A stretch of 64,000 nucleotides of DNA, taken from an uncultured Thermoanaerobaculum sp. (lineage in GTDB: Bacteria > Acidobacteriota > Thermoanaerobaculia > Thermoanaerobaculales > Thermoanaerobaculaceae). Positions 1 through 64,000 of this stretch are shown piece after piece. The number at the start of each line of letters is the position of its first letter. Positions within the stretch are counted from its first letter, which is position 1. The notes below the pieces were generated by a model. It had not been told where the DNA came from. It did not search any database and was given only the letters and a program-made list of their open reading frames with translations. Position numbers and translations under genes: made by a program. The stretch is from NCBI GenBank assembly GCA_937934115.1, contig CALHAH010000010.1, positions 1 through 64,000 of the forward strand. Direction: 5' to 3'.

Positions 1-71
1 AGCAAAGCCGGGCCTCGCTCCTGTGGGGCCGCCGGTCCGCGGCGGCTATTCACACTGTCCTGCGAAACCCG

Positions 72-141
72 CGCGGAGCGCGGGTCCCACATTTCGCCTG
101 CGCGGAGCGCGGCTCCCACATTGCGCCTGCGCGGAGCGCGG
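72..141. repeat. Tandem 29-bp GC-rich repeat, about 2.4 copies
   Basis: Two adjacent 29-bp units (72-100 and 101-129) differ at only two positions. A third partial copy (130-141) keeps the first 12 bases, CGCGGAGCGCGG. Each unit starts with an inverted-repeat-like core (GCGC..GCGC) followed by TCCCACATT. This resembles extragenic REP-type palindromic elements. It lies just upstream of trmL and probably marks the real intergenic boundary, so a trmL start at 121 would wrongly translate part of it. Confidence 0.7.
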
Positions 142-201
142 CACCCCGGTGGGAAACAGCAACGTTTCGAAGCGGGAGCACCTTTTGGCTACACTTCGCG
201 T

Positions 202-672
202 GTGGCGACGTTGGCCCACGTGGTGCTGCTTTCGCCGGAAATTCCCTGGAACACCGGAAATGTGGGTCGTACCTGCCTGGCTTTTGGTGCCCAACTGCAC
301 TTGGTGCGGCCTTTGGGCTTTTCGTTGGCATCTTCAGCTCTGAGGAGGGCGGGCTTGGATTACTGGGAGCACGTGAACCCGTGCGTTTGGGAAAGCTTCC
401 GCTCTTTCGTGGAAGCCTTGCCCATGCTGGGTGAGGTGTTTTTTTTCTCGGCGGAGGGGGTGCATAGCGTGTTTGAGGTGCGCTTTCCGTCGCATCCGGT
501 GCTGGTCTTTGGTCGGGAATCCGTGGGTTTGCCGGAAAGCGTGCGCCAGCAATTTCGGGAAAGGCTGGTGCGCATTCCGCAAGAACCGGGGGTGGTGCGC
601 TCTTTGAACCTTTCCTCGGCGGTGGCTGTGGCCTTAGCCGAGGTTTACCGCCAACACCGGTTGCTGAAATAA
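202..672 (+). CDS. trmL: tRNA (cytidine/uridine-34-2'-O)-methyltransferase, TrmL-like SPOUT enzyme
   Basis: This is a small SpoU/SPOUT-family methyltransferase of about 156 residues, the usual size of TrmL, which 2'-O-methylates the wobble base of tRNA-Leu. Visible family motifs are the N-terminal SPEIPWNTGNVGR, the middle FGRESVGLPE and the C-terminal RSLNLSSAVAVAL, which together form the knotted SAM site. The GTG at 202 is preferred because the family begins immediately before the PEIP-NTGN motif. The open frame extends upstream to 121, but that part runs into the tandem repeat. No good Shine-Dalgarno site fixes the start. Assignment to TrmL rather than another SpoU subgroup rests on length and motifs. 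Confidence 0.85.
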   Translation: MATLAHVVLLSPEIPWNTGNVGRTCLAFGAQLHLVRPLGFSLASSALRRAGLDYWEHVNPCVWESFRSFVEALPMLGEVFFFSAEGVHSVFEVRFPSHPVLVFGRESVGLPESVRQQFRERLVRIPQEPGVVRSLNLSSAVAVALAEVYRQHRLLK

Positions 673-736
673 AACCCGATGGCGGGCGGTTGCTGGGGAT
701 AGCCCAGCGAAACCTGGGCCGGAATGGGAGGTTGGC

Positions 737-1330
737 ATGAGGCGAGCTTTACTGCTGCTGGCAGCTTACGTGGTGGCTTTTGGCGCCCACGCCCAGGAGC
801 CACAGGCGGTCTGGAACCACGACCCAGCCCACTCGTCCGTGGCTTTTGCGGTGCGGCACATGATGGTTTCCAACGTGCGCGGGGAATTCACGCGGTTTTC
901 AATTTCCGTGACCACCCTTGGCGACAAGCCAGAAACGGCGCAGGTGCAGGTGAGCATTGATTCTGATTCCATTGATACCCGTATTGCCGACCGCGACAAG
1001 CATTTGCGCTCGGCGGATTTTTTGGACGTGGAAAAGTACCCAACCATTACCTTCGTTTCGAAAAACGTGGAGGCGGCAGGTGGCGGAAGGTACCGGGTTG
1101 CCGGGGACCTCACGATTAAAGGCGTTACAAAGCCTGTGGTTTTGGAGGCGGAGGTGAGCCCGGTGATGAAGGACCCCTGGGGCAACCTGAGGGTTGGCGT
1201 CCACGCCACCACCACCATCAACCGCAAGGACTTTGGAATCGTGTGGCACAAAGTCCTGGATACTGGGGAGCTGGTTGTGGGCGACGAGGTGCGCGTGATC
1301 TTGGACGTGGAGCTGGTGCGAAAGCCCTAG
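737..1330 (+). CDS. YceI-family periplasmic lipid-binding-like protein
   Basis: The protein has 197 residues, with a signal peptide at about residues 1-20 (hydrophobic LLLLAAYVVAFGAHA then Gln). A YceI domain follows, with the typical opening WNHDPAHSSVAFAVRHMMVSN and the segments DSDSIDTRIADRDKHLRSADFLDVEKYP and VGDEVRVILDVEL. YceI proteins are secreted lipocalin-like beta barrels that bind isoprenoid or other amphipathic ligands; the physiological ligand here is unknown. The start ATG follows a GGGAGG site with good spacing. The gene sits alone between trmL and a TonB receptor. Confidence 0.9.
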   Translation: MRRALLLLAAYVVAFGAHAQEPQAVWNHDPAHSSVAFAVRHMMVSNVRGEFTRFSISVTTLGDKPETAQVQVSIDSDSIDTRIADRDKHLRSADFLDVEKYPTITFVSKNVEAAGGGRYRVAGDLTIKGVTKPVVLEAEVSPVMKDPWGNLRVGVHATTTINRKDFGIVWHKVLDTGELVVGDEVRVILDVELVRKP

Positions 1331-1418
1331 AGATACTTGGCCCGTCCAATTCGTCGAATAGCGGCAAACAAATAATTGAACAAAAGGGGACCTAGGCGCC
1401 TTGGATCCCCTCTCGTTT

Positions 1419-1435
1419 TTGGCATCACACTTGCT
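1419..1435 (+). promoter_or_regulatory. Sigma-54 (RpoN) type -24/-12 promoter candidate
   Basis: The sequence TTGGCATCACACTTGCT matches the -24/-12 consensus (YTGGCACG-N4-TTGCW) at all but two positions and has the diagnostic GG-N10-GC spacing (GG 1421-1422, GC 1433-1434). The predicted transcription start is near 1446, giving a leader of about 68 nt before the ribosome site and ATG of the TonB receptor at 1514. It lies in non-coding DNA directly upstream of a single large gene. Confidence 0.55.
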
Positions 1436-1513
1436 TGTGAAGGAACTGATGGGTGGTGTGTTTTGGAAACGGCAACAAGGAGCTGGTTTACCCAGCGGAA
1501 AGGAGGAGATGTT

Positions 1514-4474
1514 ATGAGGCGATGGCTGGTAGTTTGTTTGCTTCTGTTTTTAGGGGTGGTCTTGCCCTTGGGGGCGCAAATCCCCACCGGCAAGATTGAG
1601 GGGAAGGTACGGGATAACTCGGGGCCGCTTCCTGGTGTAACGGTCACAGTCTCGTCCCCCAGCCTCCAGGGTACACGAGCGGCAGTCAGTGGCGCCAACG
1701 GGGACTTCAGCGTTCCGCTGTTGCCCCCAGGGGAATACACGGTAAGGTTTGAGCTTTCCGGTTACCAAACCGTGGAGGAAAGGGTCAAGGTTAACGCTGC
1801 GCAGGTGACCAAGGTGGACGTGCTTTTGGAGCAAGGGACGTTCGCGGAAGAGGTGACCGTTACGGGAGCGTTTGAGCCGGTTTCCACCACCACACAAGCA
1901 GCGGTGACCTTCGAAAAGTCCTTCGTGGAAGACCTGCCGGTAGGGCGCACCCTGGCTGCTACCACGCTGCTAGCTCCCGGTGTGGCAGACACCGGACCGG
2001 GTGGAAACATCACGATTTCTGGCGCCATGTCCTATGAAAACCTGTGGTTGGTGAACGGCGTGGTGCTCAACGAGAACATCCGTGGGCAAGCGCTTCCCCT
2101 TTTCATCGAGGATGCCTTGCAGGAAACCACCGTGAGTACGGCAGGTATTTCCGCCGAGTACGGGAGGTTCTCCGGTGGTGTGATTACCGCCATTACCAAG
2201 TCCGGTGGCAACGAGTTTTCGGGGTCTTTTCGCGACTCCCTGTTCCGGGATGTTTGGCAAAAACCCACCCCCAAGACGGTGGCCCGCGACGACAAATTGA
2301 ACCACACCTACGAGGCGACGCTTGGGGGCCGCATCATTCGGGACAAGCTGTGGTTCTTTTTGGCGGGAAGGCAGCGCTCGTTGGAAAGCGCTAGCCAGAC
2401 GGCTATTACGCAAATCCCGTACAAAGTCACTGAAGAAGAGCTGCGATGGGAAGCCAAGCTCACGTATTCTTTAAACCCATCGCACCGTTTCGTGGGTTCG
2501 TACACCAAGCGTGATCGTGAGCAGGGGAACAACTCTTTTGGCACCATTATGGACCTCCGCAGCTTGTATGACCGGGAACTCCCTGAGTTCCTCATGGTCT
2601 TCAACTACAACGGCGCCATTGGCAGCAACCTCTTCGTGGAGGCGCAGTACTCCGAGCGCGAATTGAAGTTTGTGAACTCTGGTTCGCGGTACCGGGACCT
2701 GATTTACGGAACCCTGCTTTTGGACCAAGCCACCGGTCGCCGGTTTTGGAGCCCCACCTTTTGCGGTGTGTGCACCCCGGAGATTCGCGCCAACAAAAAT
2801 TATCTTGTGAAAGGCACCTACTTCTGGTCCACCGAAAAGCTGGGCTCCCACGACATTACCTTTGGTTACGACGCTTTTGACGACATTCGCGCGGCCAACA
2901 ACCACCAATCGGGTTCGGATTTCCGCATTTACCTTTCGGCCGTCATCATTGGTCAGGACGTTTATGCGCGCTTGGTGCCCAATTCCTCCTACGTCATGTG
3001 GAACCCCATCCTCAAGCCCACCAAAGGCACGGATTTCTGGACAAAGTCGTTCTACATCAACGACCGTTGGCGGCTCAACAAGAACTTTTCCTTTAACGTT
3101 GGTGTCCGCTACGACAAGAACGATGGCACCGACCAAGAGGGCAAGAAAGTCATTAAGGATTCCAAGATCAGCCCGCGTTTGGGCCTTACCTGGGATCCTA
3201 AGGGCGATGGACGCTGGGCGGTCAACGCCAGTTACGGTGTGTACGTGATGGCCATCGCCAACAGCCAGGGGGACGCCTCCTCAGCAGCTGGAAACCCCGC
3301 CATTTACACCTGGACGTACACGGGACCGGCGGTAAACGCCAACTGCTCGGCCAGCAATCCGTCGGCATGCTTGCCTACGGAGCAGGTGCTGCAGCAGTTC
3401 TGGCAGTGGTTTGATTCCATTGGTGGCACTAACAACCCCAACTACCGTTCGGTGCCCTCGATCCCCGGTGGCAATATCTTTATTTCCGAGGATATGGCAT
3501 CGCCCGACGTGCGCGAGTATCTGCTGTCATTGGCGCGCAGTTTTGGCAGCAAAGGTTCAGCGCGCCTTGATTTCATCAAGCGGAAATTTGGTGACTTTTA
3601 CGCCCAGCGCATTGACCTCACTACGGGTCAAGTAACCCTTCCCAACGGTAGGGTGGTGGATAAGGCGATGGTGGTCAACGAGGATACCTTGCTGGAACGC
3701 AAGTACGACGCGGTGCAAATCTCTGGGGACTTCCGCCCCTTCCAGCGGCTGCGCGTTGGTGGAAACTACACGTATTCCAAGGCCTACGGCAACTGGGACG
3801 GGGAAACGGGTCCCTCCGGCCCAGTGCGCTCAGGCATCCTTGAGTACCCTGAATACCGCGATGTACGGTGGTACGCGCCCAAGGGTCATTTGAGCATTGA
3901 TCAGAAGCATCGCGCTCGGTTGTGGGCCTCGTACGACATCGTCACCAGCAAGAGCCACCGTTTGAACGTGAGCTTGTTGCAAAGCTACTGGTCCGGTACC
4001 CCCTACGGTGCGGTGGGAACCATCAGCCTTATCAACCGCAACCCTGGAGGTAACAACGCGCCGTACGTGACCAACCCCGGCTACCGTAACCCGCCCACCA
4101 CGCAAACGTACTACTTCACCAACCGCGACGCCTACCGCACGCCGGATATCACCTCCACCGACATTGCTTTCAACTACTCGTTCTTTGCCGATGTCCTTGG
4201 AAGCCGGTTGGAGCTCTTCCTGCAACCGGAAGTGCGCAACGTTTTCAACCACAAGACTCCCATCTCTGTGAATACCACCGTTTTTACTCGCGCCAACCGT
4301 GCCGGCTTTGATACCTTTAACCCCTTCACGGAAACCCCGCGGGAATGCCCACAGGGGCAGTCCAACTGCGCTGGGTACCACTGGCAAAAAGGGCCTGACT
4401 TTGGCAAGCCCACCACTGCCGGTTCTTACCAGTCGCCACGAACGTTTTTGGTCTCTCTGGGTGTGCGCTTCTAG
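1514..4474 (+). CDS. TonB-dependent receptor with N-terminal carboxypeptidase-regulatory domain (Oar-like)
   Basis: This outer-membrane beta-barrel transporter has 986 residues. A signal peptide spans about residues 1-21 (LLLFLGVVLPLGAQ). A CarboxypepD_reg Ig-like domain (about 25-105, GKIEGKVRDNSG to GEYTVRFELSGYQTVEERV) is followed by a TonB plug (EEVTVTGAF, then VNGVVLNENIRG) and a long barrel ending in Phe (TFLVSLGVRF), as outer-membrane insertion signals do. The substrate is not predictable. AGGAGGAG immediately upstream of the ATG at 1514 fixes the start; an open frame back to 1376 would translate the promoter and leader. This architecture is abundant in Acidobacteriota. A strong terminator follows, so it looks monocistronic. 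Confidence 0.9.
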   Translation: MRRWLVVCLLLFLGVVLPLGAQIPTGKIEGKVRDNSGPLPGVTVTVSSPSLQGTRAAVSGANGDFSVPLLPPGEYTVRFELSGYQTVEERVKVNAAQVTKVDVLLEQGTFAEEVTVTGAFEPVSTTTQAAVTFEKSFVEDLPVGRTLAATTLLAPGVADTGPGGNITISGAMSYENLWLVNGVVLNENIRGQALPLFIEDALQETTVSTAGISAEYGRFSGGVITAITKSGGNEFSGSFRDSLFRDVWQKPTPKTVARDDKLNHTYEATLGGRIIRDKLWFFLAGRQRSLESASQTAITQIPYKVTEEELRWEAKLTYSLNPSHRFVGSYTKRDREQGNNSFGTIMDLRSLYDRELPEFLMVFNYNGAIGSNLFVEAQYSERELKFVNSGSRYRDLIYGTLLLDQATGRRFWSPTFCGVCTPEIRANKNYLVKGTYFWSTEKLGSHDITFGYDAFDDIRAANNHQSGSDFRIYLSAVIIGQDVYARLVPNSSYVMWNPILKPTKGTDFWTKSFYINDRWRLNKNFSFNVGVRYDKNDGTDQEGKKVIKDSKISPRLGLTWDPKGDGRWAVNASYGVYVMAIANSQGDASSAAGNPAIYTWTYTGPAVNANCSASNPSACLPTEQVLQQFWQWFDSIGGTNNPNYRSVPSIPGGNIFISEDMASPDVREYLLSLARSFGSKGSARLDFIKRKFGDFYAQRIDLTTGQVTLPNGRVVDKAMVVNEDTLLERKYDAVQISGDFRPFQRLRVGGNYTYSKAYGNWDGETGPSGPVRSGILEYPEYRDVRWYAPKGHLSIDQKHRARLWASYDIVTSKSHRLNVSLLQSYWSGTPYGAVGTISLINRNPGGNNAPYVTNPGYRNPPTTQTYYFTNRDAYRTPDITSTDIAFNYSFFADVLGSRLELFLQPEVRNVFNHKTPISVNTTVFTRANRAGFDTFNPFTETPRECPQGQSNCAGYHWQKGPDFGKPTTAGSYQSPRTFLVSLGVRF

Positions 4475-4493
4475 CGACGCCTGCTCGCAGGGG

Positions 4494-4526
4494 AAGCCCC
4501 GCCTGGCGGCGGGGCTTTTCTTTTTT
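4494..4526 (+). terminator. Rho-independent terminator after the TonB receptor
   Basis: A perfect 10-bp stem (AAGCCCCGCC at 4494-4503 with GGCGGGGCTT at 4508-4517) and a TGGC loop are followed by TTTTCTTTTTT. It starts 19 bp after the receptor stop codon. Confidence 0.92.
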
Positions 4527-5012
4527 GGCGAGAAGGTCTTTGGCTTAAAGTTGTGACTCGCTGCCTTGCTCTTGTGCAGGTTCGGCTGTCATTTGCGGCA
4601 CAGGGATGTTCAGCCGGGCGCAAACACGGCCAAAAACCAGGTTTCGTCAGCAACAGGCCCCACCGTGAACGCTTCAGGGATGACGGCCAGGGCCAAGCAA
4701 GCCCCAAGGCATGGGAGCTGGAGGGAGCTGGGCAGAAAGAGCGTACATAGCAGAATCCCGGAAAACGGGTCTTTAGGACATGAGAAGGCCGCCGCCAAGC
4801 GTGCCACGACGCCACCCCGCATCGCCACCTGCGCTTGGTGCTCATTTTCCCTCGGCAAAAAACCCCCTTCCTGTCCTACCGCGCTGTGAAGTTTTGCGGC
4901 CGAAAAAAGCCCACCGGTTTTTCCCTTGGGAGAGTTTTCCCGTTGTCAGGCTCTTCACGCCAGGCCCGCATGGGTTGTTGCTACGCCTTGGGGAAGAGGG
5001 TACTTTTGCACG
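4527..5012. other. Non-coding or uncharacterised gap between the TonB receptor and queA
   Basis: No confident gene is seen in about 485 bp. On the minus strand, 4610-4822 (ATG) or 4610-4858 (TTG) encodes a hydrophobic, Cys-containing stretch of 70-82 residues, including LCTLFLPSSL and CLALAVIPEA. It reads like a membrane-protein fragment but matches no family I recognise and ends abruptly. Short plus-strand frames look random. It may be a decayed gene or a long queA leader; no riboswitch-like fold was identified. Confidence 0.3.
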
Positions 5013-6035
5013 GTGCGAACAGAAGATTTTGCCTACGAGCTTCCGGGCGAGCTTATTTTCCCGTTCCCGCGCCCGCGGGGAACCTCACGGCTTTTGGTGG
5101 TGCATCGGCAGGGGGGTGTGAGGGAGGCCAACATTCGCGATTTTCCCAGTTTTTTAAGGCCTGAGGATGTGCTGCTCCTCAACGACGTGCGCGTCATTCC
5201 AGCTCGCCTTCGCGGACGACGCCCTGGCGGTGGTAAATGCGAGCTTTTCCTCTTGCGTCCGCAAGGGGAGGGGATTTGGGAAGCCCTGGGGCGGCCAGCA
5301 GCTCGGCTTCGGGAGGGTACAGCCGTTTTTTTCCCATGGGGGCAAGCTGTTATTCAGGCTCGGCAAGAAGGGGGTCGTTTTTTGGTGGCCTTTGAGGCTC
5401 CCCTGGACGTGCCAGCGTTGGAAGCGGTGGGCGAGGTGCCACTTCCGCCGTACATTGAAAGGAAACGCCCGGTGCAGCCGGAAGACCGCCAGCGTTACCA
5501 AACGGTCTTTGCCCGCAAGGGCCTAGCGGTGGCAGCCCCCACCGCCGGCTTGCATTTCACGCCCGAGCTTTTGGCTGCCTGCCAAGCTCGGGGGGTGGAG
5601 GTGACCAGCCTTACCCTGCACGTGGGTCCCGGCACGTTTAAGCCGGTAAAGACCCAGGATCCCCGGGAGCACCGCTTGGACCCTGAGCTTTACGAGGTTG
5701 CCCCGGAAACGGCATGGGCCCTTAACCGAGCGTTGGCGACAGGCAGACGCATCGTGTGCGTGGGGACCACCTCGGTGCGCGCCTTGGAAGACGCGCTGGC
5801 GCGCGGCAGGGGCAAGGTTTTGCCGGGAACCGCTTGGGCTACGACCTACGTTCTCCCCGGCTTTGCATTTCGTGGCACCGGCGCCCTGCTCACCAACTTT
5901 CATCTCCCACGTTCTACGTTGCTGATGTTGGTGGCGGCCTTTGCCGGTAGGGAAAAGGTATTGCAAGCGTATGAGCTGGCCAAGGATCGCGGCTTTGGCT
6001 TTTACTCCTATGGCGACGCCATGCTGATCCTTTAG
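5013..6035 (+). CDS. queA: S-adenosylmethionine:tRNA ribosyltransferase-isomerase
   Basis: QueA transfers and isomerises the ribosyl moiety of SAM onto 7-aminomethyl-7-deazaguanine at tRNA position 34 to make epoxyqueuosine. The product is about 340 residues, the normal length. The N-terminus VRTEDFAYELPGELI, followed by SRLLVVHR, LLLNDVRVIPARLRG, AAPTAGLHFTPELL, LTLHVGPGTFKPV, TTSVRALE and LLTNFHLPRSTLLMLVAAFAG, covers the full family signature. The GTG at 5013 aligns with the conserved family start; the frame stays open to 4926, but the upstream residues are unrelated. GGGGAAGAGGG about 12 nt upstream could serve as the ribosome site. pepF follows 39 nt downstream. Confidence 0.95.
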   Translation: MRTEDFAYELPGELIFPFPRPRGTSRLLVVHRQGGVREANIRDFPSFLRPEDVLLLNDVRVIPARLRGRRPGGGKCELFLLRPQGEGIWEALGRPAARLREGTAVFFPWGQAVIQARQEGGRFLVAFEAPLDVPALEAVGEVPLPPYIERKRPVQPEDRQRYQTVFARKGLAVAAPTAGLHFTPELLAACQARGVEVTSLTLHVGPGTFKPVKTQDPREHRLDPELYEVAPETAWALNRALATGRRIVCVGTTSVRALEDALARGRGKVLPGTAWATTYVLPGFAFRGTGALLTNFHLPRSTLLMLVAAFAGREKVLQAYELAKDRGFGFYSYGDAMLIL

Positions 6036-6074
6036 CCCGCTGGTTTGCTACCATCGGTTCCTTCGGAGGGCGAC

Positions 6075-7883
6075 GTGGCAGAAACGGGTTGGGACTTAAC
6101 ACACCTTTTCCCCAGCGATGAGGCTTTTTGGCAGGCTTTCTCTCAGCTTGCAGCGCGGGCGGAACTGGGCGCCCGGTGGGAGGGGACCTCGCTTGCGGAA
6201 AGCACCCACCTGCTGGGGGCGTTGCGCGACTTTTTTCAAACCTTTCGCGACTTTGGCCGTCTTGCGGTGTACGCCCTGGCTAGCTCCGACGAAGATACCC
6301 GGCACGGGGAACGATGGGCGCGGCGGCTGCAGGTGCAAGACCTGGGCGCCAAGCTGGCGGCTGCGTGGTCGTGGCTTTCCCCGCGGTTGGCACAGCTGGG
6401 GGGAGCACGGGTGGAAACCCTCCTAGCCCAGGAGCCCCAGCTGGCAGAGTTTGCTTTTTTCTTGCGGGATGCGGTGCGCCTCGGCCGCCACCTTTTATCG
6501 GAAGGTGAGGAAAGGGTTTTGGCCGAGTTGTCGCCGGTGGGGCGGGCCCCTTACAACCTTTACCAAGTTCTCACCCACGCGGAGTTCCCTTTTCCGGAAA
6601 TGGAGCTACCCAACGGGGAACGGGTACGCGTGGACCAAACAACGTACACGCGGCTGCGGGAACACCCCGACCGCTTTTTGCGGGAAAAAGCCACTCGTGG
6701 TTTTTTCGCCACGTACCGGCACTTTGCCCGCACCCTGGCCTGTGCCTTGGACGCCCACGTGCGCCACCAGGTTACCGAAGCACGCCTGCGGCGTTTCGCT
6801 TCCTCCTTGGAAGCAGCACTCTTCCCCCACGCTGTACCTTTAGGCGTGTACCACCGTCTTTTGGCAGAGGCCGATCACCTCTTGCCCCTTCTCCACCGTC
6901 TGTTTGCCTTGCGGCGCAAGGCCCTGGGTCTTTCGCAGCTGGCGTTTTTTGACCTCTATGTGCCCTGGGGTGAGGACAGCTTCGGTGAGATCCCCCTGGA
7001 TCGAGCCCGGGAGCTTCTGTTGGAAAGCGTGACCCCCCTGGGGGAGGAGTACGTGCAAATCCTGCAGGAGGGGTTGCAGGGGGGGTGGATGGACCCCTAC
7101 CCGCGCCCCGGGAAGAGGTCGGGCGCCTATTGCACCGGTGAAGCCTACGATGTGCACCCCTATGTGCTGTTGAACTTCCAAGGCTCCCTGGACAACGTGG
7201 CCACCCTAGCCCACGAGTGGGGTCACGCCGTGCACTCTGCCCTGGCCAATCGCTACCAGCCCTACCCCACAGCGGAATACCCGATTTTTTTGGCGGAAAT
7301 TGCTTCCACCTTAAACGAGACCCTGCTTTTCCACCACCTTTTGCAAATTTCTCTGAAGCCAGCTCAAATGCTTTTTGTCCTTTCGTACTTTTTAGAACAC
7401 ATCCGGGGAACCTTTTTCCGGCAAGCCAACTTTGCGGATTTCGAGTTAGCGGTGTATCAAAGAGTAGAGGAGGGCGAGGCGCTCACCGGTGACAACCTCA
7501 CGGCCCTTTACGGGGAAAAACAGCAAAGGTGGCTAGGCCACGGCAAGGAAGTGGAAGTGGACGAGGAGTTTGCCGTGGAGTGGGCGTATATCCCGCACTT
7601 TTACTACGGCTTTTACGTTTACCAGTACGCCACTTCCATGGCGGCGTCCACTTTTTTTGCGCGGCAAATCCTGGCGGGAGAGCCCGGGGCAAGGGAACGC
7701 TACCTTAACCTCCTCAAGGCTGGTGGCTCGGCGTACCCCTACGAGCTTTTATGCCAAGCTGGGGTGGACCTGGCCAGCCCCGAACCGTACCAGGAGCTGG
7801 GGGTTTTCTTCGCTGACATGCTCGATAAGGCCGAGAGGCTTTTGCACCAGCAAAACATAGGGGTAAAGGTGGCCGTATCATAA
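6075..7883 (+). CDS. pepF: Oligoendopeptidase F (M3B zinc metallopeptidase)
   Basis: This cytosolic M3-family oligopeptidase has 602 residues, the typical length. The zinc site HEWGH is at residues 380-384, followed by EIASTLNE, which supplies the third ligand and the family signature. Conserved substrate-loop segments KRSGAYCTG, PYVLLNFQGSLDNVATLAHEWGH and HFYYGFYVYQYATSMAAS are present. The GTG at 6075 is chosen because GGAGGG lies just upstream and M3B proteins begin near WDLTHLFPSDEAF; a TTG ten codons earlier is possible. It likely shares a transcript with queA and sppA. Confidence 0.93.
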   Translation: MAETGWDLTHLFPSDEAFWQAFSQLAARAELGARWEGTSLAESTHLLGALRDFFQTFRDFGRLAVYALASSDEDTRHGERWARRLQVQDLGAKLAAAWSWLSPRLAQLGGARVETLLAQEPQLAEFAFFLRDAVRLGRHLLSEGEERVLAELSPVGRAPYNLYQVLTHAEFPFPEMELPNGERVRVDQTTYTRLREHPDRFLREKATRGFFATYRHFARTLACALDAHVRHQVTEARLRRFASSLEAALFPHAVPLGVYHRLLAEADHLLPLLHRLFALRRKALGLSQLAFFDLYVPWGEDSFGEIPLDRARELLLESVTPLGEEYVQILQEGLQGGWMDPYPRPGKRSGAYCTGEAYDVHPYVLLNFQGSLDNVATLAHEWGHAVHSALANRYQPYPTAEYPIFLAEIASTLNETLLFHHLLQISLKPAQMLFVLSYFLEHIRGTFFRQANFADFELAVYQRVEEGEALTGDNLTALYGEKQQRWLGHGKEVEVDEEFAVEWAYIPHFYYGFYVYQYATSMAASTFFARQILAGEPGARERYLNLLKAGGSAYPYELLCQAGVDLASPEPYQELGVFFADMLDKAERLLHQQNIGVKVAVS

Positions 7884-7904
7884 GCCTGGAAGCAGGAGGT
7901 GGCT

Positions 7905-9620
7905 ATGGCTGGCAAGACCAAGGTGTTTTCCGTTCTCGGGTGCCTGTTGTTGGTGGTGGTAGGGGGGGTGTTGGCCATTGTGGTGGGGGTCAAGATGACC
8001 ATGCGCCGGGTTCCCTCCCATGCGGTGCTTCACGTGGAAATTGCTGGCGAGATTCCCGAGCGCAGCAGCGAGGAGCCATGGTCCAAGTTTTTTGGTCCTC
8101 GGGAGGTTTCTCGACAGGACCTCCGCGATGCCCTGGTCAAGGCCAAGGGTGATAGGCGCATCAAGGCGGTGCGGGTAAAGATCCGAGATTGCTTCGCAGG
8201 CCTAGCCACGGTGCAGGAGATTCGGGAGCAGCTGCAGGCGGTGGCGGCAGCGGGCAAACCTACGTACGCGTATTTGGAAACCGCGGGGGAAGGCTACTCC
8301 GGAAACATGGCTTACTTCTTGGCCACCGGCTGCCAAAAGGTGGTCCTCGGCCCCTTGGGTGACCTCACGCTTACCGGGCTCAAGGCTGAGGTCCCGTTCA
8401 TTCGTGGAACCCTGGACAAGCTGGGTATTGAGCCGGATTTCCCGGGCATTGGAGACTACAAGACCGCGAGGAACTTCTACATTGAAAAAGACTTCACCCC
8501 GGCTCACCGAGAAATGACCGCATGGCTTTTAAGCTCGGTGTCGCGACAGGTGGTGCGGGGGATTGCCCAATCCCGAGGCCTCCCAGAAGTGCAGGCGCAG
8601 GCTCTCATGGCGCAAGGACCGTACTCAGGAGCCCAGGCGCTGGAGCTCAAGCTGGTGGACGCCATCCAGGACTGGGGGAGCTTTGCTGAGGAGACGGTGA
8701 AAAGTGCGGGTGCACGCTCGGAAGTGGTGGGGTTGCGTCGCTACCTGCGTTCGGGAAGACCGGATCGAGACGGCACCCCTATTGCGGTGGTGGTGGCGGA
8801 AGGGGCCATCATGCGCGGGGAAAGCGGGTTTTCTCCGGTACCGTTGTTTGGTGGTCAGGTCCTGGGCGCAGAAACCATGGCTAAGGTTTTCCGGGAGATC
8901 CGCGATTCAGATGCCAGAGCCGTTATTTTCCGTATCAACTCCCCGGGCGGCAGCGCGGTGGCTTCCGAGATCATCAGGGTGGAGATGGAGCGCACCGCTA
9001 AGGAAAAGCCGGTGGTGGTTTCCATGGGCAATGTGGCGGCTTCGGGGGGTTACTGGATCACCTGCGGTGCCCAGAAAGTGATAGCCAACCCGGGTACCGT
9101 GACCGCTTCTATTGGGGTTTTTGCGGGACACCTGGCCATGGCGAAGTTTTGGGAGGAAAAGCTGGGTGTGACCTGGGGTGAGCTAGCCACCAGTCCCAAC
9201 GCCGACCTATTCGGCAGCCTGCACCCATGGACCCCCGAACAAAAACAAGTGATTCAAGCCTGGCTTGACCGCATTTACGATCAGTTCCTGGAGCGCGTGG
9301 CCAAGGCTCGGGGTTTAAGCCGGGAGAAGGTGGACAGCGTGGGCCGAGGTCGGGTTTTCACCGGGGAACAGGCCTGGGGGCTGGGTTTGGTGGACCGCCT
9401 AGGGGGCTTTGATGTTGCCCTGGAGGAAGCGCGAAAGCTTGCTGGCTTGCGCGACGATGAGCCAGTGGAACTGCGCTTTTACCCCCGGCGGGTGGAGATT
9501 TTCCAGCGGCTCTTGCGGCGGGATGACGAGGAGCAGGCAAAGGCATGGCTTGCCTTGCTCGCCCGCGGGAAAGCTACCCTCCCTGGGCCTGTTTGGCTAC
9601 CACCCATCATCGTCCGCTAG
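7905..9620 (+). CDS. sppA: Signal peptide peptidase SppA, long (67K-type) form
   Basis: The protein has 571 residues with an N-terminal membrane anchor (about residues 6-30, FSVLGCLLLVVVGGVLAIVVGV) and two tandem ClpP-like S49 domains, as in the long SppA form that degrades cleaved signal peptides at the membrane. The catalytic Lys lies in the N-terminal domain within GDYKTARNFY. The nucleophile Ser is in the C-terminal domain within MGNVAASGGYWITCGA, preceded by RINSPGGSAVAS. AGGAGG five bases before the ATG at 7905 supports that start over the GTG at 7899. It ends 9 bp from the convergent metallophosphoesterase gene. Confidence 0.92.
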   Translation: MAGKTKVFSVLGCLLLVVVGGVLAIVVGVKMTMRRVPSHAVLHVEIAGEIPERSSEEPWSKFFGPREVSRQDLRDALVKAKGDRRIKAVRVKIRDCFAGLATVQEIREQLQAVAAAGKPTYAYLETAGEGYSGNMAYFLATGCQKVVLGPLGDLTLTGLKAEVPFIRGTLDKLGIEPDFPGIGDYKTARNFYIEKDFTPAHREMTAWLLSSVSRQVVRGIAQSRGLPEVQAQALMAQGPYSGAQALELKLVDAIQDWGSFAEETVKSAGARSEVVGLRRYLRSGRPDRDGTPIAVVVAEGAIMRGESGFSPVPLFGGQVLGAETMAKVFREIRDSDARAVIFRINSPGGSAVASEIIRVEMERTAKEKPVVVSMGNVAASGGYWITCGAQKVIANPGTVTASIGVFAGHLAMAKFWEEKLGVTWGELATSPNADLFGSLHPWTPEQKQVIQAWLDRIYDQFLERVAKARGLSREKVDSVGRGRVFTGEQAWGLGLVDRLGGFDVALEEARKLAGLRDDEPVELRFYPRRVEIFQRLLRRDDEEQAKAWLALLARGKATLPGPVWLPPIIVR

Positions 9621-9629
9621 TTTTGGCTT

Positions 9630-10487
9630 CTACAGTCGTGCGGCTGGCTGCCCACGGTGCAAGGTGACCAGATCCACCTCGGGCCAGGTGCCCAACCGCA
9701 GCGGCACAGCACCTACGCCTACGCCACGAGAAACGTAGAGGAGGTGCGACCCAGATACGTAGGAGCCTGCCACGAACCTGGTGGCTAACCGCGCCACCGA
9801 GAAGCGTTCGCCCATGGGCGAGATTTGTCCGCCGTGGGTGTGCCCGGAAAGGGTGAGGTCGGCCCCGTGGCGAATGGCTTCCGGCCACAGTTGCGGCTGG
9901 TGACAAAGCAGCAACTTGAAAAAGCCGTTGCCGGACTGCAGCACGGAAAAATCAGGACCAAAGGGGCGAGGTGCGTCGGCGTCGTCCACCCCCGCCAACA
10001 GCAACCCATGGCTGCCACGTGGGATCAGCACCCTGTGGTTGACCAGAGGGGTAATCCCTGCTGCTTCCAAAGCCGCCAAGGCCAAAGCTCGCCCTGCCAC
10101 GTAATCGTGATTGCCGAGGATGCCGTAAACCCCTAACGGTGCAGTAAGGCCAGCAAAGGCTTGCACGAAGAGATCCGCATCCACCTCACGACGGTCCAGC
10201 TGATCACCGGTAAACACGATCATGTCCGGGCTCAGCCGGCAAACCAACGCCCGGACCTTTTCCAACCGATCGGGCGTCATGAACTGGCCGGCATGCACGT
10301 CGCTAACCTGGGCCACGGTGAGGCCGTCAAAACCCTCAGGGAGCCGAGGGTGCACCAGGAGAACCCTCCGCACCAGGGGAAGGTTGCGTTCCCTGTGCCA
10401 GCGAAAGCGAGAGTAAAGCCCTTCTCCGCCCCAGCCTAAGCGCGCTGGCCAACGCCGATGACCAGTGATGTACGTAACCGCGTGCAC
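9630..10487 (-). CDS. Calcineurin-like metallophosphoesterase (YaeI-like)
   Basis: The product is about 285 residues with all the metal-binding motifs of the superfamily: SDVHAG, FTGDQLD, GILGNHDY and SGHTHGGQ. This pattern fits the YaeI/UDP-2,3-diacylglucosamine-hydrolase-like group of dinuclear-metal phosphoesterases, often membrane-associated. The substrate is unknown. The start is a GTG at 10487 after a G-rich stretch; the first ~45 residues lack the usual transmembrane anchor but are basic. The DUF2892 peptide gene lies upstream. Confidence 0.88.
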   Translation of the reverse strand: MHAVTYITGHRRWPARLGWGGEGLYSRFRWHRERNLPLVRRVLLVHPRLPEGFDGLTVAQVSDVHAGQFMTPDRLEKVRALVCRLSPDMIVFTGDQLDRREVDADLFVQAFAGLTAPLGVYGILGNHDYVAGRALALAALEAAGITPLVNHRVLIPRGSHGLLLAGVDDADAPRPFGPDFSVLQSGNGFFKLLLCHQPQLWPEAIRHGADLTLSGHTHGGQISPMGERFSVARLATRFVAGSYVSGSHLLYVSRGVGVGAVPLRLGTWPEVDLVTLHRGQPAARL

Positions 10488-10543
10488 TTAAGTCCGCCCC
10501 CCCACCCCACCAGGGAGCAGGGAGTCTAACACGCTTTGCACCT

Positions 10544-10726
10544 TCACCTCTTGCACGTAGAGACGCCAAAGATTAGGTAGGCGGGGCAAAACCCCAAAAG
10601 CCCCGTTAGTAACGGGAGCAACCCCACAAGCCCCCAGTAGCTTTTGAAGGCCAGCCCCAACCCCAGGATCACAATCCCTACCAGGATGCGGGCTGCTTTG
10701 TCAGCTCCACCCACGTTGGCGGGCAT
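10544..10726 (-). CDS. DUF2892 (YgaP-like) small membrane protein
   Basis: This 60-residue protein is two hydrophobic helices: ILVGIVILGLGLAF and GLVGLLPLLTGLLGFCPAYLIFG. MPANVGGADKAARI at the N-terminus and the CPAY near the C-terminus are typical of the DUF2892 inner-membrane family. Its function is unknown; relatives are fused to rhodanese domains. The ATG at 10726 has GGAGG with good spacing; longer readings back to 10987 are spurious. Confidence 0.88.
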   Translation of the reverse strand: MPANVGGADKAARILVGIVILGLGLAFKSYWGLVGLLPLLTGLLGFCPAYLIFGVSTCKR

Positions 10727-10757
10727 AGGCCACCTCCCAGGTCCCATTGTACCCCCC

Positions 10758-11966
10758 TCACGAATGACCCGGTTCAGGGGCGGAGGGGGGCCTTTCCTTT
10801 CGCAACACCGTGCGCAGGGGGATGAGCAGAAGCAAACCAGGAATGGCCAAGGCGGTTGTCGCAGCGAAGTACATGGGGTAGCCCAAGTTTTCCACACCCA
10901 AGCCGGAAAAAGCCCCCACCAAGTCGCGAGAAAGGGCAAAGGTGGCGGAAAGCAGCGCGTACTGGGTGGCGGCGTGTTCCTTTTCACATTGCCTCATGAG
11001 AAACGAAAGAAAAGCTGCGGTGCCAAGCCCTTGGGTAAAGGATTCAAAAGCTGAAGCTAGGTAAATGCTTTCCCGGGGAAGCGTAAAAGCCGCCACCGCT
11101 ACGTACCCCAGGTTTGACACCATTTGCAGGCCACCGAGCCAAAGAAGGCCGGAAAAGATCCCGAACCGGCCCACAAACCATCCTCCCAAAAGCGCTCCAC
11201 CAATGGTGAGCAGGGTTCCTAAAGTCACCGAGATTAAGCCAATCTCCTCCAAGCTGTACCCGCGATCCACCCAAAACGGCTTGACCATGCGACCTAAGGT
11301 GGAATCCCCAAGCTTGAAGAGCAAGGTGAAAGCGAGTACCGGCACCATCTGCGGGCGAAAGAGCCAGCGCAAAACGGGCTTGATGGGTGATCGCTTTTGG
11401 TTTTCGCCCCGGGGCACCCGCGGCGTCGCCCACGCTGCCGCTGCCAAAAGCAAAAACAAAGCACCGGTGAGGGCAAACAAAGGTTCAAACCCCCACCATC
11501 CCGCGGCGGTAATAAGTCCCCCACCACCTAAGAGCAGGGCTACCCGCGCCGCGGTAACCCGCACGCCGTTAATGGCACCTTCCTCACCGGGAGCCGCCAG
11601 GTCAACGGCGTAGGCATCCACCGCAAGGTCTTGCGTAGCAGAAGCCAACGTGAACGCCAGCATGAGCGTCCAGATGAAAGGCCCTGGGTGAGCGGCATCC
11701 ACCGTGGGGAGCACTAAGGCGACAAGACCTAAGGTCACCAAAGCGGACACAATCCAGTGCTGACGTGCGCCCCACCGGTCCACTGCCGGCGCCCACAGCA
11801 CCTTGAGCGTCCACGGCAGCGACAACAGGCTCATAAAGCCAATTTCCCGGAGGGAAACCCCGTGGACGCGGAAGTACACCGGCCACACATCGTACGCGAT
11901 GCCAAAAGGCAGCCCCTCGGCAAAGTAGAGAACAGCAATCCATCCGAGCTTTTGCCGCAGCCGCAC
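10758..11966 (-). CDS. MFS permease, AmpG/PAT-like
   Basis: This integral membrane transporter has 402 residues and about 12 hydrophobic segments. The N-terminus LYFAEGLPFGIAYDVWPVYFR, followed by SLLSLPWTLKVLWAPAVDRWG and ATQDLAVDAYAVDL, is the characteristic pattern of the AmpG (muropeptide)/PAT acetyl-CoA transporter branch of the MFS. A role in peptidoglycan-fragment recycling is possible, and lytic transglycosylase and amidase genes occur elsewhere in the window, but the substrate cannot be read from sequence. The GTG start at 11966 lacks a clear ribosome site. Confidence 0.85.
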   Translation of the reverse strand: MRLRQKLGWIAVLYFAEGLPFGIAYDVWPVYFRVHGVSLREIGFMSLLSLPWTLKVLWAPAVDRWGARQHWIVSALVTLGLVALVLPTVDAAHPGPFIWTLMLAFTLASATQDLAVDAYAVDLAAPGEEGAINGVRVTAARVALLLGGGGLITAAGWWGFEPLFALTGALFLLLAAAAWATPRVPRGENQKRSPIKPVLRWLFRPQMVPVLAFTLLFKLGDSTLGRMVKPFWVDRGYSLEEIGLISVTLGTLLTIGGALLGGWFVGRFGIFSGLLWLGGLQMVSNLGYVAVAAFTLPRESIYLASAFESFTQGLGTAAFLSFLMRQCEKEHAATQYALLSATFALSRDLVGAFSGLGVENLGYPMYFAATTALAIPGLLLLIPLRTVLRKERPPSAPEPGHS

Positions 11967-12015
11967 GGGCTATTCTAGCTTTTTCTGTGGTGACCCACCG
12001 CGTTGCGCGAAAGCG

Positions 12016-13176
12016 CTAAAAAACCTCAGGCTTGTTGGGGGAGCGTTGCTCCCGAGCCCGGTACATGGCTACATCCGCCGCCGCCAGGGCCTCGTTCAGG
12101 GATTGGCCAGGGAGAAGCTGGCTTACTCCCATGGTGAGTCGGCAAGGAGGCAGGCCCTCTTCCGGTTGTTGCAAGTCTTTTACAATGGCAGCAAAACGCT
12201 CTTTGGCGCTGGCTTCATCCATGCCCGCGGCCAACACCAAAAACTCGTCCCCGCCCCAGCGAAAAGTTCGATCTTCCGGGCGAAAATGGTGGGCAATGGT
12301 GGAGGCCACGCGAATAAGACACGCGTCCCCTACCACATGGCCGTACCTGTCGTTAATTTCTTTGAAGTTGTCCACGTCAAAAAAAATCACCGCCACCGGT
12401 AGGAAGTGCTGACGCAAGGGTTCCGTCTCCAAAGCCCGGCGGTTGGCCATGCCGGTAAGCGGATCGAGTTCTACGAGGGCCCGGAGGCGGTCGTAGGAGT
12501 CCATGAGCTCAGCGTGGATGTGCTTAAGCTGGGCCGTGGAAGAGCTTTCCAAGGCAATGAGCATGCTCATCGCCAGGATGAGCTCGGCCCCCGCGTCAAA
12601 GAAGGAAGTTACCGGCAGCAACCCACGCGGGATGGTGCTGCCCCACACGCTAGGGATGAGAGCGACCACGTAACAAGCAAAAAGCATCGCTTCAAGAAAA
12701 AGTGAAGCGGCTAGCCACCGTGACCGCGGAAAGCGGGGACGGCGCCAAACCCAAAAGGCGGTAGCAAAAAAAGCGCCCGCCACCACTGTGGATTGAGCCA
12801 TGAGGGCGGCGGAGAGGGATGGGTTGGCGAGGCCGAGGCTAACCCCCCAAAGCCCCACCATCCACAAGGCTTTTGGGTGATCCAAAACAGCCTTTTTTCC
12901 GGGTGCCAAGTGCTGGCCCACCCCAGCCACCACCCAAATGACAAAGGCGGTTTTGGCGGCAAGGTAAAGGGCCAGGGTGAGTTGACGGGCGAAGCCGCCG
13001 CGCCAAAGAAAAGCTGCCAGGTAAACGGCCAGCAGTGCCACCGCGTCCGCCAGCCACGCTCGTGCCCAAAGGCGGACTTCCATGAGGCGAAGGGAGTGGG
13101 CAAGGGTAAAAAAGAAAAGCGCCAGTAAACTTGCCACCCCTAACTGCACCACCACCGACCATTGCGAAAGCGTCAT
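12016..13176 (-). CDS. Membrane-bound diguanylate cyclase (GGDEF)
   Basis: About six or seven hydrophobic segments fill the first ~200 residues, with no recognised sensory family. A GGDEF domain follows: DPLTGMANRRALE, FFDVDNFKEINDRYGHVVGD, and the intact active site RWGGDEF. An RPED motif five residues before GGDEF is a canonical RxxD inhibitory site, so product feedback by c-di-GMP is expected. No EAL domain is present. The start is uncertain: the frame stays open to a TTG at 13242, with ATGs at 13209 and 13176, and none has a good ribosome site; 13176 begins right before the first membrane segment. Confidence 0.9.
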   Translation of the reverse strand: MTLSQWSVVVQLGVASLLALFFFTLAHSLRLMEVRLWARAWLADAVALLAVYLAAFLWRGGFARQLTLALYLAAKTAFVIWVVAGVGQHLAPGKKAVLDHPKALWMVGLWGVSLGLANPSLSAALMAQSTVVAGAFFATAFWVWRRPRFPRSRWLAASLFLEAMLFACYVVALIPSVWGSTIPRGLLPVTSFFDAGAELILAMSMLIALESSSTAQLKHIHAELMDSYDRLRALVELDPLTGMANRRALETEPLRQHFLPVAVIFFDVDNFKEINDRYGHVVGDACLIRVASTIAHHFRPEDRTFRWGGDEFLVLAAGMDEASAKERFAAIVKDLQQPEEGLPPCRLTMGVSQLLPGQSLNEALAAADVAMYRAREQRSPNKPEVF

Positions 13177-13280
13177 TTTCGATTTTGCGTACCGCGCAAG
13201 TACCCCCATTCTTGATTGTAAGGCCCAGCTTTGACAACGCAAGCAAGGGCGAAGGCGGGATTCGGCACAAAAGGGGAAGA

Positions 13281-13310
13281 AAAGCGGGGCGGGATTGACC
13301 CGCCCCTTTT
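13281..13310 (-). terminator. Terminator downstream of pntB
   Basis: A perfect 8-bp GC stem (GGGGCGGG at 13286-13293 with CCCGCCCC at 13299-13306) has a 5-nt loop. On the minus strand it is followed by GCTTTTCTT, about 30 bp past the pntB stop. The plus strand also carries CTTTTC-type runs, but no plus-strand gene ends here. Confidence 0.85.
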
Positions 13311-13332
13311 CTTTCGCTGAAAAACCGGGAAC

Positions 13333-14718
13333 TTAAAGCTTACGGATGGCTTCCGCCAGCTCCAACGCCATTTTCTTGGCGTCGCCAAAAAGCATCATGG
13401 TGTTAGGCAAGTAGTAAAGTGGGTTGTCTATGCCGGCAAAACCGGGGTTTAGAGAACGCTTGATGACCATCACCGTGCGGGCACGGTCCACATCCAAAAT
13501 TGGCATCCCGTAAATTGGGGAGGAGGCATCGCTACGGGCTGCTGGGTTCACCACGTCGTTGGCGCCGATGACCAGCACCACGTCAGTTTCAGGAAAGAGC
13601 GGGTTGATCTTGTCCATTTCCCAAAGCTGGTCGTAGGGGACTTGGGCTTCTGCCAAAAGCACGTTCATGTGGCCGGGCATGCGGCCGGCAACGGGGTGAA
13701 TGGCGTACTTGACATCAACACCGCGCTTGGCCAACTCGTCAGCGAGCTCTTTGACGGCGTGCTGGGCCTGCGCCACCGCCATGCCGTAACCGGGGGCAAT
13801 CACCACGGTGCGAGCGGATTCCAAAATCATGGCTGCCTCTTCGGCATCGCCACGCCGCACGGTCTTGGGCCCGTCCGGCCCTGCTGCCGCCACCTCTTGC
13901 ACGGTGGCCCCGAAACCACCGAACAGCACGTTGGTAAAGGAGCGGTTCATGGCTTTGCACATGATGTTGGTGAGGATGATGCCGGAAGCACCCACCAGCG
14001 ACCCGGAAATGATCAGGCCGTTGTTGTTCAGCACAAAGCCGGTGGTGCATGCGGCCATGCCCGAGTAGGAGTTCAAAAGGCAAATCACCACGGGCATGTC
14101 AGCGCCGCCAATGGGGATGGTAAGACCCACGCCGAGCACCGCTGCCAAACCGGTAAGCACGTAAAAAGGCGTGCCCACTTCGGGTTTTTGCACGAGGAAA
14201 ACCGCCGCCACTACCGAAGCAAGGAACAGCGCCAGGTTCAGCCAATGTTGGCCAGGGAAGAGGGTTGGTCGACCACCCAAAATCCACTCTCGCAAACGTA
14301 AGAAGGCCACCATGGAACCGGTAAAGGTCACCCAGCCGATGAGCAAGGAAAGAGAAATGGCAATGATGGCCACCATGCCCAGGGACTCCTCGGCGGTGTG
14401 GTGCACCCGTACCAGTTCAGCGGAGGCTACCAGAGCCGAAGCTGCGCCACCGAAGCCGTTGAGCAGACCAACCATTTCAGGCATGGCGGTCATGGGGGTG
14501 AAAATTGCCAAAAGCAGGCCAAACAACGACCCTAAAGCAATGCCCGCTAGCACCGTGGGGAAGTCCACCACACCGCCGGCGTAAAGCGTGGCCACAATGG
14601 CCACCAGCATGCCCACAGCACCGGTGAGGTTTCCCACCACCGCAGTTTTGGGGGAGGACAGCATCTTTAAGGCAAAAATGAAGCTCGCGGCTGCCAGTAA
14701 GTAGAGCAAATTGAGCAT
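13333..14718 (-). CDS. pntB: NAD(P) transhydrogenase subunit beta
   Basis: The product is 461 residues: about nine N-terminal membrane helices forming part of the proton channel (domain II), then a cytosolic NADP(H)-binding domain III. In domain III, VVIAPGYGMAVAQAQ, HPVAGRMPGHMNVLLAEA, VLVIGANDVVNPAA and MPILDVDRARTVMVIKRSLNPGFAG are hallmark sequences. With the alpha subunits it couples hydride transfer from NADH to NADP+ to proton influx. It is the last gene of the three-gene operon, 10 bp after pntA2, and is followed by a terminator. Confidence 0.97.
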   Translation of the reverse strand: MLNLLYLLAAASFIFALKMLSSPKTAVVGNLTGAVGMLVAIVATLYAGGVVDFPTVLAGIALGSLFGLLLAIFTPMTAMPEMVGLLNGFGGAASALVASAELVRVHHTAEESLGMVAIIAISLSLLIGWVTFTGSMVAFLRLREWILGGRPTLFPGQHWLNLALFLASVVAAVFLVQKPEVGTPFYVLTGLAAVLGVGLTIPIGGADMPVVICLLNSYSGMAACTTGFVLNNNGLIISGSLVGASGIILTNIMCKAMNRSFTNVLFGGFGATVQEVAAAGPDGPKTVRRGDAEEAAMILESARTVVIAPGYGMAVAQAQHAVKELADELAKRGVDVKYAIHPVAGRMPGHMNVLLAEAQVPYDQLWEMDKINPLFPETDVVLVIGANDVVNPAARSDASSPIYGMPILDVDRARTVMVIKRSLNPGFAGIDNPLYYLPNTMMLFGDAKKMALELAEAIRKL

Positions 14719-14728
14719 CGTCGCCTCC

Positions 14729-15010
14729 TTACTTCTTTCGCCGGAACATGCCCAGCATGCGGTGGGTGACTGTAAACCCGCCTACCACGTTGGTCATAGC
14801 CAAGACCACAGCTACAAAACCGAGCCATTTCATGCCGCTGGTAACGGCGGCACCGGTGGCAATGATGGCGCCCAGCACCGTAACTCCGGAAATGGCGTTG
14901 GACCCCGACATGAGCGGGGTGTGGAGCAGAGGGGGTACTTTGGAAATGACCTCAAACCCCACAAAAACCGCCAACACGAACACCGTCAGCATCATGACCA
15001 AGGATTCCAT
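14729..15010 (-). CDS. pntA2: NAD(P) transhydrogenase subunit alpha part 2
   Basis: This 93-residue membrane subunit has three hydrophobic helices, with VGFEVISKVPPLLHTPLMSGSNAISGV as the conserved alpha2 signature. It supplies the membrane part of the alpha chain, which in enteric bacteria is fused to the NAD-binding part; the split form is common in other phyla. Its ATG overlaps the pntA1 stop (TAATG), with GGAGG inside the end of pntA1, so translation is probably coupled. Confidence 0.96.
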   Translation of the reverse strand: MESLVMMLTVFVLAVFVGFEVISKVPPLLHTPLMSGSNAISGVTVLGAIIATGAAVTSGMKWLGFVAVVLAMTNVVGGFTVTHRMLGMFRRKK

Positions 15011-16125
15011 TACTGACCTCCTTTCCGCGCCCGGAACTCACCGGCATGGGTGATCAGCGGGAAGCTCACCAGCTCATCGTCCCAGTTGAGGTTGAGTTGA
15101 CCGCCCTTGAGCAAGAAATTGAGGTAGTTAAGCACGTTTTTCGAGTACATTTGGCTGGCGTGGACGGCGGTGCGGCTTTCCCAATCAGTGTAACCCACGA
15201 TTCTAACGCCCTTGTGCTCCACCACCTCCCCTGCACGGGTACGCTCGCAGTTTCCTCCGAAGGCCGCGGCAAGGTCCACAATCACGGACCCAGGGCGCAT
15301 GGTCTCCACCATGGGGGTGGTCAAGAGCACCGGTGGCCTCTGCCCAGGTACCAACGCCGTGGAGATCACCACGTCGCTGTGGGGAAGCCTTTTGGCTAGG
15401 GTTTGCCGCTCCAGCTCCAGGACCTCGTCACCCACCGCCACCGCGTACCCTTGCTCGTCCTGGGCTTTCTCCAGCTTCAAGTCCATGGGGATAAACCGCG
15501 CTCCCAGGGATTCCACCTGTTCCTTGGTGGCGGGGCGCACGTCGAAGGCCTCCACCACCGCACCCAGACGCTTGGCAGTGGCAATGGCTTGGAGGCCCGC
15601 CACGCCCGCACCGATGACCAGCACGTGGGCGGGAGAAATGGTCCCGGCGGCGGTCATGAGCATGGGCATAAAGCGCGGCAAAAGATCAGCAGCACTTAAA
15701 ACCGCCTTGTAGCCCTGGACCGTGCTCATGGAAGAACGGGCATCCATGTCCTGAGCGCGGGTAATGCGCGGCATCCAGTCCATGGCAAAGGCAGTAACAC
15801 CTTGCTTGGCAAGCTTTTCCGCGGTTTCTGGGTGGGCCAGGTGCTGCAGCATAGCAATGAGAATCTGCCCCTGGCGCATTTTGGCAATTTCCTCATCCGT
15901 GGGCCGCTCTACTTTTACCACGATGTCTGCTGTCCAAACCTGCTCCAAACTGGTGATTTGAGCCCCGGCTTGAAGGTAGTCCTCATCGGTGACGCCGGCG
16001 GCCAGCCCCGCTCCTCTTTCCACCCACACCTCATGGCCAGCAGCCACCAGTTTTTTCACGGCGTCAGCCACCAGGGCCACACGGCGCTCCCCGTCTCGTA
16101 CCTCGCGTGGTATTCCGATTTTCAC
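15010..16125 (-). CDS. pntA1: NAD(P) transhydrogenase subunit alpha part 1 (NAD-binding)
   Basis: This soluble domain I protein has 371 residues, related to alanine dehydrogenase. MKIGIPREVRDGERRVAL begins it, and the Rossmann motif VLVIGAGVAGLQAIATAKRLGAVVEAFDVRP binds NAD(H). It lacks the membrane helices, which are encoded by the next gene. The GTG start at 16125 follows a G-rich ribosome site at good spacing. It is the first gene of the pnt operon; a possible promoter and a leader hairpin lie just upstream. Confidence 0.96.
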   Translation of the reverse strand: MKIGIPREVRDGERRVALVADAVKKLVAAGHEVWVERGAGLAAGVTDEDYLQAGAQITSLEQVWTADIVVKVERPTDEEIAKMRQGQILIAMLQHLAHPETAEKLAKQGVTAFAMDWMPRITRAQDMDARSSMSTVQGYKAVLSAADLLPRFMPMLMTAAGTISPAHVLVIGAGVAGLQAIATAKRLGAVVEAFDVRPATKEQVESLGARFIPMDLKLEKAQDEQGYAVAVGDEVLELERQTLAKRLPHSDVVISTALVPGQRPPVLLTTPMVETMRPGSVIVDLAAAFGGNCERTRAGEVVEHKGVRIVGYTDWESRTAVHASQMYSKNVLNYLNFLLKGGQLNLNWDDELVSFPLITHAGEFRARKGGQ

Positions 16126-16143
16126 GGGCGTCCCCCCTTCTGC

Positions 16144-16177
16144 CCCCGCCTCTTATGAGGCGCGGCGGGGTATTGTA
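16144..16177 (-). promoter_or_regulatory. Possible pnt promoter -10 box and leader hairpin
   Basis: On the minus strand TACAAT (16172-16177) is a good -10 hexamer, but no convincing -35 element lies 16-18 bp upstream. Immediately downstream a GC-rich hairpin (16144-16170, loop TTAT) could form in the leader before the pntA1 GTG. The rest of the gap up to 16350 shows nothing recognisable. Confidence 0.3.
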
Positions 16178-16350
16178 CCCTAGATTTGCATGAACTTTCA
16201 CAGGAACGTGACTGGCATTTTGAAACCTACGCTTCTGCGTCACAAAGCACTGCCGAGGAAGCGTCCCAAAAATCGCGACGCGGTAGGGTCAAAGCTGCCG
16301 TCGATACTTAGATGGAAGCGGGGAAGAGCTCAAAGGGTCTTGGAAAAGTT

Positions 16351-17952
16351 CTACGGGGCTAAATACAAGACATCACCGGGGCGGATCACGGTGCCGCTTA
16401 AGTTGTTCTTATGGCGGATGTCTTCCACCGTAAGCCCGTGACGCTTGGCGATGCTGTAAAGGGTATCGCCCGGCCTTACCCGGTAGCGCAGGGGGTTGCG
16501 ATCGCTTTGGGCGCGAGAGTGCGGGTTCGCCTGCTGCGCAGCTTCCACCAAAGTTGCTGACCACCCTACTTTCGGGATAATCAGTTCCCGCCCAATGCGC
16601 AAAGCCCTGGGATTCTTGATCCCGTTGGCGGCTATGATGGCCTCCAGGGGGACCTGATAGCGGCGAGCGAGAGCTGCCAGCGTGTCGCCAGCTCGCACCG
16701 TGTGGAACAGGCGCTTGACACGCTGGCTGGGTGGAATGGAAGCAATGACAGTCTTTGCCTGCTCCCCTTGCCCGCAAGGCACCGCCACGTGGTACACGCC
16801 CACGGGCGGGGTGATACCCCGGACAAGGGCAGGATTAAGCTCGCGCAGGGTTTGTAAATCCCAGTGTGCCTTTTCTGCCAACACCTCCAGGTCCAGGGCC
16901 CCTTCCACCGGCACCATTTCCCGGCACCAAGTTTGCTCGGGAAAACTGGGGAGACCAAAGCGCTCAGGTTTTTTGACCACAATAAGTGCTGCCCAAAAGG
17001 CGGGCACGTAGTTTCGGGTTTCTCGGGGCAAAAACTTGCGAAGGCTCCAAAAGTCAGTACTGCCATTGGAGCGCTTTAATGCTTTTTCCACCCGTCCAGC
17101 ACCGGAGTTGTAAGCTGCTAGGGCCAGTTCCCAATCCCCAAAGGCGGCGTAAAGGTCCGCCAGGTGGGCTAAAGCTGCTTGCGTGGCGCGCTGGGGGTCC
17201 AAACGCTCGTCCACTAAGCCATCGCAACGGAGGTGGTAAAGGCGAGCGGTGCCCGCCATGAACTGCCAAAGCCCGGTGGCCTTCGCCCGGGAGCGAGCGT
17301 GGGTCTGAAATGCGCTTTCCACTAAAGGCAAGTAGGCCAGGTCTTGGGGCAGTTGCATTTGCGAAAGGTACGAGCGGATCAACGGCAGCCACCGGGCGGC
17401 CCGCTGCAGGGCGGCAATGAGCCTTTCGCGGTACGGCCCGGTGTAGAAGTCAATGAGGGAAGCAACTTCGGGGGTAACCTTCACCGGCAAATCAAAGGTG
17501 AGTTCTTGTGTTTCACGAATCGCTTGCGCCACTTGCTCGGGGTTCGCCGGCATCACCTCCTCCGGAACTTCGGCGCTTCCCACCGTTTCCTGGCCTTCCT
17601 CCTCGGCGTACACGATGCCGGTGAGTTCGTCCAACTCCTGCCAAACTTCAGCGATAACTTGGGGGAGGTCGGGGTCCGCAGGTGCGTTGCTGATGGCATC
17701 CCCCACTTGCTTTACGATGGCGGCCTCACAAGCCAAGAAGCTGTCCTCATCACCGGCAAAAGCCGCCTCACGCGCGCCCTCCAGTGCTTTTTCCGCACTT
17801 TGGCGCAGCTTTTCCCCAGCAGTTTCTCTCGGCTGGTGGGCCGGCTTTTCGCTGACATTGGCCACTGGCAGCGTTTGCTGGTGGTGGACGGTGGTTTGGC
17901 AGGAAACCGCAAACCAAGCCAGCGCCGCCAGGGAAAGCCAGTGCCGCGTCAT
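16351..17952 (-). CDS. Membrane-bound lytic murein transglycosylase D-like lipoprotein with two LysM domains
   Basis: The protein has 533 residues. The N-terminus LAALAWFAVSCQ is a lipobox with the lipidated Cys at about 18. An acidic linker (about 25-170) precedes the SLT/MltD domain, which shows LAYLPLVESAFQTHARSRAKATGLWQFM with the catalytic Glu in VES, then LALAAYNSGAGRV and LPRETRNYVPAF. Two C-terminal LysM modules follow (HTVRAGDTLAALARRY and YRVRPGDTLYSIAKRHG) and bind glycan strands. It cleaves peptidoglycan with formation of 1,6-anhydro ends. Its start overlaps the stop of the MglA-type GTPase gene by ATGA, so the two are translationally coupled. Confidence 0.92.
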   Translation of the reverse strand: MTRHWLSLAALAWFAVSCQTTVHHQQTLPVANVSEKPAHQPRETAGEKLRQSAEKALEGAREAAFAGDEDSFLACEAAIVKQVGDAISNAPADPDLPQVIAEVWQELDELTGIVYAEEEGQETVGSAEVPEEVMPANPEQVAQAIRETQELTFDLPVKVTPEVASLIDFYTGPYRERLIAALQRAARWLPLIRSYLSQMQLPQDLAYLPLVESAFQTHARSRAKATGLWQFMAGTARLYHLRCDGLVDERLDPQRATQAALAHLADLYAAFGDWELALAAYNSGAGRVEKALKRSNGSTDFWSLRKFLPRETRNYVPAFWAALIVVKKPERFGLPSFPEQTWCREMVPVEGALDLEVLAEKAHWDLQTLRELNPALVRGITPPVGVYHVAVPCGQGEQAKTVIASIPPSQRVKRLFHTVRAGDTLAALARRYQVPLEAIIAANGIKNPRALRIGRELIIPKVGWSATLVEAAQQANPHSRAQSDRNPLRYRVRPGDTLYSIAKRHGLTVEDIRHKNNLSGTVIRPGDVLYLAP

Positions 17953-19211
17953 TCGCCTTGTAGGTTGACGGTTAACGTGAGGGCTAACTGGCGCACGCGC
18001 TCTCCCCGCTTCAACTCCACCTCCACCGGGGCCACCGTGGCGACAGTAGCGTTTTTGTCGTCCACCAGCTCAATGCGTACCCGGCAACGGGCCGCTTGTC
18101 CCAGCGCCTTGCCCACGTGTTCTTCCACCTTTTTTCGAACCTCCTGGCGGGAGTTGAGGGAGCCCGCCAGAAGCGTGTCTAAATCCACCGTGGGCTTGGG
18201 TGTTTCATCTGCTGGCGCCTTGTAGGTGGAAGCTTTCCTTAAATTTTCCAGCTCCGCGAGGATATCCAAGGACGAGGAAACACGCACGTGCCGAACTTCA
18301 GGGGTGGCCTTCGGGGTGGGCTCAGCGGTGGTAGCGAACTCCACGGCGGGTTCGCCTTCGGGAGCGCCAGAAGCTGTCACTGGCACCGGCGGTTCCACGG
18401 CTGGGCTAGTCACCGCGGCCTCCGGCAGCTTTTCCACCGGCAAAGTTACCGGCTGGGTAAGAACTTCCACCACCGGTGGCTGGGGCAGCTCCTGCTCCAC
18501 AGCGGTGGCTAATCGGTCAGGGGAAAAACTGGCCTTGACCGGGGGCGGTGGTGGTGGCGGCGGCGGGGGGGCCGGGGCTACGGCCGTTGGCCGAACCTCT
18601 TCCGCCCTTGCTTCTTGCGCTGCCATCCGCGTTCGCAGGGTCTTTAAGGTGAGCTTGGTGATGGCCTTTAAAGTTTCAAAGACCCCCACACCTTGCGTGG
18701 CTACGGCTTCAAAGTACGCGTACTTCCCCTCCGGATTAAGGGCGGCGTTGAGTTCCTCCACGGAAAGGATGTTTCTAAGGTCGCGCTTGTTGTACTGCAG
18801 AACCAACGGTACGGAATCAAAATCGATCCCCAGTTCTTGGAGGTTTTCCCGGAGGTTGTGGAAGCTTTCCTCGTTGGCGTCCGCCATGGGCCGCTGAGAA
18901 TCAGCCACGAATACAATGCCGTCCACACCCTTCAACACCAGCTTGCGGGTGGTGTTATAGAAAACCTGGCCAGGTACCGTGTAAAGCTGAAGCCGAGTAC
19001 GGAATCCCCCCACCTTCCCCACTTCTAGCGGCAGCAGGTCGAAGAAAAGCGTGCGGTCGGTTTCGGTTTCCAGCGAAACCATTTCTCCCCGAGACGAAGG
19101 GGCCGTTTTGGCGTAAATATAAGAAAGGTTTGTGGTTTTGCCGCAAAGGCCAGGACCGTAATACACGATCTTGGCGGCCATTTGCATGGTGGCCCAGTTG
19201 AAGAAAACCAT
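17949..19211 (-). CDS. MglA-type Ras-like GTPase with long proline-rich C-terminal extension
   Basis: Residues 1-195 are a bacterial small GTPase of the MglA/gliding-polarity family: P-loop GPGLCGKT at 19-26, TLFFDLLP, LQLYTVPGQVFY (switch II region), VADSQRP and the guanine-specificity motif QYNKRD. MglA proteins are normally about 195 residues. Here about 225 more follow: a tract of ten prolines, an Ala/Pro/Val/Glu-rich linker, and a C-terminal domain (about 310-420) with LDILAELENLRKAS and a beta-rich end of unknown family. MglA acts in cell polarity with a roadblock partner; no partner is visible here. The ATG at 19211 is the furthest upstream; the GTPase fold could start a few residues later. 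Confidence 0.88.
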   Translation of the reverse strand: MVFFNWATMQMAAKIVYYGPGLCGKTTNLSYIYAKTAPSSRGEMVSLETETDRTLFFDLLPLEVGKVGGFRTRLQLYTVPGQVFYNTTRKLVLKGVDGIVFVADSQRPMADANEESFHNLRENLQELGIDFDSVPLVLQYNKRDLRNILSVEELNAALNPEGKYAYFEAVATQGVGVFETLKAITKLTLKTLRTRMAAQEARAEEVRPTAVAPAPPPPPPPPPPVKASFSPDRLATAVEQELPQPPVVEVLTQPVTLPVEKLPEAAVTSPAVEPPVPVTASGAPEGEPAVEFATTAEPTPKATPEVRHVRVSSSLDILAELENLRKASTYKAPADETPKPTVDLDTLLAGSLNSRQEVRKKVEEHVGKALGQAARCRVRIELVDDKNATVATVAPVEVELKRGERVRQLALTLTVNLQGE

Positions 19212-19346
19212 CTAACGCTCCTCGCTCATCACGGGTAAAACGCTAGCACAAGGGCAAGCCTCGGTCAATGCGCCGGCGGGGCACAAACCTGGTCTCAAGG
19301 ATCGGGGGGCGGCAAAAGCTCGCCCCTTACGGTTTTTATTAACACC

Positions 19347-20765
19347 TTACGGCCTTGGCTGCATCCCCATAAGCCAGCGGTAAAGCTGGATGTATTTTTC
19401 CGCCGAAGTTTTCCATGAAAAGTCTTGACTGATGGCGCGTTTTTGCATCGCGTGCCAAGCTTCTGGCTGGGCAAAAAGGTCTTGGGCGCGCTGCAACGCC
19501 TTTACCAGTTCTTGCGGGGTGAGTGGGGAAAAGACGAAGCCGTTTCCCTCGGGCGCTGCGGCGTCCCGAACCGTATCGGCCAAGCCGCCGGTGGCGTGCA
19601 CCACCGGAAGAGTACCGTACCGCATGGCAATCATTTGCCCCAAACCGCAAGGCTCCCAGCGCGAGGGCATGAGGAAAAGACTGCTTCCTGCGTAAATGAG
19701 GCGAGCGAGCCGGTCGTCAAAGCGTAGCGCCACCGCCACGCGATCGGGGTGCGCTTGTTGCGCCGCTTGCAGTAGCTCCTCAAAACGCGCCTCACCGGTT
19801 CCCAGGATCACCAGGTCAAAACCCAGGTGCAGGATGTCCTCCAGGGCCGCCACTACCACATCGGCACCCTTTTGCTCGGTGAGGCGGGAGACCATCCCCA
19901 AAATCGGCCGGGAGCTGGGACTCATTTTGAGCACGCGCCGCAGCTCTTGCGCCGCTGCTTGTTTGCCGGCAACGATGTTTTCGCGGCCGTAGGGCATGGG
20001 CAGGGCTGTATCCTTGGAGGGGTCCCAGAGGTCCTCATCCAACCCGTTTAGGATGCCGAAAAGGCGCTCTTTTCTGCTGGCCAGCACCCCTTCCAGGCCG
20101 CAACCGAAAGCCGGCGTGAGGATTTCCCGGGCGTAGGTGGGGGAAACCGCGGTGATGGCCGACGCAGTGGTGAGCCCTGCTTTGAGGAAGTTCACCTGGC
20201 CGTAGTACTCCAAAAACTCCATGGTGAAGTAAGCCTCGGGGAGCTGGCAGGCTTGCAGGACCCAAGGGGGAAACACCCCTTGGTAGGCCAGGTTGTGGAC
20301 GGTAATGACCGTGGGTGGCTGTGGCCGCCGTCTCTCCCCTTCGGAGACCAAAAGAAAGGGGACCAGGGCTGCCTGCCAGTCGTGCACGTGAAATACTTCG
20401 CGGTCGAGAGTAACTTGCAGCGCAGCTCTGGCAAACCACGCAAAACGCATGGGGTTATCGGGGAAATCACCCTCCGGCAAGCCATAAAGGGCAGGCCGCA
20501 CAAAAAGGGGAGGGCAATCGAGGAAAAGGAAGCGCACACCCTCCTGAACCAGCTCGTAAACCTTGCCGGGCAAGCCCATGACCTGCACCGTCCCCACCGG
20601 TTCTCCGGGCGGGGGCGTTGGCACCGTGGTTCGGTGCGCCGGAAGTACCACGCAGACGTCAAGCCCCAAAGCAGCTTGGGCTTTGGGCAAGGCCCCGGCC
20701 ACGTCGGCCAGGCCTCCGGTTTTCGAAAAAGGTACCGCTTCCGAAACCACATGGGCTACACGCAT
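19347..20765 (-). CDS. glgA: Glycogen synthase (ADP-glucose type, GT5)
   Basis: The protein has 472 residues, the family length. The N-terminus MRVAHVVSEAVPFSKTGGLADVAGALP contains the KTGGL nucleotide-sugar-binding motif. VFHVHDWQAALVPFLL, TVHNLAYQGVFP, ILNGLDEDLWDPSKD, MVSRLTEQKGADVV and the C-terminal PSRWEPCGLGQMIAMRYGTLPVV are the GT5 signature. It adds glucose from a nucleotide sugar to alpha-1,4-glucan. AAAGGAG six bases before the ATG at 20765 sets the start; an open frame to 20828 is ignored. It is the last gene of the alpha-glucan operon, 10 bp after the branching-enzyme gene. Confidence 0.96.
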   Translation of the reverse strand: MRVAHVVSEAVPFSKTGGLADVAGALPKAQAALGLDVCVVLPAHRTTVPTPPPGEPVGTVQVMGLPGKVYELVQEGVRFLFLDCPPLFVRPALYGLPEGDFPDNPMRFAWFARAALQVTLDREVFHVHDWQAALVPFLLVSEGERRRPQPPTVITVHNLAYQGVFPPWVLQACQLPEAYFTMEFLEYYGQVNFLKAGLTTASAITAVSPTYAREILTPAFGCGLEGVLASRKERLFGILNGLDEDLWDPSKDTALPMPYGRENIVAGKQAAAQELRRVLKMSPSSRPILGMVSRLTEQKGADVVVAALEDILHLGFDLVILGTGEARFEELLQAAQQAHPDRVAVALRFDDRLARLIYAGSSLFLMPSRWEPCGLGQMIAMRYGTLPVVHATGGLADTVRDAAAPEGNGFVFSPLTPQELVKALQRAQDLFAQPEAWHAMQKRAISQDFSWKTSAEKYIQLYRWLMGMQPRP

Positions 20766-20775
20766 GGATGCTCCT

Positions 20776-22344
20776 TTACGATGCGGGCTCTCCCACAAGC
20801 TGGTTGACCACCGAAAGCAAGAGGCCATCGGGAAAAGCAGCGTCTTCTGTCACCCAAGGGGGGAGGGTGCCGACGGAAGCCGTGATAAGCTCGCGCAAGC
20901 GCTGAACGTGAAGGGCGAAGCGTCGCTCGGCGTAATCCCTGGCCGCCTGGGTGGTGACCAAGAAGGGCCAGTCGGAGGCAAGGGCGAGGAGCAACTCGTG
21001 AGCCTGGGCGGTGCGGAAGCCGTCGTGAGCCGTAGCTGCCCCCAAAGCTTGCCACGTTTGCCTTTCTAAGGAGGCAAGCTCCCGCCAAAAGTGCTCGGTT
21101 TGGGCGTTGACCCAAACCCGATGGTCCCCGCCCTCACCCCAAGAACCCTCGGGGAGTGCCACCGGCACGGGGTGTTCTTTGGACAGCTGCTCCGAGAGCG
21201 TGGTGGGCTGCACCAGAGGGTGTGCTTCGGCCTTTTCCAGCACCTTTTCCAGAAACGCAACACCCTCGAACCACCAGTGCCCGAAGAGCTCGGTGTCAAA
21301 GGGGGCGACTACGACGCCACCTTGAGCATCGGCAAGGCCCGCCACCACCTCCAGGAAGTGATGGGCGTGCGAGTCCACGGCGTGGGCAATGGCTTCGGGG
21401 TCGTAGGGGAGCTTTTCCGCCAAGTCGGCCTTGGGGTGGGTCACCCGCCAAAGCTTAAGCCCCGAGGGCCAGTGCCGTTTGTGAAAGTCCAGGTATCGCT
21501 CCTCGCCGGGGTATCCGTGTTCTCGAGACCAGACCTGCAGGGAGGTATGGGGATCGCGGAAAAAGGCGGCTACCCGGGAGTGGGCGATCGTTGCCGGGTG
21601 GTACAGGGACGGTGAGGTGGGGATTGCAGCTGGTAACGGTCCACCCGCCGAGGAAGGTACCGGCTTTCCCCCTAAAAGCAAGTGTGAATCCAACACCGTC
21701 CACGAAAAACCCGCTTCCTCCAGGAGCGTTTCCAGCCCGGGGCGGAAGGGCTCCGAAAGTTCGGTAACCGGATGGCGAAACGGGCCAGCGGGGCGGTAGG
21801 CGCACTCGGGAAGCCACACGCCCGCCGGTTTGCGTGCAAAGACCTGGCGATGATACGCCTGGGCCAGGAGAAGCGAGAGGCGCGCGGAGCGCAGGTCATG
21901 CACCAGGGGAAGGTACGCGTGGGTCGCCGCGCAGGTCCCCAGCTCGATGACCTGGTGGTGGGCCAATCGCGCAAAGGCCCCTGCCAGGTCCTGGTCTACG
22001 GCTTGAAAAAAACGCAAACGCTCGGCAAAAAGCTCGCGCCAAAAGGGGGCGAGGGCTAGGTCGTTGGCCTTTTCCGCAGCCAGCACCCGGTCTTCCAAAT
22101 ACGCCGTCAGCTTGCTGGGGAAACTGCCGTGCCGCCACTGAGCCACCAGCACCGGTGAGACGGTGATCGTGAGTTGGTTTTTTGCCCCCCTTTTTCCCCG
22201 TCTTTGGAGCATTTCCAAAAGCGGAAGGTAACAGTGCACGGTGGCTTCAAAAAGCCAGTCCTCACCGTGAGGCCAGGTCCCGTGGTTAAGGACCCAGGGC
22301 AAGTGCGTGTGGAGCACGATGGCCAGCTTTGTGGCTTGCTTCAC
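20776..22344 (-). CDS. GH57 1,4-alpha-glucan branching enzyme
   Basis: The protein is about 522 residues, matching GH57 branching enzymes of the Thermus/Thermotoga type. KLAIVLHTHLPWVLNHG starts the (beta/alpha)7 barrel, GVWLPECAYRP contains the nucleophile Glu, and VVVAPFDTELFGHWWFEG contains the acid/base Asp. It introduces alpha-1,6 branches into the polymer made by the adjacent glgA. The GTG at 22344 shares GTGA with the galT stop, so the genes are translationally coupled; the longer frame to 22431 lies wholly inside galT. Confidence 0.93.
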   Translation of the reverse strand: MKQATKLAIVLHTHLPWVLNHGTWPHGEDWLFEATVHCYLPLLEMLQRRGKRGAKNQLTITVSPVLVAQWRHGSFPSKLTAYLEDRVLAAEKANDLALAPFWRELFAERLRFFQAVDQDLAGAFARLAHHQVIELGTCAATHAYLPLVHDLRSARLSLLLAQAYHRQVFARKPAGVWLPECAYRPAGPFRHPVTELSEPFRPGLETLLEEAGFSWTVLDSHLLLGGKPVPSSAGGPLPAAIPTSPSLYHPATIAHSRVAAFFRDPHTSLQVWSREHGYPGEERYLDFHKRHWPSGLKLWRVTHPKADLAEKLPYDPEAIAHAVDSHAHHFLEVVAGLADAQGGVVVAPFDTELFGHWWFEGVAFLEKVLEKAEAHPLVQPTTLSEQLSKEHPVPVALPEGSWGEGGDHRVWVNAQTEHFWRELASLERQTWQALGAATAHDGFRTAQAHELLLALASDWPFLVTTQAARDYAERRFALHVQRLRELITASVGTLPPWVTEDAAFPDGLLLSVVNQLVGEPAS

Positions 22345-23387
22345 GGTTGTTCTCCCTCGCTGGCGGCTTCTCGCAAGAAACGCGCTGCTTCTTCCGGCGG
22401 CGTGGGGTTGATGGCGTAGCCTGAACCCCATTCAAAGCCGGCAATGCGGGTGATGCGGGGTATGAACTCGATATGCCAGTGATAGTCGTACTCGATGGTG
22501 GTCCAGTACTGGGGCTGGCCAGGCCGGGGGTGCGGGCTAGGCGCCGTGTGGAGGATGAGGTTGTACGGTGGATCAGCCAAAAGCTGCCGTATGCGGCGCA
22601 AAAAGTCCCGCAGCACCTTGCCCAGCTCCCAAAGCAAGGCATCAGAGGCCAGGGCAAAGTCGTGGGCGTGCCCTTTGGGAAGGATCCAAGTCTCAAAGGG
22701 GAAGGAAGCGGCAAAGGGCTCCAACAAGATGAAGTGCTCTGTTTCCAAGGCGACCCTGTCACCAAAGGCTTTCTCTTGGCGGATGAGGTCGCAAAAGATG
22801 CACCGCTCCTTGTGGGCCCAGTGGTTTCTGGCCACGTTGAGCTCTTCCACCACCACCGTGGGGATGATAGGGGTGGCGATGAGCTGGCTGTGGGGGTGGG
22901 GCAGGGAAGCACCGGCGTCCCGCCCTTTGTTTTTAAACAGCAAAACGTAGCGTATGCGGATGTCGCGGCGCAGGTCCGTGAGCCTTTCCCGCCAGGCCTT
23001 AAACATGAGCTGCACTTCTTCCGGGGAACGATCCGCCACCTCCAAATGGTGGTTTGGGGTTTCGATGATGACCTCGTGCGCTCCAATGCCGTTCACGCGG
23101 TCGAAAATGCCAACGCCTTCGCGGGTGAGCTCGCCTTCGATGCGCAGGGCCGGGAACTTGTTGGGCACCACCCGAACTTGCCAGCCTGGGGTGTTGGGCT
23201 GATGGCTCGGGCGACCCAAAGCGAGGATTTCCGGGGGGGTGGCGGCCTCCTGCCCGTATTCAAAAGGGCAACCTTCGGGCGAAGAGGTTTCGGCTTGTGG
23301 CTGGGCAAACTCGTGGGGGCGAAACTTCCTTTCGGTGGCGATGATGGACCATCGCCTGCGGATGGGATCAAAACGCAGCTCAGGCAT
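22341..23387 (-). CDS. galT: Galactose-1-phosphate uridylyltransferase (HIT superfamily)
   Basis: The protein has 348 residues and transfers UMP between UDP-glucose and hexose-1-phosphate. ELRFDPIRRRWSIIATERKFRPHEF is the typical start and the active site HPHSQ carries the uridylylated His. The second half shows CIFCDLI and HAHDFALA-type HIT features. The first zinc motif, usually CPFCPGNE, reads CPFEYGQE, so one Cys ligand is missing. The position between GH57 and glgA genes suggests a role in entering or draining UDP-/ADP-glucose and glucose-1-phosphate. The substrate may be a hexose-1-phosphate other than galactose. Confidence 0.9.
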   Translation of the reverse strand: MPELRFDPIRRRWSIIATERKFRPHEFAQPQAETSSPEGCPFEYGQEAATPPEILALGRPSHQPNTPGWQVRVVPNKFPALRIEGELTREGVGIFDRVNGIGAHEVIIETPNHHLEVADRSPEEVQLMFKAWRERLTDLRRDIRIRYVLLFKNKGRDAGASLPHPHSQLIATPIIPTVVVEELNVARNHWAHKERCIFCDLIRQEKAFGDRVALETEHFILLEPFAASFPFETWILPKGHAHDFALASDALLWELGKVLRDFLRRIRQLLADPPYNLILHTAPSPHPRPGQPQYWTTIEYDYHWHIEFIPRITRIAGFEWGSGYAINPTPPEEAARFLREAASEGEQP

Positions 23388-23423
23388 GGTTTCCTACTCT
23401 CCTCTTTCCTGCCAGTGGCTTTT

Positions 23424-25364
23424 TCACGGCTCGTCCACCTCCATAAGTGCCACGCGGTAAGAGCCCCAGGCCGGAAAACGTACCCCCGGTGCTTCCACCA
23501 CCAGCAGCACATTCCCGCCGGGAAACGGTAGTGCTGCTTCCAGAATCCTGTCCACCGCGCACCAGCCCGGGCGATCCACCGGGAGCACGTAGCGTATCAC
23601 GTGGGAGCCGGAGGCCAGGGTTACGCCCACGGGCAACGGGACCTTGCCCTGAGAGGCCGCCTCCAAGCGAACCCAGAGGTACTCGCCGTCAGCCCTCAAA
23701 GCCAGGCGAAACCCTTCCGCTTCCAGCCACGTGGCTACCACCCACTCGAAGTAGGTGGTAGTGCGGCCGTCCAAAACCGGCGCTGGCCACGAGCGGGAAA
23801 GGGGCACCGTGAGAGGGGTTTCACCTCGTCGCACCGGCACCGCCAGCTCCGGCAAAGGTTCTTGACCGGCAGCGCGAAGGGCGTCGGCCAAGTGCATGCG
23901 AAAAAGACGATCGTAAAGCGGGGCTAGAAGCGTGGGGTTGTCGTCTCCAAACCACCACCACCAGTCACTGCCCTGAGCCACCAACCACGACTCGCCTCCT
24001 TGGGCGCCACCGGCCTCCCGGCAGCGGGCCAGGAGCTCCCAGGCTTTGCATTTTTCCTCGTGCCCAATCCAGGTGGCGAAGGAGGCGTTAATCCACGAAC
24101 CCGGGTGCAAGCGGTGTAAGTTCCGCGGCACTTCCTCGGCCACCCTCTGACGTAAGGAGACCAAACGGAGCTCGCCGGTCATGGTCAAGAGCCGACCTAA
24201 GCTGGTGAGGAAGGTGGCGCCGCCTTCGGGGTAACTGCTCCAAGGGTTTTCCCCATCCAGGGCTATCAACAGCCCTCCGTCCGCAGGCAAGAGGCGGGCG
24301 GTAGCAGCAATGGCTCCCAAAAGCTTTTGGGCAGCTTCCTTCTCCGGCAACTCCTGGGCTTTGAAGCCCACAAAATCGGAAAGGCCCCGGTGGCGGAAGA
24401 AAAGCACCGGTCCTTGCTCGCAAAGCTGCCAGCAAGCGGCCAGCTCCGGTGCTATCCCGGTTTCTCCTGAAACCGGATGGCCCAGGGAGGCCGCCAGGAT
24501 CCCCTCGTCGGTGGCCAACCACGTGACCCCATGTTCCCCGTAAAGCTTGACAGCCTCTTGGGAAACCGCCCCCTCGGGAGGCCAAAAACCGTGCACGGAA
24601 AAACCGAGCTCGGCCATAAACGCTTGCGCTTTTTGCACGTGTGCGGCCGCGTCTTCCCGGGAGCGAAAGCGGGGGAACCCCCCTGGTGGTGGGGGCACAG
24701 AAGCTTGTGCCACCTGCGTATCCAGGAGCAAAGGCAAGAGTGGGTGGGCGTAAGGCGAGGTGGCTATTTCAACACCGGAATCGGCCAGCTGACGGTATAG
24801 GTCGAGGAGCTTGCCAGGGCACTGCAAAAGCCAGCGCACGGTGAGCTCCCGGTCTTCTTGAGAAAAACCTGCTCGCTTCTGCATGAGGTCAGCGATACTT
24901 GGCTCCCAACGGGCGTTGGGAGCCGCGTAGGCGAGGACCGTCAGCACTTGTAGGTCGGTAATGTCTGAGAGGGACAAGCGGGAGGAGATCTCGTCTTCCT
25001 TTGCCCCCGCCAGCTGTCCTGCCAGAGCCTGCAAACGGGGCAGGCGGGAAAGCTGGCGTGGGTGCAGCATAAATGCCCAGCGCACCAGCTCCTTGAGGGC
25101 TGGTGGTGGCAGCTCGGAAGCGGGGGTGGCAAGGGCTTCCAAGAGCGGGTCCTGCACCCGCCCCGTCTGGTACGCCAGCAGTTGCTCGAGAAACACCGGG
25201 GTGAGGTTCAAAACCTGCCCTCCAACTCCCGTTTCCCTCAGGGCATAGGCAAGGGTGAGGTATTCGCCCCCAGCGTGGAGCAAAACCCAAGGCGCATGCG
25301 CCTTGCCGTCGCCAGTGCGGTAGCGGGGTTGGTGGAGGTGCCAAAGGAAGGTAACTTTTGCCAT
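23424..25364 (-). CDS. GH57 glycoside hydrolase, alpha-amylase/glucanotransferase-like
   Basis: The protein has 646 residues. VTFLWHLHQPRYR at the N-terminus is the GH57 region-1 motif; GFWPPEGAVSQEAVKLYGEHGVTWLATDEG contains the nucleophile-region Glu, and GLLIALDGENPWSSYPEGG the catalytic Asp region. About 200 C-terminal residues form a beta-rich domain (from WPAPVLDGRTTTYFEW onward). It probably hydrolyses or rearranges alpha-1,4-glucans, as in amylopullulanase-like GH57 members; specificity cannot be set from sequence. Its ATG overlaps the stop of the upstream nucleotidyltransferase gene (TAATG). Confidence 0.88.
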   Translation of the reverse strand: MAKVTFLWHLHQPRYRTGDGKAHAPWVLLHAGGEYLTLAYALRETGVGGQVLNLTPVFLEQLLAYQTGRVQDPLLEALATPASELPPPALKELVRWAFMLHPRQLSRLPRLQALAGQLAGAKEDEISSRLSLSDITDLQVLTVLAYAAPNARWEPSIADLMQKRAGFSQEDRELTVRWLLQCPGKLLDLYRQLADSGVEIATSPYAHPLLPLLLDTQVAQASVPPPPGGFPRFRSREDAAAHVQKAQAFMAELGFSVHGFWPPEGAVSQEAVKLYGEHGVTWLATDEGILAASLGHPVSGETGIAPELAACWQLCEQGPVLFFRHRGLSDFVGFKAQELPEKEAAQKLLGAIAATARLLPADGGLLIALDGENPWSSYPEGGATFLTSLGRLLTMTGELRLVSLRQRVAEEVPRNLHRLHPGSWINASFATWIGHEEKCKAWELLARCREAGGAQGGESWLVAQGSDWWWWFGDDNPTLLAPLYDRLFRMHLADALRAAGQEPLPELAVPVRRGETPLTVPLSRSWPAPVLDGRTTTYFEWVVATWLEAEGFRLALRADGEYLWVRLEAASQGKVPLPVGVTLASGSHVIRYVLPVDRPGWCAVDRILEAALPFPGGNVLLVVEAPGVRFPAWGSYRVALMEVDEP

Positions 25365-27868
25365 TACTCTTCACGCACCAGTTCTTCTACCTGCGCGCCG
25401 AAGGCTGCGGCCAGCTTAGCTGCCGCCTCTTGGTCGGGCCCCTCGGCGTGCACGTGGAGGGCGGGCCCCAAGCGGTCAGGCCGCAACAACACCCACCCTT
25501 GATCCTGCTTAATCTTGACCCCCTCCAGGAAGGAAAGTTCCTTGCCGGCAAAGCGGTCCACCACCTGGCGCATGATCCGACCCTTTTTCTCCACCGGGCA
25601 GGGGATGGTGCGGTGTACCACGTTCACGGGAGGGGCGAGGCGGCCCAGTTCGCTCAAGGGCTGACCTACTCGGCTTAGGTGGTAAAGGAAGCTTCCCACC
25701 GCAAAAAGGGCGTCGGGGGCGTGGTGAAAAGCCGGAAAAAGGAAGTCCCCCTCGCCGCTGGCGGCAAAAATTACTCCCTTTTGCCGCGAGGCCTCGATGA
25801 GGGTGCGAGGAGCCGAGAGGGTTTCCCGTACCCGGATGTGGGCTTTGGCTAAAGCTTGGGCAAACGTGGAAGGGGCAAAGGCGGGGAGCACGACCTCACC
25901 TGCCGGTGGGGCCTGGGCCAAAAGTAGGGCCAAAAACAAGCTCACCAGCTCCATGCCCTGCCAGATGCGGCCGGTGTCGTCCAGGACCACCAGTTTTTCC
26001 CCATCCGGGTAAAGGAAAACCCCCATGTGCGCATCCAAGGCGCGCACAATGGCGGCGAGGCGCTCCAGGGCCTTGGGGATATCCGCAGGCAGCAGTGCTT
26101 CTTCCCTTTCGGTGTGGGCGTTCAGGGTTACCACATCGCAGCCTAGCTCCGCTAAAAGCCGGGGCAGGATCACCACCGCCGGTGAGTGGGCGTAGTCCAC
26201 CACCAAGCGAAAGCGTTCAGAAAGGGGCGCATCCCCCAAAGCCTTTAAGTAAGCTTCGGCGTAAAGGTCCAAGACGCGGGGTTGTTCGAAGATCAAGCCG
26301 ATTTCTTGGTGCTGCACGCGGCGGAACTCTTCCCGCAGGAACACCCGTTCCACGGACTTGGCAAAAGACGTGGAAATATCCACCCCTTGCTCGTCAAAAA
26401 AGCGGATGGACGTCATCCCCCGCACCAACTGCACCTGCTGAAAGGAGACCCCGCCCTTCTCCCCGATTCCCTTGAGCTTGTAGCGCAGCACGGGGATCGG
26501 CATGAGGCCCAAATCCACCACGTGCACGCCGGTGGATCCCACGCCTCCCACAAAGGCACGGCGCAGCATGCGTGAGGCGGGGTGACCGTCACGGGCAGTG
26601 AGGATGGTGCTCCCCGGCGCCAAGAGCGTGCCGTACGCTGCTCCCAAGCGGGCCGCTACTTCTGGGGTGAGCTCCAGGTTGGTAAGTCCTGTGACGGCGC
26701 CCTCCTCGAAAGCGGAGGTGCGCCACCTCTCGGCGTAAACCAAGTTGGAGTGCACCACCGCGTGGTCTTCCACCACTTTGGAAGGCCAAATCTTGACCCC
26801 TTCTTTAACGCGTACCCCGCGTCCCAGCACGGTGGCGTCGGCAATAATGGCCCCACGCTCAATAACAGCCTGTGCGCCCACCTGAACCCCGGCGCCCACA
26901 ACCGCACGCTCGATGCGAGCACCGGCGCCAATGCGGCTTGCCCCCCAAATCACCGAGCGGCGCAACTCGGCCCCCGCGCCCACCACCACCCCCGGCCCCA
27001 ATACCGCGTCCTCCAGCCGGGCCCCTTCCTCCAGGCGGCAACCTACTCCCAACACCACTGTGCCCCGTACTTCCACCGAGGAAGCGACTTCCGCCGAGCC
27101 CGCTACCCAGTAAGGACGCCCGCCTACTTGCTCCAGACGCCCTTCGGGGACCAGCCGGAGGGCACCGGCGAAGAAGTCTTGATGCACGTCCAGGTAGGAC
27201 TCGGGATCCCCGATATCTCGCCAGTACCCCTGCATGATGCAACCAAAAAGCGGCACGTTGCCTTGCAAGAGACGGGGGAACAAGTCGCGGGAAAAATCAA
27301 AAGGCTCATCCAAGGGAACTTGTTGTAAGACATTAGCTTCCAGTACGTAAATGCCGGTGTTCACGGTGTCAGAGAAAACCTCGCCCCAGGTGGGCTTTTC
27401 CAAAAACCTGCGGATGCGGAGGTCACCGTCGGTGATTACAATGCCGAACTGAAGAGGGTTGGCAACCCGTGTCAAGGTAATGGTGACTGCCGCCTTCTTG
27501 CTTTCGTGAAAACGGAGAATGGCGGAAAGGTCGAAGTCGCACACCACGTCACCGGAGAGCACCAGGTAACGCTCGGAGGGCGCAAGGCGCGCACCGTGGG
27601 CCACGGCTCCCGCAGTACCAAAATCTTGCTCCGCTTGGTAATACGTGAGCTGCATGCCGAAGCGTGAGCCATCGCCTAGGGCGTGCCGGATCTTGCCCGG
27701 TTCGTGGTAGGTGAGGAGCACCGCTTCCTTGAGCCCGTGCTGCTTTAAATGCTCCAGTACCAACTCCAAAATGGGGCGGTTGACCACGGGCAAAAGGGGC
27801 TTGGGGGTGTTGGCGGAAAGCGGGCGGATGCGGGTGCCAAACCCACCCGCCATGATGATGGGAATCAT
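25364..27868 (-). CDS. Sugar-1-phosphate nucleotidyltransferase fused to a degenerate phosphomannomutase domain
   Basis: The protein has 834 residues. Residues 1-235 form a nucleotidyltransferase domain with the signature MAGGFGTRIRPLSANTPKPLLPV, LSGDVVCDFD and RRFLEKPTWGE. Residues ~255-370 are left-handed beta-helix hexapeptide repeats. Residues ~380-834 are a phosphohexomutase-like region. In that region the catalytic TASHNP serine loop is replaced by QQVQLVRG, the metal loop DGDADR by YPDGEK, and GEESGH-type sugar binding by SGEGDF, so mutase activity is unlikely. The architecture and length match GDP-mannose pyrophosphorylase/PMM-like proteins of cyanobacteria and actinobacteria. The nucleotide sugar product is unproven; the neighbours argue for glucose- or mannose-1-phosphate. 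Confidence 0.88.
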   Translation of the reverse strand: MIPIIMAGGFGTRIRPLSANTPKPLLPVVNRPILELVLEHLKQHGLKEAVLLTYHEPGKIRHALGDGSRFGMQLTYYQAEQDFGTAGAVAHGARLAPSERYLVLSGDVVCDFDLSAILRFHESKKAAVTITLTRVANPLQFGIVITDGDLRIRRFLEKPTWGEVFSDTVNTGIYVLEANVLQQVPLDEPFDFSRDLFPRLLQGNVPLFGCIMQGYWRDIGDPESYLDVHQDFFAGALRLVPEGRLEQVGGRPYWVAGSAEVASSVEVRGTVVLGVGCRLEEGARLEDAVLGPGVVVGAGAELRRSVIWGASRIGAGARIERAVVGAGVQVGAQAVIERGAIIADATVLGRGVRVKEGVKIWPSKVVEDHAVVHSNLVYAERWRTSAFEEGAVTGLTNLELTPEVAARLGAAYGTLLAPGSTILTARDGHPASRMLRRAFVGGVGSTGVHVVDLGLMPIPVLRYKLKGIGEKGGVSFQQVQLVRGMTSIRFFDEQGVDISTSFAKSVERVFLREEFRRVQHQEIGLIFEQPRVLDLYAEAYLKALGDAPLSERFRLVVDYAHSPAVVILPRLLAELGCDVVTLNAHTEREEALLPADIPKALERLAAIVRALDAHMGVFLYPDGEKLVVLDDTGRIWQGMELVSLFLALLLAQAPPAGEVVLPAFAPSTFAQALAKAHIRVRETLSAPRTLIEASRQKGVIFAASGEGDFLFPAFHHAPDALFAVGSFLYHLSRVGQPLSELGRLAPPVNVVHRTIPCPVEKKGRIMRQVVDRFAGKELSFLEGVKIKQDQGWVLLRPDRLGPALHVHAEGPDQEAAAKLAAAFGAQVEELVREE

Positions 27869-28224
27869 GGGCCCTCCCCCAAAGTGCGCCGAAGGGCCGA
27901 GCGCAGCTCCCCAAGGTCAGCGGACTTCACCACATACGCATCGGCTAGCCAAGAGGAAAAGTCGTCCTGGTAACGGGCATACGCGGTGGAAAGAATGACG
28001 GGAAGCTTTGGGGTTTTGGCCTTGATCTCGCGCAGGAGTGCCAGGCCTAAACCTTCCGCCAAGCGAATGTCCAAAACCACCGCGTCCACCGGAAAGCGCG
28101 CCAGGTGCTCCCGTGCCTCATCCATGGTCAAGCAGGTTTTTACGTCGTACCCTTCTCTGCTAAAGACCTGATGGTACAGCTCGAGGATGGCCTCATCGTC
28201 ATCCACAAACAGCACCCGCTTCAT
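27865..28224 (-). CDS. Single-domain response regulator (receiver)
   Basis: The protein is about 119 residues, only a CheY-like receiver. The acidic cluster VDDDEA, the phospho-acceptor Asp in VVLDIRL, the Thr in LSTAYA and the Lys in VVKSADL are all present. There is no output domain, so it acts through protein contacts or phosphotransfer. Start: GGAGG is five bases before the ATG at 28224, and this ATG overlaps the kinase stop as ATGA. Its own stop overlaps the start of the nucleotidyltransferase gene, also by ATGA. Confidence 0.93.
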   Translation of the reverse strand: MKRVLFVDDDEAILELYHQVFSREGYDVKTCLTMDEAREHLARFPVDAVVLDIRLAEGLGLALLREIKAKTPKLPVILSTAYARYQDDFSSWLADAYVVKSADLGELRSALRRTLGEGP

Positions 28225-29600
28225 ACGCACCTCCGCAGAACCAAGGAAAACCGCACCCAGCCGGGCTCATCTTCATCATACTCGACTTTGCCGCCCATGG
28301 CTTCCATGAGGCGCCGCACGGAAACCAGTCCCTCGCCGCTGCCCCCCGGTTGTCCCAAACCACCAGAAAATGGGTCCGCACGTAACGGTTGCGGCAGAGG
28401 CTGCCCGTTGTCGGCCACCGAAAGTCGCACCCACCGGCCTTCTTCCTGAAGCTGCACCCGCACCTCACCCCCAAGGCCCACCGCCTTCATGGCGTTGCTG
28501 AGGAGGTTTTCCACGCAGCGGTCAAGGTAAGCAGGATCAGCCCAAACGTACACCGGTTTGTCTGGAGGCAGGAAGTGCAAAGCAATGTTCCGGCTTTCGG
28601 CCAACGGCTGCCAGGAGGCCACCAACCGTTGCACAAGAGCCACAGCATCTGTGCGCGACACCTCCATACCCTGACCGCGGCTGGCCAGCTCTTGCACCAG
28701 TTGGTTCACCCGTTGTTCCACCCGGGAAAGCCCTTCGGCTACCTTTCGACCCCAAGCTTCCCATTCCTCAACGGTGCCGGGTTTGCGTTGCAGCAAGTGA
28801 TGCAGCAGCCCGGCAGCGGCCGTAAGGGGGTTTTTTATGTCGTGGGCCAAAGCGCGGGCGGTTTCCACCAGCACCACCGCCTGTTCTGCGCGGCGCCTCG
28901 CCTCCTGTTCTGCTTGGAAACGGGCCCACAGCTCGGTGCGCTCCAAGGCGGCTTGCAAGTTGTGGCACAAAGCCTGGGCGCCCTCCAAAAGGGGTGCGGA
29001 AATGGGGGCCTTCGTGACGAAGTTGTCCGCCAGAACCACCCCCCAAAACGTCCCCTGGCGCACCATGGGGAGAACCACCAAGAACGGCGATTGCAGCGCT
29101 TGCAGCCACCTTTTCACGCAGGGATCCAGAAAGTCCCGCCGGGCCACGAACGCCCGCCGCCACCGTCCGCACCCCTCGTGCAACGGGGTGTTGAGAGCTT
29201 GCAGGGTTTCCGCAAGCCTGGCCTGCTCCTGCGTGACCACTTCCGGCTGGAAGGTGCTCAGGGTGGCTAAGGGTTTGACTTCAAGGGTTTGCAGCTGTTG
29301 CCACAGACGGGCTGCTTCCTCGCCGCTGCGGGGCCCGATACCCAGCCACCCCTCTAAGTTTCCATCGGTGCGGCGCAGGAGGAAGGCGCGGTTAAAGCCG
29401 AAACCCTCGCCGGCGGTGAGGGCTACCAGGGCAATCCAGCCGGCATGTTCCGGCATGACGGCTCGCTCGAAAAGCTCCGCCGCGAGATGAAGCGTGGACA
29501 ATATCTTGGTGGAACGGCCTCGCTCTTTTTGATAGCTGCTAAATTTACCTCGCCTGAGGCCCGGCAAGATCCACGGTTGGCGCCGCGCTTCGCCTCTCAC
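28221..29600 (-). CDS. GAF-type sensor histidine kinase
   Basis: The protein is up to 459 residues. No membrane helices are seen, so it is cytosolic. The N-terminal ~230 residues form a GAF-like sensor (PFLVVLPMVRQGTFWGVVLADN), then a coiled segment rich in Glu/Ala/Arg leads to the H-box ARALAHDIKNPLTAAAG with the phosphorylated His. An HATPase domain follows (ENLLSNAMKAV, VADNGQP, GSGEGLVSVRRLMEAMGGKVEY). It is coupled by a 4-bp overlap to its likely partner receiver and heads the alpha-glucan operon. The GTG start at 29600 is uncertain. Confidence 0.9.
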   Translation of the reverse strand: MRGEARRQPWILPGLRRGKFSSYQKERGRSTKILSTLHLAAELFERAVMPEHAGWIALVALTAGEGFGFNRAFLLRRTDGNLEGWLGIGPRSGEEAARLWQQLQTLEVKPLATLSTFQPEVVTQEQARLAETLQALNTPLHEGCGRWRRAFVARRDFLDPCVKRWLQALQSPFLVVLPMVRQGTFWGVVLADNFVTKAPISAPLLEGAQALCHNLQAALERTELWARFQAEQEARRRAEQAVVLVETARALAHDIKNPLTAAAGLLHHLLQRKPGTVEEWEAWGRKVAEGLSRVEQRVNQLVQELASRGQGMEVSRTDAVALVQRLVASWQPLAESRNIALHFLPPDKPVYVWADPAYLDRCVENLLSNAMKAVGLGGEVRVQLQEEGRWVRLSVADNGQPLPQPLRADPFSGGLGQPGGSGEGLVSVRRLMEAMGGKVEYDEDEPGWVRFSLVLRRCV

Positions 29601-29624
29601 GTCCCGCTCACGGGGAAGTGTAAC

Positions 29625-30632
29625 TCAAACGGAGGCGGAAGCAGCGAGGATGAAGCCCGTCTCGTCGTAAAGGAAAAATGGCCTGCTGACCTTCACCACC
29701 ACCAGTTGCGGAGCATACGTGAGCTCCAGAAAGAGCGTGATGGATCGCCCATGCTGCTCCCAATCCCAGCGTTGCAGCTGCGGTGGCAGGCGCAAACCAC
29801 GCTCTCGGCCCAAGGGCAAGGAAAACCCTTCGATACCTTCTCCCACGGTGGCCACGGTAACCAGCGGCGTGCGAGGGGAGCGCCAGTTTAGGGGCAGGCG
29901 AAAGCTCACCTGAAGCCGGTTGCCCTCCACGGTAGCCTTTACTGGCCTTGTGGGGGCAGCGGTGATGGGCCAAAAGAACTCGGTATCCTGGGCAAAGCGC
30001 AAATGGAAGCGCCGGCGAAAAACCAACTGGCTGCGATGGGCGGCAATGGCCCGCCTTTTCGTGCTTTGCTCCGCTTGCGTGGCCTTGACCACGCAGACTT
30101 CCGCAGAGCTGGCCAAGGACGCGTGGGTGGCGTAAGCCAAGAGGCGAGGACTTGGGGTTTGCTTTTCTCTGAGAAGGGCAAGCGCCAAGACGGCAGTCGC
30201 GCTGTGATCGGGGTGACAATCGGCCAAAACCGGGGCCAAAACCACCGTGGGCTGAAAGTTGCCAAGCAAAGTGCGCAACGGTGCCAGGAGGGATCGACTA
30301 TCGGCCAGTAGGCGCGAGGTCAAGGCCGCATCGGCAAAGTGCAAGAACACCGCGGCATCCGGTGGGACACCAAGGATTGCCAACGCCTCTCTGGCCTCTT
30401 GCTCCCGGCGTGAAGCAAAGCGCCTTCGGTCTTCAGCGGTGAGAAAGAACTTACGGTCCAAGACCCGCTGCGGCCAAGCGTTGGCCTCGCCGGAAGTAAG
30501 AAATACCGGCAAAATAGCAGCTCCAGCCGCCGCTGCCCGTTGCAGCAGGATCCCGGCCCCTAAAGCTTCGTCGTCCGGGTGCGGGAAAAGCCCGAAAACG
30601 CGGTCGTTCTCGTGGAGAGAAAGCTGGTTCAT
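29625..30632 (-). CDS. PIG-L/LmbE family N-acetylglucosaminyl deacetylase-like protein
   Basis: The protein is about 335 residues. The zinc-binding motif FPHPDDEALGAG near the N-terminus and the second motif CHPDHSATAVLAL (HPDH) define the PIG-L deacetylase fold, residues ~1-220. About 110 further residues form a beta-rich C-terminal segment not recognised. Relatives deacetylate GlcNAc-linked substrates such as mycothiol or bacillithiol precursors, or LPS sugars. The ATG at 30632 begins right before the domain; an open frame to 30701 is unlikely. It is divergent from the acylase gene across about 105 bp. Confidence 0.85.
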   Translation of the reverse strand: MNQLSLHENDRVFGLFPHPDDEALGAGILLQRAAAAGAAILPVFLTSGEANAWPQRVLDRKFFLTAEDRRRFASRREQEAREALAILGVPPDAAVFLHFADAALTSRLLADSRSLLAPLRTLLGNFQPTVVLAPVLADCHPDHSATAVLALALLREKQTPSPRLLAYATHASLASSAEVCVVKATQAEQSTKRRAIAAHRSQLVFRRRFHLRFAQDTEFFWPITAAPTRPVKATVEGNRLQVSFRLPLNWRSPRTPLVTVATVGEGIEGFSLPLGRERGLRLPPQLQRWDWEQHGRSITLFLELTYAPQLVVVKVSRPFFLYDETGFILAASASV

Positions 30633-30738
30633 GTTTGCAAAAGCCACCGGTCCTGGACGACCATGGCCCCAACCCCTTTTTCGGTGTTCCCACCGAGGCA
30701 AGGGTGCGTTACTTTACCACGAGCGGGAGGTGCGTTCC

Positions 30739-33057
30739 GTGAACTGGAAAAAGCGACTGGGCGTGGTGGCTGGTGTGGCCTTAGGGGTCTTTCTGGCTTT
30801 GGTAGCTATGGTTTTTTACCTGCTGCGTGCCTCGGTCTTTGTGCCACCTCCGGGGGAGGTGAGGCTGGCGGGCCTTTCCCAACCGGCCACGGTGCACTTC
30901 GACGCTTGGGGCGTGCCCCATGTGGAGGCGAAAAGCGCGCGGGATGCTTGGTTCTTGCAAGGGTACCTGCACGCCCGTGAGCGTTTTTTCCAAATGGAGC
31001 TTTCCCGGCGGGCAGCTTCTGGACGGTTGGCGGAGCTTTTGGGAGACAAGGCACTGGCCGTGGACGTTCGCTTTCGCCGTTGGGGTTTAGCCGAGGCGGC
31101 GAGCCTTCAACGCCAAATGCTGCCTCCCGAGGCCGAGGAGGTTTTGGCGGCCTACGCGGCGGGTGTCAACGCGGCTTTCCTTGCGCTTCCTGCGTGGCGC
31201 TTGAGCCCGGAGTGCGTGCTCTTGGGGTGCCAGCCTGAGCCTTGGCGGGTGGAGGACACCCTGGGCGTGGGTTTGCTTTTGCAGTACACGCTCACCTGGG
31301 CAGCTGGGGAAGAACTGCAAAGGTTAGAAGAATTGAGGGCCTTTGGCCGAGACAAAGCCGTCAACCTTTGGGGCTGGCGCGGGGAAGAAGCGGACTTGTG
31401 GATACCACCGCAAACCCCCCAACGTCCGGCGAAGGCGCCGGCGGAACCGCCACCGCCGGTGTTTTCCGGCGTGGGCTCAAACAGCTGGGTAGTGGCCGCC
31501 AGTCTCAGTGCCACCGGTATGCCCCTTCTTGCCAACGATCCCCATGTGGGTGTGGCCAACCCCGCCACCTGGTACGAGGTGCACTTGCAAGCGCCGGGCT
31601 TGGCCTTGGCGGGAGTCTCGGTGCCGGGCACTCCCGGTGTGCTCATTGGTCATAACCAGCACCTGGCCTGGGGGCTCACGATGGTCATGCTGGACGATCA
31701 GGATCTCTTCCTCTTGAAGCTTGACGAGGGGGGTACCCACGAGTTTTTTGGTGATCGGTGGTTGCCTTTGGGGTTACAAAAACAAAGCTTCAAAGTCCGC
31801 GGCGCCAGCAAGCCGCAGGAGGTGGTGCTCAAACGCTCCCTGCATGGACCAGTGGTGCGCGAGGAAAACGGGCAAGCCTACGCGTTAGCATGGACGGCGC
31901 TTCGTGCCCGTTCGCCGGTGGAGTGCTTCCTGCGCTTGGCAAGGGCTGAAGATGTGTTTTCGGGAATGACAAGCTTTGCCACCTGCGAATCGCCTGCCAT
32001 GAACCTGCTTTTGGCCGATCGCCATGGGAACATTGCCTGGCAGGTGACGGGGCGCGTTCCCAAACGCGGCAAAGGCGCGGGAAAGCTTCCCGCCCCTGGG
32101 GACGATCCCTCCTGGGCATGGCAGGGTTTTGCACCTTACGAGCACAACCCGCGCGTGGTAAACCCATCCGCTGGTTTTTTAGCCACGGCCAATCACGATC
32201 CCTTTGCCGAGGGCGATTTTCCCGGGGAGCCTTTCCCTGGGGAGTTTGCCCCGCCCTATCGCGTACGCACCATCAAAAAGGCTTTGACGGCCCGGAAAAG
32301 TTGGGATGTGGAGGGTTTTTTGCAGCTGCAGATGGACGAGGTCAACCCCCAGGCCTTGGAGCTTTTAGCGGCGTTGCGGCCCTTCCTGCTGCAGCTTTCT
32401 CACGCAGAAGCGCGCGCGCTCCTCCGTTGGGACGGAAAAATGCACGCGGAAAGCCAAACGGCGCTCCTGTGGGCCAACTTCCTACGGGCCTTGGTGCGCC
32501 AGGTGGGTGTCGATGAGGCGAAAGCTTCCAGCCTTTCCCGCTCGCCTTTCACCGGCGAGGTGCTGCTACGGCTACTTTCTGGAGCCCTGGATCCCCAGTG
32601 GTGGGACGATGTGAGCACGCCTGCGGTGGAAACTGCGGCGGACGTAATCCGGAAGGCGTTTGAGGAAGCAGTGGCGCTTTCCCGGGGCAAGACCTGGGGC
32701 CAGGAACACCGGCTTTTGTTTGCCCATGCCCTCGGGGAGGTACCGGTGCTGGGTACGTTTTTCAACGTGGGACCAGTGGGGGTGGGAGGTGCCGCGCCGT
32801 GCCTCAACGCCACAGCCTATCGGGCCCAGGGCCGGGATTTCGCGGTGGTTTCCCTGCCCTCCACGCGCTTTGTGGCCGACTTGCGTCGGTGGGATAACTC
32901 GCGCCTGGTGTTGCCTCTGGGACAGTCGGGCCATCCGCTCTCCAGCCACGCCAAGGATCAGCTTCCCCAGTGGCTTGCGGGACACGCCCATACCATGCCT
33001 TTTACCCCAGAGGCGGTGGCCCGGGCGGCCGTACGGACCACGCACTTTGTGCCGTAA
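30739..33057 (+). CDS. Penicillin acylase-family (Ntn hydrolase) membrane-anchored amidase
   Basis: The protein has 772 residues. A transmembrane anchor (VAGVALGVFLALVAMVFYLL) is followed by the acylase alpha region with VHFDAWGVPHVEAKSARDAWFLQGYLHARERFFQMELSRR. An autocleavage site GVGSNSW makes Ser247 the new N-terminal nucleophile of the beta chain. The beta region carries LLANDPHVGVANPATWYEVHLQ and GVSVPGTPGVLIGHNQHLAWGLT. Natural substrates of such enzymes include acyl-homoserine lactones and N-acyl amino acids. GGGAGG about eight bases before the GTG at 30739 sets the start; a GTG at 30730 is the alternative. Confidence 0.9.
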   Translation: MNWKKRLGVVAGVALGVFLALVAMVFYLLRASVFVPPPGEVRLAGLSQPATVHFDAWGVPHVEAKSARDAWFLQGYLHARERFFQMELSRRAASGRLAELLGDKALAVDVRFRRWGLAEAASLQRQMLPPEAEEVLAAYAAGVNAAFLALPAWRLSPECVLLGCQPEPWRVEDTLGVGLLLQYTLTWAAGEELQRLEELRAFGRDKAVNLWGWRGEEADLWIPPQTPQRPAKAPAEPPPPVFSGVGSNSWVVAASLSATGMPLLANDPHVGVANPATWYEVHLQAPGLALAGVSVPGTPGVLIGHNQHLAWGLTMVMLDDQDLFLLKLDEGGTHEFFGDRWLPLGLQKQSFKVRGASKPQEVVLKRSLHGPVVREENGQAYALAWTALRARSPVECFLRLARAEDVFSGMTSFATCESPAMNLLLADRHGNIAWQVTGRVPKRGKGAGKLPAPGDDPSWAWQGFAPYEHNPRVVNPSAGFLATANHDPFAEGDFPGEPFPGEFAPPYRVRTIKKALTARKSWDVEGFLQLQMDEVNPQALELLAALRPFLLQLSHAEARALLRWDGKMHAESQTALLWANFLRALVRQVGVDEAKASSLSRSPFTGEVLLRLLSGALDPQWWDDVSTPAVETAADVIRKAFEEAVALSRGKTWGQEHRLLFAHALGEVPVLGTFFNVGPVGVGGAAPCLNATAYRAQGRDFAVVSLPSTRFVADLRRWDNSRLVLPLGQSGHPLSSHAKDQLPQWLAGHAHTMPFTPEAVARAAVRTTHFVP

Positions 33058-33099
33058 AACCGGCGAGAAACGCGTGCGTAAAAGCAAGAGGGGGGAGAC

Positions 33100-35640
33100 A
33101 TGCGGCGTGTAACCGTGTTGCTTGTCCTGAGCTTTTTTGTGACGGGCTTGCTTTCTGCTGCCGTACCTTCTCCGGAGGCGGTGCTAGGTAAGCCCGTGGG
33201 CCAGGATCGGGTGCTGGCCAGTTATCAGGAGACGGTGGCGTACTTAAAGAAGCTGGCTGAGCTTTCGCCCCGACTCCAGCTGGAAGAGCTGGGCACGACC
33301 GTTGCTGGCCGTCCCATGGTGGCAGCGGTGGTATCTTCGGCGGCCAACATGGCCCGGTTGGAAGCCATACGCCGGGGGTGGGCGCAGCTGGCAGACCCTC
33401 GCCAGCTTAACCCCGCCGAGCGGGAGGCGTTGCTGCGCGATGTACCCGCCGGTCTTTTGGTAACCGCTGGGATCCACTCCACCGAGGTGGCCGGGCCGCA
33501 AGCTGTGCTTTTATTCGCCCACGAGTTGGTCTCGGCACGCGACGACACGGCAATGGGGCGCTTTTTGGCGCAGGTGGTGGTGCTGTTGGTGCCCTCTCTT
33601 AACCCCGACGGGCAGGAAGCAGTGGTGGCTTGGTACCAAAAGTACTTGGGCACTCCCTTTGAGGGGTGCTCTCCGCCTTTTCTCTATCACCCTTACGCCG
33701 GCCACGACAACAACCGCGATTTCGTCTTTCTTACTCAGCCGGAGAGCCGCGCCCTCAACCGTTTCGTCTACCATCGCTGGCACCCGCAGCTGTTTGTGGA
33801 CCTGCACCAAATGGGTCCCATGGGTCCACGACAGTTCGTGCCTCCTTTTGCCGATCCTATCAACACCAACTTGCCCCCTGTCATTTGGCGTCTCACCTCG
33901 CACCTCGGTACGCTCATGAGCCTGCGCTTGGAGCAAGCGGGAAAATCCGGGGTGGTTTCCGGTTGGACCTTTGATGGCCATTGGATTGGAGGCACGCGTA
34001 ACACGGCTTGGTGGAAAAACATTTTTGGGGTGCTGACGGAAACAGCTTCGGCCGCCCTTGCCACGCCCATTGTTGTGGACGCCACCGATTTGCGGGGAGG
34101 GGGGAAAGGCCTTTCGGAGTACCAACCCCAGGTGAACTTCCCCAACCCCTGGCGCGGGGGGCGTTGGGGCTTGGCAGAAGCCGTTGGTTATCAGCGGGAA
34201 ATTCTGCGGGCAGCTTTGGAGTTTGCGGCTTTATACCGGCGCGACTTGCTGGCCGAAAGCTCGCACATGGCGGCCGAGGCCGTTGCCAGCAAAAACGATT
34301 TCTGGGGGTGGGTGGTACCGCCGGTGGGCGACCCTGGGCGGCGGCAACGGTTGGTGTCGCTGCTGGTGGAAGCAGGAGCAGAGGCTTTTGTGGCCGATGA
34401 AAAGCTGCGCAGCGGGCGGGTGGTGGTGCCGGAGGGCTCCGTGCTTATCCCGCAAGCGCAGCCCCTGGCCCGTTTTCTTAGGGAAGTCCTCGAGCCTCAA
34501 GAGTACCCCGAGGTGGTTCCCGCCCCTGGCGCCGACGTCTTGGTTCCCTACGACATTACAGCGTGGCATCTGCCACTGATGTTGGGGGTGGAGGTAATGC
34601 GGGTGCATGAGGCTCCCATTGGGCGCCGGCACCCGTGGTCTCCGAGCTTCGGGCTTTTCGACGGCACGTCTCTTTCCTCGGTGGTGGCGCTGCCGGCGCA
34701 CCACCTTTGGCTGCACCGGGTCGCCAACGATGCACTGCGTGCGGGGCTTGCCCCGTGCCGGCTGGAGCGTTCCGCGGGTGAGGGGTTGGCGCCGGGCTCC
34801 TTGGTTTTGGCCGGTGATGCGGTAAAGGTTTCGGCTTTGCTTTCCGGAAGGCCGGTCGTGCCTGTGAAGTTGTCCCAGGTGCCGCGCGACTGCAGCGCGT
34901 TGCGCTCCCCGCGGGTGGGGGTCCTGCACCCCTACGCGCCCGTGGAAGACGCAGGCTGGCTGCGCTGGGTTTTAGAGCAAGCAGGGTTTGCGGTGTCGGT
35001 GGTGGAGCCGCCGCAGGTGGGCAGCGGCAGGCTCTCGGAAGCGTTGGATGTGCTGGTCCTGCCCGATGGGGAGACTACTCGTTTGGTGGATGGTCCCGCT
35101 CCCGGTTTGGTACCGCTTCCCCCTGAATACCGCGTGGGCATTGGCAAGGGCGGTGCGCAAGCACTACGGGAGTTTGTGGAAACTGGCGGCACGGTTTTGG
35201 CTTTTGCGCGGACTGCCGAGTGGCTGGCGGAGGTTTTGGGTTTACCCGTGAATAACGCCCTCAAGGGATTACCTCGCAGCGAGTTTTTTGCCCCCGGTGC
35301 TCTGGTGACCTTGGAGCTCCAAAGCGAAAGCCCTTACACTTGGGGTTTACCAACGGAGGTAAGCGCTATGGTGGGAGGAGCGGTGGCTTTCTTACCTCGT
35401 CCAACGCCGGTGGGGATGCGGGAGGTGGTGGCGCGTTTTCCCGAAAAGCCGCAAGTGCTTTCGGGATTCTTGCGGGGCCAACAGCATTTGCGCCGTAAAG
35501 GCGCGGTACTGGCTTTTAACGTGGGCAAGGGGAAGGCAGTTTTGTACAGCTTCGCCCCGCACTTCCGCGGGCAAACCGCGAACCTTTTCCCGCTGATCTA
35601 CAACGCGGTGTGGCTGGCTGGCCAAGGCGCCTCCTCCTAG
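33100..35640 (+). CDS. Secreted M14 zinc carboxypeptidase-family peptidase
   Basis: The protein has 846 residues with a signal peptide at about 1-20 (VTVLLVLSFFVTGLLSAA). The M14 domain shows the zinc ligands in GIHSTE (His126, Glu129), LVPSLNPDGQEAVVAWYQK, HDNNRDFVFLTQPESRAL and FVDLHQMG. The C-terminal ~450 residues (including VLVLPDGETTRLV) resemble a flavodoxin/glutamine-amidotransferase-like fold seen in large bacterial M14 proteins. It likely works in the periplasm on peptides. It ends on a CTAG shared with the convergent CCA-adding enzyme gene. Confidence 0.88.
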   Translation: MRRVTVLLVLSFFVTGLLSAAVPSPEAVLGKPVGQDRVLASYQETVAYLKKLAELSPRLQLEELGTTVAGRPMVAAVVSSAANMARLEAIRRGWAQLADPRQLNPAEREALLRDVPAGLLVTAGIHSTEVAGPQAVLLFAHELVSARDDTAMGRFLAQVVVLLVPSLNPDGQEAVVAWYQKYLGTPFEGCSPPFLYHPYAGHDNNRDFVFLTQPESRALNRFVYHRWHPQLFVDLHQMGPMGPRQFVPPFADPINTNLPPVIWRLTSHLGTLMSLRLEQAGKSGVVSGWTFDGHWIGGTRNTAWWKNIFGVLTETASAALATPIVVDATDLRGGGKGLSEYQPQVNFPNPWRGGRWGLAEAVGYQREILRAALEFAALYRRDLLAESSHMAAEAVASKNDFWGWVVPPVGDPGRRQRLVSLLVEAGAEAFVADEKLRSGRVVVPEGSVLIPQAQPLARFLREVLEPQEYPEVVPAPGADVLVPYDITAWHLPLMLGVEVMRVHEAPIGRRHPWSPSFGLFDGTSLSSVVALPAHHLWLHRVANDALRAGLAPCRLERSAGEGLAPGSLVLAGDAVKVSALLSGRPVVPVKLSQVPRDCSALRSPRVGVLHPYAPVEDAGWLRWVLEQAGFAVSVVEPPQVGSGRLSEALDVLVLPDGETTRLVDGPAPGLVPLPPEYRVGIGKGGAQALREFVETGGTVLAFARTAEWLAEVLGLPVNNALKGLPRSEFFAPGALVTLELQSESPYTWGLPTEVSAMVGGAVAFLPRPTPVGMREVVARFPEKPQVLSGFLRGQQHLRRKGAVLAFNVGKGKAVLYSFAPHFRGQTANLFPLIYNAVWLAGQGASS

Positions 35641-36884
35641 GCTTGCGAAATGAAGTTCTGCTGGAGGTAGCGTCGAACGGTGGCGGGGGTGCGAAGTTTT
35701 CTCAAAGCTTGAAGCTGGCGGAGATGGGCAATAACCTCTGCCCGCCGGGGACCCGGGCCAAGGCCCAAGAGCGCCACCACCTCTTCGGAGGGTAAAAGGG
35801 GGGGTTTTCGCGAAAAGCCAGACCACCATTGCCAAAGCTTGCGCACCTCGGTCCAGCTCGCCTTTGGGTTGCGGGCGAAGTACCACGCACACACGGCGCG
35901 GTGGGGTGATAGGCAGGCCAACACCTTCTTGGGGTTGGGTTCGGCCAGCAGCTGCTCACCGCGCTCCACCAGCCGCGAAAGCTCGGCAATCTCCCGGTGG
36001 GAAAGCCCTACGGGAGTTAAGGCGGTGAGAAGCGCCTCATGCACGGGCTGCCCGGCAAGAAGTCGGGCCACGGCCAAGCCAGCCCAAACAAGCTTGGCAG
36101 TGGCCTGCCCCCAAGCCCCTGGTTTTTCCCGAAGTTGCTGGAGTCGCTGGAGGATGGGTCCGGGGTGGGGCCCTCCCCCTTCCGGTGCCACCCCCAAGGC
36201 TTGCCAAATGCCCAGGGAAAGACCCCTCTGCCACGCTGTGGGCAAGGGGGCCTGGGCGAGGATCTTGCCCACCTCTTCCCGGAGGCGTTCGCGAGCCACC
36301 CGGGGCAGCTCTGAGCTTGCTTCCCGAAGGAACTGCGCCGAGCGTTGCGACACGCGTAACGGACGGGTCAAGCTCAAGCGCAGCCCCCGTAACACCCGCA
36401 GGGGGTCGGCAAAGAGGTTTTCGCGACGGACAACCTCCAGTTTTCCTGCTGCCAAATCTTCAAGACCGCCCGTCAAATCCAAAAGCGGGCCGGACGGCAA
36501 TGGGAACAAGAGGGCGTTCACTGTGAAATCTCGGCGCAGGATGTCCTCCGCGAGGCTGCCAGGCACGGACCACACATCCACCTGAAAGCGAGCCGCCACC
36601 ACCCGGTACGTCAGCAAGGGGTTTTTCCCCAAAGGGAAAAACGTGCCACCCAGATGCTGGGTCAGCTCGCGGGCACAAGCTTCTGCGTCGCCAAGCACCG
36701 CCACGTCTAGTTCCCGGACGGGCAAACCTAAAAGCGCGTCCCGCACTGTACCACCGGTTACAAACGCGGTCCTTTCGCTAAGGCACGTGGCGAGTGTGCG
36801 CACAGGCATCAGGCGCCGCAAGCGGCAAGTGGCTTCCAGTGCGTCCACGGCCGCAAGTTTTACGGTTTTGGCCGCAAAAGGCAA
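35637..36884 (-). CDS. CCA-adding/poly(A) polymerase family tRNA nucleotidyltransferase
   Basis: The protein is about 415 residues, a class II nucleotidyltransferase. Motif A is FVTGGTVRDALLGLPVRELDVAVLG (GG plus the metal-binding Asp pair), followed by DILRRDFTVNALLF, LLDLTGGLEDLAAGKLEVV and the RNA-binding neck FADPLRVLRGLRLS. It adds or repairs the tRNA 3' CCA end or polyadenylates RNA; the two cannot be separated from sequence. No HD domain is evident. The TTG at 36884 has AGGAAGAAAAGG upstream; an ATG at 36809 is the alternative. Convergent overlap with the M14 gene. Confidence 0.88.
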   Translation of the reverse strand: MPFAAKTVKLAAVDALEATCRLRRLMPVRTLATCLSERTAFVTGGTVRDALLGLPVRELDVAVLGDAEACARELTQHLGGTFFPLGKNPLLTYRVVAARFQVDVWSVPGSLAEDILRRDFTVNALLFPLPSGPLLDLTGGLEDLAAGKLEVVRRENLFADPLRVLRGLRLSLTRPLRVSQRSAQFLREASSELPRVARERLREEVGKILAQAPLPTAWQRGLSLGIWQALGVAPEGGGPHPGPILQRLQQLREKPGAWGQATAKLVWAGLAVARLLAGQPVHEALLTALTPVGLSHREIAELSRLVERGEQLLAEPNPKKVLACLSPHRAVCAWYFARNPKASWTEVRKLWQWWSGFSRKPPLLPSEEVVALLGLGPGPRRAEVIAHLRQLQALRKLRTPATVRRYLQQNFISQA

Positions 36885-36956
36885 CGCCTTTTCTTCCTGC
36901 TACCATCGGGCGGTGATGCGAAGGGCAAGCCTCGGCGGGCCTGGTGGAGGTGAGGG

Positions 36957-38738
36957 GTGAACCTGGCGCCGCTTTTGTTGGCGGCGCTTTTTGCAAGCGA
37001 GGCCCCGCGTTTTTCCGTGGACCTCTCGCCGACGGTGAGGGTGAGCTGGGAACGGGGACAAATGCCGGTCCTTTGGGTGATGCCCGCGCCGGGGCAAGGT
37101 TTTTCCCATCTCGCCAAGGCCTTCTGTGGCGACGCCCAAAAGGCCCGGCAGCTGGCGAAAGCCAACCCCGCTTTGGCACGGCCTTTGAAAGGTGTCCGCG
37201 TGCAAATTCCCTGGGCCCTTCTGGCTCCCGCAAAAAAGGTGGAAATCCTGCGGGCAGTTTTTCCTAAAGACCGACGGGTGGCTGGGGGGTACGAACACGA
37301 AATCGTCGCTCTGTGGCAAGGGGAGCCGGAATCTTGGTGGGAGCTGGCGGAATGGTTTTGCGGGGACGGCAGCCTTTACGGCGAAATAAAGAAGGCCAAC
37401 CCCCAGGTTCCCCTTTTCCCCCCTGCAGGGACCAGGGTGATGATCCCCAAGCGCTTCCTGCTGCCTGAGCTGCGGGCGCTGCCCGTAGAAGCGAAAAGGG
37501 AGTTTTCGCCGGCGGCAGCCACGCCTACCCCTACGCCTCCCCCCACGCCCGTGCCTTCGCCACCGCCACCTCGACGTTCTCCAACCCTTCCTCCCACACC
37601 GGGCCGCGAAGAGGGCAAAGCGCCGCCGGGGGTTCCTTTGGAGTACCACGACGGCTATGCGGTGTACCGTTTGGCCCCCGGTGAGGCTCTGTATTCGGCG
37701 GTGGTGGTGCGTTTTACCGGTCTTCTGCACGCAGCGGACGTGAATGCCACCGCCTTTAAGCTCGCCGAGCTTTCCGGAATTACCGACGTCACGGCTATCC
37801 CCGTAGGCTACCCCATCCGCATCCCTTTCGAGTTGTTGCTACCGGAGTACCTCCCGCTGGAGCACCCTAAGCGCCGCGATTGGGAGCGGGAAAAGGAGGA
37901 ACTCGCCAGCATTCGTCGTCTTATTCGGGCGGCCAACTTGGACGGCATCCACGTCATTTTGGATGCCGGGCATGGAGGGGCCGACACCGGTGCCATTGCC
38001 GAAGGGGTGTGGGAAGCCACGTACACCTACGATGTCATGATGCGGCTAAAGCGGGTCTTGGAGAGGGATACCAAGGCTACTGTTTGGTTAGTGGTGCGGG
38101 ACCAAGCGCTGGGCGATGACCCACCACCGAAAAATCAGCTTCCCCAAAGGCGCCAGCAAATCCTACTCACAACACCCCCCTACGATTTGGCAGATTCGGC
38201 GACCGGCGTACACCTGCGGTGGGTTTTGGCCAACAGCTTGGTGGCCAAGCTACAGAAGCAGGGGGTGGCGCCAGAGCAAATGGTGTTCGTTTCCATTCAC
38301 GCTGACTCGCTGCACCCTGCCGTGCGCGGGTTGATGGTGTATGTGCCGGGCAGGAGGTTTCGACCGGCGGAAGCTCGGCCGCCTTCCTACCTACCCCCCG
38401 TGCGGGAAGTACGGGAAGTGGGCCGCTGGCGTTTTTCCCCCGGGTTTTCGTCGCGTTCCGAAGCGCTTTCCACGCAGCTGGCGGAAAGCCTGGTGCGGGC
38501 TGCCCGTCGCTTCAACCTGCCGGTGCATCCCTTCGACCCCGTTCGCTCCCACGTGATCCGCGGTGGCCAAGCTTGGGTGCCGGCTGTGCTCCGTTTTTGC
38601 GGGGTGCCTACGGCGGTGTTGGTGGAAATTGTCAACCTCAACAACCAGGAGGACAGGGAGCTTTTGCTTTCCTGGCAGTTCCGGGAAAAATTGGCTCACG
38701 CCCTGGCGGCGGGACTGGCGGAGGGTTTTGCGCGATGA
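36957..38738 (+). CDS. N-acetylmuramoyl-L-alanine amidase (Amidase_3)
   Basis: The protein has 593 residues with a short N-terminal hydrophobic stretch (LAPLLLAALFASEA) that probably is a signal peptide. Two LysM-like regions precede and flank a Pro/Thr-rich linker at about 188-220. The C-terminal Amidase_3 domain (about 335-593) has HVILDAGHGGADTGA (zinc His), the Glu in GVWEATYTYDVMMRLKRVLE, SIHADSL and VLVEIVNLNNQED. It cleaves the glycan-peptide bond in peptidoglycan. The GTG at 36957 follows GGAGG. Its stop overlaps the next start (ATGA), opening a long co-directional run. Confidence 0.9.
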   Translation: MNLAPLLLAALFASEAPRFSVDLSPTVRVSWERGQMPVLWVMPAPGQGFSHLAKAFCGDAQKARQLAKANPALARPLKGVRVQIPWALLAPAKKVEILRAVFPKDRRVAGGYEHEIVALWQGEPESWWELAEWFCGDGSLYGEIKKANPQVPLFPPAGTRVMIPKRFLLPELRALPVEAKREFSPAAATPTPTPPPTPVPSPPPPRRSPTLPPTPGREEGKAPPGVPLEYHDGYAVYRLAPGEALYSAVVVRFTGLLHAADVNATAFKLAELSGITDVTAIPVGYPIRIPFELLLPEYLPLEHPKRRDWEREKEELASIRRLIRAANLDGIHVILDAGHGGADTGAIAEGVWEATYTYDVMMRLKRVLERDTKATVWLVVRDQALGDDPPPKNQLPQRRQQILLTTPPYDLADSATGVHLRWVLANSLVAKLQKQGVAPEQMVFVSIHADSLHPAVRGLMVYVPGRRFRPAEARPPSYLPPVREVREVGRWRFSPGFSSRSEALSTQLAESLVRAARRFNLPVHPFDPVRSHVIRGGQAWVPAVLRFCGVPTAVLVEIVNLNNQEDRELLLSWQFREKLAHALAAGLAEGFAR

Positions 38739-39586
38739 AAGGCAAGGTGTTCTTGGCACTGGCTTTAGCAGTGCTTGCTATTTCTTGGGGGGCACCGCTG
38801 GCCCGCATGACGCAAGCAGCGCCTTTGGCAGTGGCCACCTGGCGGCTTACCTTTTCTGCCCTGTTCTTGAGCCCCTGGGTTTTCGCGCGGCACTGGCCTT
38901 TGCCCCCAGGCTCGGCGAGGGGGCTATGGGCGGGTTTTTTTCTGGCATTGCACTTTGGACTGTGGATTCCTTCGCTGTTTTTGACCTCGGTTTCAGCATC
39001 CGTGGTTTTGGTTACGACGCAGCCCTTGTGGGTGCTGCTGCTGCAAGGTCGGGTTTTGGGACGGAAAGCGACAACCCGTAACATGGTGAGCTTCACACTG
39101 GCCTTCGCCGGCGTGGTCCTCATTGCGTGGGGCGATATGCAGCTTTCCATGCGCGCCTTGATCGGTGACCTCATGGCCATGGGTGGAGCTGTGGCCATGG
39201 CCTGCTACCTGCTGGTGGGCACTAAGTTACGCTCGCAGTTACCGTTGGGGGCGTACCTTTGGGTAGTGAACGGCTTTGCAGCGGTTTTGCTGTGGAGCGT
39301 GGTGGTACCGGGTAAGGTTTCGCCCTGGCCGGAGGAACCCTCCTCCTGGTGGCCGTTGGTGGGCATGGCGATAGGCCCCACTTTGGTAGGCCACACGCTT
39401 CTCAACTGGGCCTTGGCCCACCTTCCCACCTATCAGGTCAACCTTACGGTGCTTTTGGAGCCGGCCTTAGCCTCCTTTTGGGTTTGGGTTTTCTTGGGAG
39501 AAGTGCCACCTGTGCATGTGATCCCAGGGGCTTTTTTGGTGGTGGGTGCTTTGGTATTGGAATTTTGGCCAAAAGCCACAAAGTGA
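38735..39586 (+). CDS. EamA/DMT-superfamily transporter
   Basis: The protein has 283 residues and about ten membrane helices in two EamA repeats. The first opens with AISWGAPLARMTQAAPLAVATWRLTFSALFLSP, the second with GDLMAMGGAVAMACYLLVGTKL; LLEPALASFWVWVFLGEVP near the end is the family's typical last-repeat motif. Substrate unknown; relatives export metabolites or amino acids. The ATG overlaps the amidase stop by ATGA, so a start further upstream inside the amidase gene is rejected. Confidence 0.9.
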   Translation: MKGKVFLALALAVLAISWGAPLARMTQAAPLAVATWRLTFSALFLSPWVFARHWPLPPGSARGLWAGFFLALHFGLWIPSLFLTSVSASVVLVTTQPLWVLLLQGRVLGRKATTRNMVSFTLAFAGVVLIAWGDMQLSMRALIGDLMAMGGAVAMACYLLVGTKLRSQLPLGAYLWVVNGFAAVLLWSVVVPGKVSPWPEEPSSWWPLVGMAIGPTLVGHTLLNWALAHLPTYQVNLTVLLEPALASFWVWVFLGEVPPVHVIPGAFLVVGALVLEFWPKATK

Positions 39587-39643
39587 GGAAACCGGGAGGC
39601 GGACCTGTGCTAGCATCCCTGCCCAGCGGGAAGGGGAGGCCCC

Positions 39644-40195
39644 ATGCAGCGGGTGCTGATCTTAGATGCGCGGGAACTTGCCCGCGTTTTGGAGCGGATG
39701 GCAGCGGAAATCCTGGAAAAGGTGCAAGAGGAAAAAAAGCTTTACTTTGTAGGCATCCAAACCCGAGGGGTGCCTCTCGCCAAAAGGCTAGCAGCGTTGG
39801 TGGGCCAGAAGACCAAGATCACGCCGCCAGTGGGGGCTTTGGATATCACCTTATACCGGGACGATGTGGGTCCGTGGCGTCCGGCGCATCAACAACCGCT
39901 TTTGCGAGCCACGGAGTTGCCAAAACCCGTGGACGACATGGTGGTTTGTTTGGTGGACGACGTGCTGTACACCGGCCGTACCGTGCGGGCGGCGCTGGAT
40001 ACGCTTATGGACTACGGTCGGCCCCGAGCCATTCGTCTCGCTGTCCTCGTGGACCGTGGGCATCGGGAACTCCCCATTGCTGCCGACGTGGTGGGGCGGG
40101 TGGTGCCCTCCTCGCGCCAAGAGGACGTACAGGTTCGACTGGCCGAGTGTGACGGGGAGGAGGGCGTGTGGATCGTCAAGGAGGAACGGGCATGA
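39644..40195 (+). CDS. pyrR: Bifunctional pyr operon regulator / uracil phosphoribosyltransferase
   Basis: The protein has 183 residues, the usual PyrR length. The PRPP-binding motif [20 protein letters not shown] and the Arg-rich [13 protein letters not shown] loop are present. [11 protein letters not shown] and [17 protein letters not shown] are typical of PyrR. In Firmicutes and several other phyla it binds pyr mRNA and attenuates it in response to UMP. It lies first in a pyrR-pyrB-pyrC group and overlaps pyrB by ATGA. The 57-bp upstream gap shows a strong ribosome site (GGGAAGGGGAGG) but no clear attenuator. Confidence 0.95.
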
Positions 40196-41148
40196 GCGTG
40201 AAGCCAGCACGCGCTCTGAAAAGCCGGCACCTTTTGGGTATAGATCCCCTCACGCCGGGGGAGATCCAGCTCATCTTGGATACCGCCGAGCAAATGCGGG
40301 AAATTGCCAAAAGACCCATCAAGAAAGTGCCGGCCCTGCGCGGTAAGACCGTGGTTAACCTGTTTTTGGAGCCTTCCACCCGCACCCGCTTTTCCTTTGA
40401 GGTGGCGGAAAAACGCCTTTCGGCGGACACTCTGAACTTTTCCGCCAGCGGCTCTTCGGTGGAAAAAGGGGAAACGCTGATTGACACGGCCCGCAACTTG
40501 GAGGCCATGGAGCCGGACTTCATCGTCATTCGGCATCCTCATCCCGGCGCTCCCCACATGCTGGCTAAGGTCCTCAAGGCGTCGGTGATCAACGCCGGCG
40601 ACGGCACCCATGAACACCCCACCCAAGCCCTCTTGGATGCCCTCACCATCCGGCTGCGGCGGGGAAGCCTGGAAGGCCAAGTGGTGGCCATTGTGGGGGA
40701 TCTGCAGCATTCCCGGGTGGTGCGCTCCAACGTGCTGTTGCTTTCCCGTATGGGCGCCCAAGTGCGAGTGGCGGGCCCTCCCAGCTTGGTCCCTCTCGGC
40801 ATGGAAAAGCTGGGGTGCCAGGTGTTTTACCGCATGGAAGACGCCATTCGTGATGCGGATGTGGTGATGATGTTGCGCATCCAGCTGGAGCGCCAGGAGC
40901 GCATGAATTTTCCCACGGTTCGTGAGTACTACGACTTGTTTGCCTTGACCCCTGAGCGCTTGAAGTTAGCAAAGAAGGACTGCTTGGTGATGCACCCGGG
41001 CCCTATGAACCGGGGGGTGGAAATTGACTCGCGGGTGGCGGATGGCCCGCAATCGGTGATTTTGGAACAAGTGACCAACGGCGTGGCGGTGCGCATGGCG
41101 GTTTTGTACCTTTTGGCGGGAGGCCGCGGTGAGCCGGTTACTGATTAA
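40192..41148 (+). CDS. pyrB: Aspartate carbamoyltransferase catalytic subunit
   Basis: The protein has 318 residues. The carbamoyl-phosphate site STRTRFSFE, the HPTQALLD motif and [12 protein letters not shown] near the C-terminus define ATCase. It forms carbamoyl-aspartate in pyrimidine synthesis. [22 protein letters not shown] and [20 protein letters not shown] are standard. No pyrI regulatory subunit gene follows. The ATG at 40192 overlaps pyrR, and the end overlaps pyrC by 20 bp. Confidence 0.97.
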
Positions 41149-42415
41149 AAACGGCAGGGTGGTGGACCCCAGCCAAAAGCTGGACGAGGGACTGGACGTC
41201 CTGGTGGTGGAGGGGAAAATCGCGCGCCTTGCTGAGCGCATTACCGATAAGGACGCGGAAGTGGTGGATGCCACCGGTTTGGTGGTGGCTCCCGGCTTCA
41301 TTGACGTGCACGTGCACTTGCGGGAACCGGGGTACGAGTACAAAGAAACCATCGCAAGCGGCACCAGGGCCGCGGCGGCAGGTGGTTTTACCGCCGTGTG
41401 TTGCATGCCCAACACCAACCCCGTCAACGACAACCCGGCGGTTACTGAGTTCATCCTGGCCCGGGCTCGGCATGCCGCTGCGGCCCGCGTGTACCCGGTG
41501 GGCGCCATCAGCAAAGGCCTGGCGGGGGAAGAGCTGGCAGAAATTGGGGAAATGGTGCGGGCCGGGGCTGTGGCCTTTTCCGACGATGGCAAACCCGTGG
41601 TTTCTTCTTACCTCATGCGCCGGGCTTTAGAGTACAGCTTGCTGTTTGACGTGCCCATCGTGGATCACTGCGAGGAGCCCACATTGGCGGGCCGCGGGGT
41701 CATGCACGAGGGGGCGGTGGCTACCCGATTGGGCCTGCGGGGCATTCCCGCCGCTGCCGAGGAAGTGATGGTGTGGCGGGACGTGGTGCTGGCGGAGCTC
41801 ACTGGCGCTCGCTTACACGTTGCCCACCTTTCCACTGCTGGCTCGTTGGCGGCGGTGCGCCAGGCCAAAGCGAAGGGGTTACGGGTAAGCTGCGAGGTAA
41901 CCCCCCATCACCTGGCCTTCACCGACCAAGCGGTGGCGGAAAGCAACTACGATACCAACACCAAGATGAACCCCCCACTGCGCGCGGCGGAGCACGTGGA
42001 GGCTTTGGTGGAAGGGGTTTTGGACGGCACCGTAGATTGCTTGGCCACGGATCACGCGCCCCACCACGGGGACGAAAAAAACGTGGAGTTCGACAAGGCT
42101 CCCTTTGGCATCGTGGGCTTGGAAACAGCGCTGCCGGTGACCTTCGACCTTTTGGTAGTCAAGCACCGCATGCCGCTTTCGCGTTTTGTGGCATGCTGGT
42201 CCACCAACCCCGCCCGGCTTTTCAGGCTGCCAGGGGGCACACTCAAGGTGGGTTCACCTGCGGACATCACGGTTTTTAACCCCGAGCTCCGGGCCGTGGT
42301 GAACCCGGAAAAGTTTTTCTCGCTTTCCCGAAACACGCCGTTTGCGGGCAAAAGGCTGCGCGGCTGGCCGGTCATGACGGTGGTGGGGGGAAAGGTGGTG
42401 TACCGCCGTGCCTGA
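41129..42415 (+). CDS. pyrC: Dihydroorotase, class I
   Basis: The protein has 428 residues, the class I length. The first zinc motif [17 protein letters not shown] is present, and further metal or active-site segments are [14 protein letters not shown] and [14 protein letters not shown]. It cyclises carbamoyl-aspartate to dihydroorotate. The GTG start at 41129 lies within the end of pyrB, which suggests coupling. In some bacteria this subunit pairs with PyrB in a complex; the gene order allows that here. Confidence 0.97.
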
Positions 42416-42794
42416 CGGTGAAAAGCGCGTGGTGGTGGTGGATGACTCTGCTCTGCAGTGCGCTTTTTTTAAGCGGTTCTTGGAAGAACGATACCCGGGA
42501 AAGGTGCGGGTGGAAACGTACACAGACCCGAAGCAGGCGCTTGTCGCCTTAAGCCCTGATGTGCACCTTTTGCTTCTGGATTGGGAAATGCCGGAAATGG
42601 ATGGCAAGCGGGTGCTGCAACAGGCGGTACGCCAAGGGGTGAACCCCAAGCGCATCATCGTCACCTCCGCGCACCCTGCGGACCGTCTGCACGAGGTTTT
42701 TGACGCCACCGGCTGTTTGTGCGTCATTGAAAAAAACGAGCCGGAGCAACAGGCGGCTTTCCTGCAAATCCTGGACTCTCTCATGCGCCGTTGA
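42408..42794 (+). CDS. Orphan single-domain response regulator
   Basis: The protein has 128 residues, one receiver domain: VVVVDDSA acidic pair, phospho-acceptor Asp in LLLLDWEMPEMDG, Ser in IVTSAHP and Lys in VIEKNEP. No output domain and no kinase gene is adjacent. The GTG start at 42408 overlaps the pyrC end by 8 bp, so it is very likely on the pyr transcript. MPEMDG is CheY/PilG-like, but a function in chemotaxis or motility is not shown. Confidence 0.88.
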   Translation: MPDGEKRVVVVDDSALQCAFFKRFLEERYPGKVRVETYTDPKQALVALSPDVHLLLLDWEMPEMDGKRVLQQAVRQGVNPKRIIVTSAHPADRLHEVFDATGCLCVIEKNEPEQQAAFLQILDSLMRR

Positions 42795-42835
42795 GCGGGG
42801 AATCTCTTCATGGGAAAACGCGTTGGTAAAAGCAA

Positions 42836-43345
42836 GTGAAACGGGCAACGAAGCTTGCAGCGAGGTCTTTTGACTGGCAGCGGGAGCTGGCGGCAGGCCG
42901 ACCCCTGCTGGAGGTGGTGACCTCCTGTTTTGGCGCTGGGCCGCGATTTGAGGTAGTGAGCCAACGGTGGGTGACCGTGGCGGTTCGTGGCCCTGAGGTT
43001 GAGCGGTTTTCCTGCTACAGGGTGGGGGAAAGTCTCGTTTCGCTCCACGTCGTGCACGTAAACCGCAAGGCCCTCCCCAGGTCCTTTGTGCGGTCGCTCC
43101 TGAACGGGGAAAGGCTGGGCAAGCTACTCCAAGAAGAAGGTTGGGAACGTCGCGGGGTGGAGGTGGCGTTGCGCCGTCAGTTGCCTTTGGTTTTGCGCAG
43201 TGTGCCTTGGGGAAACCGCTTCTTCCCCATGGGGCCATGGTGGGTTCGGCGTTTTTTCCTGAGCGAAGGGGATGCTCCGGCTTTGCGAGTGTGGGAGTTT
43301 TTGCCGGCCAGGGTTTGGGCGGCCCGGGACGAAAGGCGCTCATGA
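42836..43345 (+). CDS. Uncharacterised protein with weak chorismate-lyase-like (UbiC/DUF98) features
   Basis: The protein has 169 residues, without signal or membrane segments. No family is certain. The layout resembles chorismate pyruvate-lyase: an early RPLLEVVTSCFG helix region, a central strand pair around SLVSLHVVHVNRKALPRSFVR, and a C-terminal RRFFLSEGDAPALRVWEFLPA that parallels the UbiC ending (Arg-rich strand, turn with Pro, then E-x-FLPA). This is a by-eye match and weak. The stop overlaps the next start by ATGA; the partner is a benzoate-type CoA ligase. The GTG at 42836 has no strong ribosome site. Confidence 0.6.
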   Translation: MKRATKLAARSFDWQRELAAGRPLLEVVTSCFGAGPRFEVVSQRWVTVAVRGPEVERFSCYRVGESLVSLHVVHVNRKALPRSFVRSLLNGERLGKLLQEEGWERRGVEVALRRQLPLVLRSVPWGNRFFPMGPWWVRRFFLSEGDAPALRVWEFLPARVWAARDERRS

Positions 43346-44829
43346 ACCTACCGGGTAATACTTCGGCTTGGCAGCTTTTGGCCCGGGCAGCGGAAGGGGA
43401 GGGCGGGCAAAACCCGTACCTTTGCACCCTGGAGGGGGTGTGGAGCTACCGTCGGGTCCTGGAGGAGGTGGCGCGCGCCGCGGCTTTTTTTCTGGCGCAA
43501 GGAGGGGAGGTTGGGGAGCGGGTGGTGCTGGCCATGGGGGACAGGACGGAGCTGGTAGTTGCCTTTTGGGCCACCCTGTGGGCCGGGATGGTGGCGGTGC
43601 CGGTGGCCCCGTCCTTTTCTCCGCGGGAGCTGCGGGAAATCCTCGTGGATTCAGGGGCGTCTATGGCTTTGGGGGATGCCACCTCCGCCAAAGCGTTAGC
43701 TCTCGCCGCCGAGGGTCTAGCGGTGCGCTTGTTTTTTTGCGGAGAAAAGGCACCTTGGAGTGCAACTTCCCGCACCGAGTTACCCGTGCCTGGGGATGGC
43801 CGCAAACCAGCCCTCATCCTCTACACTTCCGGAACCACGGGGCGCATGAAGGGGGTGGTGCACAGCCACCGCAACCTGCTGGCAGCGGCAGGTGGCCTGG
43901 GTCCGCAGGTTTTGCACTTGACCCCGGAGGACCGGGTTTTTTCTGCGGCGCGCATGTTCTTTGCCTACGGGCTAGGCAACTCCGTGTACATCCCGGCAGC
44001 GTGCGCTTGCGCTGCAGTGGTGCACCCGGGTCCCGTGCTCCCCGGCGTGGTGCGCGAAATCCTAGAGCGTTTCCGGCCCTCGGTGTTTTTTGCAGTGCCC
44101 AGCCTCTACCGGGCACTGGCGCAGCAACCGGGGGTGCCTTGGAAGAGCGTGCGTTGCGCTGTAAGCGCCGGGGAGAAGCTTTCCCCAGAACTCTGGCAGC
44201 TTTTTACCAAGCGCGCCAAGGTACCGGTTTTGGATGGCTTGGGCATGACCGAAACGCTGCATCACTTCACCTCCAACCGAATAGGGGAGGTGGCGCCGGG
44301 AAGCGTGGGGCGACCGCTTTCCGGGTTTTCCTTGAAGGTGGTGGACGAAAAAGGCTGTCCTGTGGACGAGGGTGAGGTGGGGGAGCTTTGGGTTTCCGGC
44401 CCCTCGGTCATGGAGGGGTATTTCGGGCAACCCGAGAGAACCGCCGCGGTTCTCAAAGATGGTTGGCTCGTTACTGGCGACTTGGTAAGCGTGCGTGGTG
44501 GGTTTGTGTACCACCACGGGCGTCGCGATGATTTGGTCAAGCTTGCGGGAATTGCCGTTTCCTTGACTGAGGTGGAGGCGGTTTTAAAAAACCACCCTGC
44601 GGTGGCCGAGGCGGCGGTGGTGCCCGTACAGCGTGCAGCGGGCATCGTCACCCTGAAGGCATTCATCGTGCCGCAGGCGGGAGCGACTTTTTCCGAGGCC
44701 GAGCTTTACCGCTTTTGTCGCCGCCGCCTGGCTGCCTTCAAGGTCCCGCGGGAGTTTGAGCTCGTACCGAGCTTACCGTACACACCCACCGGCAAACTGC
44801 GGCGGTTTTCCCTGACCACTTCCTGCTGA
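43342..44829 (+). CDS. AMP-forming acyl/aryl-CoA ligase, benzoate-CoA ligase-like
   Basis: The protein has 495 residues of the ANL superfamily. The P-loop LILYTSGTTGRMKGVVHSH, the core DGLGMTETLHHF and the hinge motif GRRDDLVKLAGIAVSLTEVE are seen, with the catalytic Lys in TPTGKLRR at the C-terminus. AARMFFAYGLGNSVYIPAA is characteristic of benzoate/4-hydroxybenzoate CoA ligases. It activates a carboxylate, probably aromatic, as AMP then CoA ester. The ATG at 43342 overlaps the preceding gene, so the two probably act together. Confidence 0.88.
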   Translation: MNLPGNTSAWQLLARAAEGEGGQNPYLCTLEGVWSYRRVLEEVARAAAFFLAQGGEVGERVVLAMGDRTELVVAFWATLWAGMVAVPVAPSFSPRELREILVDSGASMALGDATSAKALALAAEGLAVRLFFCGEKAPWSATSRTELPVPGDGRKPALILYTSGTTGRMKGVVHSHRNLLAAAGGLGPQVLHLTPEDRVFSAARMFFAYGLGNSVYIPAACACAAVVHPGPVLPGVVREILERFRPSVFFAVPSLYRALAQQPGVPWKSVRCAVSAGEKLSPELWQLFTKRAKVPVLDGLGMTETLHHFTSNRIGEVAPGSVGRPLSGFSLKVVDEKGCPVDEGEVGELWVSGPSVMEGYFGQPERTAAVLKDGWLVTGDLVSVRGGFVYHHGRRDDLVKLAGIAVSLTEVEAVLKNHPAVAEAAVVPVQRAAGIVTLKAFIVPQAGATFSEAELYRFCRRRLAAFKVPREFELVPSLPYTPTGKLRRFSLTTSC

Positions 44830-44846
44830 TCTGTTACCATGTCCTC

Positions 44847-45779
44847 ATGCGACGAATACTGGATATCCGCAATGCCAAGGTAGCGGTGGAGCTTACCAAC
44901 CGCTGCAACTTGCGTTGCGGCATGTGCCCCATGAACAAGCTGGGCCGCCCGGACGCCGATATGCCTTGGTGGCTGGTGGAGAAGGTGGCCGCGGAGTTTA
45001 AAAGGCTCGGGATGCGGGTGCACTGGCTCCACGAGATGGGGGAGCCACTTTTGTACCCACGCTTGCCGGAAGCCATTGACCTTTTCCCGGGTTGTTCGGT
45101 TTCCACCAACGCCATGCTTTTGGACGAGGACATGGGGCGAAGGCTTCTTGCCACCACCTTGCACCGCATTCGGCTGTGCGTGGACACCATCAACCCGCGG
45201 GTGTACCCGTTCATCCGGCGGGGCGGCATTTTTGAGGAGGTGGTGGCCAACATCCGCACGTTCCTGGAACTTTCCAAGGGCACGAATATGGTGGTGGAAA
45301 TCCAGCGGATGATCACCACGCAAACGGCCCACGAAAGCGTGCGGGATTTTGTGGCGTTCTTTGAGCTTGCGCGCTATCCGCAGGCCAAGGTCATTGAAAA
45401 AACCTGTGAGCCTTTGGACACCTCCGACGAAACCCCGCTGCATGAAAGCTTTTACGGGTGCTTCCAAGGGTATCCGTTTGCTTGGTTCATCGTTCTGGCC
45501 GATGGTCGCGTCACCCACTGCTGCTACGACGCCCACGGTCAGCAGTGTATTGGCGACCTAAAAACGCAAACCGTGGAAGAAATCCTGCAAAGCGCCAAGC
45601 TTGCCGCCATGATGGAGGCTTTTAAGGCCAAGGACTGGAACGCTTTGCCCCGTTGCGGCGAGTGTTACAAGAACGCCGAGGCGCGGCCTCCCTTTTACGA
45701 CTTTCTCATTGCGTCCGGACGGCGGTTGGAGCGGTCGTTGCCGGTGGTGCCCCTGGCGCGGCGCCTCATTAACCGGTAA
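44847..45779 (+). CDS. Radical SAM protein with SPASM-like C-terminus
   Basis: The protein has 310 residues. The 4Fe-4S/SAM motif CNLRCGMC follows VELTNR. The SAM-binding region is HEMGEPLLYPRLPEAI. The C-terminal region has Cys residues in YGCFQG, HCCYDAHGQQCIGDL and CGECYKNAE, a SPASM-like auxiliary-cluster arrangement with the typical GDLKTQTVEEI loop. The substrate is unknown; related proteins are found near peptide-modifying or cell-envelope genes. It starts 17 bp after the CoA ligase gene and ends 5 bp before a methyltransferase gene. Confidence 0.9.
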   Translation: MRRILDIRNAKVAVELTNRCNLRCGMCPMNKLGRPDADMPWWLVEKVAAEFKRLGMRVHWLHEMGEPLLYPRLPEAIDLFPGCSVSTNAMLLDEDMGRRLLATTLHRIRLCVDTINPRVYPFIRRGGIFEEVVANIRTFLELSKGTNMVVEIQRMITTQTAHESVRDFVAFFELARYPQAKVIEKTCEPLDTSDETPLHESFYGCFQGYPFAWFIVLADGRVTHCCYDAHGQQCIGDLKTQTVEEILQSAKLAAMMEAFKAKDWNALPRCGECYKNAEARPPFYDFLIASGRRLERSLPVVPLARRLINR

Positions 45780-45784
45780 GCACC

Positions 45785-46540
45785 GTGCCTAAGGCCCAGT
45801 GGGGTGAAGACGCGGAGTTTTTTGGTCCCCGGCACGCGTTGCGGGAAAGCCGGATCCTGCAACTGCTGGCGCAAACCCCACCGGGTCTCCACTTGGAGTG
45901 CGCCGCGGGGCTGGGTTCCTTGAGCGAGGCTTTGGCGGCCCGGGGCTTTCGCGTGCTGGCGGTGGACGCTTCCTTAAAGTCTTTGGTTGTAGCTCGCAAA
46001 GTGGCAGGGTCGTTTATCCCGGTGGTGGCCGATGCCTGCCGCCTTCCCTTCCGCGCGGGAACTTTTAGTTCAGCAACTTCTGCCGAGACCCTGGAGCACC
46101 TTGAAAGGGACCGCCAGGCCCTGGCCGAGTTTGCCCGCGTACTGCAAGCGGGCGGGGTGCTTGCGGGGAGCGTGCCCCATGACCCCCAGCAGTGGTCGGC
46201 CTGGGACGAATGGGCTGGGCACCTGCGGCGGTACAGCAGGAGTGATTTGGCACAAAAACTTGCGGAAGCCGGCTTCCAAGCACGCGTTTGGGACTGGGGC
46301 TTTCCATTGGTTCGCCTTTACGACGCCGTCTTCCTTCGGCGCGTTAACCGCAGGCGTTTGCAAATTGTGGGACCCGCAGTCCGGGACCCTAAGCTGCGCT
46401 GGGTGGCAAGGGTCGGGCGCTGGCGGTGGGTGGTGGCGGTGGTACGCTGGCTTTTCAACGTGGACACTCTCTTCGAGGGTTCGGGATACGGGGTGGGGCT
46501 GTTGTTTTTTGCGCAAAAGGGTGAGGCCCCAAAGCCCTGA
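45785..46540 (+). CDS. Class I SAM-dependent methyltransferase
   Basis: The protein has 251 residues. The SAM-binding motif HLECAAGLGSLSEALAARGFRVLAVDAS is followed by the Methyltransf_11 signatures ADACRLPFRAGTFSSATSAETLEHLERDRQALAEFARVL. RLRWV-type hydrophobic residues near the end could associate with membrane. The substrate is not known. The GTG start at 45785 lies 5 bp after the radical SAM stop, so it is co-transcribed with it. Confidence 0.85.
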   Translation: MPKAQWGEDAEFFGPRHALRESRILQLLAQTPPGLHLECAAGLGSLSEALAARGFRVLAVDASLKSLVVARKVAGSFIPVVADACRLPFRAGTFSSATSAETLEHLERDRQALAEFARVLQAGGVLAGSVPHDPQQWSAWDEWAGHLRRYSRSDLAQKLAEAGFQARVWDWGFPLVRLYDAVFLRRVNRRRLQIVGPAVRDPKLRWVARVGRWRWVVAVVRWLFNVDTLFEGSGYGVGLLFFAQKGEAPKP

Positions 46541-46559
46541 CGGTACACTGGAGGGTGGT

Positions 46560-47354
46560 ATGGCCGGGGTCAAAAGCGGCAAGAGAAAGCGATGGGCGTG
46601 GGAAGAAGCGGGGCAGGGCACACCGGTGGTTTTGCTGCACGGCTTTCCCTTTTGCCGGGAGATTTTTCTACCCGTAATGCCGGCCCTGGCGCAGGTGGGG
46701 CGAGTGGTAGCGGTGGACCTGCCAGGTTTTGGGCAGTCGCCCCCTCTTTCCCCTGGCTTTTCCTTGGCGGACGTGGCAAGGGAGATCCTTGAGCTGCTGC
46801 CTGCCTTGGGCTTGGAGCGAGCGGTTTTGGTGGGGCACTCCATGGGCGGGTATGTGGCCTTGGAGGTAGCCGCGCAAAAACCGGGAGCACTTGCCGGCCT
46901 TGTGCTTTTGGCTTCTCACCCGCGGGCAGACAACCCTGAGGCCAAAGCCCGCAGGCAGGAGGGCATCCAAGCCATTCGCCTAGGAAAACGGGGCGAGTTT
47001 CTGGGAAGTTTCTTAGCGAGGCTGTGGAGCCCGTGGACCTTGCAACACGCGCCGCGGTTGCTGCGGGAAGTAGAAGCTATGACCGAGACGGTGTCGGACG
47101 AGGTGCTCGTGGGCTATTTGCAGGCCATGGCCGACCGCCGAGACCACACCGACACGCTGCGAAGACTGCAGGTGCCCGTGGGGGTTGTGGTGGGGGAGGC
47201 CGACCCGCTGATTCCCCAAGGGTTGGCAGCAGATGTGGCGAAGGAGGCCCCTCGCGGGCAGCTGGTGGTGGTCCCAGAGGCAGGGCACTTGCCAACCCTG
47301 GAAAAACCGGTTTTCACAGCCGAAGCTTTGGCGCGCCTGGTACGGGGGACCTGA
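46560..47354 (+). CDS. Alpha/beta-fold hydrolase
   Basis: The protein has 264 residues. TPVVLLHGFPFCREIF supplies the oxyanion-hole HG motif, LVGHSMGGYVALEVA the nucleophile Ser, VGEADPLIP the acid and VPEAGHLPTLEKP the His. This is the ordinary esterase/lactonase-like fold; substrate unknown. An open frame runs upstream into the methyltransferase gene, but the ATG at 46560 is where the conserved fold begins. It is followed 5 bp later by the SRAP gene. Confidence 0.88.
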   Translation: MAGVKSGKRKRWAWEEAGQGTPVVLLHGFPFCREIFLPVMPALAQVGRVVAVDLPGFGQSPPLSPGFSLADVAREILELLPALGLERAVLVGHSMGGYVALEVAAQKPGALAGLVLLASHPRADNPEAKARRQEGIQAIRLGKRGEFLGSFLARLWSPWTLQHAPRLLREVEAMTETVSDEVLVGYLQAMADRRDHTDTLRRLQVPVGVVVGEADPLIPQGLAADVAKEAPRGQLVVVPEAGHLPTLEKPVFTAEALARLVRGT

Positions 47355-47359
47355 GGCAC

Positions 47360-48040
47360 ATGTGCGGGCGCTTCGTGCAGGCCACCCCAGGAGAGGTCAT
47401 TGCCGAGGTTTTTGGCTTGTCCGCGCTGCCCCACCTTACCCCCAGGTACAACCTTGCGCCCAGCCAACCGGCGGCGGTAGTGCGCACGGAAGGTGGCGCA
47501 AGAAAGCTTACCTTTTGCCGCTGGGGCCTTATCCCCTCCTGGGCCAAAGACCCCGGCATCGGCAACCGCCTGATCAACGCCCGCGCCGAAACCCTTGCTG
47601 AAAAACCGGCTTTCCGGCGCGCGTTGCTTTTCCGCCGCTGCGTGGTCCCGGCCACCGGCTTTTACGAGTGGAAGCGGGAGGGTGCCGGCAAGACCCCGTA
47701 CTTTTTTCGCTTGCAAAGCTCCTTGCCTATGGCGTTGGCCGGTCTTTGGGAGCTTTGGCAACCGCCGCAAGGCCCTGCCGTTGAGACCTTTACCATCATT
47801 ACCACGGAAGCCAACGACTTCATGAAAAGCATTCACGACCGCATGCCGGCCATTCTCGCCAGGGAGGCTTTGGACGCCTGGCTGGATCCTTCCTTTCACG
47901 ATGCTGGTTTCCTTCAAACACTGCTCCAGCCGGCACCGGCCGGTTGGTTGCAGGCTTTCCCCGTGGCGCGCCAGGTGAACAACCCGGCTTACGACGTACC
48001 CGATTGTATAGTCGCCGTAGGCCCGGCGATGTCCGGATAA
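47360..48040 (+). CDS. SRAP (YedK/HMCES) family abasic-site DNA-protein crosslinker
   Basis: The protein has 226 residues. The N-terminus MCGRFVQATP makes Cys2 the residue that forms the thiazolidine crosslink with abasic sites in single-stranded DNA after Met removal. RYNLAPSQPAAVV, RWGLIPSWAKDP, NARAETLAEKPAFR, PATGFYEWKRE and IHDRMPAIL are the complete SRAP signature. Its last 52 bp overlap the end of the convergent acyltransferase gene. Confidence 0.96.
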   Translation: MCGRFVQATPGEVIAEVFGLSALPHLTPRYNLAPSQPAAVVRTEGGARKLTFCRWGLIPSWAKDPGIGNRLINARAETLAEKPAFRRALLFRRCVVPATGFYEWKREGAGKTPYFFRLQSSLPMALAGLWELWQPPQGPAVETFTIITTEANDFMKSIHDRMPAILAREALDAWLDPSFHDAGFLQTLLQPAPAGWLQAFPVARQVNNPAYDVPDCIVAVGPAMSG

Positions 48041-48903
48041 CGGCGAAAGCGCCTGTGGTACCAGAAGTACTGCTCGGGATGCGCGCGGATAGCATCTTCT
48101 AAAGCCCGATTGCACGTGGTTGCCACTTCCACCCGCATCTGCTCCTCGTGCCAAGCGGGTGGCAGCGGGAGAGAGCGGAGGTGGAGCTGGTGTCGCCCAC
48201 CCTTTACCCGGTGGCCCACCATCAAAAACAAAGGTGGGCGAAAGCGCGCCGCAATGGCCCCCGGCAAAGGCAAGGTGGAAACCAGCCTGCCAAAAAAGGG
48301 GGCAAAGGTACCGCGGGGCCCGGCGTCTTGATCCGCCACCATCACCACGGTTCGTCCTTGTTGCAAGGATTTGATGATTTCGCGGGGGGCGGTGCGACCC
48401 TTGGAGATGAACTTCACGGCGTCGCCGGGAATGCCGAGGATGAAGCGGTCCACGTAGGGGTTATGCTGCCGCCCCACCAACAGGGCGGAGGGTATGCCCC
48501 GGGCGGCCAGAGCCGTGACGTACAAAGCCCAAGCCCCTAAATGGGCAGTAACCACGATGGCGCCTTTGCCTTCGGCCAAGGCCTCACGCAGTTCCCTCTC
48601 ACCTTCCACCGCGACCAGCTCTCCCACCCGCCGGCGGTCCCGTCCGGCGAAGCGCACAAACTCCGCCACCGTGCGACCAAAGTTGCGACTCGCGGCGGCG
48701 GCCAAGCGCTGGCGTTGGCGCACGGAGAGTTCGGGAAAGGCGATGGCCAGGTTCGCAAGCACGAGCCTCCTGCGGATCCGCAGCCACCAACCCACTTGCC
48801 CCACCAGGGCACCGCAGCTCAAAGCCCACGATCGTGGAAGGGCACGAAAGAAAACGGCCAAAAGCCAAAGCCCGGCGTACTCCGCGAGGTGACGGACCTT
48901 CAT
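47989..48903 (-). CDS. LpxL/HtrB-family lipid A acyltransferase-like protein, possibly altered active site
   Basis: The protein has 304 residues: one N-terminal membrane anchor (LWLLAVFFRALPRSWAL) and the family layout LVLANLAIAFPE, RNFGRTVAEF, KGRTAPREIIKSLQQGRTVVMVADQDAGPRGTFAPFFG. The family catalytic motif is H-x4-D/E; here it reads HLGAWA with His121 but Ala126 in place of the acidic residue. The rest of the protein looks intact. It may be non-catalytic, use another residue, or act on an unusual acceptor. The start overlaps the tyrA stop by ATGA. Confidence 0.85.
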   Translation of the reverse strand: MKVRHLAEYAGLWLLAVFFRALPRSWALSCGALVGQVGWWLRIRRRLVLANLAIAFPELSVRQRQRLAAAASRNFGRTVAEFVRFAGRDRRRVGELVAVEGERELREALAEGKGAIVVTAHLGAWALYVTALAARGIPSALLVGRQHNPYVDRFILGIPGDAVKFISKGRTAPREIIKSLQQGRTVVMVADQDAGPRGTFAPFFGRLVSTLPLPGAIAARFRPPLFLMVGHRVKGGRHQLHLRSLPLPPAWHEEQMRVEVATTCNRALEDAIRAHPEQYFWYHRRFRRYPDIAGPTATIQSGTS

Positions 48904-50006
48904 GGCCGGCCGTTGAGCTCCGGAAGGGCGTGTCGGGCTTCCTGCATGAGCTGGCGGAACCCTTCGCGGTCACCCCTTTCCACGAGCTGCACCAGCTCTT
49001 CCAGGCTTTTTCTGGTGGCATCGTAAACCTGATGGCGATGGGGGTTGAGGCGTTGAATGTCCAGGTACAAGTCGGGGTCCTCGGACAAAACGGAAGCGGC
49101 GGTGGCGGCCTGGCGTTCAAAGGTGGTGGAGGCGCAGAGGGCCAGCTCCCGAGGATCCAAACCGGAAGCCGCGAGGGCGCGGCCGAACACCATGCCGGTA
49201 AGGTGGGCAAGCCCCAAAAGCCACCCCATGAGCCGATCGTGGTGGGCGAAGGGCACGGGGATAACGTGCGTGTAAGGGTGTTGCAAAAGCGGCAGGATGG
49301 TTTGCTCTTCCACTTCCCTCTCCCGGCGGCAGGCCAGGACAAAGGTGAGGGATTGGTATGGCGACTTGCCAGGTCCAAACATGGGGTGAAGGCAGGTCAC
49401 TCGCACCGCCGCTTCGTCAGCTTCCCGCAGTGCTGCTTCCAGATGGGATTTGATGGATGCAATTTCCACCACTACCCCAGGGGGCTTCCTTCGGGAAACC
49501 TCCGAGAGCACCGCTGGGGTGCGGTCCAGGGGCACGGCTACGACGATGAAGGCGTACTGGGATAGGGGCACGTCGGCCAGGCGGGTGTAAAGACCTTCGG
49601 CGGGGGGCACAGGACCCCAAGCCGGGTCCAGAGCGTCCACCTGGTGCCCCACCAGCGTTAGGAACTGGCGGAACCAACCGCCCATGGCTCCGGCACCACC
49701 CACCACCAAAACCTTTTGCCCTCGCTGTCGCCTTAGCTCCACGCCCACCCGATGTTGCCGTTCCACCGAACCCCGAATTACGGCGGCAAAAATCGCCTCC
49801 ATGATTTCCGGGGAAACTCCGCACGCTTCCGCGTGTTGCCGGGCGCGGGTGAGAACCCGGTCTTCCACGTCGCGCACCACCACCGGTAGCCCTTGGGCAG
49901 CTTTTACCTTTCCCACCTGCGCCGCCAGGTCCATGCGCCGGCGCAAAAGCTCCAAAAGCGCGCGATCCACGTCAGCAATGGCGTCCCGAAGTTGCGCGAT
50001 CTTCAT
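48900..50006 (-). CDS. tyrA: Bifunctional chorismate mutase / prephenate dehydrogenase (T-protein)
   Basis: The protein has 368 residues. An AroQ-type chorismate mutase domain fills about residues 1-95 (AQLRDAIADVDRALLELLRRRMDLAAQVGKVKA). A prephenate dehydrogenase domain follows with VLVVGGAGAMGGWFRQFL, VAVPLDRTPAVL, CLHPMFGPG and IPVPFAHHDRLMGWLLGLAHL. It converts chorismate via prephenate toward tyrosine. The ATG at 50006 follows GGAGGGG; an open frame to 50081 is not used. Divergent from selD. Confidence 0.93.
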   Translation of the reverse strand: MKIAQLRDAIADVDRALLELLRRRMDLAAQVGKVKAAQGLPVVVRDVEDRVLTRARQHAEACGVSPEIMEAIFAAVIRGSVERQHRVGVELRRQRGQKVLVVGGAGAMGGWFRQFLTLVGHQVDALDPAWGPVPPAEGLYTRLADVPLSQYAFIVVAVPLDRTPAVLSEVSRRKPPGVVVEIASIKSHLEAALREADEAAVRVTCLHPMFGPGKSPYQSLTFVLACRREREVEEQTILPLLQHPYTHVIPVPFAHHDRLMGWLLGLAHLTGMVFGRALAASGLDPRELALCASTTFERQAATAASVLSEDPDLYLDIQRLNPHRHQVYDATRKSLEELVQLVERGDREGFRQLMQEARHALPELNGRP

Positions 50007-50212
50007 GCGCCCCTCCTCGGGCATGCTAGCGCACTTTGGCAAGGCTTTGGCTTTTTCTCGAGACAAGGGCGGAAAAAACAAGCAGCAGCACCAAGGCTGC
50101 CATCAGCAACTGCAGAGCAGGTGCGTTCGGATGTATGGTGCGCTGGGAAAGCGCCCGCCAAAGCCTTTACGAAAGCCAAAAACCGCGCATTGTGGCGTGG
50201 TAACATCCGGGC

Positions 50213-51259
50213 ATGACGCGGGAGGAGCTCTTTAAGCTCACAGAGCTGGTGAGCTGTGCCGGTTGAGCGGCGAAGCTGGGTCCGGCGGACCTAGCGCAGG
50301 CATTAGCAAACCTCTCCTTTCCTTCGGACCCGCGCGTCCTGGTGGGGGCTGACCGTCTCGACGATGCCGGCATCATGCAAATTTCCTCAGATGTAGCGCT
50401 GGTGCAGACCGTTGACTTTTTCACACCCATTGTGGACGACCCTGAGGATTTTGGCTTCATTGCAGCCATCAATGCCCTTTCGGACATTTACGCCATGGGT
50501 GGTGAGCCCCTCTCAGCGTTAGCCGTAGCCGGGTTTGCTCCGGATGTGGTGCCGGTTTCAGTGCTGGGGGACATCTTCCGTGGCGGCACGCGAGCCTGCG
50601 CAGAGGAAGGGGTGGTGCTTTTAGGAGGCCATACCGTGCGTTCCCCGGAGATCTTTTACGGCCTGGCGGTTACTGGAACCGTGCACCCCCAACGTTTTCT
50701 CACCAAAGCTGGGGCGCAGCCGGGGGACCTCTTGGTCCTCACCAAGCCTTTGGGCACCGGTTTGCTTTCCACCTGGCTTAAGCGCGGGCAAATGCCTCAG
50801 GAGTTTTGCCCCCCCTTCGTGGCTTCCATGAAGGAATCCAACCGGCGGGCTTCCCTCCTTTTGCGGGATTGTGCCCATGCCCTTACCGACATCACCGGTT
50901 TTGGGCTGCTGGGTCATGCGCTGGAACTGGCAGCCGCTTCGGGTGTGCAGCTGGAAATCTGGGTTGCCGCGGTGCCGTCGCTTCCAGGGGCGGAACAGGC
51001 AGCCAACGCCAAGGCCGTAGCTGGGGGTCTCAAAGCCAACCGCGCGTGGGTGCAAGAGCGGGTGCGGGGTTGGGAAGAAATCCCCGAAGCGTGGGCCTTG
51101 ATCCTCTGCGATCCCCAAACCTCCGGTGGGCTTTTGGCCGCCGTACCCCCTTCACGGGGCGACGAGCTTTTGACCCAGCTCCCGCAGGCAGCGGTGATCG
51201 GCACCGTCACCGCGGCAGGTTCTGCGGCCATTCGTCTTACAATGGCTCCCAGGAGGTAG
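50213..51259 (+). CDS. selD: Selenide, water dikinase (SelD) with selenocysteine at codon 18
   Basis: The product is 348 residues when the in-frame TGA at 50264-50266 is read as selenocysteine. SelD makes selenophosphate from selenide and ATP, the selenium donor for selenocysteine. The TGA sits in the active-site motif SCAG-U-AAKLGP, where other SelD proteins have Cys or Sec, and is followed at once by the normal GPADLAQAL, DDAGIMQ and TVDFFTPIVDDPEDFG. DITGFGLLGHALELA, PQTSGGLLAAV and the C-terminal sequence are standard. ORF finders would start this gene at 50342 and lose the catalytic residue. The stop TAG is inside AGGAGGTAG, the ribosome site of the next gene. Confidence 0.93.
50264..50295 (+). 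promoter_or_regulatory. UGA selenocysteine codon and SECIS-like hairpin
   Basis: Directly after the TGA (50264-50266) a perfect 9-bp stem can form (GCTGGGTCC at 50275-50283 with GGACCTAGC at 50287-50295, one G-T pair) closing a GGC triloop at 50284-50286. Bacterial SECIS elements lie at this place and carry guanines in the apical loop about 17 nt past the UGA, as here. SelB recognition is inferred. Confidence 0.75.
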
Positions 51260-51261
51260 CT

Positions 51262-52680
51262 ATGAAACGCTGGTGGGTGTTCCTGGGTGTTTTAGCCGCG
51301 GGAGCCGTGTGTCTGGGGCGGGTCGGTTTTGCAGAGCCACCTACCGTCATTTCCACGGCCGACGGGAGCCAAGCTTTATCCCTTACGGTTTACAACGTGG
51401 GCCGGGCCTTGGTACGGGACAGCCGCTCCGTGGCGTTACCGGGTGGGGTGGTGAAGCTGGAGTACCGAGACATTGCTGCCAAAGTGATGCCGCAAACCGT
51501 TGCCTTTATCGCCGACGACACCGTGGTCTTAGAGCAAAACTACGAGTACGACTTGCTTTCCCCGCAAACTCTTTTGGCCAAGTTCTTGGGCAGGGAAGTG
51601 ACCTTGGTGCGGGAGGAGCCACGTCTGGATGGTCCGGGAACGGTCCGCCAAGAAATTCGTGCCACGTTGCTATCCATGCAAGGCGGCACGGTGTGGCGGG
51701 TTGGCGATCGCATCGTGGCCAACCCAGCGTACCGCGAGCTGGTGTTTGACTCGGTGCCGCCGTACCTGCGGGAAAAACCCACGCTGGTTTGGCTTTTGCA
51801 AAGCCAAAAAGCGGGCCAACGCCCGGTGCAAGCTACCTACCTCACCGAAGGAATAACCTGGCGGGCCGACTACGTGTTGAGCCTTGACCAAAAGGGGGAA
51901 AAGGGTGCCTTTACCGGTTGGGTCACGCTTTCCAACAACTCCGGTGCATCCTATCCGCAAGCTCGTCTGCAGCTGGTGGCGGGGGAGGTGCACGTGGTGC
52001 GCGAAGACCGCACCAGGGAAAGGGTCTTTGCGGAACAAATGATGGCCAAGGCACCGCTCATGGCGGAAGAGGCCATTGGCGAGTATCACCTTTACACCTT
52101 GGAGCGCGCCACCACGATCCTGGATCGGCAGGATAAGCAGGTTGCCCTGTTGCAGGCTGCCGGGGTGAAGGCCGTCAAGCACTTTGTGGTTACCGGTTCT
52201 CCTCACTCCTTTTGGTCCCGCCAAGATCTCCACCGCGAGCCGGTGCGGGTGAAGCTGGAAGTGGCCAACACCGCTGCCAACGGCTTGGGCTTGCCGTTGC
52301 CAGCGGGGACCGTGCGCGTGTACCAACGGGATAGCCGCGGCGCCGAGCAGTTTATGGGCGAGGACCGCATCGAGCACACTCCCAAAGACGAAACCGTAAA
52401 GTTGGAAGTAGGTACCGCCTTCGACGTGGTGGCTGAGCGCGTGCAAACGGACTTTCGTTCTTTTGACAAGGTGACAGAAAGCGCATTTGAGGTTCGCCTG
52501 CGCAACCACAAGGACGAGCCCATCACCGTGGAGGTGGAGGAAAACATCGGGGGGGACTGGGAAATGTTGAGCCACTCCCACCCGTACCAAAAGCGCTCGG
52601 CGTTTGTGGTGGTGTTCTCGCTACCGGTGCCGGCGGGCGGGCAAGCCACGCTTGCCTACCGGGTAAGGGTGCGGCGCTAG
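51262..52680 (+). CDS. Secreted DUF4139-domain protein
   Basis: The protein has 472 residues with a signal peptide (VFLGVLAAGAVCLGRVGFAEPP). The rest is beta-rich with no membrane segments. ITWRADYVLSLD and the C-terminal DUF4139 region (LEVANTAANGLGLPLPAGTVRVYQRDSRGAEQFMGEDRIEHTPKDE) are recognisable. The function of the family is unknown; it occurs as periplasmic or surface proteins. The ATG at 51262 lies 5 bp after AGGAGG, 2 bp after the selD stop. It ends on a CTAG shared with the next, convergent gene. Confidence 0.85.
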   Translation: MKRWWVFLGVLAAGAVCLGRVGFAEPPTVISTADGSQALSLTVYNVGRALVRDSRSVALPGGVVKLEYRDIAAKVMPQTVAFIADDTVVLEQNYEYDLLSPQTLLAKFLGREVTLVREEPRLDGPGTVRQEIRATLLSMQGGTVWRVGDRIVANPAYRELVFDSVPPYLREKPTLVWLLQSQKAGQRPVQATYLTEGITWRADYVLSLDQKGEKGAFTGWVTLSNNSGASYPQARLQLVAGEVHVVREDRTRERVFAEQMMAKAPLMAEEAIGEYHLYTLERATTILDRQDKQVALLQAAGVKAVKHFVVTGSPHSFWSRQDLHREPVRVKLEVANTAANGLGLPLPAGTVRVYQRDSRGAEQFMGEDRIEHTPKDETVKLEVGTAFDVVAERVQTDFRSFDKVTESAFEVRLRNHKDEPITVEVEENIGGDWEMLSHSHPYQKRSAFVVVFSLPVPAGGQATLAYRVRVRR

Positions 52681-53828
52681 CGGGCCACGATCGCGGCGCA
52701 GTAAAAGCCGGGGTACAAGGCGAGGCATTGGTCAAGGGTCGAGGGGAGAAAGTTGACCTCGCAAAAACCCGCGGCTTGGAGGGCGTTTTGCCAGCCCACT
52801 GCGCACAAAAAGCCCGGTCGGGCACGAATCCCGTCCTGATTTTTGGCCTGTTGGTAGCTTTTGAGTAACAGGAACGGCAGCTCAATGTGCACCGGCGCGT
52901 CAAAGCTGGGGCGGATAAGCTCTCCCAGGACCAGAACTCCTGCGGGAGCAAGCAGCGTGCGCAAGCGCTTTAAAGCCACAACCGGGTCGCTGGCCAAGTG
53001 CACAACGTTCACCGCAAAAATGGCGTCAAAGCTCACGCCGGAAAGCCCTTGCTCCTCGGGGGTAAGCTCGATGTCGTAAGGTCGCGTCTCCAGCTGGCAA
53101 CCTTCGGGCAGAAGCTTGCGCACCAGGCGGCTGCCGCGGCGGAGAAAAGCCGGGTGCACCTCGGTGAAGACGTACAGTGACGGCGGTTTGTGGGCGTCTG
53201 CCAGTGCCTTGCAAGCCGCTTCGGCGGCGCTCCCACCGCCACCGCCCAGCTCCAAGATGCGCGCTTTCGCTCCCACGGCGCGGCACAAGGCCAAAGCTGC
53301 CAAGCTATTGCTGGGGGCGTAATGAATGTTTTCGTTGGAGAAGTAAGAAAACCAAAGATCCAGCTGGCTCAAAGAAAAGAGAACCTCTTCGCCGGTAATT
53401 TGGCCCGCCAGTACCTCCGGTAGTACGCGGGTGGCCAGCTTCTGCACTGCTAACGCCGCTTCCGCGCGCGGGCTTTCCGCCACCGCGCAAGCAAAGGAGG
53501 CCTCCAGGTCCACCCCCGGCACCCTTACGACCACAGGGGCCTTTAGGTCTCGGTTGGCGGCGAAACCGTAAAGGTGCAAACAGTCGAAAAGCCAGCGAAC
53601 CAACGCCAAACCGTGGTGGGAGTAGCCCCGGGAGCGGACGAGATCCTCGGGTGTCCCGCCAAAACCTTCCAGGGCCAGCTGATGGACCAAGAACCGCAAG
53701 CAGTCTCCCACGAAAGCGTCCACGACCTCACAACTCTTCGTGAACTCTTCGCTGAAAACCTCTTTGGGCACATCCTGCAGGAGGGCGTCCAATTCCGAGC
53801 GGGGTATGCGATGGGGGAGCCGGCTCAC
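52677..53828 (-). CDS. SAM-dependent methyltransferase (PKS-type/Methyltransf_12)
   Basis: The protein has 383 residues. The N-terminal ~165 residues are helical with no recognised family. The SAM motif ARILELGGGGGSAAEAACKAL and the following region (YVFTEVHPAFLRRGSRLV, FDAIFAVNVVHLASDPVVALKRL) are typical of methyltransferases associated with polyketide-like C-methylation. Substrate unknown. The GTG start overlaps the dus stop (GTGA), so it is translationally coupled to dus. Confidence 0.85.
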   Translation of the reverse strand: MSRLPHRIPRSELDALLQDVPKEVFSEEFTKSCEVVDAFVGDCLRFLVHQLALEGFGGTPEDLVRSRGYSHHGLALVRWLFDCLHLYGFAANRDLKAPVVVRVPGVDLEASFACAVAESPRAEAALAVQKLATRVLPEVLAGQITGEEVLFSLSQLDLWFSYFSNENIHYAPSNSLAALALCRAVGAKARILELGGGGGSAAEAACKALADAHKPPSLYVFTEVHPAFLRRGSRLVRKLLPEGCQLETRPYDIELTPEEQGLSGVSFDAIFAVNVVHLASDPVVALKRLRTLLAPAGVLVLGELIRPSFDAPVHIELPFLLLKSYQQAKNQDGIRARPGFLCAVGWQNALQAAGFCEVNFLPSTLDQCLALYPGFYCAAIVAR

Positions 53829-54799
53829 GCCCCCTCCATTTGCGCGGCAAAAAAAGCGTCCACCGAAGCCATGATCTCCTCAGGCTTTTGCAGCTGGGAA
53901 AGCTGGCACCGCAACTGGCGGCCATGGGGGAGGCCGTGCGTGTACCAGCCCACGAAGGTCTTCAACTTGTGAAGTGCCGTTTTCTCGTCTTCCCGTGTCA
54001 GCACCCACGAGAAATGCTGGCGCATGAGGGCATACCTATCTGCCAGTGTTGGTTGGTGGGGTTGTCGGCCGGAGAGCAGGTCGGCAGTTTGTCGGAAGAT
54101 CCACGGGTTGAGCAAGGCGGCGCGCCCGATCATCACGCCGTCACATCCGGTTTCCTGGAACATGCGGATGGCATCCTCGGGTGTTTTCACGTCGCCGTTG
54201 CCGATCACAGGGATAGAAACGGACTCCTTTAGGCGGGCAATGGCACTCCAATCCGCTTGCCCCGAAAACATTTGCGTAGCGGTTCGCGGATGAAGGGTAA
54301 TGGCGTTTACCCCCTCGGCCTCGAACATGCGTCCCAGTTCCAGGTAGGTGAGCCGATCTGCACGTAACCCCAGCCGGAACTTCACGGTAAGCGGTATGCG
54401 TAGGCGCTTACGAACCTCGTGAACGATGCGGCGAGCAAGGTGAGGGTCGCCGGTGAGGGCCGCACCCGCGCAACCTTTGAGCACCTTGTTGGCGGGGCAT
54501 CCCATGTTGATGTCGCACACATCGGCCCCCATAGCTTCTACCTGCGCGGCTGCTTCCGCCATGGTGTGCGGATCTGAACCGTAAATTTGAATGGCCATGG
54601 GGCGTTCTTCCTCCACGAAGTGGAGCATGCGGAGGGTGCTAGGTTTTTCCTTAAGCAGGCCCACAGCCGAGATAAATTCCATGCTGACCAAACCGCAACC
54701 CCCCAGCCTGCGAACTAAAAGGCGAAAGTCACGGTCCGTAATGCCCGCCATGGGCGCCAGCAGCAACGGCGGTTCAACGGAAAGCGCGCCAATCCACAT
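53825..54799 (-). CDS. dus: tRNA-dihydrouridine synthase
   Basis: The protein has 324 residues. LLLAPMAGITDRDFRLLVRRLGG (FMN-binding start), DINMGCPANKVLKGCAGAALTGDP with the catalytic Cys, TVKFRLGL, ITLHPRTATQMFSGQADW and VIGNGDVKTPEDA are the Dus/NifR3 signature. It reduces uridine to dihydrouridine in tRNA. The ATG at 54799 begins the conserved domain; an open frame to 55072 overlaps the divergent SDR gene and is Pro-rich, so it is rejected. Confidence 0.95.
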   Translation of the reverse strand: MWIGALSVEPPLLLAPMAGITDRDFRLLVRRLGGCGLVSMEFISAVGLLKEKPSTLRMLHFVEEERPMAIQIYGSDPHTMAEAAAQVEAMGADVCDINMGCPANKVLKGCAGAALTGDPHLARRIVHEVRKRLRIPLTVKFRLGLRADRLTYLELGRMFEAEGVNAITLHPRTATQMFSGQADWSAIARLKESVSIPVIGNGDVKTPEDAIRMFQETGCDGVMIGRAALLNPWIFRQTADLLSGRQPHQPTLADRYALMRQHFSWVLTREDEKTALHKLKTFVGWYTHGLPHGRQLRCQLSQLQKPEEIMASVDAFFAAQMEGA

Positions 54800-54840
54800 C
54801 GCCGTTGAATATAACAGAGGCGCTGTGCGAAGATTCCACC
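54800..54840. promoter_or_regulatory. Short divergent promoter region between dus and an SDR gene
   Basis: Only 41 bp separate the two starts. The AT-rich TTGAATATAAC near 54804-54814 offers -10-like hexamers on both strands (TATAAC on plus, TATATT on minus). No clear -35 elements are seen, and the plus-strand -35 would fall inside dus. Confidence 0.35.
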
Positions 54841-55635
54841 ATGCGCATAGGAAGCGTTGGTGTTCTCGTGACCGGCGCAAGCCGCGGCATTGGCAAGGCT
54901 TTGGCGTTGGAGCTGGCCGTTCGCCGCTGCCAGGTTGCGTTGGTGAGCCGCAACGTGGACGAGCTTGAACTGGTGGCGCGCGAGGTAAGGGACTTGGGCG
55001 GCCAAGCGGCGGTGTTGCTGGCGGATGTGGCAGACCCTGAAGCCATGGAGGAGGTAGCACGGCAAGCCGCATCGCGGGTGGGCGGCTTGCAGGTGGTGAT
55101 TGCCAATGCGGGGGTAGGCTTTCATGGGGAAAGTGACGTGCCGCCTGCGGCGGAGGTAGCGCGAGTGCTCTCGGTGAATTTCTTGGGCGTGGTCAACACC
55201 ATCCGCGCCACCGCTCCTTATCTGCGAGCTGAAGGTTCCTCCGCCATCGGGGTGGTGAGCTCGCTTTCCGCCCTCATCCCTTACCGCGGCGGAGGCGTGT
55301 ATGCTGGAAGCAAGGCTGCTGTTTGCGCGTACCTTTCCTGTCTCAGGCTGGAGCTGCGGGGTAGCGGCGTAACTGTGGGCTGGGTTTGCCCTGGCCCCGT
55401 GGCCACCGGCATGATCGTGGACGGCGTGCCCCATCAGAAGCTTCCCCCTTTGGCTCGGCTTGCTGTTCCCATTTTGACACCAGAAAAAGTGGCAAAAACC
55501 CTACTGCGGGTTTTAGAGAGGGGGGGAGGAGGTAAGGTCATTCCCTGGCAGGCCGCCTTTTTTGCCAGCTTCTACCGCCATTTCCCGCGGTTAGCCGAAA
55601 CTCTTTTGCACATTACCGGTGCTGGGAGCACGTAG
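54841..55635 (+). CDS. Short-chain dehydrogenase/reductase
   Basis: The protein has 264 residues. The cofactor motif VTGASRGIGKALALELA is present and NAGVGF is the NNAG-type motif. The catalytic Ser in VVSSLSA and the Y-x3-K in VYAGSKAA are present, followed by CPGPVATGM. The C-terminus HITGAG is short and hydrophobic. NADP(H) is probable; substrate unknown. The start at 54841 has no strong ribosome site but fits the fold. Confidence 0.9.
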   Translation: MRIGSVGVLVTGASRGIGKALALELAVRRCQVALVSRNVDELELVAREVRDLGGQAAVLLADVADPEAMEEVARQAASRVGGLQVVIANAGVGFHGESDVPPAAEVARVLSVNFLGVVNTIRATAPYLRAEGSSAIGVVSSLSALIPYRGGGVYAGSKAAVCAYLSCLRLELRGSGVTVGWVCPGPVATGMIVDGVPHQKLPPLARLAVPILTPEKVAKTLLRVLERGGGGKVIPWQAAFFASFYRHFPRLAETLLHITGAGST

Positions 55636-55703
55636 TATGGCTCGAAACGTAACACTTTCAGGTGTCCTTGCCGAATTTAGGCCTTTTTGCGACGTGGGCG
55701 GAC

Positions 55704-55731
55704 TTGCGCCACACGAGGCATTCGTGATAAA
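55704..55731 (+). promoter_or_regulatory. Possible sigma-70-type promoter for the FHA gene
   Basis: TTGCGC (55704-55709) and GATAAA (55726-55731) are separated by 16 bp, 32 bp before the ATG of the FHA gene. Both hexamers deviate from consensus, so this is a weak call. Confidence 0.3.
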
Positions 55732-55763
55732 AGAACACAGAGCGATGAACGGAGGGCACCAAA

Positions 55764-57572
55764 ATGCTCTTGCTTTCAGTTGAAGCGGAAAACGGGGCCA
55801 CTCTCACGTACCGTTTGCAGAAGAGCCGCATTGCCGTGGGTTCGGCGCCCAGTAACGACGTGGTGGTTACGGGTCCTGGTGTGGGTGATCGCCATTTGAT
55901 CATTCAACGTAGCGGCGACGCCTTTACCTTTGTTACCGCCGAGCGGCAGACAGTGGTTTTGAACGGTGAGCGGCGGTCCCGGGGTGTTCTGAACCCAGGG
56001 GACCGGCTGCGCGTGGGAGCGGTAACCCTCATTTTTCGGGGTATGGTGGGTGGCGAATTGGCCTTAAGCGAGGACGAGCCTCCGCGACCGCCAAAAACCT
56101 CAGTGCCCTCCACCGCTGAATCGGTTCTCGTGCGGCCCGAGCCCGGAGGGTTTTCCCAAGCTCGCCTGCGCCTTTTGGAGCTGTTTGCCCAAAACCGCCC
56201 GGATCGCACCCATCAGCTCATAGGCATTCTGCGCGAGGCCTTAGGGGAGGCGGAGTTTGCCTTGGTCATTCCACGAGAAGGTGGGGGACCGGCAGCAGAA
56301 GGCGCGGTGCTTGCCTCTTTGTGGAGTGGTGAGCTGCCGCAGGTACCGGCTTCAGTGCTTCGAGAGCTTGCCGCTCCTGGGAAGTTCGTGATTCAAGGCG
56401 GTGCCAAGGACGGCGGCACGGCCTTCGTGGCTGTGCGTACGCCGGCGGGTTCTCTCGTGGCCTTGGTGCTCGCCCGACCGGTGGGTGCCCTGGGCGATGA
56501 GGGGGTGGCGCTGGTAGCAGAAGCGGCGCGCCTTTTGGGCCTCTTTTGGGAGCAGGTGGAGCGCTTGGATGCAAGCTTTTCCAGCTGGGAGCTGGAGGCC
56601 CGGCATCGCCTCGAGGCTTTGCTTCCGGGCACCTCACAAGCCATCCAGGTGCTGCGGGATGGTCTTCTGCAAGCGGCCCGTGGTCTGGAGCCGGTGTTAA
56701 TTTGTGGCGCTCCCGGATCCGGGCGTACGGAAACTGCTCGCATCTTAGCTACTCTCGGGCCAGTAGCGGGGCGTCGGGTGGTGATCTTTGAGGGGCGCGA
56801 TGCTCCTTTGGACGTCCTGCGGCAAGAGCTTTTTGGTCCTGCGGGCAAGCCCACCTTTACGGGTAGTATGGGTGGCTTGGTGGGTGAGGCTCGGGGCGGG
56901 CTGTTGGTGGTTCGCAACGTGGAGCTACTTCCTGAACCCGTGCAAACGGAGTTGGTGGGTGTTGTTAAAACCCAAAGCCAGCAGCCTCTCTCTTCCACAA
57001 CCACCCGTTGGGTGGTGACCTGCGGTGAAGACCCCTTGGCTTTGGTGCAGCAGGGCAAGTTTTTATCGGCTTTGTTCATGGTGTTTTCCTCGAGAATGCT
57101 ACGGGTGCCGCGGCTGGAGGAACGAAGGGAAGACTTGCCTTTAATTGTCGCTTCCCTGTTGCGGCGGGTGGCGGCGGAGCAGGGGAAAAACGTCCGTGGC
57201 ATCACCGTGGAGTGCTTGAACACGCTTCTATCCCGGCCTTTTCCTGGGCAAATGGCCGAGCTCGTGGGAGAGTTGCGACGGTTGACGGCAGCCACCGCCG
57301 ATGGGGACATGGTGCGCTGCGATGAGCACGTGACTATGGGAGCCGCCAAGAGCGCTGGGGTTGAAGGTGCCGAGATCTTGCTTGCGGACAACCTTAAAGA
57401 GGTGGTACCCAAGGTGGAGCAGCTCATCATTGACCGTGTCATGCGCAGGGTCAAGGGCAATCAATCCAAAGGCGCGAGGATACTGGGAATTTCCCGTGGT
57501 GCGCTGATCGCCAAGCTTAAGGAGTACAACATCCCTGACTACCGTTACCTCAGACGACGGCGGGCAATTTAA
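55764..57572 (+). CDS. FHA-domain protein with degenerate sigma-54-activator AAA domain and Fis-type HTH
   Basis: The protein has 602 residues. Residues 1-95 form an FHA phosphopeptide-binding domain (VGSAPSNDVVV, GDRHLIIQ), although the usual RxxxS of FHA reads GS and GDRH. A GAF-like region (about 130-280) and an AAA+ domain of the NtrC type (about 285-520) follow. Within it the P-loop reads GAPGSGRT (Lys to Arg321), GAFTGA reads PTFTGS and Walker B GTLFLDE reads GGLLVVRN. The C-terminal Fis HTH (MRRVKGNQSKGARILGISRGALIAKL) is intact. It likely binds DNA and phosphopeptides but not as an ordinary ATP-driven sigma-54 activator. GGAGGG lies upstream of the ATG. Confidence 0.9.
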   Translation: MLLLSVEAENGATLTYRLQKSRIAVGSAPSNDVVVTGPGVGDRHLIIQRSGDAFTFVTAERQTVVLNGERRSRGVLNPGDRLRVGAVTLIFRGMVGGELALSEDEPPRPPKTSVPSTAESVLVRPEPGGFSQARLRLLELFAQNRPDRTHQLIGILREALGEAEFALVIPREGGGPAAEGAVLASLWSGELPQVPASVLRELAAPGKFVIQGGAKDGGTAFVAVRTPAGSLVALVLARPVGALGDEGVALVAEAARLLGLFWEQVERLDASFSSWELEARHRLEALLPGTSQAIQVLRDGLLQAARGLEPVLICGAPGSGRTETARILATLGPVAGRRVVIFEGRDAPLDVLRQELFGPAGKPTFTGSMGGLVGEARGGLLVVRNVELLPEPVQTELVGVVKTQSQQPLSSTTTRWVVTCGEDPLALVQQGKFLSALFMVFSSRMLRVPRLEERREDLPLIVASLLRRVAAEQGKNVRGITVECLNTLLSRPFPGQMAELVGELRRLTAATADGDMVRCDEHVTMGAAKSAGVEGAEILLADNLKEVVPKVEQLIIDRVMRRVKGNQSKGARILGISRGALIAKLKEYNIPDYRYLRRRRAI

Positions 57573-57578
57573 AGCGCA

Positions 57579-57977
57579 TTAGGCCTTTTCCAAAGCAAAA
57601 GCCGCAGGCAAAAGCTGGCGAAGGGAGCGCACCTCCGTTTCAGCGTTTGTCTTTTGCGTCACCACCAAAAGGTCTTGGTTGAACTCGGCGAGGACCTGTC
57701 GGCACGCACCGCAGGGCAAGAGGTCGTGTTGGTTGCCCACGATGGCCACCGCCACTGGCCGGGCGCCTGCCAACACGGCCGCAGCCACGGCGTTACGTTC
57801 AGCGCAAACGGTTAAGCCAAAGGAGGCGTTTTCCACATTGCAGCCCGTAAACACTCTCCCGTCTTCGGCCAAGATGGCAGCGCCTACCGGGAAACGGGAG
57901 TAGGGGGCATAGGCCTTGCTTTTGGCTTCTGAAGCTTTTTCAATGAGTTGGCGGATCACAACCGGTGCCAGTTTCAT
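57579..57977 (-). CDS. cdd: Cytidine deaminase
   Basis: The protein has 132 residues, the tetrameric zinc form. [13 protein letters not shown] is the opening motif; [19 protein letters not shown] and [14 protein letters not shown] supply the Cys zinc ligands and the catalytic Glu. It deaminates cytidine and deoxycytidine in pyrimidine salvage, complementing the pyr genes. The ATG at 57977 has GGAGG unusually close to it; the longer frame to 58049 is not supported. Divergent from icd. Confidence 0.95.
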
Positions 57978-58091
57978 GCCTCCAAGATACCGCCTGTGGC
58001 TCCGCGGGTCCAGCTTTGTGCCTGTGAAATCTTGACCAAAATCTGGCAAACGTGTAACCTCCCGGCGGCAGGAAGTGCCAGGGAGGGTACG

Positions 58092-59336
58092 ATGGGACTT
58101 GAAAATCTCAAAATCCCAGAGTGGGGAGAGAGGATTGGTTGGGACGGGCAGAAGATCTTAGTGCCCGACAGGCCCATCATTCCTTTCATCGAAGGCGACG
58201 GCACCGGGCCGGATATCTGGCGTGCCAGCAAGCGGGTGCTGGATGCCGCGGTGGAAAAGGCTTACGGTGGGCAACGCCAGATTGCTTGGGTGGAGGTTTT
58301 GGCAGGGGAGAAGGCGTTCCACATTACCGGGAACTGGCTCCCTGACGAAACCGTTGAGGCCATTCAGTACTTCCGCGTGGCCATCAAGGGACCCTTGACC
58401 ACGCCGGTGGGTGGGGGCATCCGCTCCCTGAACGTGACCCTGCGCCAGGTGCTGGATCTTTACGCCTGCGTGCGCCCGGTGCGCTGGATTCCAGGGGTAC
58501 CTTCGCCGGTAAAGCGGCCGCAGGACGTGAACATGGTGATCTTTCGGGAAAACACCGAGGACGTATACGCCGGTATTGAGTGGCCCTCGGGCTCGGCGGA
58601 GGCAGAGAAGATTCGCCAGTTCATCGAGCGTGAGCTGGGGAAGAAAATTAGGCCGGAATCAGGGATTGGCGTCAAGCCCATTTCTCCCTTTGGCTCCAAG
58701 CGCTTGGTGGCTAAAGCCATCCGCTACGCTTTGGCAAACGGTCGTGATTCGGTGACGTTGGTCCACAAGGGCAACATCATGAAGTACACGGAAGGGGCTT
58801 TCCGGGACTGGGGTTACCAAGTGGCCAAGGAGCAGTTCGCCGATGTGGTGGTGACCGAGGAGGAGCTTTACAGCACCTACAACGGCCAACTCCCGCAAGG
58901 GAAGAAGGTCGTGATCAAAGACCGCATCGCCGATTCCATGTTCCAACAGGTCCTGCTGCGCCCGTCCGAGTACTCAGTCATTGCCACCCCCAACCTCAAC
59001 GGGGACTACCTCTCGGATGCCTTGGCAGCACAAGTAGGTGGACTGGGCATGGCCCCTGGATCCAACCAAGGTGATGAGCACGCGGTATTTGAAGCCACTC
59101 ACGGCACCGCCCCCAAGTACGCAGGTCAAGACAAGGTGAACCCCGGGTCGCTGATCCTATCCGGCGAGATGATGCTTCGTTACCTGGGATGGAGCGAAGC
59201 CGCTGACCTGGTGGTGAAAGGGCTGGAAAAGGCGGTGGCGGACAAGCAGGTTACTTATGACCTGCATCGTCAAATGGAAGGGGCCACCCTCGTTTCCTGC
59301 TCCGGTTTTGGGGAAGCCATCGTTGCTCGAATGTAG
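58092..59336 (+). CDS. icd: NADP-dependent isocitrate dehydrogenase
   Basis: The protein has 414 residues, the E. coli-type length. [17 protein letters not shown], the Ser in [26 protein letters not shown] (the phosphorylation site in enteric Icd), [14 protein letters not shown] and [17 protein letters not shown] are seen. The KY pair in that last motif contacts the NADP 2'-phosphate in E. coli, so NADP use is likely. It oxidises isocitrate to 2-oxoglutarate. GGGAGGG lies upstream of the ATG at 58092. Terminator at 59402. Confidence 0.97.
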
Positions 59337-59401
59337 GGCTGGTTTCTGCCAGGAAAGCGCATAAGCTGGTACCGGATGGTTTCTTTTGGGGATGGGCTCA
59401 T

Positions 59402-59435
59402 CGGGGCGCACGGCGTGCGCCCCGAGGCTTTTTCT
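59402..59435 (+). terminator. Rho-independent terminator after icd
   Basis: A 10-bp perfect stem (CGGGGCGCAC at 59402-59411 with GTGCGCCCCG at 59415-59424) has a GGC loop and is followed by AGGCTTTTTCT. It is 66 bp past the icd stop. Confidence 0.9.
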
Positions 59436-59532
59436 CCTGCCATGTCTTTGAGGCACAACAGGGCGAGCCCTGACAAGGGGGAGCCAAAACCTCAAGCCTT
59501 GTGCCTCCCCTATGATGGGAGTGGAGGGTTTC

Positions 59533-60402
59533 ATGCTTGAGCTTGCGCGACCGAAAATTTCCGCAGTCATCACGACCTTCAACGAGGAGCGAAACATTGG
59601 CGACTGCATTGAATCGCTCCTCTGGTGTGATGAGATCGTGGTGGTGGATTCTTTTTCCACTGATCGCACGCCGGAAATTGCCAAGTCCTACCAGAAGGTG
59701 CGCTTTTTGCAAAGGCCTTATTATGGTTCGGCATCACAAAAGAACTGGGCCATGGATCAAACGCAGTACGAATGGATCCTGATCCTGGATGCCGACGAGC
59801 GCTGCACGCCTGAGCTGCAAGCCGAAATTGAGGCGATTTTGGCTTCTGGACCAAAATACGAGGCTTTCACCATCAAGCGACGGGTGTACTTCATGGATCG
59901 GGTCATCCGGTTCTCCGGCTGGCAGCACGACCGGGTGGTGCGGCTGGTGAAGCGCGGAGCTGGCCGCTACCCAAACCGTCGGGTACACGCTGACATGCAA
60001 ACCCGCGGGCCCGCTCCTGTCCTAAAGAATCCCATGCTCCACTTCATGATTGAGTCCTTCGAGCAGTACCTCCCGCGTATCATCAAGTACGGCTTCTGGG
60101 GAGCGGCGCAAGGGTGGAAAACAGGACGGAAATCTGGTTTTCTCGAGGTGTTTGGTCGCTCAGTTTGGCGCTTCATCCGCATGTACGTTTTCCAGCTGGG
60201 CTTTTTGGATGGCATGGCGGGTTTGGTGTTTTGCATGCTGCAGGCGTTCGGAACCTACCTTAAGTGGGCCATTCTTTGGGAGTGGCGGGTCAACGCCGCT
60301 CGCGGCCGCATGCCCAACCTCCCACCTTTCGACGAGGATGAAAAAGTTTGGGAGTGGAAGCCAGGTGAAGAAGGCGCTGCCGAGCAAAAGGTTCAGAGCT
60401 AG
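59533..60402 (+). CDS. GT2 glycosyltransferase, WaaE-like
   Basis: The protein has 289 residues. ISAVITTFNEERNIGDCIESLLWCDEIVVVDSFSTDRT is the GT2 nucleotide-sugar site, LILDADERCTPEL carries the DxD, and RRVYFMDRVIRFSGWQHDRVVRLVKRG is typical of the WaaE/KdtX glucosyltransferase branch of LPS core synthesis. A hydrophobic region (about 215-260) suggests peripheral membrane attachment. GGAGGG just upstream of the ATG at 59533 supports that start over the ATG at 59512. It ends on a CTAG shared with dsbD. Confidence 0.87.
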   Translation: MLELARPKISAVITTFNEERNIGDCIESLLWCDEIVVVDSFSTDRTPEIAKSYQKVRFLQRPYYGSASQKNWAMDQTQYEWILILDADERCTPELQAEIEAILASGPKYEAFTIKRRVYFMDRVIRFSGWQHDRVVRLVKRGAGRYPNRRVHADMQTRGPAPVLKNPMLHFMIESFEQYLPRIIKYGFWGAAQGWKTGRKSGFLEVFGRSVWRFIRMYVFQLGFLDGMAGLVFCMLQAFGTYLKWAILWEWRVNAARGRMPNLPPFDEDEKVWEWKPGEEGAAEQKVQS

Positions 60403-62135
60403 CTGCCCGTGGCAACGGCGGAGGCGAGCCTGCTCAGTCGCTGCAGGAACGCCTCTGGCCCTTCAAAACCGGTAAGGCGCAGCTCCTGAACCTCGCGGCC
60501 CTGGTAAAAGAACAGCACCGTGGGCACCCCCGACACACCGTACGCCTTACGCAATGCCTCGGCTTCCGGTGATACCTGCGTGAGGTCAACCTTAAGACGA
60601 CGGAAGCTGGCAAGCTGCGCCTGCACCTTTGCTTGAGAGAAGGTTTTTTCATCCAGCTCCTTGCAGGGGAGACACCAGTCGGCGTAAAAGTCCACGATCA
60701 CGGGGCCACCGCCGGCAATGGCTTGCTGCAGACTCTGGGCGTTGGCCTTTTCCCACACGAGCTCTTGCTCCCAAACGCCTTGCCCATGCGGCCAAAGCCA
60801 CGCCCCGGTCAGTGCCAGCGCCAAGGTGACAGCGCGCATGAAGCGGTCAACCGCGCCAATTTCATGCCCCGGGCGGGCAATCACCGCCAGGTAAAAGCCT
60901 CCCAAGATGAGGCTTAAAGCCAAAAGCTTTTCGCCCAGATCCCCGGGGAGCAATGGGCGGGCAAAGTAAAAGGCCAAGGCCACCAAAAGCACGCCGAAAA
61001 GCTGACGTACTCCCTCCATCCACGCCCCGGAGTGGGGGAGTTTCTCCAAACTGCGGGTGGAAAGCGCAAGGAACAGGTAAGGAAGCCCGAGGCCCAGCGC
61101 CAGCGTGAAGAAAAGTAGGAAGCCTAACGCTACGTTTTGTTTTTGCCCCACGTAGGCTAAAAGACCCAAAACGAAAGGCCCGATACACGGAGCGGCCACC
61201 AGCCCCACCACCAGCCCCATCACCAAGGAGCCCACGACCCCCTGGCGGGCTCCGGCTACTCCCGAAACCCAAGATGGGATACGGATTTCCCACAGCCCAA
61301 ACATGGATGCAGCCAAGGCCAAGACCACTGCCACGATCCCACCGGTGACCCACGGCGATTGCAAGGCCGCGCCAAAGAGTTTTCCGGTGAGGGCGGCCAC
61401 GACTCCCAGGGTCGAGTAGGTCACGGCCATGCCTAAAACGTAAAAAGTGGCCAAAAGAGCGGTTCGTTTGCTGTTTGCGGTTTGGTTGAGGAAGAACCCA
61501 ACGGTCACGGGGATGATGGGGTACACGCACGGCGTGAGGTTCAGCGCCAATCCCCCAAGGAAAACCAGGAAAAGCTGCAAAAAAAGCGAAGCACTGGCAA
61601 ATCGGTCGCTCACCGCGCCTTGGGTTCCTGCGCTTGCCTGGGCCTTTGAAACGATCAAATCGGTCATGGGCGGGCTAACGGTGGCGCCCCACGGCACGGA
61701 AAAAGAAACCTTCTTGGGAGGTAAACAGCTCACGTTGTTACAGGCTTGGGCCTCCAAAAAACCAGTGATGGTTGGCGCACCAGCGTCAGTGGGGGCTTTC
61801 ACTGGAATCCTGACCCAGAAGCTTCCCTCGAAAAGCTCCACCGCCTGATCGAACACCTGCAACTTGACCTTTTTCGGCTCTGGGAACTGCGCTTCCCCCG
61901 CTTCCCAACCACTGGGGAGCTCCAGCACCACCCGAGTGGGTATCAGGTAGGGATCGGAGGGGTTGGGAGGGTTGACGTGCCACCCCTCTTGGAGGCGAAC
62001 TTCCAACGCCAAAAACCCAGGCTCCCCTTGGGGGTGCGGCCGCCGTTCCCAACCTACTTGTGCTACGGAAAAGACCGCCTCGTCGCCAAACGCCGTTTTG
62101 GCCAAAATCAAAAGAAGAAGAAACCCTCGCCTCAT
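60399..62135 (-). CDS. dsbD: Thiol:disulfide interchange protein DsbD
   Basis: The protein has 578 residues. A signal peptide precedes the alpha domain, whose Cys pair is in EAQACNNVSCLPPKK. A membrane beta domain of about eight helices has Cys in LNLTPCVYPI and VAAPCIGPFVLG. The C-terminal gamma thioredoxin domain carries YADWCLPCKELDEKTF. All six redox cysteines are present. It passes electrons from cytosolic thioredoxin to periplasmic oxidoreductases. It ends on a CTAG shared with the glycosyltransferase gene; GAGGGGG upstream of the start is a good ribosome site. Confidence 0.95.
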   Translation of the reverse strand: MRRGFLLLLILAKTAFGDEAVFSVAQVGWERRPHPQGEPGFLALEVRLQEGWHVNPPNPSDPYLIPTRVVLELPSGWEAGEAQFPEPKKVKLQVFDQAVELFEGSFWVRIPVKAPTDAGAPTITGFLEAQACNNVSCLPPKKVSFSVPWGATVSPPMTDLIVSKAQASAGTQGAVSDRFASASLFLQLFLVFLGGLALNLTPCVYPIIPVTVGFFLNQTANSKRTALLATFYVLGMAVTYSTLGVVAALTGKLFGAALQSPWVTGGIVAVVLALAASMFGLWEIRIPSWVSGVAGARQGVVGSLVMGLVVGLVAAPCIGPFVLGLLAYVGQKQNVALGFLLFFTLALGLGLPYLFLALSTRSLEKLPHSGAWMEGVRQLFGVLLVALAFYFARPLLPGDLGEKLLALSLILGGFYLAVIARPGHEIGAVDRFMRAVTLALALTGAWLWPHGQGVWEQELVWEKANAQSLQQAIAGGGPVIVDFYADWCLPCKELDEKTFSQAKVQAQLASFRRLKVDLTQVSPEAEALRKAYGVSGVPTVLFFYQGREVQELRLTGFEGPEAFLQRLSRLASAVATGS

Positions 62136-62656
62136 GAGACCCCCTCGGAGCTACGGCTCCCGGCCCTATTTTGCCTGACATCGGGGAGAAGTAACGCGTG
62201 CCGCGCCCGTGCGTTGCCTGCCGTGAAAAAAAAGGTCCATGCCGGCGCCGTAAGGAGCGGTTTTTCACCGAGGGGCAGTTGTGCCACTGGCACTGCTGGA
62301 GCCCTGGGCGCTCAGGCACGGGGGTGTGCCGAGCGACAAAGAGCTTGCGGTTCCGGCGATGCCCGCAGGGTTCTGGATGCTTTGCCGTGCCTCGGCAGCT
62401 CCGGTCCTGGAATCCATGGGGCCAGAGGCGGAAGCCTGTCCCGAGGTTTGCTCCTGTGGGCATCTAGCCCCAGACCGCACCCTTCGGCTCGGGTTTGCCA
62501 GCAAGTAGTTAGGTGGTGACACCCCCGTGGCTAAACGCTTTGCGGCTCGGTGGGTGGCGAGGCAAGCAAAAGACCATTACCTCCCGACGAGGAGCAAAAT
62601 GTGGATTGGGCTTAAGAGTTGCGGGTGGTCCCCTTCGGCAGACTCCTCCCAGGCCC
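62136..62656. other. Gap between dsbD and tRNA-Gln with overlapping Cys-rich frames
   Basis: No confident gene. On the plus strand, 62198-62467 (GTG, preceded by GGGGAG) would give 89 residues beginning RPCVACREKKGPCRRRKERF and continuing with CHWHC, a zinc-ribbon-like pattern, but its second half looks random. A second frame, 62281-62508, looks coding-like (75 residues, ending CPEVCSCGHL). An A8 run at about 62225-62232 is a possible frameshift site. It may be one small Cys-rich gene with a shifted frame or a decayed one. The remaining bases show nothing. Confidence 0.25.
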
Positions 62657-62685
62657 TCGACAACTGGGGTGTTTGGCGCTAATAT
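62657..62685 (+). promoter_or_regulatory. Sigma-70-type promoter of tRNA-Gln/prs
   Basis: TCGACA (62657-62662) and TAATAT (62680-62685) are separated by exactly 17 bp. Transcription would start near 62692, six bases before the mature tRNA 5' end. This is the best sigma-70-type match seen in the window. Confidence 0.7.
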
Positions 62686-62697
62686 TGTGGCGCCGAC

Positions 62698-62773
62698 TGG
62701 GGCGTCGGCAAATTGGTAAGCCACGGGACTTTGGATCCCGCATGTGCAGGTTCGAGTCCTGCCGCCCCAGCCA
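62698..62773 (+). tRNA. tRNA-Gln (anticodon TTG)
   Basis: The 76-nt cloverleaf includes an encoded CCA. The acceptor stem is TGGGGCG (62698-62704) with CGCCCCA (62763-62769), then discriminator G and CCA. The D arm is GGC..GCC with GGT in the loop. The anticodon stem CGGGA/TCCCG encloses the loop CTTTGGA, so the anticodon is TTG reading CAA. The T arm GCAGG-TTCGAGT-CCTGC is standard. It is directly upstream of prs, a recurrent bacterial arrangement. Confidence 0.97.
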
Positions 62774-62793
62774 GCTTGTCTTTAGGGGGAGGG

Positions 62794-63741
62794 ATGGACG
62801 GGGAGCTGCCGCTCATTGTGCTTTCGGGTCGAGCACACCCGAATTTAGCCGAACGAATCTGCGATTACCTCCAAATTATTCCGGGAAGGATTGCGCTTTT
62901 TAATTTTTCGGACGGAGAAAACGCCTGCCAAATCGAAGAAAACGTGCGGGGTGGCGATGTTTTTGTGGTGCAGCCCACCTGTCCGCCGGTGAACGACAAC
63001 CTCATGGAGCTGCTCATCATCCTGGATGCTTGTCGGAGGTCTTCAGCCCAGCGAATCACCGCGGTCATTCCTTACTTTGGCTACGCCCGGCAGGACCGCA
63101 AGGATAAGCCCAGGGTTCCCATTACCGCCAAGCTGGTGAGTGACCTTTTAACGTCAGCGGGTGCAACCCGAGTACTTACCATGGATCTGCACGCCGCACA
63201 AATTCAGGGCTTTTTTAACATCCCTGTGGACCATTTGTTTGCTGCCCCGGTTCTCATGGAGGAGATCAAAAGGCAAGGGCTTTCTAACTTGGTCATGGTT
63301 TCCCCCGACGCCGGCGGCGTGGAACGAGCTCGCGCTTTTGCCAAGAGGCTCGATGCCGGCCTTGCCATTGTGGACAAGCGCCGCACCAGCCCCAACCACG
63401 CCGAGGTCATGCACATTATTGGCGATGTGGAAGGGAAGACCTGCGTCATTGTGGACGACATCGTTGACACCGCGGGTACCCTTGTGAAGACGGCCGAGGT
63501 CCTGCACCAGCGTGGGGCGGCTAGGGTCCTGGCGGCAGGCGTACACCCGGTGCTTTCGGGACCGGCCGTGGATCGCATCGAGGCGTCGGTGGTGGAACAG
63601 GTTATTGTCACCGACACCATCCCTCTGGGCCAGCGAGCATTGCAATGTGGGAAGATTCGGCAGCTGTCGGTGGCTGAGCTTTTGGGGGAAGCCATTCGGA
63701 GGATTCACGAAGCCAAGTCGGTGTCCAGCCTCTTCGTGTAA
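62794..63741 (+). CDS. prs: Ribose-phosphate pyrophosphokinase
   Basis: The protein has 315 residues and makes PRPP from ribose-5-phosphate and ATP, feeding pyrR/pyrimidine, purine, His and Trp synthesis. [19 protein letters not shown] is the opening, [46 protein letters not shown] and the PRPP loop [18 protein letters not shown] are diagnostic. The ATG at 62794 has GGGGGAGGG upstream; an open frame from 62713 would start inside the tRNA. rplY follows 59 bp downstream, with a small GCCTC/GAGGC hairpin between. Confidence 0.97.
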
Positions 63742-63800
63742 GCGGGGAGTTGTGGTAACCTTTGCCGCCTCGTTTGAGGCGCACGTGGGAGGATTTTGCC

Positions 63801-64000
63801 ATGAGCGAGTTGGTGATTGAGGTGGAGCGTCGGGAGCGCTTGGGCAAGGGAGCCAATCGCAAGCTGCGGGCCCAGGGGCTGGTCCCCGCGGTGGTTTACG
63901 GTGGGGGCAAGGAGCCTGTCCCTGTGGTGGTGAACCGCAAAGCTGTCACCGAGCTTCTTCACCAGGAAAAAGGCAAGAACACGATCTTCTTGCTGCGCAT
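63801..64000 (+). CDS. rplY: 50S ribosomal protein L25 (CTC form), partial
   Basis: The first 66 codons are present and the gene runs off the window. VERRERLGKGANRKLRAQGLVPAVVYGGGKEPVPVVV is the N-terminal L25/CTC domain, which binds 5S rRNA. GGGAGG precedes the ATG. The prs-rplY order is widespread; pth is commonly next, beyond this window. Confidence 0.92.
   Translation, partial: MSELVIEVERRERLGKGANRKLRAQGLVPAVVYGGGKEPVPVVVNRKAVTELLHQEKGKNTIFLLR

Follow-up and report, generated by a model that had tools for sequence, protein, structure and literature searches.

Sigma-54 promoter and paired enhancer dyads before an Oar-like TonB-dependent receptor gene, and a candidate kinase-activator pair for their control

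Results

The receptor locus and its promoter

We examined the surroundings of a TonB-dependent receptor gene in a 64-kb stretch of DNA (the window, in its full length) from a genome of 2.42 Mb in 52 contigs. The features discussed here are listed below; dyad positions count from the first base of the promoter.

1344-1359, + strand: dyad A, GTCC-aattcgtc-GAAT, perfect (8/8 positions), at -75, as in relatives
1366-1381, + strand: dyad B, weak, AAAC-aaataatt-GAAC, 6/8 positions by eye, at -53
1385-1419, + strand: weak hairpin (1385-1411) and T-run, -13.8 kcal/mol, z -0.90
1419-1435, + strand: sigma-54 (-24/-12) promoter, TTGGCATCACACTTGCT, 12/12 specified positions, conserved in relatives
1446, + strand: predicted transcription start
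1514-4474, + strand: Oar-like TonB-dependent receptor, 986 aa, CarboxypepD_reg and OMP_b-brl_4 barrel
4491-4525, + strand: intrinsic terminator of the receptor gene; strong hairpin and T-run at 4476-4525, -27.9 kcal/mol, z -2.57
55764-57569: FHA protein, with FHA, degenerate sigma-54 AAA and HTH_8 domains

The receptor scored over the cut-off for PF13620, PF25183 and PF00593 (a carboxypeptidase-regulatory domain and a TonB-dependent barrel), and its ATG (1514) has a good ribosome-binding site in front. A sequence-only reading of the window had described this receptor as solitary and followed by a strong terminator, and both points held: SpoU-type and YceI genes lie 5', the genes 3' are read as QueA-like and PepF-like, and the terminator is the strong hairpin listed above. 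No substrate clue was found in the gene neighbourhood. From the Pfam architecture, we take the receptor to be kin to Oar of Myxococcus xanthus, which is likewise a TonB-dependent transporter. Oar has been reported to be required for the secretion of the protease PopC (PMC6434023).

The promoter has GG and GC exactly 10 bases apart (GG-N10-GC) and starts 95 nt 5' of the receptor ATG, within the 183-nt gap that follows yceI (737-1330); the near-consensus sigma-54 promoter proposed in the non-coding stretch before the receptor is thus borne out in sequence, spacing and place. It was the sole match to YTGGCAYN5TTGCW without mismatch in the window. With up to two mismatches there were 43 matches against 40.4 expected, and because these loose matches are near chance level, only the strict match is informative. 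Across the genome, TGGCAYN5TTGCW was found 15 times, compared with 7 for the reversed pattern. We found no sigma-70-like promoter at 600-5000, where 1.5 are expected by chance. The T-run of the weak hairpin, possibly the terminator of yceI, abuts the promoter, and transcription presumably starts at 1446, following the -24/-12 convention. The rpoN gene, for which the sequence-only reading had suggested looking, is present in the genome, with the activator-interacting, core-binding and DNA-binding domains all there.

Elsewhere in this genome, a sigma-54-like site (L006, G000:C13:42551) lies before a small ORF that by eye resembles an NHLP-type leader peptide, with an activator gene some 2 kb away on that contig. 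Another (L010, G000:C22:54443) closely follows an activator gene and precedes what may be, also by eye, a Rieske-type gene.

Conservation of the promoter among receptor relatives

Every one of the 17 family genomes contains relatives of the receptor. Of 35 rows scoring 600 bits or more, 32 were tested (L069, L090 and G007:C227 came without upstream sequence); L083 and L098, which fell between score classes, were excluded. A promoter was called where GG-N10-GC fitted at least 10/12 positions at most 400 nt upstream. It was detected in 23 of these 32 close relatives (18 of them with at least 11/12 positions), against a shuffle mean of 0.95 and a maximum of 4, so the promoter in the window is not a product of chance; the controls gave 3 on the other strand and 1/29 inside receptor genes. 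The nearest orthologue carries TTGGCATACCGCTTGCT at -93, compared with -95 in the window, and the promoter and the dyads described below are conserved in fixed spacing among relatives of 44–85% identity. The promoter was not found in the remaining 9 of 32 close relatives, including L093, which starts 145 nt after another receptor match and may be read together with it.

A PF25183 search of this genome recovered 7 receptors, 6 of them with a readable upstream region. The scan of Oar-like receptors for the motif that the sequence-only reading had suggested was positive in part: the site is present in 2 of the 6 (contig C10, which is the window, and C51) and, together with a dyad, before a further receptor on C50 of which the contig end leaves only the N-terminus, and it is absent from the other 4 readable ones. 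A GGDEF-domain gene (L158:11052-12671; G000:C50:25052-26671) lies directly 5' of the C50 receptor promoter, and a similar gene ends before several relatives' receptors.

Among 34 distant receptors, a selection from a longer list of matches, the site occurred in 13 (1.56 expected); at L112 and L092 it came without a dyad and may be due to chance. A wider scan covered 76 of 80 receptor loci, 4 having too little upstream sequence. Promoter and dyads were in place in 17, all from family genomes already counted, which adds no independent support. In receptors outside the order the arrangement was mostly absent.

Enhancer dyads upstream of the promoters

Side-by-side comparison of the upstream sequences revealed two 16-bp dyads, RTYC-N8-GRAY, at set positions upstream of these promoters, a feature that the sequence-only reading did not contain. 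We counted RTYC-N-GRAY with spacers from 3 to 15 within 180 nt of 36 promoters. Spacer 8 alone stood far above chance, with a perfect dyad in 31/36 (1.7 expected); spacer 12 gave 8 against 1.2. The search was blind to position, and the perfect dyads clustered at -76 to -73 and at -55 to -53, about two DNA turns apart. When a dyad was called at 7/8 positions or more, the outer one was present in 22 and the inner one in 21 of the 23 promoter-bearing close relatives (0.42 and 0.27 expected, respectively). The second receptor type, represented by C51 in this genome, has its dyads at -98 and -78. In the window, dyad B follows dyad A by 22 bp, as in the nearest orthologue; what backs it is solely its position, at which relatives carry a good dyad. 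With dyad B fitting at only 6/8 positions, the window goes undetected by strict tandem patterns.

The combination of one dyad and the promoter was found in 65 rows across the 17 family genomes (some promoters appearing twice); the reversed pattern gave 7. Judged by coordinates, receptor genes follow 42 of the rows, 1 row (G006:C102) runs into a contig end and 22 lie elsewhere. In this genome the combination marks three receptors: those of the window and of C51, and the truncated one of C50. The dyad pair was absent at the 13 other sigma-54-like sites of this genome, 2 of which have a lone perfect dyad, at -122 and -44. Judged by its sequence, 1419-1435 is a genuine sigma-54 promoter and has an enhancer upstream, the site itself being confirmed, and the conserved promoter and paired enhancer sites strongly support the activator-dependent sigma-54 control of the receptor that had been proposed.

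A kinase-activator operon carrying the same dyads

The genome contains 19 matches to the sigma-54 activator domain, 14 of them complete according to score and length. The activator on C50 combines receiver, AAA and HTH domains, has the GAFTGA motif, and its gene (G000:C50:6333-7745) follows one for a histidine kinase. This order, kinase gene first, holds in 16/16 relatives examined, where the activators are 77–96% identical (two are cut by contig ends), and an activator orthologue is present in 17/17 family genomes. Contig C50 contains one strict tandem dyad pair, at 3585-3619, located at the kinase gene start, and this pair was the only one that a pattern search across the entire genome recovered. 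The pair was detected in 12 of the 13 readable family kinase upstream regions (shuffles 0.69) and, at a stricter level, in 11 (shuffles 0.07), with a spacing of 19 in 11 regions and 18 in 1; the one miss, L310, has a partial dyad visible by eye. The 19 activator-domain loci here, covered to about 1.5 kb around each AAA domain (65.8 kb in total, some kinase starts lying outside), gave no pair at the level used. From the dyads on its own operon we infer that the C50 activator binds them.

An exact TATAAT lies inside the dyad pair in 6/13 family kinase regions, and in most of these regions the start codon falls within dyad B (e.g. GTCCggaaattcGGATataATCCggaacaatGGAC). This suggests that the family's own-operon dyads probably repress a sigma-70 promoter.

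The kinase has an N-terminal PDZ domain flanked by hydrophobic segments, further transmembrane-like segments, weak GAF/PAS matches, and HisKA and HATPase domains. The PDZ domain, probably periplasmic, passed a Pfam threshold in 4 of the 6 family orthologues scanned, the other 2 scoring below it. Against NCBIfam, the C50 activator reached no cut-off among the 25/121 models listed (NtrC, AtoC, ZraR, NtrX and others). Assignment to a named activator family was rejected, since none of the 10/14 activators scanned reached a cut-off among the models listed. The recognition helix (RPSTLNEMIRRL in the family, KPTTLHEMMKRL outside) is conserved and differs from those of this genome's other activators.

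Among the matches listed, a receptor lies within 25 kb of the activator at 5/17 C50-type places compared with 3/133 places of other activators (p 5e-4), and within 20 kb at 4/17 compared with 3/133 (p 0.003). We do not rely on this linkage by itself, given inherited gene order, short contigs and the restriction to the matches listed. No dyad receptor was found on the three family contigs that reach 16–19 kb downstream of the activator.

Occurrence beyond the family

Activator orthologues were defined by E < 1e-130, this genome's paralogues reaching 1e-120 at best. They occur in 137 of the 145 genomes sampled from the class and in 62/99 of a phylum sample (53/90 outside the class). Of 20 kinase regions fetched from outside the family, 17 were usable (L358, L361 and L372 were not). 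A sigma-54 site was present in 13 of the 17 (0.61 expected), accompanied by a perfect dyad in 9 (0.03 expected), and the dyads typically lie at -93/-94 and -75/-76. Of the 4 regions without a sigma-54 site, three come from a sister family in the same order and the fourth does not; the sister-family operons (L366-L368) show neither a sigma-54 site nor the expected dyad pair.

Strict tandem dyads, searched without the promoter in the 17 family genomes, occurred at 36 places, against 3 for the reversed pattern: 17 receptors, 10 kinase operons and 9 places near which neither type of gene was matched (five of the receptors and seven of the kinase operons being assigned by coordinates). Two dyads with a -24/-12 site, under strict settings in the 145 genomes, gave 35 places, compared with 1 for the reversed pattern: 15 receptors of the family, 2 of the sister family, 11 kinase-activator operons and 7 others. 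These sequence statistics establish the promoter and the dyads, the fixed geometry in which they stand, and their concentration at receptors and at the C50-type operon. A conserved small ORF of 71–79 aa is also preceded by a dyad pair together with a sigma-54-like site (L386, G109:C75; L387, G110:C93), and L388 (G112:C246) probably has the same arrangement.

Across the class, one dyad with the promoter also recovered many places of another type, GTCC...GGAC. In the 20 stretches fetched, these lie mostly before small exported or VWA-like proteins, and 2 of the 20 are receptors, both from the family. In other genomes of the class (L277-L291) we observed GTCC...GGAC, often as GTCCTC-N4-GAGGAC, before sigma-54 sites. 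The GTCC...GGAC dyads are a different regulon.

Alternative explanations

The sigma-54-like sequence could have arisen by chance, with transcription of the receptor gene coming from a different promoter or by read-through from yceI. Loose matches in the window are indeed at chance level and 9/32 relatives have no site, but promoter and dyads keep their fixed spacing in relatives as distant as 44% identity, the search at 600-5000 found no sigma-70-like site, and a weak hairpin stands between yceI and the promoter; we regard such a coincidence as very improbable. The sequence-only reading had also tentatively linked the FHA protein to a sigma-54 network. This protein is on the same contig as the receptor and has a sigma-54 activator-type domain and HTH_8, yet its sigma-54-contacting loop is degenerate (by eye, FTGS instead of GAFTGA), it lies more than 50 kb from the receptor, and at the level used the dyad pair was found neither in its locus nor in the whole window. 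A different activator has the dyads on its own operon. The link was not upheld, and we rejected the FHA protein as the receptor's activator; a role for it as activator or co-activator has, in our view, a negligible chance of being right.

A more serious alternative accepts promoter and enhancer and assigns the dyads to another of the 14 complete activators, with the C50 operon as one of its targets. The number of full-length activator domains leaves room for this, as does an activator type without recognisable HTH that lies about 10 kb from a C51-type receptor in two genomes (G016:C208 and G015:C11). Against it, the pair tracks the C50-type operon in 12/13 family genomes, dyads with a sigma-54 promoter stand on that operon in many genomes outside, no pair turned up at the level used in the surveyed 1.5 kb around the other AAA domains, and the whole genome has no other strict pair. 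We consider it unlikely that another activator is the one that binds.

Discussion

Control by the C50 pair is the reading that we favour: probably, the C50 kinase and activator switch on Oar-like receptors through the dyads and sigma-54, and regulate themselves. Counting against this reading are the weak dyad B of the window, the 9/32 close relatives that have no promoter, the strict hits on neither receptors nor kinase operons (9/36 and 7/35), the receptors outside the order, the three sister-family operons and the three family contigs with no dyad receptor downstream of the activator. The steps beyond the DNA sites are modelled on NtrC biology. The membrane histidine kinase would sense a signal and phosphorylate the NtrC-family response regulator, which would assemble on the two tandem RTYC-N8-GRAY dyads, reach the sigma-54 polymerase by DNA looping and open the promoter at 1419-1435, with a transcript starting near 1446. 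Promoters of a small number of further Oar-like TonB-dependent receptors would be opened by the same regulator. Its own operon, in most genomes outside the order, has a sigma-54 promoter with dyads at -94/-75, which would give positive feedback; in the window's family, the dyads overlap both the start codon and a sigma-70-like -10 box and would probably repress. Protein-DNA contact, phosphorylation, the sign of autoregulation and the signal are all inferred.

NtrB/NtrC-type two-component systems such as NtrC, AtoC and ZraR likewise consist of a kinase and a receiver-AAA(GAFTGA)-Fis HTH regulator, with tandem dyads upstream of -24/-12 promoters and self-regulation. Unlike these, the C50 kinase has a PDZ domain, and the targets are TonB-dependent receptors. 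We file the circuit as a new regulon of the NtrC-family enhancer-dependent type. Sigma-54 has been described as a controller of the bacterial exterior (PMC3162934), a theme shared by the outer-membrane gene found here under sigma-54; the text of that article has no match for Acidobacteria, Solibacter, Koribacter or TonB. A comparative study of sigma-54 regulons from 2025 predicted sites across phyla (PMC12316311). It lists TonB (COG0810) as enriched in Flavobacteriia, an unconfirmed point in a passage that names TonB itself and not the receptors, and its main text has no match for Acidobacteria or Holophagae. Neither an earlier report of the circuit nor a study of the C50-type activator was found in the titles and abstract openings of the open-access literature.

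A bolder reading, which we offer as speculation with little probability behind it, is that the PDZ domain reads the state of the outer membrane and sets the number of large TonB-dependent receptors through sigma-54, and that the window's order has replaced sigma-54 self-activation of the pair by a sigma-70 promoter with overlapping sites. The PDZ domain of DegS reads the C-termini of unassembled barrels. If the feedback reading were true, this would be an outer-membrane feedback circuit, with, for example, such C-termini as its cue.

The circuit of kinase, activator, dyads, promoter and receptor is directly testable. An activator common to 137/145 genomes of the class gains a DNA motif, a type of target gene and a pattern of self-regulation, and within one class the promoter of the pair itself seems to have switched type.
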